NCBI GenBank assembly: GCA_013215775.1
Contig: JABSQO010000012.1
Location: 1 to 55,457, forward strand
Length of the DNA: 55,457 nt
Reading direction: 5' to 3'
Origin: Piscirickettsiaceae bacterium
Lineage (GTDB): Bacteria > Pseudomonadota > Gammaproteobacteria > Nitrosococcales > Methylophagaceae
A model generated the notes under the pieces. That model was not told the origin of the DNA. It ran no database searches and saw only the letters and a program-made list of their open reading frames with translations. Position numbers and translations under genes: made by a program. How positions within the stretch are numbered: position 1 is the first letter of the stretch; each line of letters begins with the position of its first letter. Below, piece by piece: positions 1 to 55,457 of the stretch.

Positions 1-855
1 CGTATTGCCATATTGCCAAACCCCTGTTGCACGCGCTGCTGACACCATATTAATTAGTGATCGCCCTAACAAACCTAAATGGCGATTAGTCTCTTGGGCA
101 ATTTTAGCAATGGTATGTAAGCGAGCAATATTGCTACCAAAACAAGCGACAACAACTCGACCTGTGGTTGCTTCGATATGTTTTTTCAATCCTTGATATA
201 AGCTGGCTTCGGTATTGGAATGCCCTTGTACATTGGCATTAGTAGAATCACAGACCATCACATCAATATCTTGATTTGATATTTCTCGATATCGTTGCTC
301 ATCAAATTTTTTCCCCACAACTGGCGCTGAATCAAGCTTCCAATCAGCCGTATGAAAAACACGTCCTACTGGCGTATTAATAATTAAGGCATAAGGCTCC
401 GGAATAGAATGTGTTAATGCTACCCACTCAACATCAAAGACGCCTATTGATAATTGAGCACCTTCTTCGACCACAATTACAGGTATTTTTTTATCCAGCC
501 CCACTTCAACTAATTTCCGTCTTAATATTTCAGCAGTAAATTGGGTGGTATAGATAGGACAGCGTAATTGTTGCCATAAATAAGGCACTGCGCCAATATG
601 ATCTTCATGGGCATGAGTAATAATCAATCCGACTAGCGAGGTTCGTTGGTCAGCAATAAATTGTGGATCAGCCATTTGAATATGAGGTCGCGTTGCAGTA
701 ATTTCTTCACCATCAACATCGGTGTTTTTATCAAAAATTACACCGCAATCTACCATTAGCCATTGTCCATCATGGCCATATAGGTTCATATTCATGCCAA
801 TTTCGCCCGTACCGCCTAATGGTAGAAACCAGAAATCTTCTGAATCAGGTGTCAT
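1..855 (-). CDS. RNase J-like beta-CASP metallo-hydrolase (5' part, cut by window edge)
   Basis: My reading of the minus strand from an ATG at 855 is open to base 1 and gives 285 residues with no stop. Residues 14-22 are GGTGEIGMN, and residues 81-86 are the metal-binding HAHEDH of the metallo-beta-lactamase fold. Later come THSIPEPYA and FHTADWKLD, which carry further metal ligands typical of the RNase J/beta-CASP family. RNase J proteins are 5'-exonucleases/endonucleases acting on RNA in the cytoplasm; about half of a usual length is visible. GAGGGCAAG precedes the ATG as ribosome binding site. It is divergent from the oad operon. Substrate cannot be decided because the C-terminal domain lies outside the window. 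Confidence 0.85.
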   Translation of the reverse strand, partial: MTPDSEDFWFLPLGGTGEIGMNMNLYGHDGQWLMVDCGVIFDKNTDVDGEEITATRPHIQMADPQFIADQRTSLVGLIITHAHEDHIGAVPYLWQQLRCPIYTTQFTAEILRRKLVEVGLDKKIPVIVVEEGAQLSIGVFDVEWVALTHSIPEPYALIINTPVGRVFHTADWKLDSAPVVGKKFDEQRYREISNQDIDVMVCDSTNANVQGHSNTEASLYQGLKKHIEATTGRVVVACFGSNIARLHTIAKIAQETNRHLGLLGRSLINMVSAARATGVWQYGNT

Positions 856-867
856 CTTGCCCTCAAA

Positions 868-895
868 TAAATAAAGAGATATTGCATTATGTCAA
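868..895 (-). promoter_or_regulatory. Candidate promoter of the RNase J-like gene
   Basis: On the minus strand there is a perfect TTGACA (890-895), a 16-nt spacer and a weak TATTTA (868-873), ending only 12 nt before the ATG at 855. The -35 is strong, but the -10 is poor and the leader would be very short, so this is tentative. Confidence 0.3.
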
Positions 896-930
896 TATTC
901 TCAATGTAAACATCCACATGTCACTGAACG

Positions 931-958
931 TTTCAGCAAATGAGAACAATGATATAAT
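931..958 (+). promoter_or_regulatory. Candidate oadGAB promoter (extended -10)
   Basis: A perfect TATAAT at 953-958 is preceded by TG at 950-951, giving an extended -10. The matching -35 is weak (TTTCAG at 931-936, 16-nt spacer). Transcription would start near 965, leaving about 65 nt of leader before oadG. That leader holds a 7-bp inverted repeat (TAAGTTA ... TAACTTA). Confidence 0.5.
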
Positions 959-1028
959 GCCCGCTGTTTGTATGTAAGTTATTTTAGATAAATGACTTAA
1001 CTTATTGATTGATTTAAGGGGACGGTAG

Positions 1029-1319
1029 GTGGAGTCATCTAGCTTAATGAGTGATGGTTTAAATCTAATGCTATTCGGCATGGGGTTTGTGTTTATATTT
1101 TTAACATTATTAGTCATTGTGACATCTCTAATGTCACGAATCATTATTGCATATGAAAAAAGTGTTGGTGCCTTACCTGAGGATGGCGTACCCTCGCCTA
1201 CAGCATTTATTCCTCGACATGGCCCCCTCGCCCAGCCTGTTAAACCCGAAACGGATAACAGCAGATTAATTTCCGTATTAACTGCCGCCGTACATAAATT
1301 TCGTTCGCGAAAAAAATAA
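1029..1319 (+). CDS. oadG: Oxaloacetate decarboxylase gamma subunit
   Basis: Small 96-residue membrane subunit of the Na+-pumping oxaloacetate decarboxylase. It has one N-terminal membrane helix (about residues 12-34), then a Pro-rich linker and a basic tail (FRSRKK). In the family, gamma anchors the biotin protein OadA to the membrane subunit OadB and binds zinc. Start choice: GTG at 1029 follows AAGGGG at 1016-1021 with a good 7-nt spacing. ATG at 1047 (MSDGLNL) is the alternative and would be 90 residues. It is first in the oadGAB operon, 29 nt before oadA. Identification rests on size, topology and position, since gamma subunits are poorly conserved. Confidence 0.85.
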   Translation: MESSSLMSDGLNLMLFGMGFVFIFLTLLVIVTSLMSRIIIAYEKSVGALPEDGVPSPTAFIPRHGPLAQPVKPETDNSRLISVLTAAVHKFRSRKK

Positions 1320-1348
1320 CCACCATATTGTAAATTTAAGGCCATAGT

Positions 1349-3133
1349 ATGACCGACTCTAAACAAGCTCTAGGTATCACTGACGTTGTATTACGCGACG
1401 CACATCAATCATTGTTTGCAACACGCTTACGTCTTGATGATATGTTGCCTATCGCCAACAAACTTGACCAAGTAGGTTACTGGTCCGTAGAAACATGGGG
1501 TGGCGCTACATTTGATGCTTGCATTCGTTACTTAGGGGAAGACCCTTGGCATCGGATTCGCAGCTTGAAAGAAGCAATGCCTAACACGCCACAACAAATG
1601 TTACTTCGTGGTCAGAACTTACTCGGCTATCGTCATTATGCTGATGATGTGGTCCAAAAATTTGTAGAACGTGCCGCAATAAACGGTGTTGATGTATTCC
1701 GCGTATTCGATGCGATGAATGATCCTCGCAACTTAGAAACAGCTATCAAAGCCGTGTTAGAAAATGATCGTCATGCCCAAGGCACCATTTCATATACTAT
1801 CAGTCCTGTACATAACCTTGATATGTGGCTCGACCTTGCTAAACGTATTGAAGATATGGGAGCACATTCATTATGCATCAAAGATATGGCGGGCTTATTG
1901 AACCCTTACAAGGCTTACGAACTTGTTAGCAAGCTGAAGCAAACTATTGATATTCCAATACATATGCAATCTCATGCGACGACCGGACTGTCAACTGCCA
2001 CCATTATGAAATGTGTTGAGGCTGGTATTGATAATGTCGATACGGCTATCTCAACTATGTCGATGACTTATGGCCACTCTCCTACAGAATCTATTGTTTC
2101 CATTTTTGAAGGCTCTGATCGCGATACAGGTCTGAATATTGAATTATTAGAAGAAATTGCCGCTTACTTCCGTGAAGTCCGTAAAAAATATGCACAATTT
2201 GAAGGTTCGCTCAGAGGCATTGATTCTCGCATTCTGATTGCTCAAGTCCCTGGTGGCATGTTGACCAACATGGAAAGCCAGCTTAAAGAACAAGGCGCCA
2301 GTGATCGTTTTGATGAAGTACTCGCGGAAATTCCACGTGTACGTGAAGATTTAGGCTTTATTCCACTCGTCACACCTACCTCGCAAATTGTAGGAACTCA
2401 ATCCGTATTAAACGTGTTAACTGGCGAACGTTATAAAACCATTACAAAAGAAACCGCTGGTGTACTAAAAGGCGAATATGGTGCAGCCCCTGCACCTTAT
2501 GATGCTGAATTACAGCAACGTGTGCTTGAAGGTGCAGAAGCAATTACTTGCCGACCAGCCGACCTGATTGAATTAGAAATGGAAAAACTCACTGCTGAAC
2601 TGCAAGCATTAGTCGTGTCTGACAATATAGAGTTAGAATCCGGCGAACGTGAAGTTGATGATGTTTTAACTTATGCTCTATTTCCACAAGTTGGTCTTAA
2701 ATTCTTGGCTAACCGTAATAATCCTGATGCATTTGAACCTATTCCAACATTAGAGTCAGCTCAAGCTGCAACACAAACGGTTAGCAATACCGAACAAGAT
2801 ATTTATACCATTGCTGTAAATGGTCAAAGTTATGTTGTACAGGTTAACGAAGGTGGTGATATTAGTAATATCTCAACTACCGCACCAACGATGATGCCGG
2901 CAGCAGCCCCCACCTCAAGTGGCGAACCAGTAACCGCACCTCTCGCTGGTACTATTTGGAAGGTTGAAGTAAGTGTTGGTCAAACCATACAAGAAGGTGA
3001 GGTGTTAATCATTCTTGAAGCAATGAAAATGGAAACACAGATTGTTGCTGAAAAGGCTGGTGTTATTTCATCTGTTTCTGTCAAACCTGGAGATACTGTC
3101 CGCGTTGGCGATCTCCTAGTATCTATCGCATAA
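1349..3133 (+). CDS. oadA: Oxaloacetate decarboxylase alpha subunit (biotin carboxyltransferase)
   Basis: 594 residues, the usual length. The N-terminal carboxyltransferase TIM barrel shows [11 protein letters not shown] (D17, H19) and the metal-site segment HMQSHATTG (H205, H209). A Pro/Ala-rich linker around residues 510-530 leads to a C-terminal biotinyl domain with EAMKMET, biotin lysine K560. OadA transfers CO2 from oxaloacetate to biotin, giving pyruvate. OadB then decarboxylates carboxybiotin and exports Na+. The order oadG-oadA-oadB and spacings of 29 and 13 nt indicate one transcript. No biotin carboxylase subunit is adjacent, which favours OadA over pyruvate carboxylase subunit B. 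Confidence 0.95.
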
Positions 3134-3146
3134 GGGTTCTTAATTC

Positions 3147-4286
3147 ATGGATCAACTACTACATCTATGGCATAACACTGGCCTTTACCAAATGACTCTA
3201 GGGCAAGGGGTGATGATACTAATTGGCATGTTATTGCTTTACCTTGCCATTAATAAAAACTTTGAGCCTTTATTATTGGTGCCAATTGGCTTTGGTGGCG
3301 TGCTTGCTAATATTCCCGGTGCAGGCTTGGCTGATCCAGGCGGTATTTTGCACTTGTTCTACACCGTTGGTATTGAAAGTGGTGCTTTCCCGCTCATTAT
3401 CTTTATGGGCGTGGGGGCAATGACAGATTTTGGTCCTTTATTATCCAATCCTAGAACACTATTTTTAGGTGCTGCTGCTCAATTTGGTATTTTTGCCACC
3501 TTACTCGGTGCTGTTTTACTTTCTACCTTTGGAATCTTTGATTTTAGCCTAGCTGACGCTGCGGCTATCGGCATTATTGGTGGAGCTGATGGGCCGACAT
3601 CGATTTATGTCGCCAGTAAACTTGCGCCCGATTTGTTAGGTGCGATTGCGGTTGCTTCATACTCTTATATGGCTTTAGTGCCGCTTATTCAGCCACCTAT
3701 TATGCGCGCTTTAACAACCGAATCTGAACGCAAAATAAAGATGGTGCAACAGCGCCATGTATCACACCGTGAAAAAATCGTTTTCCCATTATTATTACTT
3801 TTATTAGTGGCATTCTTATTACCGGATGCAGCACCTTTATTGGGTATGTTTTGTTTCGGTAACTTAATGAAGGAATGTGCTGTGGTAGATCGTTTAAGTA
3901 ATACCACTCAAAACTCGCTGATTAATACGGTCACAATCTTTTTAGGATTAGCTGTCGGTTCGAAACTCAGTGCGGATAAATTCCTAGATTTCACAACATT
4001 AGGGATTCTACTGCTGGGTATGGTCGCTTTCTCAATTGGCACTGCCTCTGGCGTCATTATGGCTAAGTTAATGAATAAACTGGGTGGTGATAAAATCAAC
4101 CCACTAATTGGTTCTGCAGGCGTATCAGCCGTGCCAATGGCTGCACGTGTGTCCAATAAACTTGGTTTAGAATCAGATCCTCATAACTTCTTATTAATGC
4201 ATGCGATGGGACCAAATGTAGCTGGAGTTATCGGTTCGGCTGTAGCGGCAGGTATTATGATAAATTATGTTACCGGTGGTGGTTAA
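3147..4286 (+). CDS. oadB: Oxaloacetate decarboxylase beta subunit (Na+ pump)
   Basis: 379-residue polytopic membrane protein of the short OadB type. [10 protein letters not shown] at residues 145-154 contains the conserved aspartate of the Na+/proton pathway. A second conserved stretch near the C-terminus ([14 protein letters not shown]) also matches the family. It couples carboxybiotin decarboxylation to outward Na+ transport. It begins 13 nt after oadA. Its end is only 8 nt from the converging gene at 4295-4609, with no clear terminator hairpin between them. Confidence 0.95.
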
Positions 4287-4294
4287 ACGGAAAC

Positions 4295-4609
4295 CTAGTC
4301 ATCTTCGCCATAAACCATTTGTACTATAGCAACTTTATTAGCTGTACCTTTAATCAAACATGAGCCACTGGCAAAAGGTGAGCGACTCACGGCAGTCGCT
4401 TGCCATTTTCCACCGACCAACGTGTAATCAGTCGGTCCGATCATTTTTACATTACTCTCGCTTACCAGCTCAAGAAAATCTTGTTTTTCCATTGTAGGCT
4501 TTATTCTTTTGCACAGTTGCTCGACTTTATCGGTATCCCATATATGAAAAATGGGAAATATCAATGCAACAACTATTATTAATTGAATAAGATTCACTAT
4601 TTGTTTCAT
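4295..4609 (-). CDS. Small hypothetical protein with N-terminal membrane helix
   Basis: 104 residues, not recognised. Residues 4-24 form a hydrophobic helix (uncleaved anchor or signal). The rest looks like a small extracytoplasmic domain with two cysteines (C33, C84) that could pair. The shape (anchor, short acidic helix, then beta-rich GGKWQATAVSR) resembles small periplasmic or pilus-like proteins, but I see no type IV pilin cleavage motif. It is a lone minus-strand gene converging on oadB. Coding status rests on sensible composition and the clear signal/anchor. Confidence 0.6.
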   Translation of the reverse strand: MKQIVNLIQLIIVVALIFPIFHIWDTDKVEQLCKRIKPTMEKQDFLELVSESNVKMIGPTDYTLVGGKWQATAVSRSPFASGSCLIKGTANKVAIVQMVYGEDD

Positions 4610-4724
4610 TAGTTACTTTACTTCCTACGAACTTCAGTCTTACAGCCCGATTATAAAATTTTCCATTGTTTTAAACTGATAACACCATCACATTTTTTCT
4701 GGGGAAATTTAACGATATCCAAAT

Positions 4725-5087
4725 CTATTTTTTCAATAGGGTAGCCAAATCAGCAAAAGGATTATGCGTTGCTTTTTCTGCTGAAGATTCACCTCCAGTT
4801 GAACCATAACGCACCTGTTCGATATAACGTGAGTGTTCATTATCATGGCAGTAGATACATAATAATTCCCAGTTACTTCCATCCTCCGGGTTGTTATCAT
4901 GATTGTGATCACGGTGATGGACTGTTAATTCTTGTAAGTTTTGATGGGTGAATTCTCGTGAACAACGACCACATACCCAAGGGTACATTTTCAGTGATCT
5001 TTCGCGGTATGTTTGTTCGCGTTCAACTTGATACTTCTTAGCTTGAGCGACAATATCATCAAGTCGTTTATTATTATCCGTTACCAT
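4725..5087 (-). CDS. yajD: YajD-family HNH nuclease
   Basis: 120 residues, the usual YajD size. A basic helical N-terminus is followed by a zinc ribbon/HNH fold: C39-x2-C42, then HHRDHNH at residues 57-63, then C77-x2-C80 followed by HDNEH. The cysteines hold a structural zinc, and the central His cluster is the HNH active site. The family is widespread in Gammaproteobacteria, but its biological substrate is not established. It is divergent from the S4 gene at 5173, with an 85-nt gap. Confidence 0.85.
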   Translation of the reverse strand: MVTDNNKRLDDIVAQAKKYQVEREQTYRERSLKMYPWVCGRCSREFTHQNLQELTVHHRDHNHDNNPEDGSNWELLCIYCHDNEHSRYIEQVRYGSTGGESSAEKATHNPFADLATLLKK

Positions 5088-5172
5088 TATTTCTATCCAT
5101 TTCTTTAAAAATCATCACAATTTCTGTTAACACAGTAAACTATACTGCTTATTCCAAACAGATTTTCTTTAT

Positions 5173-5394
5173 ATGACACAAAATATCACTACTGTAGTAC
5201 TTGAACAATCCCCTACCGAACTATACAAAATTTTAAAATTTGAAGGTCTTGCATCCAGTGGTGCTGAAGCTAAACTATTTATAGCGAATGGTTTAGTAAA
5301 AGTGAATGGCGATATTGAAACCAGAAAACGCAAAAAAATAATTCATGGCGACGTGATTGAATATGATATCTACACGTTGAAGATTAGCAATTAA
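5173..5394 (+). CDS. YbcJ-like S4-domain RNA-binding protein
   Basis: 73 residues forming a single S4 fold: LYKILKFEGLASSGAEAKLFIANGLV matches the two-helix core, and VKVNGDIETRKRKKIIHGDVIEY is the following basic beta hairpin. Single-domain S4 proteins of this YbcJ/YaaA class bind structured RNA and have been linked to ribosome assembly, but the target here is unknown. The start at 5173 gives the normal short N-terminus. The stop codon overlaps the putative -35 of the next gene. Confidence 0.85.
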   Translation: MTQNITTVVLEQSPTELYKILKFEGLASSGAEAKLFIANGLVKVNGDIETRKRKKIIHGDVIEYDIYTLKISN

Positions 5395-5420
5395 GGCACT
5401 ATTAACAGTTCTGATATAAT
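5391..5420 (+). promoter_or_regulatory. Candidate ppiC promoter (extended -10)
   Basis: TATAAT at 5415-5420 is preceded by TG at 5412-5413 (extended -10), with a weak TTAAGG at 5391-5396 and an 18-nt spacer. It uses the same TGATATAATGC core as the putative oad promoter at 950-960. The leader to the parvulin ATG would be about 27 nt and contains TTAGGA at 5442-5447. Confidence 0.5.
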
Positions 5421-5453
5421 GCATCCCCGTAAAATTATTTTTTAGGAACAACT

Positions 5454-5735
5454 ATGGCTATAGCAACAGCACGACATATTTTGGTGGATAGTGAAGAAAT
5501 CTGTCTTGAACTAAAAACAGAGATTGAACAAGGCGCAGACTTTGCTGGTGTTGCAAAAGAAAATTCTTCTTGCCCATCAAGCGCACAAGGCGGTGATTTA
5601 GGTGAGTTTGGTCCTGGCATGATGGTGCCTGAGTTTGATGAGGTTGTTTTTTCAGCGCCCATTAATACAGTTCAAGGCCCAGTGAAAACTCAATTTGGTT
5701 ATCATCTATTGGAAGTCACTAGTCGCACAGATTAA
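5454..5735 (+). CDS. ppiC: Small cytoplasmic parvulin, peptidyl-prolyl cis-trans isomerase C
   Basis: 93 residues making a stand-alone parvulin domain without signal peptide, as in E. coli PpiC. Characteristic segments are ARHILV (6-11), CPSSAQGGDLGEFGPGMMVPEFD (40-62) and VKTQFGYHLLEV (77-88), which include the active-site FGYHL. It speeds cis-trans isomerisation of X-Pro bonds in the cytoplasm. It appears monocistronic. A 267-bp MITE-like element begins 6 nt after its stop and separates it from the terminator at 6026-6056. Confidence 0.95.
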   Translation: MAIATARHILVDSEEICLELKTEIEQGADFAGVAKENSSCPSSAQGGDLGEFGPGMMVPEFDEVVFSAPINTVQGPVKTQFGYHLLEVTSRTD

Positions 5736-5740
5736 ATACA

Positions 5741-6007
5741 TATACCCAAAGTCATTGGAACTGAGTGTTTCAGAGCTAAGGTGGGAAGTCAGAGCAAGGC
5801 ACAAGGCACAGTGAATGACTGGTCCTTCATAAGCGTTGAAACGCAGCGCTGGCTTTTTATCTTAACTCCCATAGGGCGGGTTTAAAATCGTCACTGTCTA
5901 CGCTATTTATTTAAAACTTAGAATGACTAAGTCTATAAACAAATGCCTTGCCACTGATCGATTTTAATTCCCGCTGAAATCATGCAGTTCCAATAATTTT
6001 GGGTATA
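5741..6007. mobile_element. MITE-like non-autonomous element
   Basis: This 267-bp stretch has no convincing open reading frame and is bounded by imperfect 23-bp terminal inverted repeats, 5741-5763 and 5985-6007, differing at two positions. Both ends read TATACCCAAA outward-in. If the element proper starts at TACCC, the flanking bases are a TA duplication. The inner parts also pair partially (TGCCTTGC near the right end against GCAAGGCA near the left). A small hairpin GCGTT-GA-AACGC lies at 5833-5844. It fills the gap between ppiC and its terminator. No transposase and no second copy were seen in the window. Confidence 0.75.
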
Positions 6008-6025
6008 GTTCCCCCAGTTTTCATT

Positions 6026-6056
6026 AAAGCCTTATCAACAATGATAAGGCTTTTTT
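6026..6056. terminator. Bidirectional terminator between ppiC and recJ
   Basis: Perfect 9-bp stem (6029-6037 with 6042-6050, GCCTTATCA / TGATAAGGC), 4-nt loop ACAA, followed by six T on the plus strand. The AAA run on the left side offers a shorter U tract for the recJ operon. It serves converging ppiC (+) and recJ (-). Confidence 0.85.
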
Positions 6057-6064
6057 ATATCCTC

Positions 6065-7798
6065 TTATGCCACTGGCAATAAATTATCTACTAATAATTG
6101 TACTGTTCGTTGCTGCCTAAACTCATTAACAGCAAGTCGATACCGAATAAGTGCTTTTGCGCCTAATTTTAACCAGTCCGGTTGTTGTTGCCGAAATGCC
6201 ATAGCCGTTATCAGTTTGCCATTACCCATATCAATTGTTAACCGTAAATGATCGTATTGTTGCCCAATCATTCGACACTCTTTAATCACAAATTCACCAT
6301 GAAATTGTGGTTCAGGAAAAGCTTGGCCCCAAGGTGCTACTAACGATAATTGTTCAGCTAATCCGAGCGATATTTCATCTACTATCAACTCACCATCAGA
6401 CAGCAATTCTTTGTGTAACACATTAGGTTCAACTGTTTGTTTTAATGCGTCTAAAAATAATTCCTCAAATCTTGCCATGTCATTTTTAGCGATGGTTAAT
6501 CCAGCCGCCATGGCATGACCACCAAATTTTGTGAGTACCTCTGGAGCCTGACTTGATACTAATGCCAATACATCACGAATATGTACTCCTGGAATAGAGC
6601 GAGCAGATCCTTTTATCTCTCCCTCTTGTCCAGGTGCAAAAGCAATAACAGGTCGGTGTTGTCGTTCCTTAATCCGAGAAGCTAATAAGCCAATCACCCC
6701 TTGATGCCACTGTTCGTTATACAAACAATAACCTAAAGGTGGATTATCATTATCAAACGACATTTGTTGTAACATTTCTAATGCATCATCTTGCATTTCT
6801 TGCTCAACATTACGTCGTTGTTTATTAATATCATCTAGCACTTGAGCCTGTTGATCTGCAGATGTTATATCAGTACTTAATAAGGTGTTAATTCCAGTGC
6901 GCATATCTTCTAATCGACCAGAGGCATTCAAGCGTGGCGCAACCGAAAAACCTAAATCAGCAGCAGCCAATGATGTGACATTTCGTCCAGCAACTTTAAT
7001 CAGTGCAGCAATCCCAGGACAGGCCATATTAGCGCGTATTCGGGCTAGGCCGAGTGATACCAAGGTTCTATTCAATTTATCCAAAGGGACCACATCTGCT
7101 ACCGTTCCTAGGGCCACCAAATCAAGTAATATGTTGAGCTTAGGTTCTGTTAAATTTTTGTTGTGGAACCATTTTTGTTGGCGTAACCGTTTTCGTAGAG
7201 CCAACATCAAATAAAAACAAACACCAACTCCGGCAAGATTCTTAGATGGAAATTCATCACCATGTTGATTTGGATTCACAATAGCATCTGCTTTCGGTAA
7301 TAATTCTCCTGGCAAATGATGATCGGTTACTAATACCTTCATGCCACGTTTATGAGCAGCAGCAACACCAGAAATACTCGCAATGCCATTATCAACTGTT
7401 ATTAATAAATCGGGCTGTTGCTCACTAGGTATATCAGCCAACAATTCCGGTGTTAGGCCATAACCGTGTTTAAAACGATTGGGCACAATATAATCAACAT
7501 AATCTGCTCCCATCATTTGTAAACTCCGCATCGCAACAACACAGCTTGTTGCACCATCAGCATCAAAATCCGCCACAATCATAATTCGCCACTGTTGAGT
7601 CACCGCTTCAACAAGCAAATCAACCGCTTCAACCATTCCCATCATTAATTCTGGCTTAGGTAAGTCAGCAAGTTTATAAATCAAATCCGTTTCGGTTTGA
7701 ATTCCTCGAGCAGCCAATACTCGCCGCAATGCCTCAGGCCATTGTTGTGGCAATTTCTGCCAACCACTGCTATCACGTTGAGTAATATTTTCCGACAT
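6065..7798 (-). CDS. recJ: Single-stranded-DNA-specific 5'-3' exonuclease RecJ
   Basis: 577 residues from the ATG at 7798. The DHH phosphoesterase motifs are DFDADG (77-82), VDNG (135-138) and TDHH (158-161). They are followed by the DHHA1 segment (GSARSIPGVHIRDVL and FGGHAMAAGLT) and a C-terminal OB-like domain. RecJ degrades ssDNA in RecF-pathway recombination, mismatch repair and base excision repair. A longer reading from 7816 overlaps the upstream gene by 16 nt; MSENITQ at 7798 gives a normal N-terminus and a 2-nt spacing. It is the last gene of the six-gene operon starting at 12099, ending at the terminator at 6026-6056. Confidence 0.95.
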   Translation of the reverse strand: MSENITQRDSSGWQKLPQQWPEALRRVLAARGIQTETDLIYKLADLPKPELMMGMVEAVDLLVEAVTQQWRIMIVADFDADGATSCVVAMRSLQMMGADYVDYIVPNRFKHGYGLTPELLADIPSEQQPDLLITVDNGIASISGVAAAHKRGMKVLVTDHHLPGELLPKADAIVNPNQHGDEFPSKNLAGVGVCFYLMLALRKRLRQQKWFHNKNLTEPKLNILLDLVALGTVADVVPLDKLNRTLVSLGLARIRANMACPGIAALIKVAGRNVTSLAAADLGFSVAPRLNASGRLEDMRTGINTLLSTDITSADQQAQVLDDINKQRRNVEQEMQDDALEMLQQMSFDNDNPPLGYCLYNEQWHQGVIGLLASRIKERQHRPVIAFAPGQEGEIKGSARSIPGVHIRDVLALVSSQAPEVLTKFGGHAMAAGLTIAKNDMARFEELFLDALKQTVEPNVLHKELLSDGELIVDEISLGLAEQLSLVAPWGQAFPEPQFHGEFVIKECRMIGQQYDHLRLTIDMGNGKLITAMAFRQQQPDWLKLGAKALIRYRLAVNEFRQQRTVQLLVDNLLPVA

Positions 7799-7800
7799 CT

Positions 7801-8736
7801 CTACCAAAACTTCCAACTATCAAATGACGTAATCGAATACTCACCGTGATTAGGGACTTGTAGCCGTATTTTAGCCAACTTAGTTGTTTTACATCTTTGC
7901 CAGAGTGGCATAAAAACCTGCTCATCCAATTTCTGCAATTGCTGCTGCCAATCGGCTTCGATATCAATACCCTCTAATAGCCATAGATTGTTACCTGACG
8001 ATAATGATGCAACGGAATACTCTGGCTCGTTATGTAGCAAACTATGCGATATCTCTGTTAACGATGTTAGTAAGGGAAGTTTCCCTTGTACAGTTGCCCA
8101 TGGGCTATCTTTCGCAATAAATTTCCCTGCTCCCCAAAACCAAACACTATTGATCGGGAATTTGCCATCATTAACACGTTGTATATTGATATCACTGTTA
8201 TACAACACCATTTGAATTTCATTCCATAACCGAATCCAAGCCTGACGGTCTAACCCTGTTGGTAGAAAAGTATCTACACTCTTCCCAGATACTTCAGGTA
8301 ATGCACTAAAGGCGACATCCGGCATTGATTTCAATTTTAATTGCCATTGTTCAGCTTGATGAAAAACAAGTTCTACTCCGAAATCATCCAATAATGGTTG
8401 TATTTCAGCAATCAACACTACACTTTCTTCAGTTGTTAATTCCAATTTATCTGCAAATAATAATAAGCGATCACGATCTGGATGCAGATAACAAGGATCC
8501 GCTCTTAACATTCCTTCTTGTCCTGCCATAACACTGACGATAGGCAAATCAGAACTCGTAATCGGCTTTTGACTAAAATGATTTAATAATAGGCGTGTTA
8601 ACCCAATTGTATTGGCTTGAAAACTAGCTTTATTGATTATCTTGCTAAGATAAGGAGGAATAATATTGGCATTGATTTTCTGCTCTAAAATATTGGCCAA
8701 GTCAGGCAATACTAATACCAGTTCAGTTTTGTTCAT
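7801..8736 (-). CDS. RpfE-like protein (COG4255-type, next to recJ)
   Basis: 311 residues, cytoplasmic, no signal peptide. The recognisable stretch is PINSVWFWGAGKF near residue 200, preceded by ADPCYLHPDRDRLLLF. Both resemble the RpfE family, which sits beside recJ in Xanthomonas and many other Gammaproteobacteria. Members are often annotated as cofactor-independent phosphoglycerate mutase-like (alkaline-phosphatase-type fold), but I see no proof of enzyme activity. It overlaps hda by 4 nt (ATGA) and ends 2 nt before recJ, so the three are translated in series. The family call rests on motif memory plus synteny. Confidence 0.65.
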   Translation of the reverse strand: MNKTELVLVLPDLANILEQKINANIIPPYLSKIINKASFQANTIGLTRLLLNHFSQKPITSSDLPIVSVMAGQEGMLRADPCYLHPDRDRLLLFADKLELTTEESVVLIAEIQPLLDDFGVELVFHQAEQWQLKLKSMPDVAFSALPEVSGKSVDTFLPTGLDRQAWIRLWNEIQMVLYNSDINIQRVNDGKFPINSVWFWGAGKFIAKDSPWATVQGKLPLLTSLTEISHSLLHNEPEYSVASLSSGNNLWLLEGIDIEADWQQQLQKLDEQVFMPLWQRCKTTKLAKIRLQVPNHGEYSITSFDSWKFW

Positions 8737-9437
8737 ACAGGAGACAAAACTTGACGAACAAATGGAATAGTTAATCGACGCTTTTCAATCATTGAAGCTT
8801 TATCCAACTGTTGCAATAGCTGTATTAATTCACGCATATCACGACTTTGGTGACGTAATAAATATTGGGCAACTTCCTCTGGTAGCTCTAATCCACGTGC
8901 TTGTGCTTGAACAATCAATACCTGTTGTTTAGCCGTATCATCTAAGGTTTCAAGTTGATAGATTAATCCAGTAGCTAAGCGAGAGCGTAAGTCAGCGAGC
9001 TGAATATCCGTCATTGCAGGATTAGATATTGACGCTACAACAAGCCGACACCCGGCGTCTTGCAATCGATTAAAACAATGAAAAATGGCCTCTTCCCAAT
9101 CCTTTAAGCCCACTATAGCCTCTAGTTCATCAATACACAGTAAATCTAATTGCTCTAATGATTGCAATACTTCGGGTGATGTCGTGGCCACTAGTTCAGA
9201 TAAAGGCAAATATACAGTTCGTTTCCCTGACTGTTGCATTTGTTCTGTCATTGCAATTAATAGATGAGATTTTCCTGATGCGTGACCACCCCATAAATAC
9301 AAAAAAGCGATTGTTGATTGATCACAAAAATCAACCAAGGCTTGTTGTAATTCTGGCTGAGTAAAATAGAAATTAGACAGCCGATAAACTTGCTGTGGAT
9401 TTAAGCTCAGAGGTAATTGAGTTGCTAATGATTGCAC
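8733..9437 (-). CDS. hda: DnaA regulatory inactivator Hda
   Basis: 234 residues, a DnaA-like AAA+ domain without the DNA-binding domain. The N-terminal sliding-clamp-binding hexapeptide is QLPLSL (7-12). Walker A is GGHASGKSH (50-58) and Walker B LLCIDE (99-104), with a sensor-type segment DLRSRLATGLI further on. Hda with the beta clamp stimulates ATP hydrolysis by DnaA and so prevents re-initiation of replication. Its stop overlaps the start of the RpfE-like gene, and it follows the AI-2E permease by 12 nt. Confidence 0.93.
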   Translation of the reverse strand: MQSLATQLPLSLNPQQVYRLSNFYFTQPELQQALVDFCDQSTIAFLYLWGGHASGKSHLLIAMTEQMQQSGKRTVYLPLSELVATTSPEVLQSLEQLDLLCIDELEAIVGLKDWEEAIFHCFNRLQDAGCRLVVASISNPAMTDIQLADLRSRLATGLIYQLETLDDTAKQQVLIVQAQARGLELPEEVAQYLLRHQSRDMRELIQLLQQLDKASMIEKRRLTIPFVRQVLSPV

Positions 9438-9449
9438 TGATGTTCACCG

Positions 9450-10520
9450 CTACGAATACATTTGACTAGTCAAATAATGTTGATGTGCATGTCGGAGCAA
9501 AACCATGATAACTGCCGCGACAGGTAACGCTAACAATACACCTGTAAAGCCGAATAATTGCCCACCTGCTAACACCGAAAAAATAACAGCTACAGGGTGT
9601 AAACCAATACGCTCTCCAACAAAACGGGGTGTTAATACCACCGCTTCAATTGCTTGAGCAAAACCAAACACACCGATAACCATCAATACTGGAAACCATT
9701 CATGGAATTGGAAGAATGCCGCGGCACCCGCTAGACCAATACCAACAATTAAACCTAAATAAGGCACAAAACTAACAACACCTGCAATCACCCCGACTAA
9801 TAAAGCCAATTCAAGGCCAATGATTGTAAGTCCAATAGTATAAATAGTGGCTAATGCGAGCATGACCATAACTTGCCCACGTAAGAACGCCGCTAACATC
9901 TCATCACATTCTAGGGATAATTCGATACATTTTGTCGCATAACGACGCGGTAATAGTTCTCTAACCCGTACGACTAATAAATCCCAATCACGTAGTAAAT
10001 AGAATGTTAATACGGGCACTAAAATCAGATTCACTAACCACTGTAAAACTATCACTCCAGATCGTGTCATATAACTAAAGACACCGCCGGCTACTTGCCC
10101 TACTTCTGCCCAATAATTACTTAATGCCTGTTTGATAGTATTAATATCGAATAGCTCGATAGGAAAACCCAACGATGTTAACCATGGCGTTATGCTGGAA
10201 TGAAGCATGACCACATACTCAGGCAAATGACTAAATAGCGAGCCTATTTGCGCGGTTAACAGTGGTAGCAACACTAGCAGCATGGTTAAACAAATGACCA
10301 GTATCACAGCAAATACAATTGATACTGATAAAGTGCGAGAAAGTTTTTTAGCTTCTAATTTATCAACTAATGGATCACCAAAATACGCCAGTAACGCTGA
10401 AATGAAAAAAGGCATTAATACCGCTGAAAGTTGATAAAACAACCAACCCACCACTACGATAACAATCGCTAATAACAGCTTATTGCTGTCAGATATTATT
10501 GATTTTTGAGCTGCTGCCAT
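9450..10520 (-). CDS. AI-2E family (PerM-type) membrane permease
   Basis: 356 residues from ATG 10520. It has about eight membrane helices arranged as in AI2E_transport proteins: an N-terminal pair, a soluble stretch between about residues 100 and 150, then a helical block including VSFVPYLGLIVGIGLA and a C-terminal HPVAVIFSVLAGGQLFGFTGVLLALPVAAV. Family members export AI-2 or act as Na+/H+ antiporters; the substrate here is unknown. A GTG at 10535 is an alternative start. Either start overlaps the phosphatidyltransferase gene (end 10496) by 25-40 nt, suggesting coupled translation. Confidence 0.88.
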   Translation of the reverse strand: MAAAQKSIISDSNKLLLAIVIVVVGWLFYQLSAVLMPFFISALLAYFGDPLVDKLEAKKLSRTLSVSIVFAVILVICLTMLLVLLPLLTAQIGSLFSHLPEYVVMLHSSITPWLTSLGFPIELFDINTIKQALSNYWAEVGQVAGGVFSYMTRSGVIVLQWLVNLILVPVLTFYLLRDWDLLVVRVRELLPRRYATKCIELSLECDEMLAAFLRGQVMVMLALATIYTIGLTIIGLELALLVGVIAGVVSFVPYLGLIVGIGLAGAAAFFQFHEWFPVLMVIGVFGFAQAIEAVVLTPRFVGERIGLHPVAVIFSVLAGGQLFGFTGVLLALPVAAVIMVLLRHAHQHYLTSQMYS

Positions 10521-11056
10521 GTCCGTAATCCCCACACCACAATATATTCTGTACCACTATTCAATACACTTGCCATTACTAACCAGATGCCAATTGTAAC
10601 GACTGATTGCAATTGTGGTAGCCACTGTTGTTGCAATATCACTAATAACACTAAAGCAATCTGCAATACCGTACTAATCTTACTACTCCAAAGAGGTAAT
10701 AATTTATATGACCCTACTCGATAATGGTATGCCACAGCACCTACAATGATCATTAGATCCCGTGCTAGTACCAACCATAACAGCCACATGGGTAATAATG
10801 TTAACCATGCCAGTGCCGCAAAACTGACAACAAGCAGTAACTTATCAGCTAATGGATCGAGTATTGAACCTAATCGCGATTCCCAATGATAATGTTTTGC
10901 CAAAAAGCCATCTAATCCATCTGAAAACCCTGCAATAGCAAACAATATTAGCGCTACTACAAACTGCTCTGTGAGTAATGCCCAGAGTACTGGTGCAACC
11001 AACACAATCCTCAGTAATGAGATCAGATTTGGTATATCTGACCGATTTAAGGTAAT
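10496..11056 (-). CDS. CDP-alcohol phosphatidyltransferase family protein (unusual start)
   Basis: Polytopic membrane enzyme carrying the family signature SDGLDGFLAKHYHWESRLG followed by SILDPLADK. This is the D-x2-DG-x2-AR-x8-G-x3-D-x3-D motif, with AK in place of AR. Such enzymes transfer a phosphatidyl group from CDP-diacylglycerol to an alcohol, such as glycerol phosphate in PgsA. The conserved N-terminus (DIPNLISLLRIVLVAP) is readable upstream of the first GTG at 11005, yet the frame holds no ATG, GTG or TTG between 11005 and the stop at 11075-11077. I place the start at ATT 11056, with ATT 11059 as alternative; GTG 11005 would remove the conserved N-terminus. It is translated within the operon, overlapping the DUF2066 stop. 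pgsA identity is not claimed. Confidence 0.8.
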   Translation of the reverse strand: MTLNRSDIPNLISLLRIVLVAPVLWALLTEQFVVALILFAIAGFSDGLDGFLAKHYHWESRLGSILDPLADKLLLVVSFAALAWLTLLPMWLLWLVLARDLMIIVGAVAYHYRVGSYKLLPLWSSKISTVLQIALVLLVILQQQWLPQLQSVVTIGIWLVMASVLNSGTEYIVVWGLRTWQQLKNQ

Positions 11057-12099
11057 AATCGGTATCTCATCACATTAAAAGGATTATATGAATTATCTGC
11101 CAATAACACATGGTCGATAGCTAATGTTCGATTGAACACAGCAATCTCGCCTTTAAGTCCGATCGTTACCTCAAGTTTATCTGTCTCTAGGCTAACTAAT
11201 TTAACATCAGAAACATACTGTAGGTTTTTCAAATAATTGATTGCGCGTGAATAATCAGAATAGTCATTCACGTTACTAATTTGTAATGAATATTCTTGAT
11301 CATATTGGCTGGTAACAACTTGAGTAAAACGCCTCGCCAAGCGATCGGTTAATTCATCGATACCATCATTTAAAGCACGCTGCATACCTCCACGTGATTG
11401 CCATTGGTCTGATTCGTCATTAACATGAGATTGCCAACGGACTTGTAGTGCTCCATTATCTGAAATTGACACTCGTGCCATTAAAATGACTTGCGCAGCA
11501 TATCGTTGCGAAGCTTGTAAAACGGCTTCTGGAAAACCAGCCCACAAATCCGCAAATTGCACTTGATTTTGGTCTTGCAAATCCATTAATGGCATCAACA
11601 TCGGTAAGCCACGACGCTCTGTAGCCTTCATTATTGCTGCCGGAATATCACCATCGATCTCTTCTGCACCTAGAATATGTCGACTATTCCCATCGTCTAC
11701 GGCTAACCATAATAAAACCTCAGGTCGAGAGTTACTCCATATAGGTAACCCGAGATTAGTTAATGATTTATTCAAACTGTCTTCATTAAATTTTAACAAC
11801 ACCTCTAACTTATCAGGTTGCGTTAAATCATCGCTAATCGTATTAACGCGGCGATATTGGTATTGCTGAATAAGCTTTTCCGTTTGAGCCAATATTGGTG
11901 ACACATCAACTATGTCAAGTGCGGCTCGATCGCCCACTACTTTAAGGACTACTTGTCGCAATACTTCAGGAGCAACAAGGCGGCGTTCTTGCTCACTCTG
12001 GCTCGATACAGGAAAATGTGATTGGTATAAATCACTCACCTCAGCAGCGAAGCTATTGGCAGTGAATAGTGAAATTAGGACAAAAAATAATCTATGCAT
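11047..12099 (-). CDS. DUF2066 domain-containing exported protein
   Basis: 350 residues with a clear signal peptide ([19 protein letters not shown], cleavage near residue 19). The mature part begins with [20 protein letters not shown] and has a long mixed alpha/beta body. This matches DUF2066 proteins found next to purM in Pseudomonas and relatives. Function is unknown; export to the periplasm is inferred. It is the first gene of the minus-strand operon ending with recJ, and is divergent from purM with a 64-nt gap that must carry both promoters. Confidence 0.85.
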
Positions 12100-12163
12100 T
12101 GTGGTATTCTATCACGCTGTTTTTATTGGCGTGAATGCCGATTTTTTACTTCAGGAATTTACC

Positions 12164-13222
12164 ATGACAAACACCGTGGACTCCACGAGCACATCTCTTA
12201 GTTACCGCGATGCTGGTGTTGATATCGAAGCAGGTAATGCATTAGTAGATCGTATTAAACCTTTCGCCGCGAAAACACGTCGGCCAGGCGTTATGGCGGG
12301 TTTGGGCGGGTTTGGAAGTATGTTCGAATTACCACTAGATCGCTATAAGCAACCAGTATTAGTATCCGGAACGGACGGTGTCGGCACAAAACTTAGGTTA
12401 GCTATTGAATCTGGCATTCACAATACTATTGGTATTGATTTGGTGGCGATGTGCGTAAATGACATCATTGTTCTAGGTGCTGAACCTCTTTTCTTCTTAG
12501 ATTATTACGCCACAAGCAAACTTGATATTGATGTCGCCACATCCGTCATTTCGGGCATTGCTGATGGTTGCCTGCTTGCTGGCGCAGCTTTGGTAGGTGG
12601 TGAAACTGCTGAAATGCCAAGTATGTATAGCGAAGGCGATTATGATTTGGCTGGTTTTTGTGTTGGTGTGGTCGAAAAAGACAATGTTATTGATGGTAGC
12701 CAAGTGCAAGCTGGCGATGTACTGATTGGTCTGGCCTCATCAGGACCACATTCGAATGGCTACTCATTAATCCGCAAAATTCTAGAACGAAGTAAAGAAT
12801 CATTATCGTCACCATTTGAAGATAGCACCCTTGGTGAACAACTGCTAGTTCCAACTAGAATATACGTTAAATCATTGCTTCAACTTCATGATAAAATTAA
12901 TATTCATGCCATCTCCCATATTACTGGCGGAGGCTTGTTAGAAAATATTCCACGAGTCTTGCCTGATAATGTAAACGCTATACTTGATGCTAATAGTTGG
13001 CAACGCCCGGCCATTTTTGATTGGCTACAACAGCAAGGCAATGTTGTTGATGAAGAAATGTATCGCACCTTTAACAATGGCATCGGCATGGTTGTTTGTG
13101 TCGCTGCAGAAGATGCGAATAAAACAGTCGAATTGCTGACTGAATTAGGTGAATCTGCTTATCAGATTGGTCATATTGAAGCATCTACCCAATCAACACC
13201 TGAAGTCATTATTACTGCTTAA
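12164..13222 (+). CDS. purM: Phosphoribosylformylglycinamidine cyclo-ligase
   Basis: 352 residues from ATG 12164 ([10 protein letters not shown]), chosen because AGGA at 12153-12156 precedes it and because the family begins with SYRDAGVDI soon after. The open frame further upstream runs antisense through DUF2066 and is not used. Motifs are the N-terminal [28 protein letters not shown] (ATP/Mg region) and [11 protein letters not shown]. It makes AIR from FGAM in purine synthesis. Its stop overlaps the purN start by 1 nt (TAATG). A short inverted repeat CACGC/GCGTG at 12113-12133 lies in the presumed leader; no PurR-like box was recognised. Confidence 0.96.
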
Positions 13223-13803
13223 TGGTTAATTCTACTAACAAACCCGCTGTTGTTATCCTAATTTCAGGTCGTGGTAGCAATATGATCTCTATTGTTGAAG
13301 CGACCGAAGATAAGAACCTGCCGATCACCGTTGCTGCAGTCATCAGTAATCGACCCGATGCTGCAGGTATAAATTATGCAAAAAAAAGAGGTATAGCGAC
13401 AGCTATCATTGATCATAAAGAATTTACATCACGTGAACTATTTGATCAGGCCTTGGCACTAGAAATAGACAAATATGCTCCTGAACTAATTGTATTGGCT
13501 GGTTTTATGCGTATTTTGACAACTGAATTCGTTGAACATTTTGCGGGAAAATTAATTAATATTCATCCGTCATTATTACCAAAATTTAAAGGCTTGCACA
13601 CACATCAGCGGGCAATCGATGCAGGTGACAAAGAGCATGGAGCCAGCGTCCATTTTGTCACGGCAGAACTTGATGATGGCCCTGTTGTCCTACAAGCACG
13701 AGTTCCTGTTCTAGCGGATGATACCGCGAGCACATTAGCTAATCGAGTATTAGAACAAGAACATTCACTCTACCCAGAAGCAATTAGGCGATTAGTCACT
13801 TAG
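13222..13803 (+). CDS. purN: Phosphoribosylglycinamide formyltransferase
   Basis: 193 residues, slightly shorter than the E. coli enzyme. Phosphate-binding ISGRGSN lies at 14-20. Catalytic residues are N113 and H115 in INIHPSLLP and D151 in AELDDGP. It formylates GAR with 10-formyl-THF in purine synthesis. It is translationally coupled to purM (stop/start overlap of 1 nt) and followed 28 nt later by the DUF3108 gene, the same order as in Pseudomonas. Confidence 0.96.
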   Translation: MVNSTNKPAVVILISGRGSNMISIVEATEDKNLPITVAAVISNRPDAAGINYAKKRGIATAIIDHKEFTSRELFDQALALEIDKYAPELIVLAGFMRILTTEFVEHFAGKLINIHPSLLPKFKGLHTHQRAIDAGDKEHGASVHFVTAELDDGPVVLQARVPVLADDTASTLANRVLEQEHSLYPEAIRRLVT

Positions 13804-13831
13804 GCATTCACCTAAAGTTGTATTAAAAACT

Positions 13832-14596
13832 ATGGCAAAAATAGTCAGTCTACTTCTACTATTACTCCTATCTCAAGGAATTATTGCTCAAGATTTTCCT
13901 GATTTTTCAGCTAATTATTTAGTTAAATTAAATTCTCTCCAAGCCGGAGAACTTAAACAGACTCTCAGCACAAATAATGATGGCTCCCGGGTTTTTAAGT
14001 CGTCAACACAAGCCAAAGGTGTATTTGCTTTCTTTAAGCCTGATCTTGTTGAAGAAACCAGCATATGGCGCCAACAAGGGGATATTATCATTCCTCAGTC
14101 ATATCTATATCAACGTACAGGTGGCAAAAAAGATAAGTACATACAGCTCAATTTTGATTGGCCAACAAATCGTCTCCATATCAATGATAGAAAACAACCC
14201 TCGTCATTAAAATTAGAACAAAAAACATTGGATAAACTAGTCTATCAATTTGCACTTATGTCCGATCTAGCTGATCATAAAACAACATTTAACTATCGTA
14301 TTGCCGATGGTGGAAAGCTTAAAACATATACCATAGAACTACTTGGAAAAGAAATTATCACTACCCCTCTTGGTAAAATCGAAACAATAAAACTTATTCG
14401 AAAACGTGAACAAAAAAAAGAACGCCAAACAACGCTATGGTGTGCTCCAGCATTAAATTATTTACCCGTTAAGCTTGAACATATTGAAAAAGGTGGAACC
14501 GTCTTCACTGCAGTACTTCGTCGCCTTAAAGGTATCAATATTGATGATGCGTTTAGTCCACTTAAACAAAGTACAATGAAAGTGGATATACCATGA
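13832..14596 (+). CDS. DUF3108 domain-containing exported protein
   Basis: 254 residues. The signal peptide MAKIVSLLLLLLLSQGIIA is followed by the typical DUF3108 opening (DFSANYLVKLNSLQAGELKQ) and the conserved TPLGKIETIKLIRKRE with a following WCAPALNYLPVKLEH. The family is periplasmic and of unknown function, perhaps lipid or envelope related because of its beta-barrel-like fold. It is conserved downstream of purMN. Its stop overlaps the nudF start by 4 nt (ATGA). Confidence 0.88.
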   Translation: MAKIVSLLLLLLLSQGIIAQDFPDFSANYLVKLNSLQAGELKQTLSTNNDGSRVFKSSTQAKGVFAFFKPDLVEETSIWRQQGDIIIPQSYLYQRTGGKKDKYIQLNFDWPTNRLHINDRKQPSSLKLEQKTLDKLVYQFALMSDLADHKTTFNYRIADGGKLKTYTIELLGKEIITTPLGKIETIKLIRKREQKKERQTTLWCAPALNYLPVKLEHIEKGGTVFTAVLRRLKGINIDDAFSPLKQSTMKVDIP

Positions 14597-15186
14597 GCAA
14601 AAAACAATTCTCTATCATCAATGAAACCATTCGCTATGAAGGTTTTTTTAGTTTAAAAACAATTGAATTGAAACATACGCTCTATAAAGGAGGATGGAGC
14701 AACACTCTCACTCGTGAATTATTTCATCGTGGTAATTGTGTTGCGGTATTACTTTACGATCCTATTCGTGATGAAGTCGTGATTATTGAACAATTTCGTG
14801 TTGGGGCGATACAATTTCCAGATCAAGCATGGCTATTGGAAATAGTAGCAGGAGCAATTGAAATTGGGGAAACTGCTGAAGAAGTTGCTTATCGCGAATC
14901 AGTCGAAGAGGCAGGTTGTGAGATCCAAGAATTAATAAAAATCAATGACTTCTTCACCTCTCCTGGCGGGACATCAGAACTACTGACGCTTTTTTATGGC
15001 AAGGTAGATACCAGTCGAGTTGGTGGAATTCATGGTCTAGAACACGAAGATGAAGATATCTCTGTGACTACCATGAAGTTCGAAAAGGTTTATCAATTAC
15101 TGCTTGATGGCAAGATTTTATCCGCGATCCCAATTATTGCTATTCAATGGTTATATATTCATCGAGAACAGTTGCGTCAAGCATAG
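14593..15186 (+). CDS. nudF: ADP-ribose pyrophosphatase, NUDIX family
   Basis: 197 residues. The Nudix box spans 87-109: G87-x5-E93-x7-R101-E102-x2-E105-E106-x-G108, all catalytic positions present. The N-terminal strand exchange region (KGGWSNTLTRELFHRG) and PGGTSELLTLFYG downstream are typical of NudF, which hydrolyses ADP-ribose to AMP and ribose-5-phosphate. It is last in the purMN-DUF3108-nudF run and ends 6 nt from the converging mutarotase gene, with no visible terminator. Confidence 0.88.
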   Translation: MSKKQFSIINETIRYEGFFSLKTIELKHTLYKGGWSNTLTRELFHRGNCVAVLLYDPIRDEVVIIEQFRVGAIQFPDQAWLLEIVAGAIEIGETAEEVAYRESVEEAGCEIQELIKINDFFTSPGGTSELLTLFYGKVDTSRVGGIHGLEHEDEDISVTTMKFEKVYQLLLDGKILSAIPIIAIQWLYIHREQLRQA

Positions 15187-15192
15187 TGTTAT

Positions 15193-16095
15193 TCAGCGAA
15201 TAGAGTAACTTGCTTGCAAACAATGTATTCCGCCCGCAGGTATCATAATCACATCACCGTCAGCATTAGCAGCTTCAACACCTATAAAGACTTTGTAATC
15301 TTCATCTTGTAAATCAACCATTGATTCTGCAGTATTTTTCCAAGGATTCCAAATCACAGCGGTATTGCAGCCTCTTGATTCCATAACTATTTTCCGATTA
15401 ATATCCAAATCATCGACTATTAACTCTTCTGGTGAAGATTGATACACCCGATCTGTTTCAGCTGTAATGACGACATCACCTACTTGTGTTTTATGGACAA
15501 AATTATCTGTTTTATCCACATAAGAAATGCCGTTCAGATTAGCAATTGTCAGATTATTAATATTGCCAACATTTAAATACGCATGAAGTGCTTGCGTAAT
15601 CTCAAAGGATTTTCTGCCGGTATTTTTTGTCGTTAATTTGATTTCTAGTTTTTCACTCACTGTGATGTCAAGTTTTAACTCGAACTTATATGGCCAAACG
15701 GCAACACTATCATCAGTATCATATAAGCCTAGTGTCACAACAGTACTGCCATCTGTATTTTCCATCGTAGCGAGTACTTTCCACTGTTGATTACGTGCAA
15801 ACCCATGTGCTGGCCGCCCATAACCCGAGGTGTCGTCCGCGAACCAAGGCCAACAAATCGGTATGCCTCCCCTTATCGCTTTCCCTTGTTGATAAATGGC
15901 TTTTTTACTCAAATATAATAAATCTTCAGTTTGACCATGAGGAAGGTAAGAAAGGACTTGACCACCATAAATTGAAATTTTGGCACTAGCATATTGATTA
16001 ACAATATTCATCATTATGAAACCATTTTCTAACTCAAAATTAATCTGATTTTGAGTACCAAATTGTTCATTTAATTGTGCAAGTGTGTTGTACAT
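15193..16095 (-). CDS. D-hexose-6-phosphate mutarotase (YeaD type)
   Basis: 300 residues with the aldose-1-epimerase-like fold. Segments supporting it are YGGQVLSYLPHG (44-55), GGIPICWPWF, GRPAHGFAR with the likely catalytic His, and ITQALHAYLNVG with a second His, then VIWNPWKNTA and DEDYKVFIGVEAAN near the C-terminus. It interconverts alpha and beta anomers of glucose-6-phosphate-type sugars in the cytoplasm. It lies downstream of the slyD terminator at 16122-16152, so it probably has its own promoter in the 100-nt gap. Confidence 0.9.
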   Translation of the reverse strand: MYNTLAQLNEQFGTQNQINFELENGFIMMNIVNQYASAKISIYGGQVLSYLPHGQTEDLLYLSKKAIYQQGKAIRGGIPICWPWFADDTSGYGRPAHGFARNQQWKVLATMENTDGSTVVTLGLYDTDDSVAVWPYKFELKLDITVSEKLEIKLTTKNTGRKSFEITQALHAYLNVGNINNLTIANLNGISYVDKTDNFVHKTQVGDVVITAETDRVYQSSPEELIVDDLDINRKIVMESRGCNTAVIWNPWKNTAESMVDLQDEDYKVFIGVEAANADGDVIMIPAGGIHCLQASYSIR

Positions 16096-16121
16096 GTCTT
16101 AATTTTTTGTCCCATTTAAAA

Positions 16122-16152
16122 CAAAAAAGACGAGCTATCAAAGCTCGTCTTT
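16122..16152 (-). terminator. slyD terminator
   Basis: Perfect 11-bp stem (16126-16136 with 16142-16152, AAAGACGAGCT / AGCTCGTCTTT) and 5-nt loop. On the minus strand it runs into a T tract (A run at 16123-16128 on the plus strand). It is placed 45 nt after the slyD stop. Confidence 0.88.
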
Positions 16153-16196
16153 CGTCATGAAAGTACAGTTAAATCCCTATACTTCAAGTTTACTGC

Positions 16197-16679
16197 TTAG
16201 TGGTGATGACCACCTTCACCATGAACATGACCATGCTCAAGCTCTTCTTTACTAGCTTCACGGACTTCGCGGATAGTGACATCAAAGTTAAGGTGAACAC
16301 CCGCCAAAGGATGATTACCATCAACTGTGACCATTTCTTCTTCTAGTGCTACAACCGTTACCATTACTGGACCTTGATCCGTTTCAGATTCGAACTGCAT
16401 GCCCAATTCAATATTATCAATACCGGCAAATAATTCACGAGGCACTTCTTGTTTCATATCCTCAACATGCTCACCATAACCATCTTTAGGCTCAATACTT
16501 GCTTTCACCTCATCACCTGCTTCTTTCCCCAACAAAGCATCTTCTAAACCATTGATAATGTTTCCAGCACCATGTAAATAAGCTAATGGACCCGCACCTT
16601 CTGAGCTATCAATCACTTCACCTTCATTATTTGTCAGTGTGTAATCGATCACCACTACATTATTTTCTGCAATTTTCAT
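16197..16679 (-). CDS. slyD: FKBP-type peptidyl-prolyl isomerase SlyD
   Basis: 160 residues. The N-terminal FKBP half (NNVVVIDYTLTNNEGEVIDSS, then PLAYLHGAGNIINGLEDALLG) is interrupted by the insert-in-flap chaperone domain (KDGYGEHVEDMKQEVPRE). It ends in a short His-rich tail (EHGHVHGEGGHHH). SlyD catalyses prolyl isomerisation, acts as chaperone and binds Ni/Zn through the tail, helping [NiFe]-hydrogenase maturation in E. coli. The tail here is shorter than in E. coli and lacks its cysteines, so weaker metal storage is inferred. It follows icd by 24 nt. Confidence 0.93.
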   Translation of the reverse strand: MKIAENNVVVIDYTLTNNEGEVIDSSEGAGPLAYLHGAGNIINGLEDALLGKEAGDEVKASIEPKDGYGEHVEDMKQEVPRELFAGIDNIELGMQFESETDQGPVMVTVVALEEEMVTVDGNHPLAGVHLNFDVTIREVREASKEELEHGHVHGEGGHHH

Positions 16680-16703
16680 TTTTGTTCTCCCAAAATATCT
16701 TAT

Positions 16704-17957
16704 TTACATTTGTTTAATAACAGCTGCTGCATAATCACTACAACTTAATGCTTCTACACCCACCATTTCAGCTAAATCACACGTCACTTGTGAATTACCT
16801 ATTGCGCCAGCCACTCCTGCAACCACTAAATCTGCCGCTTCAAGCCAACCAAGGTGACGTAACATCATCTCTGCTGATAAAATTAGTGATGAGGGATTGG
16901 CCATATTTTTACCCGCTAATGCAGGGGCAGTACCATGCGTCGCCTCAAACATAGCAACTGTATCAGATAAGTTAGCGCCTGGTGAAATACCAATTCCCCC
17001 TACCTGTGCAGCCAATGCATCCGAAATATAATCACCATTCAAATTAAGTGTAGCTACTACATCATAAGACGTTGGGTGTAATAAAATCTCTTGCAAAAAA
17101 GCATCTGCAATACAGTCTTTAATCACAATTTCTTTGCCCGTATGTGGGTTTTTGAATGATTTCCATTCTCCACCCTCTAAGGATTTTGCAGCAAATTCTT
17201 TTTCTGTTAGATCATAGCCCCATTGCTTGAAGCCACCTTCAGTGAACTTCATGATATTGCCTTTATGGACAATTGTCACCGAGTCACGATCATTATCAAT
17301 AGCGTATTGCACCGCTTTACGCACTAAACGCTCAGTACCCTCTCGTGACACAGGTTTAATACCAATACCTGACGTGTCTGGGAATCGTATTTTAGTGACT
17401 CCCATTTCATCTTGCAGGAATGTAATGAGCTTTTTCGCCTCATCACTTTCCGCAGGCCACTCAATACCAGCATAAATATCTTCTGAATTTTCACGAAAAA
17501 TCACCATGTCGATCTTTTCAGGCGCCTTAACAGGACTGGGCGTGCCAGGATAATATCGAACAGGACGTTGGCAAACATATAAATCTAAGGTTTGGCGTAA
17601 AGCAACATTCAAAGAACGCATACCGCCGCCCACAGGCGTCGTTAAAGGTCCTTTAATGGAAACAACATAATCTTTTAACGCTTGATATGTTTCTTCTGGC
17701 AAAAATTGATCATTACCATACGTTTTTGTCGCTTTTTCACCTGCGAAGACTTCCATCCACGCCATCTTACGATCACCACTGTATGCTTTAGCTACTGCGG
17801 CATCAATGACATCAATCATTACCGGAGTTATATCAACACCAATACCGTCTCCTTCAATAAAAGGAATAATCGGATTATTGGGTACATCTAAGGAAAAATC
17901 GGTATTCACACGAATAATAGAACCATTATCCGGTACACTGATGTTTTCGAAAGCCAT
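16704..17957 (-). CDS. icd: NADP-dependent isocitrate dehydrogenase
   Basis: 417 residues, E. coli Icd type. [13 protein letters not shown] (33-45) opens the family signature. [16 protein letters not shown] contains S115, equivalent to the E. coli serine phosphorylated by Ace[15 protein letters not shown] and [14 protein letters not shown], then [17 protein letters not shown], are substrate/cofactor segments. It converts isocitrate to 2-oxoglutarate and NADPH. It is divergent from rluE with a 58-nt gap; AGGAG precedes the ATG. The icd/rluE head-to-head arrangement is the same as in E. coli. Confidence 0.97.
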
Positions 17958-18015
17958 TAATTTAGGCTCCTAACAATTAAAAGCCGCACATTTTAACACA
18001 TCACCTCTCGTTCAA

Positions 18016-18672
18016 ATGACAAAACTAATCCTTTTCAATAAACCTTTTGACGTACTCACTCAATTTACCGATGATGCTGGGCGAAAAACACTAAAAGACT
18101 TTATTTCCATCTCAGAAGTCTACCCTGCTGGTCGCCTTGACCGTGATAGTGAAGGACTTGTTTTGTTAACCGACTCAGGTGAACTACAACACCAGATCAG
18201 TGATCCAAAATACAAACTTGAAAAGACTTATTGGGTACAAGTTGAAAATATTCCTAGCCCAGAAAGCCTAGATAAATTACGAAAGGGTATCGAACTTAAA
18301 GATGGCCCAACACTTCCAGCCAAAGTTCGCTTGATAGATAGTCCTAATATTTGGGCAAGAAACCCACCAATACGTCAACGAGAACACATTCCTACCCAGT
18401 GGTTAGAACTCAAAATCACCGAAGGGAAAAATCGCCAAGTTCGTCGTATGACGGCCGCAATTGGTCACCCAACATTACGTCTAATTCGTTATGCAATCGG
18501 TGATTGGACAGTTGAAAATCTAGCGTTAGGACAATGGAGCGAAGTTTCTGTGCCTACATCACTGTTGGTCATGATAAAATCTGCTAATGATTTGGACACC
18601 AAGAACCACAGTCGCCGCCGTAATAGAGCGCGAAAACCGCTTTCTAATGGTAGAGGAAGAAATAGACGGTAA
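18016..18672 (+). CDS. rluE: 23S rRNA pseudouridine(2457) synthase
   Basis: 218 residues. [12 protein letters not shown] opens the catalytic domain; the active-site motif is [10 protein letters not shown] (39-48) with catalytic D42. [20 protein letters not shown] is the conserved C-terminal motif of the RsuA/RluE family. There is no S4 domain, as expected for RluE. The last 29 residues form a very basic tail (RRRNRARK, then GRGRNRR) encoded in the 86-nt overlap with nudJ. No clear Shine-Dalgarno sequence precedes ATG 18016, so translation may be weak or leaderless. The gene order rluE-nudJ-mnmA-hflD is conserved with E. coli. Confidence 0.93.
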
Positions 18673-19027
18673 AATGACCCTTAATCAACCTGCCGGACAT
18701 TTAGAGTCTGGAGAAAGTCTGATTGAAGCTGTGATTCGTGAAACTCAAGAAGAAACAGCGTGGCAATTTGACCCAACAGCATTAGTTGGTATTTATCGTT
18801 GGCAACACCCTGCTAATAATGAGACCTATATGCGATTTTGTTTTACGGGTAATGCCATTCAATTTGATCCTAATCAAATACTTGATCCTGATATCCATCA
18901 AGCATTTTGGTTAAATGAAAAACAGATACAGAAAAGACAAACAGATTTTCGCAGTCCATTAGTGATGGATTGTTTTAATGATTATTTAGCAGGTCAGCGC
19001 TACCCCTTAACTTTATTAAAAAATTAA
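18587..19027 (+). CDS. nudJ: NUDIX phosphatase NudJ
   Basis: 146 residues. The start [22 protein letters not shown] aligns with the beginning of E. coli NudJ, which supports ATG 18587 even though it lies 86 nt inside rluE. The Nudix box [23 protein letters not shown] is at 37-59, with RE and EE catalytic residues. The C-terminal [21 protein letters not shown] matches NudJ. Known activities are hydrolysis of nucleoside di/triphosphates and of HMP-pyrophosphate. It is followed 2 nt later by mnmA. Confidence 0.9.
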
Positions 19028-19029
19028 AC

Positions 19030-20139
19030 ATGTCAGAGAAAAATAAAAATAAAATCGTTGTTGGCCTTTCCGGAGGTGTTGATTCATCCGTAGCTGCATT
19101 ATTGTTACAGCAACAAAATTATGATGTCGAAGGCATGTTTATGAAAAACTGGGTAGACTTTGCTGAGGAAAGCGAATGTACCATTGCTGAAGATCGTGAC
19201 GATGCAAACTCAGTAGCTGACAAGATTGGTATTCCCTTTCATGAAGCCAACTTTGCCATGGAATACTGGGATTTTGTGTTTAAGAATTTTCTCGATGAAT
19301 ATACTGCCGGTCGCACACCCAATCCTGATATTTTATGCAATCGTGAGATTAAGTTTAAAGCCTTTTTAGATCATGCTATGCAATTAGGTGGTTATATGAT
19401 TGCTACTGGTCACTATGCGCGTGTAGAAGAGCGAGATGGTGTATTCCATTTATTAAAAGGCCTCGATCATAATAAGGATCAAAGCTATTTTTTATACACA
19501 TTAGGTCAAGAACAACTTTCTCGTACCCTATTCCCTCTTGGTGAGCTGCCAAAACCAGAAGTAAGACGACTTGCCGAACAAGCTGGTTTTATTACCCATG
19601 ATAAAAAAGACAGTACTGGTATTTGTTTTATTGGTGAACGCCGTTTTCGTGAATTCCTAAGCCGGTACATTCCCGCTCAACCGGGTGAAATGCGTACACC
19701 CGATGGCGAAGTGATTGGCGAACATACCGGTTTGATGTATTACACTTTAGGGCAACGTCAAGGTTTAGGCATTGGTGGTCGCAAGGATAGTAGTGGCGAA
19801 CCTTGGTTTGTTGCGGGTAAAGATATGGAAAATAAAATTCTCTATGTTGTTCAAGGTGATCATCCATGGTTACATAGCCAATCACTCCAAGCTGAACAAT
19901 TATCATGGGTGACAGGTCACCCTCCTATATTTCCTTGTAAAGCAATGGCTAAAACACGGTATCGTCAGCCTGATCAATCTTGCATCATTACCGAAGATGA
20001 TGATGGCAAAATTCATGTTGAATTTGAACAATCACAACGTGCTGTAACACCAGGACAATCCGTCGTGTTTTATTTGGGTGACGATTGTTTAGGCGGGGGA
20101 ATTATTGTGAGCACTGATGCGCCAGGTATCCATCCATGA
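19030..20139 (+). CDS. mnmA: tRNA-specific 2-thiouridylase MnmA
   Basis: 369 residues. The PP-loop is GLSGGVDSS (12-20). The catalytic cysteines are in [13 protein letters not shown] and [12 protein letters not shown]. The ATP/tRNA-binding segment MATGHYAR appears here as IATGHYARV, followed by KDQSYFLY. It installs the 2-thio group on U34 of tRNA Lys/Glu/Gln, receiving sulfur through the Tus relay. The 2-nt gap from nudJ and 4-nt overlap with hflD indicate one operon. Confidence 0.97.
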
Positions 20140-20768
20140 CCATGAACGATCGAGAACGCGATCGCGTTATTGCACTAGCTGCATTGGTTCAGACAGTAAC
20201 ATTAGTTCGACAAATCGCTGAAACAGGTCAGGTTAATCAAGCTGAGTTTGAAACATTATTGCACAGCCTGTTGGCAATAGACGCTGCGACTACTGAAACT
20301 GTTTATGGCGATTTAAGCCAATTAAAACCAGGTATCAAACAATTAAATAAACAATTGTCGGACAAGAAATCTAAAGCTGATACGACCCTACTTCGCTATA
20401 TCATTAGTTTATTGCATCTAGAACGAAAATTGGCAAAACGGCCAGCTATGCTTGATTTAATTAGCCGTGAGATTGAACAAATACCCCAACAAATTGATTA
20501 TTTTGGTGATATTAATAACCCGCAAATTATCGCCCGTTTTGCCGATATTTATCATCGTACTATTAGTGAACTCTCACCTCGTATTCAAGTTCATGGCAAC
20601 CCCCAGTTTTTACAACAACCAGACAATATAAATCGCATACGAGCCTTGTTATTGGCTGGAATTCGAGCAGCCATCCTATGGCACCAAAAAGGTGGTCGAC
20701 GGTGGCAGTTTATTTTTCAGTCCAACAAAATACTTGAAATTTCGACTGAACTTTATTCCTCTGATTGA
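20136..20768 (+). CDS. hflD: High-frequency lysogenization protein HflD homologue
   Basis: 210 residues, all-helical, soluble or membrane-peripheral. [23 protein letters not shown] at the N-terminus and [15 protein letters not shown] are characteristic, and the C-terminal [24 protein letters not shown] matches the family. In E. coli HflD binds phage lambda CII; its normal cellular role is unclear. It overlaps mnmA by 4 nt. In E. coli purB follows directly, but here it is about 5 kb away after a symporter, fetB-like and acnB. Confidence 0.93.
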
Positions 20769-20820
20769 GTAAATACTGGCTTAGCAACGACCAAGAAATA
20801 AGCAGTAGATAGCCCCTCAT

Positions 20821-20876
20821 GTATTCTGTATTCTGTATTCCGTATTCCGTATTCTGTATTCTGTATTCTGTATACT
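20821..20876. repeat. 7-bp tandem repeat (GTATTCY, eight units)
   Basis: Seven consecutive units of GTATTCT or GTATTCC (20821-20869) are followed by a degenerate eighth unit GTATACT. It lies in the 242-nt non-coding gap between hflD and the symporter gene, about 135 nt before that start. The unit pattern T,T,C,C,T,T,T suggests copying by slippage. It may vary between strains. Confidence 0.9.
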
Positions 20877-21010
20877 TGCTTATTACCTCATTTCGGCATG
20901 CTTATATCGAGATATTTAAATCACTAGACTAATTATGTTTAGCATCATGAGCTAAGTCTAAGGACTGTCTTTGATGACGGTGAACTGTAAAGTACGTACT
21001 GGAGATACTG

Positions 21011-22345
21011 ATGGAACAAACTCATAAGATTAGCCTCACCATGAAAGTCGTCATTGGGATGATGCTAGGTATCGCCGTCGGATTAGCCATTAATTTGACT
21101 GGATTGAATGCTGACGGCAGCTTCATCAACCGATATATCGTTGATGGTGCTTTTCATGTTGTCGGCAAAATGTTTGTCAACGCACTAAAAATGCTGGTTG
21201 TACCACTGGTCTTCTTTTCACTCATTTGCGGTGTCTGTGGCATTGGCAATATAAAAACCTTAGGTCGTGTTGGCTCAAAATCATTTGGCCTTTATATGCT
21301 AACAACGGCCATCGCCATCGCCATCGCCATCACGCTGGCAGCAAGCGTGGGAATTGGCGAAGGAATGAACTTACAAGCAACCAGCCAATTCCTTGGAAAA
21401 GCAGCGCCGCCAATATCTGATGTCTTCATTGGTATTATCCCAACAAACCCCATAAAAGCGATGGCCAATGGTGACATGTTGCCATTGATTTTCTATTCAA
21501 TTATTGCCGGTGTCAGTATGTTAATGGTCGGTAAAAAAGCGTCAGGACTTATCGAAACTGCTGAAGTCGCTAACGAAGTGATGATGAAAATGGTGACTAT
21601 CGTCATGTCGGTTGCCCCTTATGCCGTATTCGCCTTAATCGCTAAAGCCATGGCGCAATTGGGTCTAGATTTACTCGGTCAACTTGCAGGCTATGTACTG
21701 GTACTCGTTAGCGCCTTGATGTTGCACCTCTTTGTTACCCTTATGATTGTACTCAAAGTATTTTCAGGCCTTAGCCCAACGATATTCCTCAAAAAAATCC
21801 GTAATGCACAAGTCTTTGCCTTTAGTACTGCAAGTTCAAATGCGACCATTCCCGTTACACTAAGAACAGTTACCGAACGAATGGGTGTGAACAACTCCAT
21901 TGCCTCTTTTACCGTTCCATTTGGCGCAACGATAAATATGGATGGCACAGCCATCATGCAAGGTGTGGCGACAGTATTTATTGCCAACATTTATGGCGTT
22001 GATTTAGGTATCACTGGGTATTTAACCGTCATTCTAATGTCTGTTTTAGCCTCCATCGGCACCGCAGGTGTGCCAGGTGTCGGTCTGATTATGTTATCGA
22101 TGGTCTTTGCACAAGTAGGTCTACCTATTGAAGGTATTGGCCTAATCTTAGGTGTTGACCGTTTAATGGACATGATTAGAACCGCTGTTAACGTCTCTGG
22201 TGATGCCGTTGTTTCAACTATCGTTGCTAAAAGTGAAGGTAAACTTGACCTAACGACTTATGCCGATCCTACTGCTGGCGCTATCAGTGCTGATGAGAGC
22301 TTACACATTGATGAAACGATTAAGAAAACTCACGAGAAAACATAA
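21011..22345 (+). CDS. Dicarboxylate/amino acid:cation symporter (DAACS family)
   Basis: 444 residues. GltP/GltT-like topology: six N-terminal helices, then the re-entrant loop region ASSNATIPVTLRTVTERMGV, the NMDGT motif inside PFGATINMDGTAIMQG, the second hairpin ASIGTAGVPGVGLIML, and the final substrate helix VDRLMDMIRTAVNVSGDAV. Members import glutamate/aspartate or C4-dicarboxylates with Na+ or H+. The substrate cannot be fixed, although VDRLMDMIRTAVNVSGD is closer to amino-acid/dicarboxylate carriers than to serine carriers. A GCCATC unit repeated four times at 21308-21331 encodes an Ala-Ile run. GGAG at 21001-21004 is the ribosome site. It appears monocistronic. Confidence 0.9.
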   Translation: MEQTHKISLTMKVVIGMMLGIAVGLAINLTGLNADGSFINRYIVDGAFHVVGKMFVNALKMLVVPLVFFSLICGVCGIGNIKTLGRVGSKSFGLYMLTTAIAIAIAITLAASVGIGEGMNLQATSQFLGKAAPPISDVFIGIIPTNPIKAMANGDMLPLIFYSIIAGVSMLMVGKKASGLIETAEVANEVMMKMVTIVMSVAPYAVFALIAKAMAQLGLDLLGQLAGYVLVLVSALMLHLFVTLMIVLKVFSGLSPTIFLKKIRNAQVFAFSTASSNATIPVTLRTVTERMGVNNSIASFTVPFGATINMDGTAIMQGVATVFIANIYGVDLGITGYLTVILMSVLASIGTAGVPGVGLIMLSMVFAQVGLPIEGIGLILGVDRLMDMIRTAVNVSGDAVVSTIVAKSEGKLDLTTYADPTAGAISADESLHIDETIKKTHEKT

Positions 22346-22626
22346 AGGCCACCTCACTCCGCTAATTAGATTAATATTGCTTAAGGTATGATATTAATAG
22401 ATGGTTTCCCGAGTTTAATCTAACGCTTTCGCTGATCGACATGGAGAGCAAAGCGAAGTCGATTAATCGCCAGTAGGTAATGCCTTTTTGCATTTTTGTA
22501 ATAGAGAGCGTAAGCGAACAGTGGAGAATAATGTGAAAAAGGCTTTATGTTGCCGTAAAGTCATTTGTGTTTATTTGTGCAATAGATATTTTTGAACGTT
22601 AGAAGCTTGATCTTTTTTACCTGTCA
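22346..22626. other. Intergenic region with imperfect repeats
   Basis: 281 nt between the converging symporter and FetB-like genes, with no credible reading frame. It holds two imperfect direct repeats, GAGAGCAAAGCGAA at 22444-22457 and GAGAGCGTAAGCGAA at 22504-22518, an inverted counterpart AACGCTTTCGCT at 22422-22433, an inverted pair ATCGAC/GTCGAT (22435-22440, 22458-22463), and a long-range GCCTTTTT ... AAAAAGGC pairing. It could be a decayed repeat element or a structured 3' region. No standard terminator is obvious. Confidence 0.45.
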
Positions 22627-23346
22627 TCATTCAACCTTATTCATGAAAATCGATTTTGTTAACACTAGAAAGTAAGCTGTTGATAGCCCGGCAGAACCAA
22701 ATATCATACACATCACCACAATTTGATAATGCGCTGCTATTATTGGGGATACTCCTGATAGTATTTGTCCTGTCATCATGCCTGGTAAGGCTACTAACCC
22801 AACGGCGAATAATGAATTGATAACAGGAATAAATGCTGCCTGGAATGCAATGTTCCGCGCTTGGACATAGGGAAGATCTCGACTGATTTCAGCCTGTAAT
22901 CTTTCAGCAGCCAAGCTCACACTATTCATTGAATTAGCAAATATCATCCCTGCTAAAGGAATCATATATTTTGGTTCAAACCAAGGATCAAGATTAACCA
23001 CTCCTTGAGTAACTAAAATCAAGACTATACCGCCACCTAAACTAATTGCTATTAATGCATGTTGGAAAAGCATTCTTCGTTTTTCTTTAACCGTTCCTAA
23101 TGCAATCCACGCTGACGCTGTGACCATTACCAACATAACCATCATCACTAACCAAGCACTTTCTGCTTGGAAAATAGTGGTCAAAAAAGAACCCACCAAT
23201 AATAATTGTACTAACATTCTAATAACGGCATAAATGGCATTGCCGACTTCTAATGACCATTTATACAAAATTATCATCACTGCTATTACGGGTATAAAGG
23301 CCAGTGCTAAGTTAAAAGTTGGGATAATTTGAATTGCGCTATTCAC
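22627..23346 (-). CDS. fetB: FetB-like (UPF0014) ABC permease, orphan
   Basis: 239 residues, about six or seven membrane helices. Family hallmarks are IRMLVQLLLVGSFL near residue 43, PLAGMIFANSMNSVSLAAERL around 130-150, and ALPGMMTGQILSGVSPIIAAHYQIV. In E. coli FetAB exports iron and improves oxidative stress tolerance. The cognate ATPase FetA is not adjacent: upstream is acnB and downstream a 281-nt gap. The ATPase may be encoded elsewhere. The acnB terminator at 23361-23399 separates it from acnB. Confidence 0.85.
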   Translation of the reverse strand: MNSAIQIIPTFNLALAFIPVIAVMIILYKWSLEVGNAIYAVIRMLVQLLLVGSFLTTIFQAESAWLVMMVMLVMVTASAWIALGTVKEKRRMLFQHALIAISLGGGIVLILVTQGVVNLDPWFEPKYMIPLAGMIFANSMNSVSLAAERLQAEISRDLPYVQARNIAFQAAFIPVINSLFAVGLVALPGMMTGQILSGVSPIIAAHYQIVVMCMIFGSAGLSTAYFLVLTKSIFMNKVE

Positions 23347-23360
23347 TGTTCACCTCTGAT

Positions 23361-23399
23361 AAAAAAGGCTGCTTTCACCAAGTGAAAAGCAGCCTTTTT
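23361..23399. terminator. acnB terminator
   Basis: Long hairpin: AAAAAAGGCTGCTTTCAC on the left pairs with GTGAAAAGCAGCCTTTTT on the right, with one mismatch or bulge and a 3-4 nt loop. It has A/T tracts on both sides, so it can stop transcription in either direction. It lies 22 nt after the acnB stop on the minus strand. Confidence 0.88.
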
Positions 23400-23421
23400 A
23401 ATTTAAATATTATACTTGTAA

Positions 23422-25956
23422 TCAACCAGTTGAAGACTTATATTCATCCATTTCATTAAAGTTAAGATAACGGTATATTTCATCGCTCATCGGCTCTATT
23501 CCCGCTACTTTTTCCTGATATTCTTCAACCGTTGGTAAACGACCTAGACTAGCAACAACTGCTGCTAATTCAGCCGAGGACAAATAAACATCAGCACCAT
23601 CACCTAAACGATTCGGAAAGTTTCGAGTTGATGTTGAAACAACGGTTGCATTATCAGCAACACGAGCCTGATTACCCATGCATAATGAACAACCAGGTGT
23701 TTCAGTGCGGGCACCCACACGGCCGAATATGCTGTAAATCCCCTCTTCTGTTAACTGGTGTTGATCCATCCGTGTTGGCGGCGCTATCCAGAGTTTAGTT
23801 GGCAAATTACCCATGTTTTCCAGCACTTTACCCGCGGCACGATAATGGCCAATATTCGTCATACAGGAACCGATAAAGACTTCATCAATCTCAACGCCTG
23901 CAAGCTCTGACAACGGCTTAATATCATCAGGATCATTGGGGCACGCTAGTAATGGCTCAGTAATTTCAGCCAAATCAATTTCAATTATTTCGGCATATTC
24001 GGCATCGGCATCACGCTCTAATAATACGGGATCAGCTAGCCATACTTTCATAGCATCGATACGACGTTGTAAAGAACGCGAATCTTCATAACCTTGGGTA
24101 ATCATCCATTCTAATAATGAGACATTAGAATTCAAAAACTCAATAATGGGTTCTTTATTCAAATGAACCGTACAACCATTCGCTGAACGTTCTGCTGAGG
24201 CATCAGATAACTCAAACGCTTGTTCTACTTTAAGATGTGGTAAACCTTCAATCTCTAATACTCGACCGTTGAAGACATTTTTCTTACTTTCTTTCTCAAT
24301 CGTAAGCAGTCCCTTTTGAATAGCCACATAAGGAATAGCATTGACTAAATCACGTAAGGTAATACCGGGTTGCATTTCACCTTTAAAACGCACTAATACT
24401 GACTCAGGCATATCTAATGGCATCACACCGAGCGCCGCGGCAAATGCGACTAAACCTGAACCTGCAGGGAAACTAATACCAATGGGGAATCGAGTATGAG
24501 AATCGCCACCTGTACCAACAGTATCTGGCAATATCATTCGATTCAACCATGAATGGATAACACCATCACCCGGCCGTAATGACACACCGCCACGAGTGCT
24601 AATGAAGTCGGGTAAGGAATGCTGTAATTTAATATCAACCGGTTTCGGATATGCTGCAGTATGACAAAATGATTGCATCACCAAATCAGATGAAAATCCA
24701 AGACAAGCTAATTCTTTCAGTTCATCCCGCGTCATCGCACCCGTTGTATCTTGCGAGCCAACCGTGGTGACTTTAGGCTCACAATATGTTCCTGGTCGCA
24801 CGCCTTCAACCCCACATGCCCGCCCCACCATTTTCTGCGCTAAGGTAAAACCTTTACCAGTATCATCAGGAGAACTTGGTCTCAGAAACACGTCTGAAGC
24901 CGCTAAATTAAGTGTTTCTCTAGCTCTATCCGTTAAACCACGACCGATGATCAATGGAATACGTCCACCGGCACGCACTTCGTCCGCTAATGTTGTCGGA
25001 CGTATGGTAAATGTTGAAAGAATATCGCCAGCCTCATTGGTGATTTTTCCTTCATAAGGATGGATGGTAATCACATCACCCATCTTTAAATTTTTGACAT
25101 CACACTCAATCGGCAATGCACCAGAATCTTCGGCAGTATTAAAGAAAATAGGCGCAATATTGCTCCCTAACACCACACCACCCTGACGTTTATTGGGTAC
25201 AAATGGAATATCATTCCCCATATGCCATAACACTGAGTTAATGGCTGATTTACGAGAAGATCCGGTACCCACAACATCGCCCACATAAGCCAACGGATGG
25301 CCTTTTTGTTTTAATGTCTCAATCAGCTGTAAACCATCGGGCATTTTACTGACCAGCATTGATTTAGCATGTAGTGGAATATCAGGACGACTCCACGCTT
25401 CTGTCGCGGGTGATAAGTCATCGGTATTGGTTTCACCAGGCACTTTAAATACTGTTACCGTAATGCGTTCTGGTAATGCAGGTTTAGCCGTAAACCAATC
25501 AGCACTAGCCCATGATTGAATTACTCGTTTGGCATAATCATTATTCGCGGATTTTTCAAGCACATCATGATAAGCATCATAAATAAGTAATGTTTTTGAT
25601 AATGCCTTTTCCGCTTCTGCCGCAGTGTCATCTTGATCTAACAAATCAATTAAGGGTTGAATATTATAGCCACCCATCATTGTGCCTAACAATGCTGTCG
25701 CTTTAACAGGGTTAACTAATGGACAAATTACTTTTCCTTTCGCAATATCCGCTAAAAAGCCTGCTTTAACATAGGCGGCCTGATCAACACCTGGCGGTAC
25801 ACGGTGGATTAATAAGCCCAATAATTCATCACTATTATCATTTTCAGGTTGCTTCAGTAACTCAATCAATTCTGAGACTTGCTCAGCTTCTAATGCTAAA
25901 GGTGGTATGTTTTCTTGTGCACGTTGTTCAACGTGTTTTCGATAATCATTCAGCAC
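23422..25956 (-). CDS. acnB: Aconitate hydratase B
   Basis: 844 residues from GTG 25956. The longer reading back to 26082 would cross the purB promoter and start codon. GTG 25956 has GGAGTGA five nt upstream, and the protein then begins [13 protein letters not shown], aligning with the start of E. coli AcnB. HEAT-like N-terminal domain, then [20 protein letters not shown], and cluster-binding cysteines in [23 protein letters not shown] and [14 protein letters not shown]. It isomerises citrate/isocitrate (also 2-methylisocitrate) and, when it loses its 4Fe-4S cluster, can bind mRNA. It is divergent from purB. Confidence 0.96.
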
Positions 25957-26024
25957 GTAGCTCACTCCGGTGTGGCGATAGTAATCGACTATTTTAACAT
26001 GCTCACTGAAGCAAACCTTAGATC

Positions 26025-27439
<1,415 letters not shown>

Positions 27440-27442
27440 CGG

Positions 27443-27949
27443 ATGAATGACGACCATTCGACTGAACAATCAAATCAACTGATTCAGTTTGATGGTCGTG
27501 AACAAGCAAAATCGTTAGCCTTACAACTTACACAACAAGCCCAGCGAGAAATCTGCTTTTTTGGCAATAATCTTGATCCCATATTATTCGACAACATAGA
27601 ATTTGTAGACTGTATTAGCGAGTTTGCACGTCGCTCTGATAAAACCACTGTTAAGTTCCTCGTTCATTCTACACAAGCTAATATTCAAAATGGTCACCGT
27701 TTATTACCCTTAATACAACGTCTCACAAGCTCGATCAATCTGCATATCACGGCCAAGCAACATCAAGGATTAACTCAAATGTTTATGCTGGTGGATAATA
27801 TCGCTTATTTTTATTATCCAAACTCACTTCGTTATCAAGGACGGGCATGCTTTTATGACCCTTCTGATGTACGAGATCTAAAGAAAACATTTAGTAGTAT
27901 GTGGGATCAAAGCAGTAGAGACATTATGACAAGGCGGTTAAATATATGA
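27443..27949 (+). CDS. DUF7931-like protein
   Basis: 168 residues, cytoplasmic. The pattern QAQREICFFGNNLDPILFDN ... SEFARRSDKTTVKFLVHSTQANIQNGHRLLPLIQRL ... AYFYYPNSLRYQGRACFYDP resembles DUF7931, a phospholipase-D-like fold often fused to or near GNAT proteins and purB in Gammaproteobacteria. I see no HKD catalytic motif, so enzymatic activity is doubtful. It begins 3 nt after purB and overlaps the following secretin-like gene by 4 nt. Function unknown. Confidence 0.65.
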   Translation: MNDDHSTEQSNQLIQFDGREQAKSLALQLTQQAQREICFFGNNLDPILFDNIEFVDCISEFARRSDKTTVKFLVHSTQANIQNGHRLLPLIQRLTSSINLHITAKQHQGLTQMFMLVDNIAYFYYPNSLRYQGRACFYDPSDVRDLKKTFSSMWDQSSRDIMTRRLNI

Positions 27950-28746
27950 GAATCATCACATTCACATTTTTAATGATTATGAGCTCTTGGTTATGGGCTG
28001 AAACAAAAATTGAAACCATTCAATTAAATCATCGTCTTGCTACAGAAGTATTGCCAGAAGTCCAAGCCTTTTTACCCAAAGGAGCAACAGCAAGAGCCTT
28101 TAACGAATTTATCATCTTAAAAGCTGAACCCACTGTTATCGAAGAGATTAAACAACTGATTAATCAACTCGACACAGCACTACAACGATTAAAAATAAGT
28201 GTACTTAAAACAGACGAAATATTATCTGAACAGCAAGGCTCCCAAGACAATGCCACTATTGTATTAAGTAATGATGGATTCTCTGGAGATGTCCGCGTTA
28301 AACGATGGTCTACTGATAAAGCAACAGGTGGTAGTCAGCGATATCAAGCTCAAGGTGTTGCTGGCAGACCTATATTAATTACTATGGGCCAAGATATTCC
28401 TCAAAAAGAGCAATATTTGTTACTTACACCGTACGGTGGAGTCGCCGCACAATCCAATACTTACTACCTCAATATTGATAATGGCTTCCAGGCAGTCGCC
28501 AGAATATTGCCCAATCACCAAGTAATTATCGATATTCATCCACTATTTAATCAATTGAACAAACGAAATGGCGTTATTGAAACGACTGAAGCTGTTAGCA
28601 GTATTTCAGGTCCTGCCGGCGAATGGATCATGCTCGGTCAAATTGACAATGAAAAAAATATCGAAAAACAAGGTTCGACACGGTACCATACTCACCGCCA
28701 ACAACAGCAAACTATCTATATTAAAGTAGATAATATTTCGCCATAA
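27946..28746 (+). CDS. Exported protein with secretin N-domain, no secretin pore
   Basis: 266 residues with signal peptide MRIITFTFLMIMSSWLWA. The next part, ETIQLNHRLATEVLPEVQAFLPKGATARAFNEFIILKAEPTVIEEIKQLINQLD (about 24-77), is a secretin N0/N1-like (GspD/PilQ) ring-building domain. The remaining 180 residues lack the gate and beta-barrel signature, so it cannot form a pore. Function unknown; a periplasmic adaptor or scaffold is possible. It overlaps the DUF7931 gene by 4 nt, suggesting a shared role or at least coupled expression. Confidence 0.7.
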   Translation: MRIITFTFLMIMSSWLWAETKIETIQLNHRLATEVLPEVQAFLPKGATARAFNEFIILKAEPTVIEEIKQLINQLDTALQRLKISVLKTDEILSEQQGSQDNATIVLSNDGFSGDVRVKRWSTDKATGGSQRYQAQGVAGRPILITMGQDIPQKEQYLLLTPYGGVAAQSNTYYLNIDNGFQAVARILPNHQVIIDIHPLFNQLNKRNGVIETTEAVSSISGPAGEWIMLGQIDNEKNIEKQGSTRYHTHRQQQQTIYIKVDNISP

Positions 28747-28761
28747 TTAAAAAGAGACTTC

Positions 28762-29364
28762 ATGAATATTAAACAAGCGATTGTCAATCGCCGTTCCATT
28801 AAACACTTTGATTCAACACATGAAATGACTGAATCAGAAATAAATGAATTGATGGAGCATGCGATTTTATCGCCAACTTCATACAACGTTCAACATTGGC
28901 GTTTTATTCAAATCCAAGATAAAGACAAACGCCAACAAATTGAAGATGTCAGCTGGGGACAAAAACAAGTAACTGAAGCATCTTTACTATTAATATTATG
29001 TGCAGATCTCAATGCTTGGGAAAAAAATCCTGAACGTTACTGGCGCGATGCACCTGTTGAAGTACAAGATTTTTTATTACCGATGATTGAAAATTTTTAT
29101 ACCAATCACCATCAAGCGCAACGCGATGAATGTTTACGATCAACCGGTATTGCTGCGATGAACATTATGTTAATGGCAACAGGCATGGGCTATGACAGTT
29201 GTCCTATGGTGGGATTTGATTTCGATAAAGTCGCTAAAATCATCAATTTGCCACATGATCACATCATTACCATGATGATTACAGTAGGTAAAAGTCGTGA
29301 AGATGCGCGGCCTCGCTCAGGTCAACTACCGTTAAGTGAAGTTTTTATAACAGATAGTTTTTAA
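28762..29364 (+). CDS. Nitroreductase family oxidoreductase
   Basis: 200 residues. FMN-binding motif NRRSIKHF (9-16), ILSPTSYNVQHWRFI (31-45), and a C-terminal ATGMGYDSCPMVGFDFDKV followed by VGKSREDARPR. These are typical of FMN-dependent nitroreductases of the short, single-domain class, which reduce nitro groups or quinones with NAD(P)H. The physiological substrate is unknown. It lies 15 nt after the secretin-like gene and converges on the diguanylate cyclase with one base between stops. Confidence 0.88.
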   Translation: MNIKQAIVNRRSIKHFDSTHEMTESEINELMEHAILSPTSYNVQHWRFIQIQDKDKRQQIEDVSWGQKQVTEASLLLILCADLNAWEKNPERYWRDAPVEVQDFLLPMIENFYTNHHQAQRDECLRSTGIAAMNIMLMATGMGYDSCPMVGFDFDKVAKIINLPHDHIITMMITVGKSREDARPRSGQLPLSEVFITDSF

Positions 29365-29365
29365 A

Positions 29366-30406
29366 TCAACGAATAATTGGCGGTGCGGCTTCAGACACGG
29401 CGTTTCGACCTTTTCGTTTCGACATATATAATGCCCGATCAGCACGTTGTAAAAAACTATCTATTCCTTCTGACGGGACATATCTAGCTACACCAAATGA
29501 CATCGTTATTACACCTAATGAATCGCCGGTATCTTTGCGTTTAATACGTTTCGATGCAATATCTGCACGTAGTGTCTCAGCTAGCTTTTTAGTATTATCA
29601 ATGCTGGTATTCAGTAGTGTAATGATAAATTCTTCACCACCGTAACGTGCTACTAAATCACGACCTTTTACGCTGCTCTTCAATGTATTGGCAACGACTT
29701 TAAGTACCTGATCGCCCACTAGATGACCATGGGTATCATTAATTTTTTTGAAATAGTCGAGATCACAAAAGATAATACAAACTTCAATACCTGTATTATC
29801 AGCATCTTGTGTAACTTTCGTTATCACATCATCAAAAGCTTTACGATTAGCCAGTTTTGTTAATGAGTCCGTTTTCACTTGTTGCTTAGTCTCATCAAGA
29901 TCTCTTTTAAGATCTTGCATTTCATCCATTGCCATATTAAGACGTTCGGATAATTGTTCCGTTGAAGACATGGTCGCTTTGGTTTCTACAAGCACTTCTT
30001 CAATAACCAATTGAATATCTTGTTGTTGCATCTCAGGATGTAATTTAGCCAGAGACTGCATGAGTTGTTTATTTGATTTCTTCGTAATGCCTACACCGTT
30101 ATTGACGTAGTTCAATATTTCTTCTAATACGTGTCTTAAATTTTGACGGAACTCAAGCAGTTCCGTTTGATCTTTTTCACGATCGAAGAAACGTTGGTAT
30201 AGCTCTGCACTTTGTTTGTCCGATAATTGCCCATACTCATCGATATGCTGTTCGACAGCGTCTGTTAATGAGATATTATTCCCAGACACATACTCATACC
30301 ACACTGCATAATTAGCAGGTGTCATCGCAATGCCATATCTTCTCATTAACGGGATTGCGAGCCGCATGTATTCAGCTGCTTGCTCTTGATACTCACTATA
30401 TTCCAT
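29366..30406 (-). CDS. Diguanylate cyclase (GGDEF) with helical N-terminus
   Basis: 346 residues. An all-helical sensory or dimerisation region (1-170, coiled-coil toward 140-170, no membrane helix) is followed by a GGDEF domain. The active-site motif is RYGGEEF, with DSLTKLANRKAFD before it and CDLDYFKKINDTHGH for metal/GTP binding. It makes c-di-GMP. The inhibitory I-site position reads KGRD rather than R-x-x-D, so feedback inhibition may be weak. The N-terminal part (PLMRRYGIAMTPANYAVWYEYVSG) is shared with many uncharacterised DGCs. No receiver domain and no dedicated partner gene. Confidence 0.93.
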   Translation of the reverse strand: MEYSEYQEQAAEYMRLAIPLMRRYGIAMTPANYAVWYEYVSGNNISLTDAVEQHIDEYGQLSDKQSAELYQRFFDREKDQTELLEFRQNLRHVLEEILNYVNNGVGITKKSNKQLMQSLAKLHPEMQQQDIQLVIEEVLVETKATMSSTEQLSERLNMAMDEMQDLKRDLDETKQQVKTDSLTKLANRKAFDDVITKVTQDADNTGIEVCIIFCDLDYFKKINDTHGHLVGDQVLKVVANTLKSSVKGRDLVARYGGEEFIITLLNTSIDNTKKLAETLRADIASKRIKRKDTGDSLGVITMSFGVARYVPSEGIDSFLQRADRALYMSKRKGRNAVSEAAPPIIR

Positions 30407-30448
30407 GTGTAACTAACCCTTCCTTTTCATAGTCAGCTGCGGGTAATC

Positions 30449-31657
30449 TTACCTCTTTCTACCTGCTATTTTCAACCGTAAGGCATTTAGTTTAATAAAG
30501 CCTTCGGCATCTTTTTGATTGTAGGCACCGGCATCATCTTCAAAGGTCGCTATTGATTCATCAAACAAACTATCTGTTTCGGACGCACGCCCGACAACAA
30601 TAACATTACCTTTATAAAGTTTAATTTTAACTTGTCCGTTGACTGTTTTTTGTGACGCATCTATCATTTTTTGCAACATTTCACGTTCTGGTGACCACCA
30701 ATAACCATTATAGATAAGGCTTGCATAACGAGGCATTAACTCATCTTTCAAATGTGCGACTTCACGATCGACTGTAATGGATTCAATTGCGCGATGTGCA
30801 GGAATCATAATTGTTCCTGCAGGAGTTTCATAACAACCTCGAGCCTTCATGCCTACATAGCGGTTTTCAACTATATCTAATCGGCCGATACCATTTTTGC
30901 CACCCACTTTGTTCAAATATTCCATTACTTCAGCTGGTGACATCGCCTTACCATCAATAGCAACAATATCGCCTTGTTGGTATGTTAATTCTATGTAAGT
31001 CGGCTCATCAGGTGCGTTTTCTAGCGATACGGTCCAACGCCACATCGACTCCTCAGGTTCAGTCCATGGGTCTTCAAGAATGTCACCCTCATAAGATATG
31101 TGAAGTAAGTTCGCATCCATTGAATAAGGGGATTTCTTACCACGCTTCATCTCAACTGGAATGTTATGTTTTTCAGCATAATCAAGCAGGCTTTGACGAG
31201 AATTCAAATCCCATTCTCGCCAAGGTGCAATCACTTGAATTTCAGGACTTAGAGCATAGGCACCTAATTCAAAACGTACTTGATCATTACCTTTACCCGT
31301 TGCACCATGCGAGATAGCTTGAGCCCCCACATCCGCTGCGATTTCAACTAAGCGCTTGGCAATTAATGGGCGAGCAATCGCCGTACCTAATAAATACTCA
31401 CCTTCATAAATCGTGTTGGCACGAAACATTGGAAAGACATAATCACGAGCAAATTCTTCTCGTAAGTCTTCAATATAAACTTCTTTAATGCCCATAGCCT
31501 TTGCTTTAGCACGTGCCGGTTCAACTTCTTCACCTTGACCAATATCAGCGGTAAAAGTCACCACCTCGCAATCATAAGTATCTTGTAACCATTTCAAAAT
31601 AATTGAAGTATCAAGACCACCTGAATAGGCAAGTACGACTTTATTAATCTCAGACAT
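30449..31657 (-). CDS. argG: Argininosuccinate synthase
   Basis: 402 residues of the short bacterial class. PP-loop AYSGGLDTS (10-18). Citrulline/aspartate-binding segments are [12 protein letters not shown] and [18 protein letters not shown] further family segment is YSPEREM, seen here as WSPEREMLQ. It condenses citrulline and aspartate with ATP in arginine synthesis. It is monocistronic or co-read with dam upstream. ACAGGAAA before the ATG contains the ribosome site. Confidence 0.97.
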
Positions 31658-31686
31658 CGATTTGTTGTTTCCTGTAGAACTATATT

Positions 31687-31715
31687 GTTATAAATTGCGA
31701 GTATTGTATCAAAAA
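31687..31715 (-). promoter_or_regulatory. Candidate argG promoter
   Basis: On the minus strand TTTTTG (31710-31715), a 17-nt spacer and TATAAC (31687-31692). The -35 overlaps the dam stop codon. The leader to the argG ATG at 31657 would be about 23 nt. No ARG box was recognised. Confidence 0.4.
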
Positions 31716-32503
31716 CCACGTAAAGCAAGCACTTCTTTCACCGGCTGACGTTCATTGCCTTTACAACTGATTCGACGGGGTGCATCAAGATATTTCAACT
31801 TAAAGCCGAGATCTTTATACAATGACACCACTCGTGGTGTTGCTTGATTCGATAAGACTACAGGACCTTTATGATTCACTAGCCATTCAACTAATCGTAC
31901 TTGGTCATCCCACGTAAAGCCTTGTTGTGCATATTGACGAAATGGCACATCGTACGGTGGGTCGGCATAAATAAAATCGTCCGTTTTCAATTTCAATTTA
32001 GCAAAATCAGTATTGGTAAATGTCCAGCCTGATAACATTGATTGATAACTCAAAAAATCAGCTTGATAGTTAATCTTTTTATATCGTCCAAACGGCACAT
32101 TGTAGCCACCTGATTTATTAAATCGACATAAACCGTTATAGCCTGTTCGATTAAGATAATAAAATAATTGGGCGGTTGTGCTACCTATATCGCCATTTTG
32201 ATTTAAATTATTGAATGTATTTCTATGCTGATAATACGCTTCTTCATTATTTTCCAATGAAATACTATCCAGTACTAAGCCGTGCTGAATCTGCTGATAA
32301 AAGTTGATAACAGCGTTATTAACATCATTCAACAATGCTGTCTGAGGCTGCAATCCTAAGGCAACCGATAAGCCGCCGCAGAATGGTTCGACAAGTCGCA
32401 CATTGGAATGTTTAGCCCACAGTTTTTCGAGCTTTGGAATAAGCCAGCGCTTGCCCCCCGCCCATTTAAGCGGAGGACGCAATGGCGCTATTTTTTCGGC
32501 CAT
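31709..32503 (-). CDS. dam: DNA adenine methyltransferase (GATC, Dam type)
   Basis: 264 residues, D12 class alpha adenine methylase. The SAM motif PPLKWAGGKRWLIP lies at residues 9-22, FCGGLSVALGL is the second part of the SAM pocket, and the catalytic motif is DPPYDVPF. It methylates N6 of adenine in GATC, guiding mismatch repair and replication timing. No restriction enzyme is adjacent, so it is a housekeeping Dam rather than part of a restriction system. It is 13 nt downstream of lpdA and so probably the last gene of the pyruvate dehydrogenase operon. Confidence 0.9.
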   Translation of the reverse strand: MAEKIAPLRPPLKWAGGKRWLIPKLEKLWAKHSNVRLVEPFCGGLSVALGLQPQTALLNDVNNAVINFYQQIQHGLVLDSISLENNEEAYYQHRNTFNNLNQNGDIGSTTAQLFYYLNRTGYNGLCRFNKSGGYNVPFGRYKKINYQADFLSYQSMLSGWTFTNTDFAKLKLKTDDFIYADPPYDVPFRQYAQQGFTWDDQVRLVEWLVNHKGPVVLSNQATPRVVSLYKDLGFKLKYLDAPRRISCKGNERQPVKEVLALRGF

Positions 32504-32516
32504 GAAGTTATTCTAG

Positions 32517-34277
32517 CTATTTAGAATGCAATGTTTTACGTGGCGGCATTAAATCAGTAATGCTACCTTCTGCCATTTCAGCAGCAAAAGCCAGTGTTTC
32601 GGATAAGGTTGGATGTGGATGAATGGTCATACCAATATCTTCAGCATCAGCGCCCATTTCTAAAGCCAGGACTGCTTCAGCAATCAATTCACCGGCATTG
32701 GTACCCACAATACCGGCACCAATAATGCGGCCGGTTTCTTTGTCAAATAAGGCCTTGGTTAAACCTTCATTACGGCCAATACTTAAGCTACGACCACTTG
32801 CAGCCCAAGGGAAGGCTCCTTTAACATAGTCGATTTTTTGCTCTTTCGCTTGCGCTTCAGAAAGTCCCATCCAAGCAATTTCAGGATCAGTGTAAGCTAC
32901 AGAAGGAATCGTCATCGGATCAAAAGCAGATTTCATACCAGAGATCACTTCGGCTGCAACTTTAGCTTCATGCACCGCTTTATGTGCCAACATCGGTTGG
33001 CCGACAATATCACCAATGGCATAGATATGCTCTACATTGGTTTGCATTTGTGCATTAACTTCAATAAAACCGTAGTCATTGACGTCCACACCTGCCGCTT
33101 CAGCATTAATCAATTTACCATTTGGTGACCGACCAACTGCCACTAAAATCTTGTCGAACACCACTGTTTTAGGTGCGTCTTTGCCTTCAAATGTGACTTT
33201 AAGCCCTTTTTTCTGTGCTTCTATTTTTGCCACTTTGGTGTTCAGGTAAATAGCTTCGTATTGACTTTTTACCTTCTTCAATAATGGTTTGACTATATCT
33301 TTATCAGCACCAGCGATTAAATCACTAAGCATTTCAACAATGGTTATTTTTGAACCTAATGCATTATATACCGTCGCCATCTCTAAGCCGATAATACCAC
33401 CACCGATCACCAATAATTTTTTGGGAACATCAGCAAGATCAAGTGCGCTCGTTGAATCCATCATTCGAGGATCTTCATTCGGAAAGAAAGGAACTTTACT
33501 AACGCGTGAACCGGCAGCAATAATGCATTTATCAAATGAAATACTTTGCTCTCCATCAGCGGTGCTGACGGTCATAGTATGCGTGCCGGAAAAACGGGCT
33601 TCACCATGCACAATGGTGACTTTACGCTGTTTAGCCAGCGCTTTCAGACCATCAGTCAATTGATTAGTAATGCTGTTTTTCCAGCTTTCAATCTTACGAA
33701 TATCAATTTCTGGTTTAGCAAAGGTCACCCCATGGGCACCCATATCAGCCGCTTCATTAATGACTTGAGCCGTATGTAATAAGGCTTTAGAGGGAATACA
33801 ACCCACATTTAAGCATACACCACCAATTTTAGCATAGCGCTCAATCATGACTACTTTCTGCCCTAGATCAGCGGCTCTAAATGCGGCAGTGTAACCACCA
33901 GGCCCTGAACCTAAGATCAATAACTCGGCATGTGAATCAGCATCGCCAGCATTCGTCGATACTGCAGCAGTTGGACTGGCTACGTCAGCTTTACTATCGC
34001 TAACTGCGACCGCAGCTGCTGGCACAGCTTGCTCTTTCTCAGCCACTTCTAGCGTTAAAATAACATGGCCTTCAGCCACTTTATCACCAACTGCCACATT
34101 CAAAGCAACGATGGTACCAGTAGCATTGCTCGGGATTTCCATTGCTGCCTTGTCTGATTCCAAGGTGATAATATCTTGATTTTCTACTATCTCATCACCC
34201 ACTTCCACCAATACTTCAATAATTTCGACCTCATCAAAATCACCAACATCAGGGACTTTTATTTCAATCACGCTCAT
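32517..34277 (-). CDS. lpdA: Dihydrolipoyl dehydrogenase (E3) with N-terminal lipoyl domain
   Basis: 586 residues, about 110 longer than a plain E3. Residues 1-78 are a lipoyl domain with lipoate lysine in TLESDKAAMEIPS. An Ala-rich linker follows, then the FAD domain (LILGSGPGGYTAAFRAA) with the redox disulfide GGVCLNVGCIPSKALLH. The NAD domain has GGGIIGLEMA, and the C-terminal dimer interface ends in HPHPTLSET. It reoxidises dihydrolipoyl groups in pyruvate dehydrogenase. Its ATG overlaps the aceF stop by 4 nt. The lipoyl domain closely resembles that of AceF. Confidence 0.96.
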   Translation of the reverse strand: MSVIEIKVPDVGDFDEVEIIEVLVEVGDEIVENQDIITLESDKAAMEIPSNATGTIVALNVAVGDKVAEGHVILTLEVAEKEQAVPAAAVAVSDSKADVASPTAAVSTNAGDADSHAELLILGSGPGGYTAAFRAADLGQKVVMIERYAKIGGVCLNVGCIPSKALLHTAQVINEAADMGAHGVTFAKPEIDIRKIESWKNSITNQLTDGLKALAKQRKVTIVHGEARFSGTHTMTVSTADGEQSISFDKCIIAAGSRVSKVPFFPNEDPRMMDSTSALDLADVPKKLLVIGGGIIGLEMATVYNALGSKITIVEMLSDLIAGADKDIVKPLLKKVKSQYEAIYLNTKVAKIEAQKKGLKVTFEGKDAPKTVVFDKILVAVGRSPNGKLINAEAAGVDVNDYGFIEVNAQMQTNVEHIYAIGDIVGQPMLAHKAVHEAKVAAEVISGMKSAFDPMTIPSVAYTDPEIAWMGLSEAQAKEQKIDYVKGAFPWAASGRSLSIGRNEGLTKALFDKETGRIIGAGIVGTNAGELIAEAVLALEMGADAEDIGMTIHPHPTLSETLAFAAEMAEGSITDLMPPRKTLHSK

Positions 34278-35584
34278 AATAAAACCTTTCTAATATCAGA
34301 CAACATCATGTTCAAATGGTTAGTAAATCTTGCCCCCATCGCGCCATCGACCACACGATGATCGTAGGAAACTGATAATGGCAACATTAACCTAGGTTCA
34401 AATTCGCTGCCATTCCATACTGGCTGCATTTTATGACGGCCTACACCTAAAATAGCCACTTCAGGTGCATTAACAATCGGGGTAAAGAAACTACCACCAA
34501 TACCGCCTAGACTTGAAATAGAGAAGGTGCCACCTTGTAAGTCTTTAGCGGTTAAGGCGCCATCTCTAGCTCGGCTACTAATTTCACCTAATTCACCCGC
34601 TAGTTCTAAAAAGCCTTTTTTATCTACATCTCTGATCACGGGCACCATCAACCCATTTGGTGTATCAACGGCAACACCGATGTGATAATAGTTTTTCAAA
34701 ATTAAGTTTTCTTTATCTTCACTTAATGATGCATTTAACTCTGGGTAGCGTTTCAAACTGGCCACCACGGCTTTCATGATAAACACGAGTGGTGTTAAAT
34801 TCACTCCTTGTTTAGCAGCAGAGTCTTTATTAGATTTTCTGAATTTTTCCAACTCGGTAATATCTGCTTCATCAAACTGAGTAACATGGGGAATATTTAA
34901 CCAACATGCATGCAGATGTTTGCCTGATATTTTTTTGATCCGAGAAAGTTCAACTTTTTCAATTGCCCCAAATTTCTCATAATTACCCACAGGAACAGGA
35001 GGTATCGCTGAGCCAGAACCACTGGCAACGGCCGGTGTATTTATTTTTTGTTTAACAAAGTTCTGTACATCTTGTTTCGTAATTCGACCTTTCTCACCAC
35101 TACCCACAACCATGGTTAAGGTAATACCTAGTTCGCGGGCAAACTGACGAACTGAAGGGGATGCATGAGCATGTTTTACTGCTGCATTACTATCAGGTGC
35201 AAAGGGTGTTTCTTCAATTAATTTAGCTTCAGGCTCAGGTGCTTTATATGACTTAATATCATCAAAAGAAAAAGTTTTGACTGGCTGTTTTTGCTGTTTT
35301 TTCTGTTTTTCTGTTTTCACAGCAGGTGCAGATTTCGCCCCAGTAGTAGCTTCAACTAATGCAATAATGGCTCCTTCTTTAACCATATCACCTATATTAA
35401 CTTTAAGTTCTTTGATAATACCAGCATGTGATGATGGGATTTCCATTGCCGCCTTATCGGATTCTAAAGTAATAATATCTTGGTTTTCTTCGATACTATC
35501 TCCAACTGATACTAGTATTTCGATGATTTCGATTTCATCAAAATCACCAATATCGGGGACTTTTAATTCTATTAATTTTGTCAT
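34274..35584 (-). CDS. aceF: Pyruvate dehydrogenase E2, dihydrolipoamide acetyltransferase
   Basis: 436 residues with only one lipoyl domain (1-78, TLESDKAAMEIPS). A charged linker rich in Lys/Gln follows, then the peripheral subunit-binding domain (SPSVRQFARELGITL ... GRITKQDVQNF). The catalytic domain ends in SYDHRVVDGAMGARF, with catalytic His and Asp. E. coli AceF carries three lipoyl domains. It transfers acetyl to CoA in the pyruvate dehydrogenase core. It lies 2 nt after aceE and overlaps lpdA by 4 nt. Confidence 0.96.
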   Translation of the reverse strand: MTKLIELKVPDIGDFDEIEIIEILVSVGDSIEENQDIITLESDKAAMEIPSSHAGIIKELKVNIGDMVKEGAIIALVEATTGAKSAPAVKTEKQKKQQKQPVKTFSFDDIKSYKAPEPEAKLIEETPFAPDSNAAVKHAHASPSVRQFARELGITLTMVVGSGEKGRITKQDVQNFVKQKINTPAVASGSGSAIPPVPVGNYEKFGAIEKVELSRIKKISGKHLHACWLNIPHVTQFDEADITELEKFRKSNKDSAAKQGVNLTPLVFIMKAVVASLKRYPELNASLSEDKENLILKNYYHIGVAVDTPNGLMVPVIRDVDKKGFLELAGELGEISSRARDGALTAKDLQGGTFSISSLGGIGGSFFTPIVNAPEVAILGVGRHKMQPVWNGSEFEPRLMLPLSVSYDHRVVDGAMGARFTNHLNMMLSDIRKVLL

Positions 35585-35586
35585 AT

Positions 35587-38241
35587 TTATGCCTTAATTG
35601 GATTTAATGCATCCGTATTAATTTTGTATTTTTTGATCGCTTTTGCTACTACATCGTGCTTAATTTCACTTTCATTCGCCAATGTATTCAAGGTTGCTAC
35701 CACGATGTGATAACGGTCCACTTCAAAGAAACTACGAAGTTTTTCTCGCGTATCACTTCGTCCAAACCCATCGGTACCTAATACGGTATAAGCTGATTTG
35801 ACCCAAGGGCGAATTTGTTCAGCATATAAACGTATATAATCGGTAGCAGCAATCACTACACCTTGTTGCTCATCTAAACATTCAGCTACATAACTACGTT
35901 TATTTTCTTCTGTTGGATGCAGTCGATTATATCTATCTGTATCAATACCATTTCTTGCCAACTCATTTATGCTGGTTGCACTCCATACCGTAGCAGACAC
36001 TTTCCATTCTTTTTCCAACATCTCAGCTGCGGCTTCAACTTCACGTAAAATCGTACCACTGCCTAGTAATTGTGCTTTTAGTTTGTGTTTACCGCCGGAC
36101 TTAAGCTGATACATCCCTTTAAGGATCCCCGCCTCAACACCTTTTGGCATTTCAGGATGAGTATAATTTTCATTCATCGCGGTAAGGTAATAGAACACAC
36201 TTTCTTGCTCTTCATACATGCGACGGAAACCATCATGAACAATCACTGCCATTTCATAAGCATAAGTTGGGTCGTAACTGACACAATTCGGAATTGTATT
36301 TGCCAAAATCAGACTATGACCGTCCTCATGTTGCAAACCTTCACCATTTAATGTGGTACGGCCTGCTGTGGCACCTATCAAGAAACCTTTGGCTTGTATA
36401 TCACCAGCCAACCACGCCAAGTCACCAATACGTTGGAAACCAAACATAGAATAGTAAATATAGAATGGCACCATATTGACATCATAGTTTGAATAAGCCG
36501 TCGCAGCAGATATCCACTCAGCCATCGCACCGGCTTCATTGATCCCTTCTTGTAAGATCTGGCCTTTAGTATCTTCACGATACCACATCACCTTGCCTGA
36601 ATCTTCTGGTTCATAAAGCTGACCAGAAGATGAATAAATACCAAAGGAACGGAATAAACCTTCCATGCCAAAAGTACGCGCTTCATCGGGTACAATCGGC
36701 ACAATGTTTTGACCGACTTGTTTATCACGAATTAGCGCGGTAAGAATACGCACAAACGCCATTGTGGTTGAGATCTCACGCTTACCAGTTGATTTCAACA
36801 TCGCACTGAAAATACTTAAGTCTGGTGTTTTTAATGCAGGAGCATGATGATTTCGCTTAGGTAAAAAACCACCTAATTCTTCTCTACGTGCTAACAGGTA
36901 TTTTTTCTCTTCACTATCATCATCTAAAGTGATGTAAGGAATCTCTTCCACTTGCTCATCGGTCAACGGGATATTAAAACGATCACGGAACACCTTCATT
37001 TGTTCCACACCCAAACTTTTCTGTGAATGCGTGGTGTTTTGTGCTTCACCTGCTTCACCCATTCCATAGCCTTTGACTGTTTTAGCTAAAATAACAGTCG
37101 GCTGACCTTTATGATCAGTAGCACTTTTATAAGCAGCATAAACTTTTCGTGGATCATGTCCACCACGACTCAACTGCCAAATATCTTCATCCGTCATATC
37201 TGAAACCATGTCTAATAGCTCTGGATATTTACCAAAGAAGTGTTTACGTACAAATGCACCATCTTTAGATTTATAGTTTTGGTATTCACCATCCACTACT
37301 TCTTCCATGCGTTTCAGTAATAAACCATTTTTATCTTTAGCGAGTAGTTGATCCCACTCAGAGCCCCAAATCACTTTAATTACATTCCAGCCTGCGCCAC
37401 GGAAAATAGCTTCAAGCTCTTGAATGATCTTACCGTTACCACGCACAGGACCATCTAAACGCTGTAAATTACAGTTGATGACAAAGGTTAAATTATCTAA
37501 TTTTTCACGCCCAGCTAAGGTGATGGCTCCTAATGATTCTGGCTCATCCATCTCACCATCACCTAAATAAGCCCACACGTTACGACCTGCCGTTTCTTTG
37601 ACCTCACGATGTTCCATATATTTCATAAATCGTGCTTGGTAGATCGCCAAGATAGGGCCTAAACCCATAGAAACTGTTGGGAACTGCCAATAGTCAGGCA
37701 TTAACCAAGGATGAGGATAAGAAGATAGCCCTTTACCATCTGATTCGAAGCGGAAATTATTTAACTGATCTTCAGTTAAGCGCCCCTCAAGGAATGAACG
37801 TGCATAAATACCCGGTGAAATATGGCCTTGGAAAAACACCATATCGGCACCATTTCCATGGTTATCACCTTTGAAAAAATGATTGAAACCAACATCATAC
37901 ATAGTTGCTGATGATGCAAAACTTGCAATATGACCACCAACCGCACCCGGCTTAAGATTGGCTTTAGTGACCATTGCCATGGCATTCCAGCGAATATATG
38001 ATCTTATTTTATGCTCAATATCTTGATCACCAGTAATCCGTTGTTGCTGATCAACGGGGATAGTATTTACGTAAGCGGTATTGGAACTGTATGGAAGATT
38101 AACACCAGAACGGCGTGCCATATCGATGAGTTTTTCTAAAATGTGGTGTGCTTTTTTACCACCTTCGACTTCAATAATGGATTCTAAAGCATCCAACCAT
38201 TCTTGGGTTTCTTGTGGGTCATGATCAACAAAATCAGTCAT
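35587..38241 (-). CDS. aceE: Pyruvate dehydrogenase E1, homodimeric type
   Basis: 884 residues from ATG 38241 (MTDFVDHDPQETQEWLDALES), preceded by AAGG 5 nt upstream; the in-frame extension to 38307 is unlike the family and crosses the promoter. Thiamine diphosphate motif: YLGDGEMDEPES near residue 225 through NCNLQRLDGPV. Later segments such as GEGLQHEDGHSL and TDGFGRSDTRE match E. coli AceE. It decarboxylates pyruvate and acetylates lipoyl groups. First gene of aceE-aceF-lpdA-dam. A palindrome overlaps its putative -35. Confidence 0.97.
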   Translation of the reverse strand: MTDFVDHDPQETQEWLDALESIIEVEGGKKAHHILEKLIDMARRSGVNLPYSSNTAYVNTIPVDQQQRITGDQDIEHKIRSYIRWNAMAMVTKANLKPGAVGGHIASFASSATMYDVGFNHFFKGDNHGNGADMVFFQGHISPGIYARSFLEGRLTEDQLNNFRFESDGKGLSSYPHPWLMPDYWQFPTVSMGLGPILAIYQARFMKYMEHREVKETAGRNVWAYLGDGEMDEPESLGAITLAGREKLDNLTFVINCNLQRLDGPVRGNGKIIQELEAIFRGAGWNVIKVIWGSEWDQLLAKDKNGLLLKRMEEVVDGEYQNYKSKDGAFVRKHFFGKYPELLDMVSDMTDEDIWQLSRGGHDPRKVYAAYKSATDHKGQPTVILAKTVKGYGMGEAGEAQNTTHSQKSLGVEQMKVFRDRFNIPLTDEQVEEIPYITLDDDSEEKKYLLARREELGGFLPKRNHHAPALKTPDLSIFSAMLKSTGKREISTTMAFVRILTALIRDKQVGQNIVPIVPDEARTFGMEGLFRSFGIYSSSGQLYEPEDSGKVMWYREDTKGQILQEGINEAGAMAEWISAATAYSNYDVNMVPFYIYYSMFGFQRIGDLAWLAGDIQAKGFLIGATAGRTTLNGEGLQHEDGHSLILANTIPNCVSYDPTYAYEMAVIVHDGFRRMYEEQESVFYYLTAMNENYTHPEMPKGVEAGILKGMYQLKSGGKHKLKAQLLGSGTILREVEAAAEMLEKEWKVSATVWSATSINELARNGIDTDRYNRLHPTEENKRSYVAECLDEQQGVVIAATDYIRLYAEQIRPWVKSAYTVLGTDGFGRSDTREKLRSFFEVDRYHIVVATLNTLANESEIKHDVVAKAIKKYKINTDALNPIKA

Positions 38242-38280
38242 AAGTACCTTCTTAAATCGTAACGTCCAAAACAGCCGAAT

Positions 38281-38308
38281 ATTGTAACAGTTTTTGGTCT
38301 GTTCCAAA
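38281..38308 (-). promoter_or_regulatory. Candidate aceE promoter with overlapping palindrome
   Basis: Minus strand: -10 TACAAT (38281-38286), -35 TTGGAA (38302-38307, spacer 15) or TTTGGA (38303-38308, spacer 16). An inverted repeat TTTGG-N6-CCAAA spans 38293-38308 over the -35. It resembles PdhR/GntR-type operators (TTGG ... CCAA), but with a 6-nt centre instead of the usual 5. No pdhR gene is adjacent. Confidence 0.45.
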
Positions 38309-38365
38309 TCCAGTGCGACATGCTTTTCGAGTTAACGACTTTTTGATAGGTAAAGGAGAGATATT

Positions 38366-38384
38366 TGTAATGATAATCATCAGC
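38366..38384. promoter_or_regulatory. Fur-box-like site
   Basis: The 19 bases at 38366-38384 contain TAATGATAATCAT and match the classical 19-bp Fur consensus at 15 positions by my count. It lies 125 nt upstream of the aceE ATG and 117 nt downstream of the msrQ stop. No gene starts directly beside it. It may regulate a distal aceE promoter or an unannotated small RNA in the 38.24-38.50 kb gap. Confidence 0.45.
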
Positions 38385-38500
38385 AAGGGTAAAATTTCTA
38401 ATCCAATTTAGTCAACGATAACCTAAGGGAAAACATATATTCTTATATTTGATATACGAATATGGTTATAACTATATCATATATGGTGGAGTAGTCAACT

Positions 38501-39112
38501 TTACGTTCTTACAGGTACAACTTTTATGGCCGTTTGCTTAAGGTAATATCGGTATAGACGTATTGCTAATAAAATAAAGACAATCACCGCATATTGTAAT
38601 GGTTCTGTTTTGTCTGCTTTAACCAACATATAAAAGTGGATACAGCTTGCTATAGCAATAAAATAAGTCAGTTTATGTAAACGTTTCCAACGTTTACCAC
38701 CTAGGCGTTTGACCATCGCATTATTAGACGTGGTAGCCAATAATACCAGTGATGTGAAGGTGAAAAAGCCAATAGTAATGAAAGGTCGCTTGATAATATC
38801 TTTAATTATTTCATCAAAATCAAAAAACTGATCTAGCCACAAATAAAGCAACATATGGATTGAAGCATAGAAAAACACATACAAGCCTAATATTCGCCTG
38901 ATAGGAACAAATAAGTTACTCCCTGTCATCCATCTCAATGGTGTAATTAACAACGTCAACACTAAAAAACGTAATGCCCATAGGCCCGTATTACGCGTCA
39001 ACGTTTCAATAGGATTTACACCAAGCTGATTAGTGAATAAAGCATAAACCAGCCAAATCGCCGGCAATAAACTTATTAGAAAGACACCTACTTTTAATTG
39101 TTTAACATTCAT
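38501..39112 (-). CDS. msrQ: Heme-binding membrane subunit MsrQ
   Basis: 203 residues, about six membrane helices of the ferric-reductase-like fold. TGLWALRFLVLTLLITPLRW, YASIHMLLYLWL and RLHKLTYFIAIASCIHFYML supply the His residues expected to bind heme. MsrQ passes electrons from the quinone pool (or flavin reductase) to MsrP in the periplasm. It lies 21 nt after msrP, and MsrP-MsrQ is the usual pair. The AT-rich 38.43-38.50 kb region follows it, without a GC-rich terminator. Confidence 0.93.
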   Translation of the reverse strand: MNVKQLKVGVFLISLLPAIWLVYALFTNQLGVNPIETLTRNTGLWALRFLVLTLLITPLRWMTGSNLFVPIRRILGLYVFFYASIHMLLYLWLDQFFDFDEIIKDIIKRPFITIGFFTFTSLVLLATTSNNAMVKRLGGKRWKRLHKLTYFIAIASCIHFYMLVKADKTEPLQYAVIVFILLAIRLYRYYLKQTAIKVVPVRT

Positions 39113-39133
39113 CGATTACACAGCCATACAAAT

Positions 39134-40093
39134 CTAGAAATTTTTCGTTAAATCCATATCTGTATAAAGATGAGCCACTTGCTCACCATAACCATTAAAC
39201 AGTTTGGTTTTACGTTTTAAAAACTCACCGATACGACGTTCACGACTTTGACTCCAGCGAGGATGATCAACATTCGGATTTACATTGGAGTAAAACCCAT
39301 ACTCTCTTGGCCCTGCTTTCATCCATGCAGAAACAGGTAATGTTTCAACAAACCGAATACGAACTATTGATTTAATACTTTTAAAACCATATTTCCATGG
39401 CACAACAAGTCGAATAGGCGCCCCATTCTGGCCTAATAATTCTTGGCCATAAAGTCCCACTGAAAGGATAGTTAATGGGTTCATCGCTTCATCCATTCGT
39501 AGACCTTCAGTATAAGGCCAATCTAAAACAGCCCTTTTTTGGCCAGGCATTTGCTCCGGGTCATACAAAGTGGTGAATTCAACGAATTTTGCCCGAGAAT
39601 TAGGTTGAGCACGCTTGATTAAATCTGCCAATGGAAAACCGACCCATGGAATAACCATCGACCATCCTTCGACACATCTAAAATTATAAATTCGTTCTTC
39701 CAATGTAAAGGGACGAATCAGATCGTCATAATCAAACTCACCAGGGTTATCACACTCTCCCTCAATCACAACACGCCAAGGTTTACTTTTATCAGGAAAG
39801 TTTGTCGCCATCTGTGCTGGAGATGTTTTATTGGTCCCAAACTCGTAAAAATTATTATAGGTAGTGATTTCTTCAAATGTATTCGGCTGTTCTTCTGTCG
39901 AATATTGACTCTTAACCAAATCTTTAAAGGTTGGTACAGCTTCAACCTCGGCATGCGATATTGATAAAGGCAAAATACTGGCCGAAGCTACAATAGCAGC
40001 ACCATTTAAAAATTGTCTACGATTAAGATATGTCTGATAGTCAGTGATCTCACTAGAAGCCACTTCCCCAAGTCTCTTTTTACCAATTAACAT
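39134..40093 (-). CDS. msrP: Periplasmic methionine sulfoxide reductase, Mo subunit
   Basis: 319 residues. Twin-arginine signal RRQFLNGAA at 25-33 with cleavage near SHA-EV (about residue 48). The molybdopterin ligand is C140 in [14 protein letters not shown], with downstream [28 protein letters not shown] typical of MsrP/YedY. It repairs oxidised methionine in envelope proteins using electrons from MsrQ. It lies 10 nt after the HvfX-type gene, so it is in the putative operon hvfX-msrP-msrQ headed by the Cys-rich peptide. Confidence 0.95.
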
Positions 40094-40103
40094 GACAGCA
40101 CCT

Positions 40104-40682
40104 TCAGCAATTTGAATATTTTTTAGCTATCCAATAATCAGTGCTGACATACTTACCAGCACCAATAAAGAACAACGTCATCAACATAATGAAATAAGTT
40201 GTCGCAAACTCAATACCGTTATTCAAAATAACAAAATTACCATTTTGAGTTAACCAGTCATAATTACCATGTTCTTGCAATATAGATCGGGCAGCTTCAA
40301 GTTGGGCACTAGGCTCTGCAATCGCCAACCAACCATTTCCCCAATGAACAGTAGTAGCAGCCACAAACATAGTTACCATTAGAGGAAGACTAATCCACCG
40401 AACAGCAAAACCTAATACCAAGAAAATCGCGCCAAAATATTCTGCGCCCCAGGCCAGATAAGCCATAATCTCTGGGAAAGGTAAGTTTAAGCCTCCTGCA
40501 CCAAACCAGCCAATTACGCCATCCAGTGAGCTATCAGCATCGAATGGATTCCATTTATTATTTGCTGCCATCCAAAATATAGGAGCCAGATAAAATCTTA
40601 GCGCTAGTGGCGCTAAAAAGTCTATCGCACGTGTTTTATTTAACCAACCTTGAAAAGTATTTGCCACACTACAGATAAACAT
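40104..40682 (-). CDS. hvfX: HvfX-type DoxX membrane protein
   Basis: 192 residues, about four membrane helices of the DoxX fold. [48 protein letters not shown] and [30 protein letters not shown] match the DoxX subgroup encoded with HvfA/bufferin peptides (HvfX). That subgroup is linked to copper and to RiPP maturation or function. AAGGAG gives a strong ribosome site before ATG 40682. It lies 10 nt before msrP and 131 nt after the peptide gene, with a hairpin between. Its exact role is not established. Confidence 0.85.
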
Positions 40683-40762
40683 ATGAATCTCCTTGCGAAA
40701 TTGCTATTAATTTATATTTCAAGATCAAACTAAATAATAAATTAATAAAAAATTCTTTTATG

Positions 40763-40792
40763 AAAAGGGGCTCCTTAGAGCCCCCTTTTTTT
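40763..40792. terminator. Terminator/attenuator between hvfA-like and hvfX-like genes
   Basis: Stem AAAAGGGGCTC (40763-40773) with GAGCCCC plus T run (40778-40792), 4-nt loop CTTA. On the minus strand it ends in only four T, so read-through into hvfX-msrPQ is likely. It would make the peptide mRNA more abundant than the downstream genes. On the plus strand the T tract is longer. Confidence 0.75.
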
Positions 40793-40812
40793 ACATATTA
40801 AACAGGCTGATA

Positions 40813-41223
40813 TTATTTTTTATCAGCACCACATTTTGCTTCACCGCATTTACCTTCGGCTTTTTTATCCGCACCACATTTTGCTTCACCACATTTACCT
40901 TCTTTCATTTTCCCAGCTTCATGCTTCATATTTTCGCCACATTTACCTTCACCCAATTTTTTAGCTTCATCTTTCATGTTGCCGCCACATGTTGCTTCTT
41001 CCGCTTTCTCGCCGCCACACTTACCTTCACCCAATTTTTGAGCTTCATCTTTCATGTTACCGCCACAGCCACCTTCAGCAAGTTGCATATAGCCACTAGA
41101 CAATTCAGCAGATGCAAAGGGGTTAGTACCTGCACTTGCTAAAATAGGTGATAAAGCAAGACCCGCAGTCAATGCAGCACTAGCAGCCAATGCGATTGTT
41201 GTTTTGTTAGTAGTAATAGCCAT
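40813..41223 (-). CDS. hvfA: HvfA/bufferin-like Cys-rich secreted peptide with EGKCG repeats
   Basis: 136 residues. Sec signal peptide with cleavage after A31 (ILASA-GTNPF). The following NPFASAELSSGYMQLAEGG is the typical HvfA leader-like segment. The rest is low complexity, K/E/G rich, with eight Cys at 53, 69, 79, 95, 111, 116, 126, 131, in four EGKCG motifs plus EAKCG, EGGCG and ATCGG variants. An 18-residue unit is repeated (54-71 and 80-97). In the known family, such cysteines are converted to copper-binding heterocycles by HvfB (MNIO, DUF692) with HvfC; neither gene is in the window. It is probably an envelope metal-binding peptide. Confidence 0.88.
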   Translation of the reverse strand: MAITTNKTTIALAASAALTAGLALSPILASAGTNPFASAELSSGYMQLAEGGCGGNMKDEAQKLGEGKCGGEKAEEATCGGNMKDEAKKLGEGKCGENMKHEAGKMKEGKCGEAKCGADKKAEGKCGEAKCGADKK

Positions 41224-41262
41224 GATAATTTCCTATATTGTTATGATAATTTAAAAACAACC

Positions 41263-41276
41263 GGTCACTATTGACC
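41263..41276. promoter_or_regulatory. Perfect inverted repeat in the sigma/peptide intergenic region
   Basis: GGTCA-CTAT-TGACC, a perfect 5-bp inverted repeat with 4-nt centre, lies in the 100-nt gap between the divergent peptide and sigma genes. It may be an operator or an mRNA hairpin in the leader of the peptide transcript. Confidence 0.35.
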
Positions 41277-41291
41277 AATCTTGCTAACATA

Positions 41292-41317
41292 GACAGACAT
41301 AAAATGGATTTGTTACA
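41292..41317 (-). promoter_or_regulatory. Candidate ECF-type promoter for the hvfA-like gene
   Basis: Minus strand: TGTAAC (41312-41317) followed after 17 nt by GTC (41292-41294). A TGTAAC -35 with a GTC-containing -10 is a common ECF sigma pattern. It has no good sigma-70 -10 at the right distance. The leader to ATG 41223 would be about 60 nt. Confidence 0.45.
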
Positions 41318-41323
41318 AACCTA

Positions 41324-41941
41324 ATGAAAAATATTTTTCGCACCAAACAACCAGATGAGAAGGTCTTAATTAAAAGGCTCATTAATGGTGAAGCAGATGC
41401 CTTTGAGCAAGTTGTTGCGGATTACCATAATATTATGTTGTCTATAGCAAGAGCAATAGTTGGCGAAGCCTTCGCCGATGAGGTGGTGCAAGATGCTTGG
41501 ATTTCGGCGATTAAAGCTTTACCTAAGTTCGAAGGCCGTTCGACATTGAAGACATGGCTGCTCCATATCGTTAGCAATGGTGCTAAAAGCCGGGTTCGTA
41601 GAGAAAATAGACATAGTTCATTAGATGAAGGTTGGGAATCAATACCCGCGGATAAGTTTGATAACATCGGTCATCGATATGATGATATTTATGCATGGGA
41701 CAATGAAACACCAGAAGCAATATTAGCCAATGAACAACTTCAATCTATTATTGAAAAATCCTTTCAACAACTCCCAGCCCAGCAACGTGCTGCATTGACG
41801 CTATATGATATGGAAGGCATAAAAATGGAAGAAATTTGTAACATTCTTGATGTATCCGCGTCTAATGTACGGGTATTACTGCACAGGGCACGAACAACTC
41901 TACATCATAGTATCGAGCAATATCAGGATAATGAAAAATAA
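41324..41941 (+). CDS. ECF RNA polymerase sigma factor
   Basis: 205 residues. Sigma2 region about 25-90 (FEQVVADYHNIMLSIARAIVG ... DEVVQDAWISAIKALPKFEG, then STLKTWLLHIVSNGAKSRVRRE). Sigma4 about 140-195 (SFQQLPAQQRAALTLYDMEGIKMEEICNIL, then SASNVRVLLHRARTTLH). There is no sigma3, as in ECFs. It directs polymerase to stress promoters. The stop overlaps the anti-sigma start by 1 nt (TAATG). It is divergent from the Cys-rich peptide gene, which is a likely target. Confidence 0.93.
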   Translation: MKNIFRTKQPDEKVLIKRLINGEADAFEQVVADYHNIMLSIARAIVGEAFADEVVQDAWISAIKALPKFEGRSTLKTWLLHIVSNGAKSRVRRENRHSSLDEGWESIPADKFDNIGHRYDDIYAWDNETPEAILANEQLQSIIEKSFQQLPAQQRAALTLYDMEGIKMEEICNILDVSASNVRVLLHRARTTLHHSIEQYQDNEK

Positions 41942-42180
41942 TGTATCAATGTAAAGACATCGCTGATGAAGTGAATAGCTATATTGATGGTGCTCTACCA
42001 TTAACTAAACGCATTGGTTTGTTTTTTCACTTACTTATTTGTAGCTGCTGTCGTAATTATTTACAACAAATTCGCACTACGATATCTGTTATTACTGTGT
42101 CACATCCTAAAGAGCACGACAATACTGACACTAAAGCATTAGCACAACATTTACATGATCTCTGCAAACATGATCACTAA
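41941..42180 (+). CDS. Small zinc-finger anti-sigma factor
   Basis: 79 residues. MYQCKDIADEVNSYIDGALPL is the usual helix of zf-HC2 anti-sigma factors. The ZAS motif H-x3-C-x2-C is seen in FHLLICSCC. After it, there is only a short His-rich tail (LAQHLHDLCKHDH) and no membrane helix, so it should be a soluble cytoplasmic sensor that releases the sigma factor when the zinc cluster is oxidised or loses metal. It is coupled to the sigma gene. Its stop overlaps the converging DUF1244 stop. Confidence 0.85.
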   Translation: MYQCKDIADEVNSYIDGALPLTKRIGLFFHLLICSCCRNYLQQIRTTISVITVSHPKEHDNTDTKALAQHLHDLCKHDH

Positions 42181-42434
42181 ATTTTAGGGCCTGTTTGGTA
42201 TTTCTTTTTCCATTCATCGTATGGCATACCATAAATAGTTTCACGAGCTTGATCATAATCAATAGCAATGCCCTTTTCTTCTGCAGCCGCCATATACCAT
42301 TTAGATAAACAGTTACGACAGAAGCCCGCTAAATTCATTAAATCAATATTTTGCACATCAGTGCGTTCTGCTAAATGTGCTACTAAACGACGAAAAGCTG
42401 CTGCTTCAAGTTCAATTTGTGTTTGTTGTTCCAT
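42177..42434 (-). CDS. DUF1244 family protein
   Basis: 85 residues from ATG 42434; a longer reading from 42473 adds unconserved residues inside the ABC transporter gene. [40 protein letters not shown] and YGMPYDEWKKKYQ are the family hallmarks. It is a small helical protein, possibly metal-binding through the CRNC pair, of unknown function but common in Gammaproteobacteria. It overlaps the preceding ATPase gene by 23 nt and is probably co-transcribed. Confidence 0.85.
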   Translation of the reverse strand: MEQQTQIELEAAAFRRLVAHLAERTDVQNIDLMNLAGFCRNCLSKWYMAAAEEKGIAIDYDQARETIYGMPYDEWKKKYQTGPKI

Positions 42435-44451
42435 TATTTTCATTCTCTTGATATAAAAAACACCGCACTTCATGAGTGGCGGATAAAGATGTCGTTTCTG
42501 GATAAGCTTCTAAACATTGTGGCATAACGTGTGAGCATCGTTGATGAAAATGACAACCTTGAGGAGGATTTGTCGGAGAAGGTAATTCACCTTCCAAACG
42601 AATCACCTCACGTTGTGTATCGACATCAAGTTCAGGTACTGCCGACAATAATGCTTGCGTGTAAGGATGTTTCGGTGAATTTAATACTTCTTCACGACTA
42701 CCCTGCTCAACAATCCTCCCCAAATACATTACGGCAACACGATGTGCTAAATAGTTCACTACCGCAATATTGTGAGTAATAAACAAATATGACAGGCCAA
42801 ACTCATGCTGAATTTCACGTAACAAGTTAAGTATTTGAGCTTGAACCGATACATCTAATGCACTTGTTGGTTCATCACAAATAATAACATCAGGCTCTGC
42901 TGCCAATGCTCTTGCAATGCAAATTCTCTGACGTTGCCCCCCTGAAAACTCATGAGGGTAGCGATGTTTAATATCCGTGTGTAAACCAACTCGTTGTAAT
43001 AATTCATCAACGCGCTTTGTTCGCGCTGAGCTATCTTTTCTATATTGTTTCGCCAACATTCCTTCTTCAATGATCTGACTAATTGTCATACGAGGATTCA
43101 TCGAGCCATAAGGATCTTGAAAAATTATTTGTAACGATGCTCTATGTTGCTTTAATTGTCGCTCCGATAATGTATGTAACGGATGTCCCTGATAATTTAC
43201 TTCTCCAGAAGTAATCGGTACTAACTGCAATATACCCTTACCAACCGTTGTTTTACCACAACCTGACTCACCTACTAACGCAACAGTTTCCGCCTGTTTA
43301 AGCAACAAATCGACATTGTCCACTGCTCGAACATGACCGACTACTCGCTGTAATAAACCTTTTCGAATTGGGAAATATACCTTTAATTTTTTCACATCTA
43401 ACACTACTTTATCTGCGGGCAATACTTCAGATAAAGGAGAAGAATGACTAGTGTGATCAGACACTGCATGTTCTATCTCAACATTTGGATCAAATAAATG
43501 GCAGCGAACACTATGCTCATCTTGTTGGTCCCATTGAGGTTTAACATCGTGACAATGTTGCCAAGAATACTCACATCGTTCTGCAAAACGACACCCCGAG
43601 AATTCTTGTGTTAAGACTGGCACAGTTCCTTTAATAACTGTTAGTCGCTGTTCTCGTTTTTGTTCAGATGGCAACGCTTCAAACAATTTATTCGTGTATG
43701 GATGTTGATGCTGATTAAAAAACTGTTCCCGGCTCGCCATTTCGACAATTTGACCGGCATACATTACTGCCACACGATCTGCCATTTGAGCAATAACACC
43801 AAGATCATGACTAATCAACAAAATTGCCATACCTGTATCACGCTGAATTTGCTTTAATAAATCTAATATCTGCGCCTGAATCGTGACATCTAACGCAGTC
43901 GTAGGTTCGTCAGCAATAAGTAATTCTGGTTCTCCTGCCAAAGCCATAGCGATCATTACTCGTTGCTTCATACCGCCTGACAATTGATGTGGATATTCTT
44001 TTATACGTTGCTGAGGATCAGGAATTCCGACAGATTCAAGTAAATTAATGATTCGGTCATGACATTCTTTATCATCCATATCAAAATGCCACTGCAAACA
44101 TTCTTCTATTTGTTGACCAACAGACAATACAGGATTAAGTGAGCTTTGAGGTTCCTGAAAAATCATTGCTATTCGACGACCACGAATATGCTCCATTTCT
44201 TGTTCTGACAAAGTCAGTAAATCTTCACCAGCCAATGTTACCTGCCCAGCAACAATACGACTTATAGGTTGAGGATTAAGGCGCAACAATGATAATGCTG
44301 TCATCGATTTTCCACAGCCTGACTCACCTAATAACGCAAAGGTTTCACCTTTTTGAATGGTAAAATCGACACCATCTACCGCACGTAAAGGTTGTTCATT
44401 CTTGCCCAACCACGTTTTCAAGCCTGTTACTTGTAACAATGCTGATGTCAT
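42412..44451 (-). CDS. Fused duplicated ATPase of a peptide ABC transporter (YejF-like)
   Basis: 679 residues with two complete ABC domains. Domain 1: Walker A GESGCGKS (42-49), signature LSGGMKQR, Walker B LLIADEPT. It ends in the oligopeptide-binding Cys-containing tail ([15 protein letters not shown]). Domain 2: [29 protein letters not shown], tail [15 protein letters not shown]. Such fused OppD-OppF proteins (YejF) power uptake of peptides. It overlaps the permease gene by 4 nt. Only one permease and no binding protein are adjacent, unlike yejABEF. Confidence 0.93.
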
Positions 44452-45863
44452 CGTGTTGTAGCCTGCATTCGAGGGTCAAAGGCATCTCGCACCACGTCAG
44501 CAAATAAGTTTGCCGCTAACACTAAGGTAAACATTGAGAAAAATGCCGCTGTTAATGACCACCAAACAATGGGGTCGCGTGCCATTTCTAAGCGTGCACT
44601 ATTAATCATATTGCCCCAACTGTTCATCGAAGGATCAACACCCACCCCCACATAAGACAACACAGCTTCAGCTAACACTAAACCACTAAAGTCCAGCACA
44701 ATAGCAATCATCACAATATGCATAAGATTAGGCAAAATATGTCGATGCAAAATGCTAAAACCACTGGCACCTAATGCTCTTGCCGCCTGTACATATTCAG
44801 CTTCTCGTAGTTTCAATGTTTCACCACGCAAAATACGGCATAAGCCAGTCCAACTCGTTAAACCAAGGATGATGCACAAAAATAGTAGCCGCATATCTGC
44901 ACGTTCAACAATAGTGGCAAAATTTTCAGGATGATTGTTCATATAGACCTGCAACATTAAGACAGCCGCTGCAATTAATAACACCCCAGGTATAGAATTT
45001 AGGGTGGTATAAATATATTGAATAATATCGTCCGTCCAACCTCTAAAATAACCGGCTGCAATGCCCATAAATATTGCAAAAGGCAACATCACCAATGTGG
45101 TTAATGTCCCAATCACTAAACCCGTTCGAACACTTTTCAAGGTTTGATAAAGTACATCCTGTCCGACCTTATCTGTACCTAATATATGATAATCAACACT
45201 TAAGGCTATCAAATTAAATCCAAACAATAGTAATAACAGCAACATTAATAATGCTGTTCGTAGTGGAAAGACTGAGCTACCTGCGATGATATCTCGGGTT
45301 TTTTGTTGTACACCCACCCTGTGTTTTTTGCTTAGGTAAATTACCATCACTGAAAAAAACAGCAGCCAAACTACCAATGCCTGTGAAGAGCTTCGCCATA
45401 CTGTTTGCTGAATATCCAACCATTTGTCTTGTTGATGATTGAGGTGTGATCCGGCATACAGTAATTGAGGATAATCGTAGTCAAGTTCATCGCCTGGAGA
45501 CTGCTGCATCTCACGCACAAATAGTGTTGTTGCAAAAGGTGATGAATAGGTCTTTTCCACCTGCTGTCGTAAAGGCAGTATCGCTAAGTCCAATAGGGTA
45601 ATCACTTCAGTAGAATAGTGCTGTATTTCTCCCGCATTCTCAGTAGGTATCGCCTGACGAAAATGAACAGAATCTAATAAGCCGACAGTGATGTAACAAA
45701 ATAAAATAATTATTGAAATAACACCACGCTTACGTTTTAGAACTGATGTCCATGGTGCTATCAAATGAGGATGCTTACGAATATAAAAAACCGCTAAAAT
45801 AACAACGGTCAGCAAAAAATAAATTAAGATATCAGTCCATAAAAATACAGGCAGAAAAGGCAT
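44448..45863 (-). CDS. ABC transporter permease, OppC/YejE type with extended N-terminus
   Basis: 471 residues, longer than usual YejE (about 340). It has one N-terminal helix, then a second helix at the usual OppC_N position. A roughly 100-residue periplasmic insert follows (PLRQQVEKTYSS ... DKWLDIQQ), flanked by helices. The transport core has the EAA loop EAEYVQAARALGASGFSILHRHILPN. It imports peptides or similar solutes. It overlaps the ATPase gene by 4 nt. No OppB-like permease or substrate-binding protein precedes it; ispH does, 11 nt away. Confidence 0.9.
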   Translation of the reverse strand: MPFLPVFLWTDILIYFLLTVVILAVFYIRKHPHLIAPWTSVLKRKRGVISIIILFCYITVGLLDSVHFRQAIPTENAGEIQHYSTEVITLLDLAILPLRQQVEKTYSSPFATTLFVREMQQSPGDELDYDYPQLLYAGSHLNHQQDKWLDIQQTVWRSSSQALVVWLLFFSVMVIYLSKKHRVGVQQKTRDIIAGSSVFPLRTALLMLLLLLLFGFNLIALSVDYHILGTDKVGQDVLYQTLKSVRTGLVIGTLTTLVMLPFAIFMGIAAGYFRGWTDDIIQYIYTTLNSIPGVLLIAAAVLMLQVYMNNHPENFATIVERADMRLLFLCIILGLTSWTGLCRILRGETLKLREAEYVQAARALGASGFSILHRHILPNLMHIVMIAIVLDFSGLVLAEAVLSYVGVGVDPSMNSWGNMINSARLEMARDPIVWWSLTAAFFSMFTLVLAANLFADVVRDAFDPRMQATTR

Positions 45864-45874
45864 TATTACAGCTA

Positions 45875-46828
45875 CTATCGTGTCAGTTTCGAAATATCAA
45901 TTTTCAGTTCACGAGGCAAAGAGAATTCGACTTCCTCTCGACGACCTTGATCTTCATCAGCTTGGGTTACACCCAGAAATTTCAATCTTTCAACCACTTG
46001 CTGAACCAATACTTCTGGAGCAGAAGCACCCGCAGTGAGCCCAATAATCGCTTTACCATTAAGCCATTCCGGATCAATATCACGCTCATCATCAATCAGG
46101 TATGAAGGCGTATCTAATTTATTAGAAAGTTCTCGTAAGCGATTGGAATTAGAGCTATTTTTAGATCCGACAACCAAAAGAAGATCACACTGTTCCGCTA
46201 AGTTTTTAACGGCATCTTGACGGTTTTGGGTGGCATAACAGATATCATCTTTACGCGGCCCTTGAATCTTGGGGAAATATTCTCTCAAGGTATCAATGAC
46301 AACTGAAGCATCATCCACAGATAATGTTGTTTGAGTTACAAAAGCTAACTCATCTGGATTTTTTACATGTAGTTTAGCCACATCCTCTGGCGTTTCAACC
46401 AAATACATGCCACCTTTTTCTGATGAATACTGACCCATTGTCCCTTCTACTTCAGGATGTCCTTCATGGCCAATTAAAATACACTCTCGTCCTTGTTTCT
46501 CATATTTTGCAACTTCCATATGCACTTTCGTAACCAATGGGCACGTTGCATCAAACACTTTCAAACCACGCTCTTTGCCTTCTGCTTGTACTTTTTTGGA
46601 TACACCATGAGCACTAAAGATCAACGTACTGTTATCAGGGACGTCACTCAGCTCCTCAATGAAAATGGCACCTTTATCTCGCAAACCCTCGACAACAAAA
46701 CGATTATGAACAACTTCATGACGCACATAAATAGGTGCACCAAATAGTTCTAATGCACGCTCAACAATTTCAATTGCGCGATCAACACCAGCACAAAAAC
46801 CACGTGGATTAGCTAAAATTAATTTCAT
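45875..46828 (-). CDS. ispH: 4-hydroxy-3-methylbut-2-enyl diphosphate reductase
   Basis: 317 residues. Three cluster cysteines C12 ([11 protein letters not shown]), C96 ([12 protein letters not shown]) and C197 ([11 protein letters not shown]), and His 41, 74 and 124. The SSNSNRL motif binds the diphosphate. It makes IPP and DMAPP in the last step of the MEP isoprenoid pathway. It is 2 nt after pheA and 11 nt before the ABC permease, in one likely transcript. Confidence 0.97.
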
Positions 46829-46830
46829 AA

Positions 46831-47922
46831 TTAAATAGCCGCCTTAGGATACGAACCTAAAACACGACACATAGATGATTCTTTCTCTAATATTTGTAAT
46901 GCTTCAGCGACAGATTTCTCTTGTTTGTGGCCTTCAATATCAATAAAAAATACGTATTCCCAAATACCTTTTCGAGAAGGGCGTGATTCTATTCTAGTCA
47001 TACTAATACCTTTATCAGACAAAGGTTTAAGTAAAGTTTGCAATGCCCCTGGTTCGTTCTTTGTTGATACCAACAAAGCGGTTTTATCAGCACCAGAAGG
47101 CTCAACTTCTTGTGTACCAATAACGATAAATCGAGTGGTATTATCCGCTTCATCCTCAATATTACTCGCTAACACTGAAAGATCATAAATTTCAGCTGCT
47201 CGGTTAGCGGCGATGGCTGCAGAGTTAGGGGTATCCATGACATTTTTTGCCGCTTCAGAATTACTATTTGTTGATATTAATTCACAGTCTGGAATATTTT
47301 TTGTTAACCATTGCCGACATTGCGCTAACGCCTGAGGGTGGGCATACACTATCTTAATATTTGCTATATCAGACTCATTACTCAGTAAATAATGATGAAT
47401 ACGCATTGAGACTTCGCCATTAATCTTCAGTGGTGAGTTAATGAAACGATCTAATGTATGTGACACCATTCCTTCTGTCGAGTTCTCAACGGGTACCACA
47501 CCATAATTGGTAGAACCTGTTTCAACAGCGTGAAACACATCAGCAATCGTCGACATGGGCTGCAATTCAATAGAGCCACCAAATTGTTTCAACGTCGCAG
47601 CTTGGGTGAATGAACCATCAGGCCCCAGATACGCGACTTGTAATGGCTTTTCCGCGGCCAGACATGCTGACATAACCTCCCGGAACAATCTAGCCATTTC
47701 CTCATCCGATAAAGGTCCTTCATTACGGTCCATTACTTGTCGTAACACTATGGCTTCTCGATCTGGCCGATAAAAGTCGGTCTGTTCACCATTAGCAATT
47801 TTAATTCGTGCTACTTCTTGTGCCATCGAAGTACGATCATTTAACAATTGCTGGATCTGTAAATCTATCGCATCAATTTGCTGTCGAATGTGTTGTAAGG
47901 CTTGTTGTTCACTCATGTTCAT
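46831..47922 (-). CDS. pheA: Bifunctional chorismate mutase/prephenate dehydratase
   Basis: 363 residues. AroQ-type chorismate mutase domain 1-95 ([20 protein letters not shown]). Prephenate dehydratase with [12 protein letters not shown] and the catalytic [10 protein letters not shown]-terminal ACT domain ([22 protein letters not shown]) for feedback inhibition by Phe. It converts chorismate to phenylpyruvate. The start is either ATG 47922 or ATG 47916. No Phe-rich leader peptide was found upstream, so attenuation of the E. coli pheL kind is not supported. Confidence 0.96.
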
Positions 47923-47975
47923 TAACCATATTGGTTCAAAACTCAGATAGTCATAATCTTCAAGTAAAACTCCTC

Positions 47976-48004
47976 GTTATACTAAAGGAATCACTTTGCT
48001 TCAA
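47976..48004 (-). promoter_or_regulatory. Candidate pheA promoter
   Basis: Minus strand TTGAAG (47999-48004), exact 17-nt spacer, TATAAC (47976-47981), in the gap between gyrA and pheA. The leader to ATG 47922 would be about 47 nt. Confidence 0.55.
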
Positions 48005-48008
48005 CGTA

Positions 48009-50591
48009 TTATTCTTCTGTTAATTCAGTGTTGTCACCTTCAGATTCAGAATCATCGTCTTCTTCCTCCAACACTCGTTCTAAACCGACCAGTTTTTCTT
48101 TCTTAGTCAAATTGATCAGTTTAACACCTTGGGTATTACGACCAACTATAGATACATCTTTTACCGGCGTGCGAACTAGAGTGCCTCCATCAGTAATCAG
48201 CATAATCTGATGTTCATCACGTACTTGTACTGCACCCACAACGCTACCATTTCGCTCCGAAGTCTGAATCGAAATAATGCCACTACCACCACGACCTTGA
48301 ACACGATATTGTTCTAAGTTGGTTCGCTTACCAAAGCCAAATTCCGTAGCTGTTAGAATGGTACCATCTTCAGGATTCGCAATAATCAATGAAATAATTT
48401 TCACATCATCGGCCATACGCATACCGCGTACGCCACGTGATACCCGTCCCATTGAACGCACATCTGTCTCCGCAAAGCGGATGACCTTACCATTTGAATT
48501 AAATAACATAATGTCCGACTGACCATCTGTCAGTGCAACATCAACCAAATGATCATTTTCTTTTAGGTCTAGCGCAATAATGCCGTTTGCGCGTGGACGA
48601 GAGTAAGCCTCTAAAGGTGTTTTCTTAACCGTACCGGAGGCAGTTGCCATAAAGATATATTTATCTTCATCAAACTCACGAACAGCTAAAATGGCATTGA
48701 TTTGTTCACCGTCATCCAGTGGCAACAAATTAATAATGGGCTTACCACGTGCAGCACGACCACCTTGTGGCAATTCATACACTTTTTTCCAATAAACCTT
48801 ACCCGCGCTAGAGAAGCACAATAAAGTGTCGTGGGTATTGGCAATGAATAAGTGCTCAATGAAGTCTTCATCTTTCATTGATGTCGCAGATTTACCTTTA
48901 CCTCCACGACGCTGTGCTCGATAAGTATCTAACTGCTGAGTTTTAGCATAACCTGCATGCGATAACGTCACCACCATTTCTTCTTCAGTGATCAAATCTT
49001 CTAATGTCAGATCTAAGTGATGATCAAGAATTTCGGTACGTCGTTCATCGCCGTATTCTTCTTTTATTTTCACTAATTCTTCACGAATAACAGCCATTAA
49101 ATTATCTGGGTCGCTTAAAATAGCTAATAACGCTGCAATCTCTGTCAATACTTCACGGTATTCATCTAAGATTTTATCTTGTTCAAGACCTGTCAAACGA
49201 TGTAAGCGCATTTCCAAAATGGCTTGAGCTTGCGTTGGCGAAAGATGATAAACGCCATCGACTAAACCCATTTCATCAGGCAATCCTTCTGGACGAGAAG
49301 CTTCAGAGCCAGCAGCACCCAGCATTTCCAGTATCATTTCTGAAGCCCAACCTTTTGCTAGCAATGCCGCTTTCGCATCTGCGGGGCTAGCTGAGGATTT
49401 AATTAACTCAATCACTTCATCAATATTGGCTAATGCTGTCGCTAGACCTTCTAAGATATGAGCACGATCGCGGGCTTTACGTAATTCATATAGTGAACGG
49501 CGCGTGACCACTTCACGACGATGACGAATAAAGGCATCTAAAATTTCTTTCAAACCTAATAATCGTGGCTGACCATCAACTATCGCCACCATGTTAACGC
49601 CAAACACGGTTTGCATTTGTGTTTGTTTGTACAGATTATTTAACACGACTTCGGGCACTTCACCCCGTTTAAGTACGACCACCATACGCATGCCATCTTT
49701 ATCAGATTCATCACGCAGTCCTGAAATACCTTCAATTTTTTTATCTTTAACTAATTCGGCAATTTTTTCTAACAAACGTGCTTTATTAACTTGATATGGC
49801 AACTCGACCACAACAATACTTTGTTGCCCTGTCTTCTCGTCTGTTTCAATTTTTGCTCGTGATCGAATATGGACTCGCCCACGACCGGTTCTATAGGCTT
49901 CACTAATACCTTGTGCACCGTTGATCATTGCAGCTGTAGGGAAATCAGGGCCAGGAACATATTCCATTAATCCAGCAATATCAATATCCGGATTATCAAT
50001 TGTAGCAAGGCAAGCATTAAGGATTTCAGTCAGATTATGTGGTGGAATGTTGGTTGCCATCCCTACCGCAATACCTGATGAACCATTCACTAATAATGCT
50101 GGAACTCTAGTTGGCAGTACTGATGGCTCATGTTCAGATTCATCATAATTGGCAGTAAAATCAACTGTATCTTTATCAAGATCAGCCAACATTTCATGGG
50201 TGATTTTAGCCATACGTACTTCGGTATAACGCATTGCAGCGGGTGAATCTCCATCCACCGAACCAAAGTTACCTTGACCATCAACCAACATATAACGCAT
50301 TGAAAAAGGTTGCGCCATCCGAACCATGGTGTCATAAACCGCTGTATCACCATGAGGGTGGTATTTACCGATAACGTCACCGACAATACGTGCCGATTTT
50401 TTATAGGATCCATTCCAGTTATTATTCAACTCGCGCATCGCATATAATACGCGGCGATGAACGGGCTTTAGACCATCTCGAACATCGGGTAAAGCACGAC
50501 CCACAATTACGCTCATCGCATAATCAAGATAAGACTGTTTCATCTCATCTTCAATATTAATTGATTCCAGTTCTAGCGCTATATCAGTCAT
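48009..50591 (-). CDS. gyrA: DNA gyrase subunit A
   Basis: 860 residues. Winged-helix/tower domain with catalytic Tyr122 ([10 protein letters not shown]). The quinolone region is [10 protein letters not shown], with Thr83 and Asp87, the ordinary residues in many Gammaproteobacteria. The six-blade C-terminal domain contains the GyrA box RRGGKGKSA. An acidic C-terminal tail ([12 protein letters not shown]) follows. It introduces negative supercoils with GyrB. It is followed on the minus strand by pheA, which seems to have its own promoter. Confidence 0.97.
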
Positions 50592-50691
50592 CTATATCAT
50601 CATCCAAATACGTAGTAAGTGGCACTACACTACCAAAGGCGTAATCCTACCATCTGAGGCGATTTCCTGCACGTTTGTAGCTGGAGTAATA

Positions 50692-51330
50692 CTAGGGTCT
50701 ACGTTTTGTAAAATAACCGCTTAAATCATCCTCTACGGTCGCAAACAGTTCTTCAAGTCCCTGCTTCCAACCTTTTACAACGTTTGGCGGTGTGGTTTTT
50801 TCAATATCCATCTCAATTCTCAGTGCTGTTTGAAATAATGGCTGTGCATTATTATCCTCTGATGACATTAGAAAAAACTGCATTTCCAACACAGCTTGCG
50901 GAGAAAATTGTTCTCTCTGATCGCCATATAATGCTGTGACTGCTGTTTCTAACACCATGTCAGCTTGAGCACGATCATCAATAATAACTTGGCTAAATAG
51001 ACCGCTTTTTTGTAACCAGCGTTTTAATTGTTCGGTAAACATTTCCTGAGGATCAGCAAAGAATTCATGTGGTGCTTGCTGGCGATATTCATCATCACCC
51101 ACTCTGAATACGACTGTTTTCCCACGAAAATGAGATGTAAGCCGTACTGGCTTCAGGAATAACACTCGGTCTTTGGCAAACTCTGTTGCCACCGAACCTC
51201 GATCAATATCAATTACATAATAGTGAGGGCTATCATCATCGTCTTTACTGCCAAGACCTAAACAGCCTGTTAATAAGCTTGTTACAGCTAATAGCCATAC
51301 CATTCTGTATATCATTTTCATTGTTACCAT
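50692..51330 (-). CDS. ABC-transport auxiliary lipoprotein (PqiC/YmbA-like)
   Basis: About 212 residues. Lipobox LLTGC near residue 24 of the longest reading, followed by GLGSKDDDDSPHYYVIDI. Then the typical fold with VLFLKPVRLTSHFRGKTVVFRVGDDEYRQ and PQEMFTEQLKRWLQKSGLFSQV. In the family, such outer-membrane lipoproteins accompany MCE/Mla- or Pqi-type systems, but no MCE gene is adjacent. Starts at 51339, 51330 and 51321 are all possible; GGAG upstream favours 51330 or 51321. It is divergent from apt. Confidence 0.75.
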   Translation of the reverse strand: MVTMKMIYRMVWLLAVTSLLTGCLGLGSKDDDDSPHYYVIDIDRGSVATEFAKDRVLFLKPVRLTSHFRGKTVVFRVGDDEYRQQAPHEFFADPQEMFTEQLKRWLQKSGLFSQVIIDDRAQADMVLETAVTALYGDQREQFSPQAVLEMQFFLMSSEDNNAQPLFQTALRIEMDIEKTTPPNVVKGWKQGLEELFATVEDDLSGYFTKRRP

Positions 51331-51377
51331 ACACTCCATTTATATTCTCATGCTACAGTCATACGCATTGCAGCCGA

Positions 51378-51383
51378 TATAAT
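51378..51383 (+). promoter_or_regulatory. Candidate apt -10 element
   Basis: Perfect TATAAT 27 nt before the apt ATG, within CCGATATAATAG. No convincing -35 at 16-18 nt distance. Confidence 0.35.
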
Positions 51384-51410
51384 AGATTAACTCTCAACAG
51401 ATTGCTTGAT

Positions 51411-51926
51411 ATGGACAGATTAAAAGCTAAAATTCGTGACATTCCTGACTTCCCCAAACCGGGTGTTATATTCAAAGATATAACACCTTTAGTTCTGGCT
51501 CCTGCAAGTTTGCGACTCGCAGTTTTAGAATTAACCAAACCTTTTAAGGATGGTAATATTACTGCTGTTGCAGGTATGGAAGCTCGTGGTTTTATTTTTG
51601 GCAGTCTAGTAGCATGGGAATTAAATGTTGGATTCATTCCCCTTAGAAAGCCCGGGAAATTACCCTACAACGTACATAGTGTTGCCTATTCTCTTGAATA
51701 TGGAGAGACAAGCCTAGAAGCCCATATCGATGCCGTCAGCCCCGGCGACCGAATCTTATTAGTTGATGATGTGCTTGCCACCGGTGGCACTGCCCAAGCT
51801 AGTTGCAAGCTAATTGAAAAACTAGGTGGTGAAGTTGTTGCTTGTGCTTTTGTTATTGAATTAACATCATTACAAGGTCGCGACAAATTAGTAGGCCACT
51901 CCATTCATTCTCTTATCGAATATTAA
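51411..51926 (+). CDS. apt: Adenine phosphoribosyltransferase
   Basis: 171 residues from ATG 51411 (MDRLKAKIRDIPDFPKPGV). The open frame reaching back to 51186 is antisense to the lipoprotein gene and unlike Apt. FKDITPLVLAP, GMEARGFIFG and the PRPP site ILLVDDVLATGGTA are diagnostic. It salvages adenine to AMP. Its stop overlaps the start of the MotY-like gene by 1 nt (TAATG). Confidence 0.96.
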   Translation: MDRLKAKIRDIPDFPKPGVIFKDITPLVLAPASLRLAVLELTKPFKDGNITAVAGMEARGFIFGSLVAWELNVGFIPLRKPGKLPYNVHSVAYSLEYGETSLEAHIDAVSPGDRILLVDDVLATGGTAQASCKLIEKLGGEVVACAFVIELTSLQGRDKLVGHSIHSLIEY

Positions 51927-52786
51927 TGCTTATGTTAAAAAAAATACTTGCTTTTACACTATTGCCATTAGCCTCTTTTGTCCAAGCTGAACAATTTCAA
52001 GCACCGGTGACGGATACGCACTGGTTGGTTACTGAATCACCATTAGAGTGTTCATTAAGTCAGTCGATTAATGACTTTGGTGAGGCTAAATTTATTCAGA
52101 AATCTGGTCAAGATGAGTTGACACTTATTTTTACAACATCGTCATACCCAGCAACTCAAAGCAATGTTAGTTTTGAGATAGCTGAAGCACCCTGGCAAAA
52201 CAGCGATGAGCGATTACACCTAATCTCTCTTCCTACAGCTGCCAATCAAACCCAATTTTCACTCACCGGTAATCTTGCTCAACAAGCGCTGACTCATATT
52301 CAGGAAGGCCGATTCCCGACGATACGTTATCGAAGTCACAACAGTAGAAATGAAATCAACGCATTACTTTCAACCGTGCATTTATCCGATTCAATGCCTG
52401 CATTTCAGCAATGTTTACAAAATCTTTCACCATATGTATTTGAAGATCTTCAAAAATTAACCATCTATTTTGGCTTGGAACAATCTGAACTTAGTCCAAC
52501 TGACCAAGAGGCTCTTACTACGCTCGCCAATTATGTCAAAATGGATAACAGTATCAAACGGATTAGTATCGCTGGCTTTACTGACAATCATGGCCGAAAA
52601 CGATTGAATATCCCCCTATCTGAAGCACGTGCCCTCTCAATTAAAAACTTTTTGGTACAAAGGAATGGTATATCTGAAAATTTAGTTATCACATCATTTC
52701 ATCGGGAGTATCTACCAGCAGCAACGAATCAAACGTCCACTGGTCGAGCTAATAATCGTCGTGCAGAAATTGCATTGTTACGCTAA
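51926..52786 (+). CDS. motY: MotY-like flagellar T-ring protein (OmpA-type C-terminus)
   Basis: 286 residues. Signal peptide to about residue 22 (FVQA-EQF). The N-terminal domain (DTHWLVTESPLECSLSQSINDFGEAKFIQKSGQDEL) is the MotY pattern, and the C-terminal OmpA/peptidoglycan-binding region is IAGFTDNHGRKRLNIPLSEARALSIKNFL. MotY forms the T-ring of Na+-driven polar flagellar motors. No other flagellar gene is in the window. An alternative start is ATG 51932. Neighbouring apt suggests only shared transcription. Confidence 0.8.
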   Translation: MLMLKKILAFTLLPLASFVQAEQFQAPVTDTHWLVTESPLECSLSQSINDFGEAKFIQKSGQDELTLIFTTSSYPATQSNVSFEIAEAPWQNSDERLHLISLPTAANQTQFSLTGNLAQQALTHIQEGRFPTIRYRSHNSRNEINALLSTVHLSDSMPAFQQCLQNLSPYVFEDLQKLTIYFGLEQSELSPTDQEALTTLANYVKMDNSIKRISIAGFTDNHGRKRLNIPLSEARALSIKNFLVQRNGISENLVITSFHREYLPAATNQTSTGRANNRRAEIALLR

Positions 52787-52820
52787 AATCTGACCGATAA
52801 ATCTTAACTCAAGGCTTTAA

Positions 52821-54626
52821 ATGGAACAACATGCCGTTATTGCACTCTCCGTTATCGGTGTTGTTGCTACCCTTTGTCAATGGTTCGCATGGTGGGTTAA
52901 ATTACCGGCAATCGTCTTTTTATTACTTGCCGGTTTAATATTAGGCCCGTTGACTGGATGGTTAAATCCAGATTCTTTATTTGGTGATTTATTATTCCCT
53001 ATTGTATCGTTATCTGTTGCCATCATTCTATTTGAAGGCAGTCTAACTCTTCGGTTTAATCAAATACGAGTACTACAAAAAGTCGTCCGTAATCTACTGA
53101 CTTTTGGTGTATTAATCATCTGGGCAATCATCGCCATTGCCACCCATTACTTACTTGGTTTTACTTGGGAGCTATCCTTATTATTTGGGGCACTGATGGT
53201 GGTCACAGGTCCTACAGTGATTATTCCAATGTTGAGGACTGTTCGACCCAATGCCAACATCGCCAATATTTTGCGATGGGAAGGCATTGCCATTGACCCC
53301 ATCGGCGCTATTTTAGCCGTATTGGTATTTGAATTTATTCTATCTAGCCAAGGGTATGGTCACATATCATTAGGCCATACACTGATCATCTTCGGCCAAA
53401 CACTTGCCGTTGGTTTTGTAATTGGTGTCATTGCTGGTTATTTGCTCGGTCTAGTCCTTCGGCATCATCTTCTACCTGAATATCTGCATAATGTTGGCAC
53501 ACTGACGTTAGTATTTGCTGTTTTTGCACTATCTAATTATTTATCCGAAGAATCTGGTTTATTAACAGTAACGGTCATGGGAATATGGCTGGCTAATATG
53601 AAAAATGTCAACGTTGAAGATATTTTGAACTTTAAAGAAAGTCTCAGTATTTTATTAATTTCTGGCTTGTTTATACTATTAGCAGCTCGCCTTGATTTTG
53701 CTCAATTTGAAGCACTTGGCATTGCAGGATTTGTTCTCTTCCTTGTTATTCAATTTATCGCCCGCCCCGTTAAGGTCTTTTTTTGCACGTTGGGATCGGA
53801 CCTTGCTTGGCAAGAAAGAGTATTAATCGGCTGGATTGGTCCTCGCGGTATCGTTGCTGCTGCTGTTAGCGCTCTATTTGCCTTAAAGCTACAAGATTTA
53901 GGAATTAAGGATGCTGAATTATTAGTGCCTCTAGCCTTCACTATCATTATTGGCACAGTATTCCTACAGGGAGCAACTGCTAGATTCATTGCCAATAGGC
54001 TTGGGGTTGCAGAACCCGATGATAAGGGATTCCTGATTATTGGAGCCAATACTGTGGCTAGAATGATTGCGAAAAGCCTTAATGATAATGGCTACCGCAC
54101 TCGCTTAGCAGACACCAACTGGACTAATGTCCAAACAGCTCGCATGGAAGGATTAGACACCTATTACGGAAATGCTGTTTCTGAGCACGCAGATCGACAT
54201 CTAGATTTAGTTGGCTTAGGACAGATGATCGCCCTCACCCCGCAAAAAGAATTTAATGTGTTAGCTGGCTTACGCTATCGTTCAGAATTTGGCAGTCAGC
54301 ATATCTTCTTTTTGCCTACCGATAAAGATGAGAAAGAAGGCGGCTCTAGAACAACGATTAGTCATGATGCGAATATCTTGTTTGAGCATGATGTGACTTA
54401 TTCCAAGCTGGCTAGTTTGGTCAGTCAAGGTGCAACAGTCAAACAAACAAAGTTAAGTGAAAATTTTGATTATTCAGCGTATCAGGAACAATATAGTAAT
54501 CGTTCCATTCCCCTATTCGCCATTGACAATAAAAATAAATTATATTTTTTCACCACTGACAAAGTAGTTGAGCCTAAACAAGATTGGACGCTAGTATCTC
54601 TTGTGCAAGAAGAAGCTGAACAATAA
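52821..54626 (+). CDS. Cation:proton antiporter (CPA1 type) with TrkA-N domain
   Basis: 601 residues: about 12 membrane helices (1-390) and a cytoplasmic Rossmann/RCK_N domain (about 395-520, starting FLIIGANTVARMIAKSLND). WEGIAIDPIGA contains the conserved Asp of the ion-binding site, and GPTVIIPML and GWIGPRGIVAAAV are further family signatures. Members exchange Na+ or K+ for H+. The exact ion is not predictable. Start ATG 52821, 34 nt after motY; AAGG precedes it. Confidence 0.9.
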   Translation: MEQHAVIALSVIGVVATLCQWFAWWVKLPAIVFLLLAGLILGPLTGWLNPDSLFGDLLFPIVSLSVAIILFEGSLTLRFNQIRVLQKVVRNLLTFGVLIIWAIIAIATHYLLGFTWELSLLFGALMVVTGPTVIIPMLRTVRPNANIANILRWEGIAIDPIGAILAVLVFEFILSSQGYGHISLGHTLIIFGQTLAVGFVIGVIAGYLLGLVLRHHLLPEYLHNVGTLTLVFAVFALSNYLSEESGLLTVTVMGIWLANMKNVNVEDILNFKESLSILLISGLFILLAARLDFAQFEALGIAGFVLFLVIQFIARPVKVFFCTLGSDLAWQERVLIGWIGPRGIVAAAVSALFALKLQDLGIKDAELLVPLAFTIIIGTVFLQGATARFIANRLGVAEPDDKGFLIIGANTVARMIAKSLNDNGYRTRLADTNWTNVQTARMEGLDTYYGNAVSEHADRHLDLVGLGQMIALTPQKEFNVLAGLRYRSEFGSQHIFFLPTDKDEKEGGSRTTISHDANILFEHDVTYSKLASLVSQGATVKQTKLSENFDYSAYQEQYSNRSIPLFAIDNKNKLYFFTTDKVVEPKQDWTLVSLVQEEAEQ

Positions 54627-54643
54627 CTCAAGCGATTCAACTT

Positions 54644-55195
54644 ATGAAAAATAAATTTTCCTCATCCGAACAGAATGATATTGCTTTGTTTCTAGAAGAA
54701 GTGGGCGAAGTGGATCGTATAGAACAAGACAAGATCCTGCCTAAAACTAACCAGCCTAAGCCGATACCTCGTTTTCGCCAACAGCGACTTGATCAAGCGT
54801 TTAACGACACCTTTTCAGAAGACTATGAGCCACATACTGTTGGCAGTGAAGAAACACTTAATTTTCGTCGCAGTGGTATTCAAGAACGTTTATTTTCACG
54901 CCTTCGTAATGGTCATTTACAGATAGAAGCTGAACTTGATTTACATGGTATGACGATTCCTGTCGCCCACGAAGCATTGGCAAAGTTTCTTCATGATTGC
55001 CTACACTACAAAGTACGTTGTGCTCGAATTATTCATGGTAAAGGTTGGGGTTCAAAGCACCACAAACCTATCCTTAAATCAAAACTTAATGGCTGGTTAC
55101 GTGAAACTGAAGTAGTATTAGCATTTTGCTCTGCCCCTATTGAAGATGGCGGTGCAGGAGCAGTGTATGTTTTATTACGTCGCGCTAAAAACTAA
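54644..55195 (+). CDS. Smr-domain DNA endonuclease (SmrA-like)
   Basis: 183 residues. N-terminal half is charged and probably flexible; the Smr domain begins at LDLHGMTIPVAHEALAKFLHDC (about 98-119). HGKGWGSKHHKPILKSKL and AFCSAPIEDGGAGAVYVLLRR complete the fold. Isolated Smr proteins nick DNA or act on RNA. It follows the antiporter by 17 nt. Its stop overlaps that of the converging helicase gene. Confidence 0.9.
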   Translation: MKNKFSSSEQNDIALFLEEVGEVDRIEQDKILPKTNQPKPIPRFRQQRLDQAFNDTFSEDYEPHTVGSEETLNFRRSGIQERLFSRLRNGHLQIEAELDLHGMTIPVAHEALAKFLHDCLHYKVRCARIIHGKGWGSKHHKPILKSKLNGWLRETEVVLAFCSAPIEDGGAGAVYVLLRRAKN

Positions 55196-55457
55196 ACAGT
55201 TTCAAGTCGATTACTAAAGAAATCGGCAATATCGTCACTATTTTGGGTGATAGGCATTGCCGGTAAACTTTGCAAAAACACTTTGCCGTAAGGTTTGCTT
55301 AAAAATCGGGGATCGCATAGTACTAAAACACCATAATCAGTGTTATCTCTGATAAGTCGTCCAATACCTTGCTTGAGTTGAATAACCGCCGCAGGGATTT
55401 GTATCGAAGAGAAGGGATTTCCGCCCCGCTCTCTTAAAGCTTCAATTCTAGCCTGCA
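55192..55457 (-). CDS. DinG/YoaA-like ATP-dependent helicase (3' part, cut by window edge)
   Basis: My reading of the minus strand gives 88 C-terminal residues ending in SNRLETV and a TAG at 55192-55194. The helicase motif VI is visible as QLKQGIGRLIRDNTDYG, followed by VLVLCDPRFLSKPYGKVFLQSLP. This is the C-terminal end of XPD-like DinG/YoaA helicases. The N-terminus with the iron-sulfur cluster lies outside the window, so DinG and YoaA cannot be separated with certainty. Confidence 0.85.
   Translation of the reverse strand, partial: QARIEALRERGGNPFSSIQIPAAVIQLKQGIGRLIRDNTDYGVLVLCDPRFLSKPYGKVFLQSLPAMPITQNSDDIADFFSNRLETV

Follow-up and report, generated by a model that had tools for sequence, protein, structure and literature searches.

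The closest described system is the hvfABCX cluster of nontypeable Haemophilus influenzae, for which the available text reports a precursor with a signal peptide and EGKCG motifs (HvfA), an MNIO enzyme (HvfB), an RRE-domain partner (HvfC) and a DoxX-like protein (HvfX) (PMC13419390). HvfBC is described there as converting six HvfA cysteines into copper-binding 5-thiooxazoles (PMC13419390, PMC13097082). In the same species, RpoE2 and its small anti-sigma factor HrsE, which conserves the residues of the ZAS motif (C/H-X23-26-H-X3-C-X2-C), have been described as controlling msrAB together with a four-gene doxX cluster (COG3767, UPF0276, DUF2063 and DoxX), and rpoE2 and hrsE are reported to be co-transcribed (PMC7907618); this four-gene cluster is read here as hvf. 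Furthermore, the accessible part of a survey of MNIO clusters mentions that MsrPQ-type neighbours (PF00174 and ferric reductase genes) accompany a few Buf_EGKCG/oxazolin clusters, and suggests that precursors lacking a linked MNIO gene may be modified from another locus, or may stay unmodified (PMC12452194).

The window analysed here is a whole stretch of 55,457 nucleotides (contig C4 of the 2.2-Mb assembly of a Piscirickettsiaceae bacterium), and its relevant features are collected in Table 1. It very probably carries the precursor half of an oxazolin (captophorin, Buf_EGKCG) regulon that is dispersed over the genome of a Methylophaga-like bacterium, with HvfBC acting in trans. This reading is built on the genes, their far-apart sites, their co-occurrence and a shared promoter motif, all of them observed in this analysis. 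A literature search, made mostly outside subscription papers, found no earlier description of a split Methylophaga system.

Table 1. Features of the hvfA region, in positions of the window.
Feature	Position	Strand	Description
msrQ	38501..39112	minus	Heme-binding subunit; NF003831 184 bits (cut-off 130); in tandem with msrP
msrP	39134..40093	minus	Periplasmic methionine sulfoxide reductase catalytic subunit; NF003767 458 bits (cut-off 207)
hvfX	40104..40682	minus	DoxX-type membrane protein, open frame; NF050144 212 bits (cut-off 80), PF07681
Hairpin with T-run	40759..40784	minus	Between hvfA and hvfX; terminator or attenuator
hvfA	40813..41223	minus	136-aa exported-type precursor, open frame; NF050137 over cut-off
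hvfA promoter motif	41290..41317	minus	ECF-type, TGTAAC-N17-GTCTA; motif in 42/46 upstream stretches
ecf (ECF sigma gene)	41324..41941	plus	Divergent; PF04542 and PF08281 over cut-off; TIGR02937 90 bits (cut-off 42.9)
Embedded motif copy	41837..41864	plus	3' end of ecf, facing the anti-sigma gene
Anti-sigma gene	41941..42180	plus	79 aa; ZAS spacing C4-X25-H30-X3-C34-X2-C37, residues read directly

HvfA contains eight cysteines, four exact EGKCG motifs, a NPFASAELSSGYMQLAEG element and an N terminus that resembles a signal peptide, as judged by eye. It passed NF050137, the NCBIfam model of the HvfA-family domain (51.8 bits, cut-off 19.5), and failed the narrower HvfA equivalog NF050188 (30.8 bits, cut-off 95), and is thus a member of the family that lies outside the NF050188 equivalog. 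The original prediction, that the precursor is followed directly by the DoxX gene and then by msrPQ, with no DUF692 or DUF2063 gene in the 55 kb, holds on both counts: the order is confirmed by the open frames and the family scores, with 10 bp between hvfX and msrP, and PF05114 and PF09836 have no match on the window's contig.

Both profiles do find genes elsewhere in the same assembly. In a whole-genome search, PF05114 matched two places, on contigs C11 and C12, and PF09836 matched the same two. On C11, a gene reaching 448 bits on the HvfB equivalog (cut-off 360) is followed by another with 312 bits on the HvfC equivalog (cut-off 142), the sole HvfB-HvfC pair in the genome above the NCBIfam cut-offs. 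This HvfB scores 275 bits on the BufB model, under the cut-off of 310, and matches the solved MNIO 3bww at E 7e-76; HvfC matches 3dee at 1e-9. C12 carries a cysteine-rich exported-type peptide (bufA, by eye) followed by a BufB equivalog and a DUF2063 gene, that is, a bufABC-type locus. Among other loci of this kind, L254, L255, L256, L260 and L264 have at least two tandem bufA-type cysteine-rich precursors before bufB. No HvfA lies beside the C11 pair, and a protein search with HvfA up to E 10 returned the window copy only, with no further copy in the genome. These searches for DUF692 and DUF2063 genes and for HvfA paralogues had been proposed as checks on the prediction, which had also named the case counting against it, a pair in a second cluster with its own HvfA copy; this case did not occur, as the C11 pair has no HvfA.

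The distribution of both halves was followed by searching 63 genomes of the order for HvfX, HvfC and HvfA. NF050137 alone under-calls HvfA, since it missed G021, G026 and G058, which were found by a profile of 12 HvfA proteins; this second search covered only the 17 genomes left empty by the first, and "absent" hence means found by neither. A match in G061 to the HvfA profile, at E 0.54, was not counted. Forty-seven genomes have both hvfA and hvfC, two hvfA only (G044 and G045, 85 and 55% complete), five hvfC only (G009, G017, G025, G029 and G030, all 69-86% complete) and nine neither. Among the 42 near-complete genomes (completeness of 90% or more, contamination of 5% or less), 36 have both, six neither and none only one; the genomes compared are related and partly near-identical, so that these counts are not independent events. 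Both genes share a contig in nine of the 47 genomes, 48 kb to 2.5 Mb apart (smallest distance 48,154 bp), and are located on different contigs in the remaining 38. Wide hvfBC loci, available from 48 of the 52 hvfC genomes, contained neither hvfA, hvfX nor msrP (0/48), and these genes were also not found in the 3-kb hvfBC loci of the other four. The hvfBC site is nearly fixed over the 48 loci, with an eda-like gene after it in 44, a rhodanese-like gene in 35 and a permease-like or ferritin-like upstream neighbour in 41 (labels by eye). G058 comes from a different family of the order; its hvfA and hvfBC are separated by 61 kb, and a DUF1244-like gene, with 68% identity to its window counterpart, again lies at about 1 kb from hvfA.

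The precursor itself shows some variation. L025 and L026 (G036 and G035) encode HvfA proteins with EAKCG-type repeats and zero exact EGKCG, which bears on the substrate acceptance of HvfB. Second HvfA-like paralogues are present at L104:4541-4999 and L110:4860-5174, with two and no cysteines, respectively; in both, the signal peptide is retained, as is a good part of the leader-like element.

A promoter motif of the same type precedes both halves. For hvfA, 46 upstream stretches were analysed, drawn from 44 of the 49 genomes with this gene (G015, G023, G032, G034 and G058 were left out). TGTAAC-N17-GTCTA occurs in 42 of the stretches, amounting to 34 distinct sites, and is missed in G044, the second paralogue of G008, the paralogue of G010, and G021. 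When the -10 core is reduced to GTC, 43 of the 46 match at spacer 17, and 11 stretches match at spacer 13 and three at spacer 23. No sigma-gene-directed copy was seen in the hvfA upstream gap (0/46, pattern TG[ACT]AAC-N13-20-GTC), and the sequence following hvfA, covered for up to 200 nt, contained no motif either (0/46). Forty-six of the 48 hvfBC loci also carry TGTAAC-N17-GTC upstream of hvfB (misses in G038 and G058; in one match the spacer includes an N), without any match at other spacers from 10 to 24 in these 48 loci, and a Markov control gave 0.005 matches over 33 of the 48 stretches; a count of 59/73 that included repeated loci was set aside. Within the window's own genome, the stricter TGTAACA-N16-GTCW gave five matches (one for the reversed-pattern control), located 5' of hvfA, hvfB and bufA, inside ecf, and inside another gene (GGDEF/EAL-like by eye). 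Furthermore, of the 12 buf loci over the BufB cut-off, eight have TGTAAC-N17-GTC within 1.5 kb upstream of bufB (five with GTCTA) and four have none. Judging from these sites, hvfA, hvfB and bufA look to be under apparently the same stress-response switch. Nonetheless, a weight matrix trained with hvfA sites gives the hvfB site of this genome a score of only 2.1, where hvfA sites reach 20 to 33; the difference comes from its -10 element, GTCATAA instead of GTCTA. The matrix-best stretch within 2.2 kb upstream of hvfB (17.2) falls inside the rhodanese-like gene; the low score leaves the strength of the site, and even the identity of its sigma factor, unproven. A relaxed pattern was matched four times in the 25 canonical hvfA-hvfB loci taken from other Gammaproteobacteria: two exact TGTAAC-N17-GTCTA (L116 and L151, the latter with ecf and asf genes), TGAAAC in L143 and TGGAAC in L124. 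The motif is thus not wholly confined to the family, but rare outside it in this 25-locus sample.

Upstream of hvfB, 37 of the 48 hvfBC loci also encode an exported-type protein of about 251 aa (L006:7060-7815, minus strand, and orthologues). No copy was detected in the loci of G010, G014, G017, G021, G023, G026, G027, G028, G029 and G058, and in G015 the contig ends there. L-C-x-C-x-I is kept in 18 of the 18 proteins aligned, and no Pfam or NCBIfam match was obtained up to E 0.01; the AlphaFold2 model (mean pLDDT 82.7, pTM 0.66) suggests beta-sandwich-like modules, with generic Foldseek matches only (TM at most 0.33 among the 50 listed). As a promoter motif for hvfB itself lies downstream of that gene, the protein was set aside as a part of the system.

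Concerning the regulators, the ECF sigma gene and the small anti-sigma gene with its ZAS motif make the locus a candidate RpoE2/SigE-type ECF-ZAS regulon, the anti-sigma protein scoring just under the profile cut-offs (NF052368, 48.8 vs. 50; PF13490, 18.7 vs. 22.2). Of 38 ecf genes, 30 contain the internal motif, at roughly 100 nt from the 3' end of the frame. For a codon test, a truncated gene and another lacking the amino-acid motif were removed from these 38, leaving 36. Ranked for third-base conservation among 197 columns, the -35 codons 179-181 are 1, 7 and 3, the -10 codons 186-188 are 3, 9 and 3, and the four spacer codons range from 22 to 170. At residue 186, 21 genes encode Ala and 15 encode Ser, yet 34 of the 36 have CG as the last two bases of that codon. 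This conservation at the -35 and -10 codons suggests that the embedded copy is functional, as a promoter for the anti-sigma gene. On the precursor side, a GC-rich hairpin with a T-run is found at most 130 nt past hvfA in 40 of 45 loci (1.8 in the shuffled control), and its conservation would fit an abundant HvfA and a scarce HvfX-MsrPQ made via read-through.

Two genomes appear to show the system in decay. G021 has a fragmented ecf, a broken hvfX and a changed hvfA -10 element, and its locus yielded no anti-sigma gene, with hvfA, msrPQ and hvfBC remaining open. In G026, HvfA has three cysteines and no EGKCG, msrPQ and hvfBC are open, ecf was not seen at the locus and hvfX was not found in the genome. 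hvfX looks like the dispensable part, an assembly error being possible in G021, and this argues against HvfX replacing HvfBC. Broadly, it is likely that the oxazolin pathway has been stably split in this family into separate units (sigma/anti-sigma with hvfA-hvfX-msrPQ; hvfBC; and, in some genomes, bufABC) linked by one ECF promoter, a further copy of which in the last codons of the sigma gene would drive the anti-sigma gene; maturation in trans and a built-in brake would then be normal family-wide, with hvfX and sigma lost before precursor and maturase during decay, as judged from these two genomes.

The neighbourhood of hvfX was also compared within 4 kb in other bacteria, the named loci (L098-L177) being the best 80 of 94 found. 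Sixteen named relatives of HvfX share 74-91% identity with it, nine from Methylophaga/Piscirickettsiaceae and seven assigned to Gammaproteobacteria or Pseudomonadota only; judging from these names, the window's genome probably belongs to Methylophagaceae. An EGKCG peptide and hvfB accompany hvfX in 25 of the best 80 of 94, and the canonical order given in the original prediction for known clusters is indeed seen beside HvfX in other Gammaproteobacteria; 17 have hvfA and msrP without hvfB, as in the window; two have msrP only, with hvfX at the contig end in both; one has hvfB only; and none has hvfB and msrP together. hvfA, hvfB and msrP are all absent within 4 kb at 35 of the best 80 of 94 loci (e.g., Shewanella, Ferrimonas, Halopseudomonas), and no EGKCG peptide was seen beside hvfX in the 15 of these that were inspected by eye; the HvfX family name does not, therefore, imply a local RiPP.

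Three other explanations were weighed against maturation by HvfBC in trans. HvfA could be an unmodified free-thiol sponge for copper or oxidants, the HvfBC pair serving another peptide. The retention of hvfBC in G017, G025, G029 and G030, where hvfA was not found, agrees with this, as does G009, likewise without detected hvfA, though its hvfX runs off the contig end; these five incomplete genomes may point to another HvfBC substrate, and hvfBC is also kept in G026 despite its degenerate HvfA. On the other side, G017, G025, G029 and G030 are only 69-86% complete, the near-complete genomes are fully concordant, hvfA and hvfB have the promoter motif in common, and no further HvfA-like gene turned up in the window's genome. 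Free thiols, an option of the original prediction, are unnecessary, and we consider this explanation very improbable. Modification of HvfA by the BufB-BufC proteins of the C12 locus is more improbable still: bufBC belongs to the same genome and bufA carries the same promoter motif, but BufB is over the cut-off in only 12 of 63 genomes, vs. 49 with hvfA found, a second MNIO stays below the BufB cut-off in six more (G031, G032, G035, G036, G053 and G054), and the C11 enzyme is itself an HvfB by its equivalog score and not a BufB.

Finally, HvfX and MsrPQ could stand in for HvfBC, as had also been proposed from the window, and the 17 loci in which hvfX and msrP come after hvfA with hvfB absent from the locus would agree with it. 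This has next to no probability in our view: HvfBC is encoded in the genome, and such a replacement is unnecessary; G021 has a broken hvfX and G026 none that was found, with hvfA and hvfBC still open in both; and MsrP and MsrQ are known methionine sulfoxide reductase families. Maturation in trans, the remaining option of the original prediction, gains instead from the C11 pair, from its presence in 36 of 36 near-complete hvfA genomes and from the promoter motif of the same type. With the likely modifying enzymes in the same genome and apparently under the same switch, the locus is best seen as a rearranged known system, and not as new maturation chemistry.

In the mechanism that we infer, which covers the sigma factor reading the motif, the inducer, the modification of the peptide and the role of HvfX, envelope stress (possibly copper or an oxidant) would free the ECF sigma factor from its small zinc-type anti-sigma factor. 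Transcription by the freed sigma would cover hvfA, with hvfX-msrP-msrQ probably reached by read-through past the terminator, and two further chromosomal sites, one with hvfBC and the other with bufABC; it would also extend to the anti-sigma gene, which would act as a brake. By analogy with the H. influenzae enzymes, HvfB and HvfC would turn the cysteines of EGKCG/EAKCG into copper-binding 5-thiooxazoles before export; the mature peptide may then buffer periplasmic copper, and MsrPQ would repair oxidised methionines in that compartment. If so, copper-binding RiPPs would be tied to periplasmic methionine repair, and the promoter motif may serve to define the regulon. As for the question raised in the MNIO survey, whether unlinked precursors are modified from another locus or not at all (PMC12452194), this lineage provides a clean case, since its hvfA and hvfBC halves lie at distant sites, are inherited jointly and seem to be under common control.

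Compared with described systems, HvfA with EGKCG repeats, HvfB, HvfC and HvfX are held in common with the hvfABCX/oxazolin cluster of H. influenzae; unlike there, hvfBC lies here on another contig, at least 48 kb off in the nine same-contig relatives, and hvfX is followed by msrPQ. Neither a family-wide split nor a shared promoter is described in the accessible part of the MNIO survey (PMC12452194). The set of an ECF sigma factor, a small ZAS anti-sigma factor, a periplasmic Msr and doxX cluster genes resembles the RpoE2/HrsE regulon of H. influenzae and the SigE regulon of Neisseria meningitidis, as far as the available text describes them (PMC7907618), with similar control suggested here by the shared motif. 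In contrast to those regulons, MsrPQ takes the place of MsrAB, precursor and maturase are found in separate units, bufABC is added, and a promoter motif lies inside the sigma gene, ahead of the anti-sigma gene. The likeness to RpoE2/HrsE suggests that the Methylophaga arrangement works like the known regulon, with its genes redistributed.
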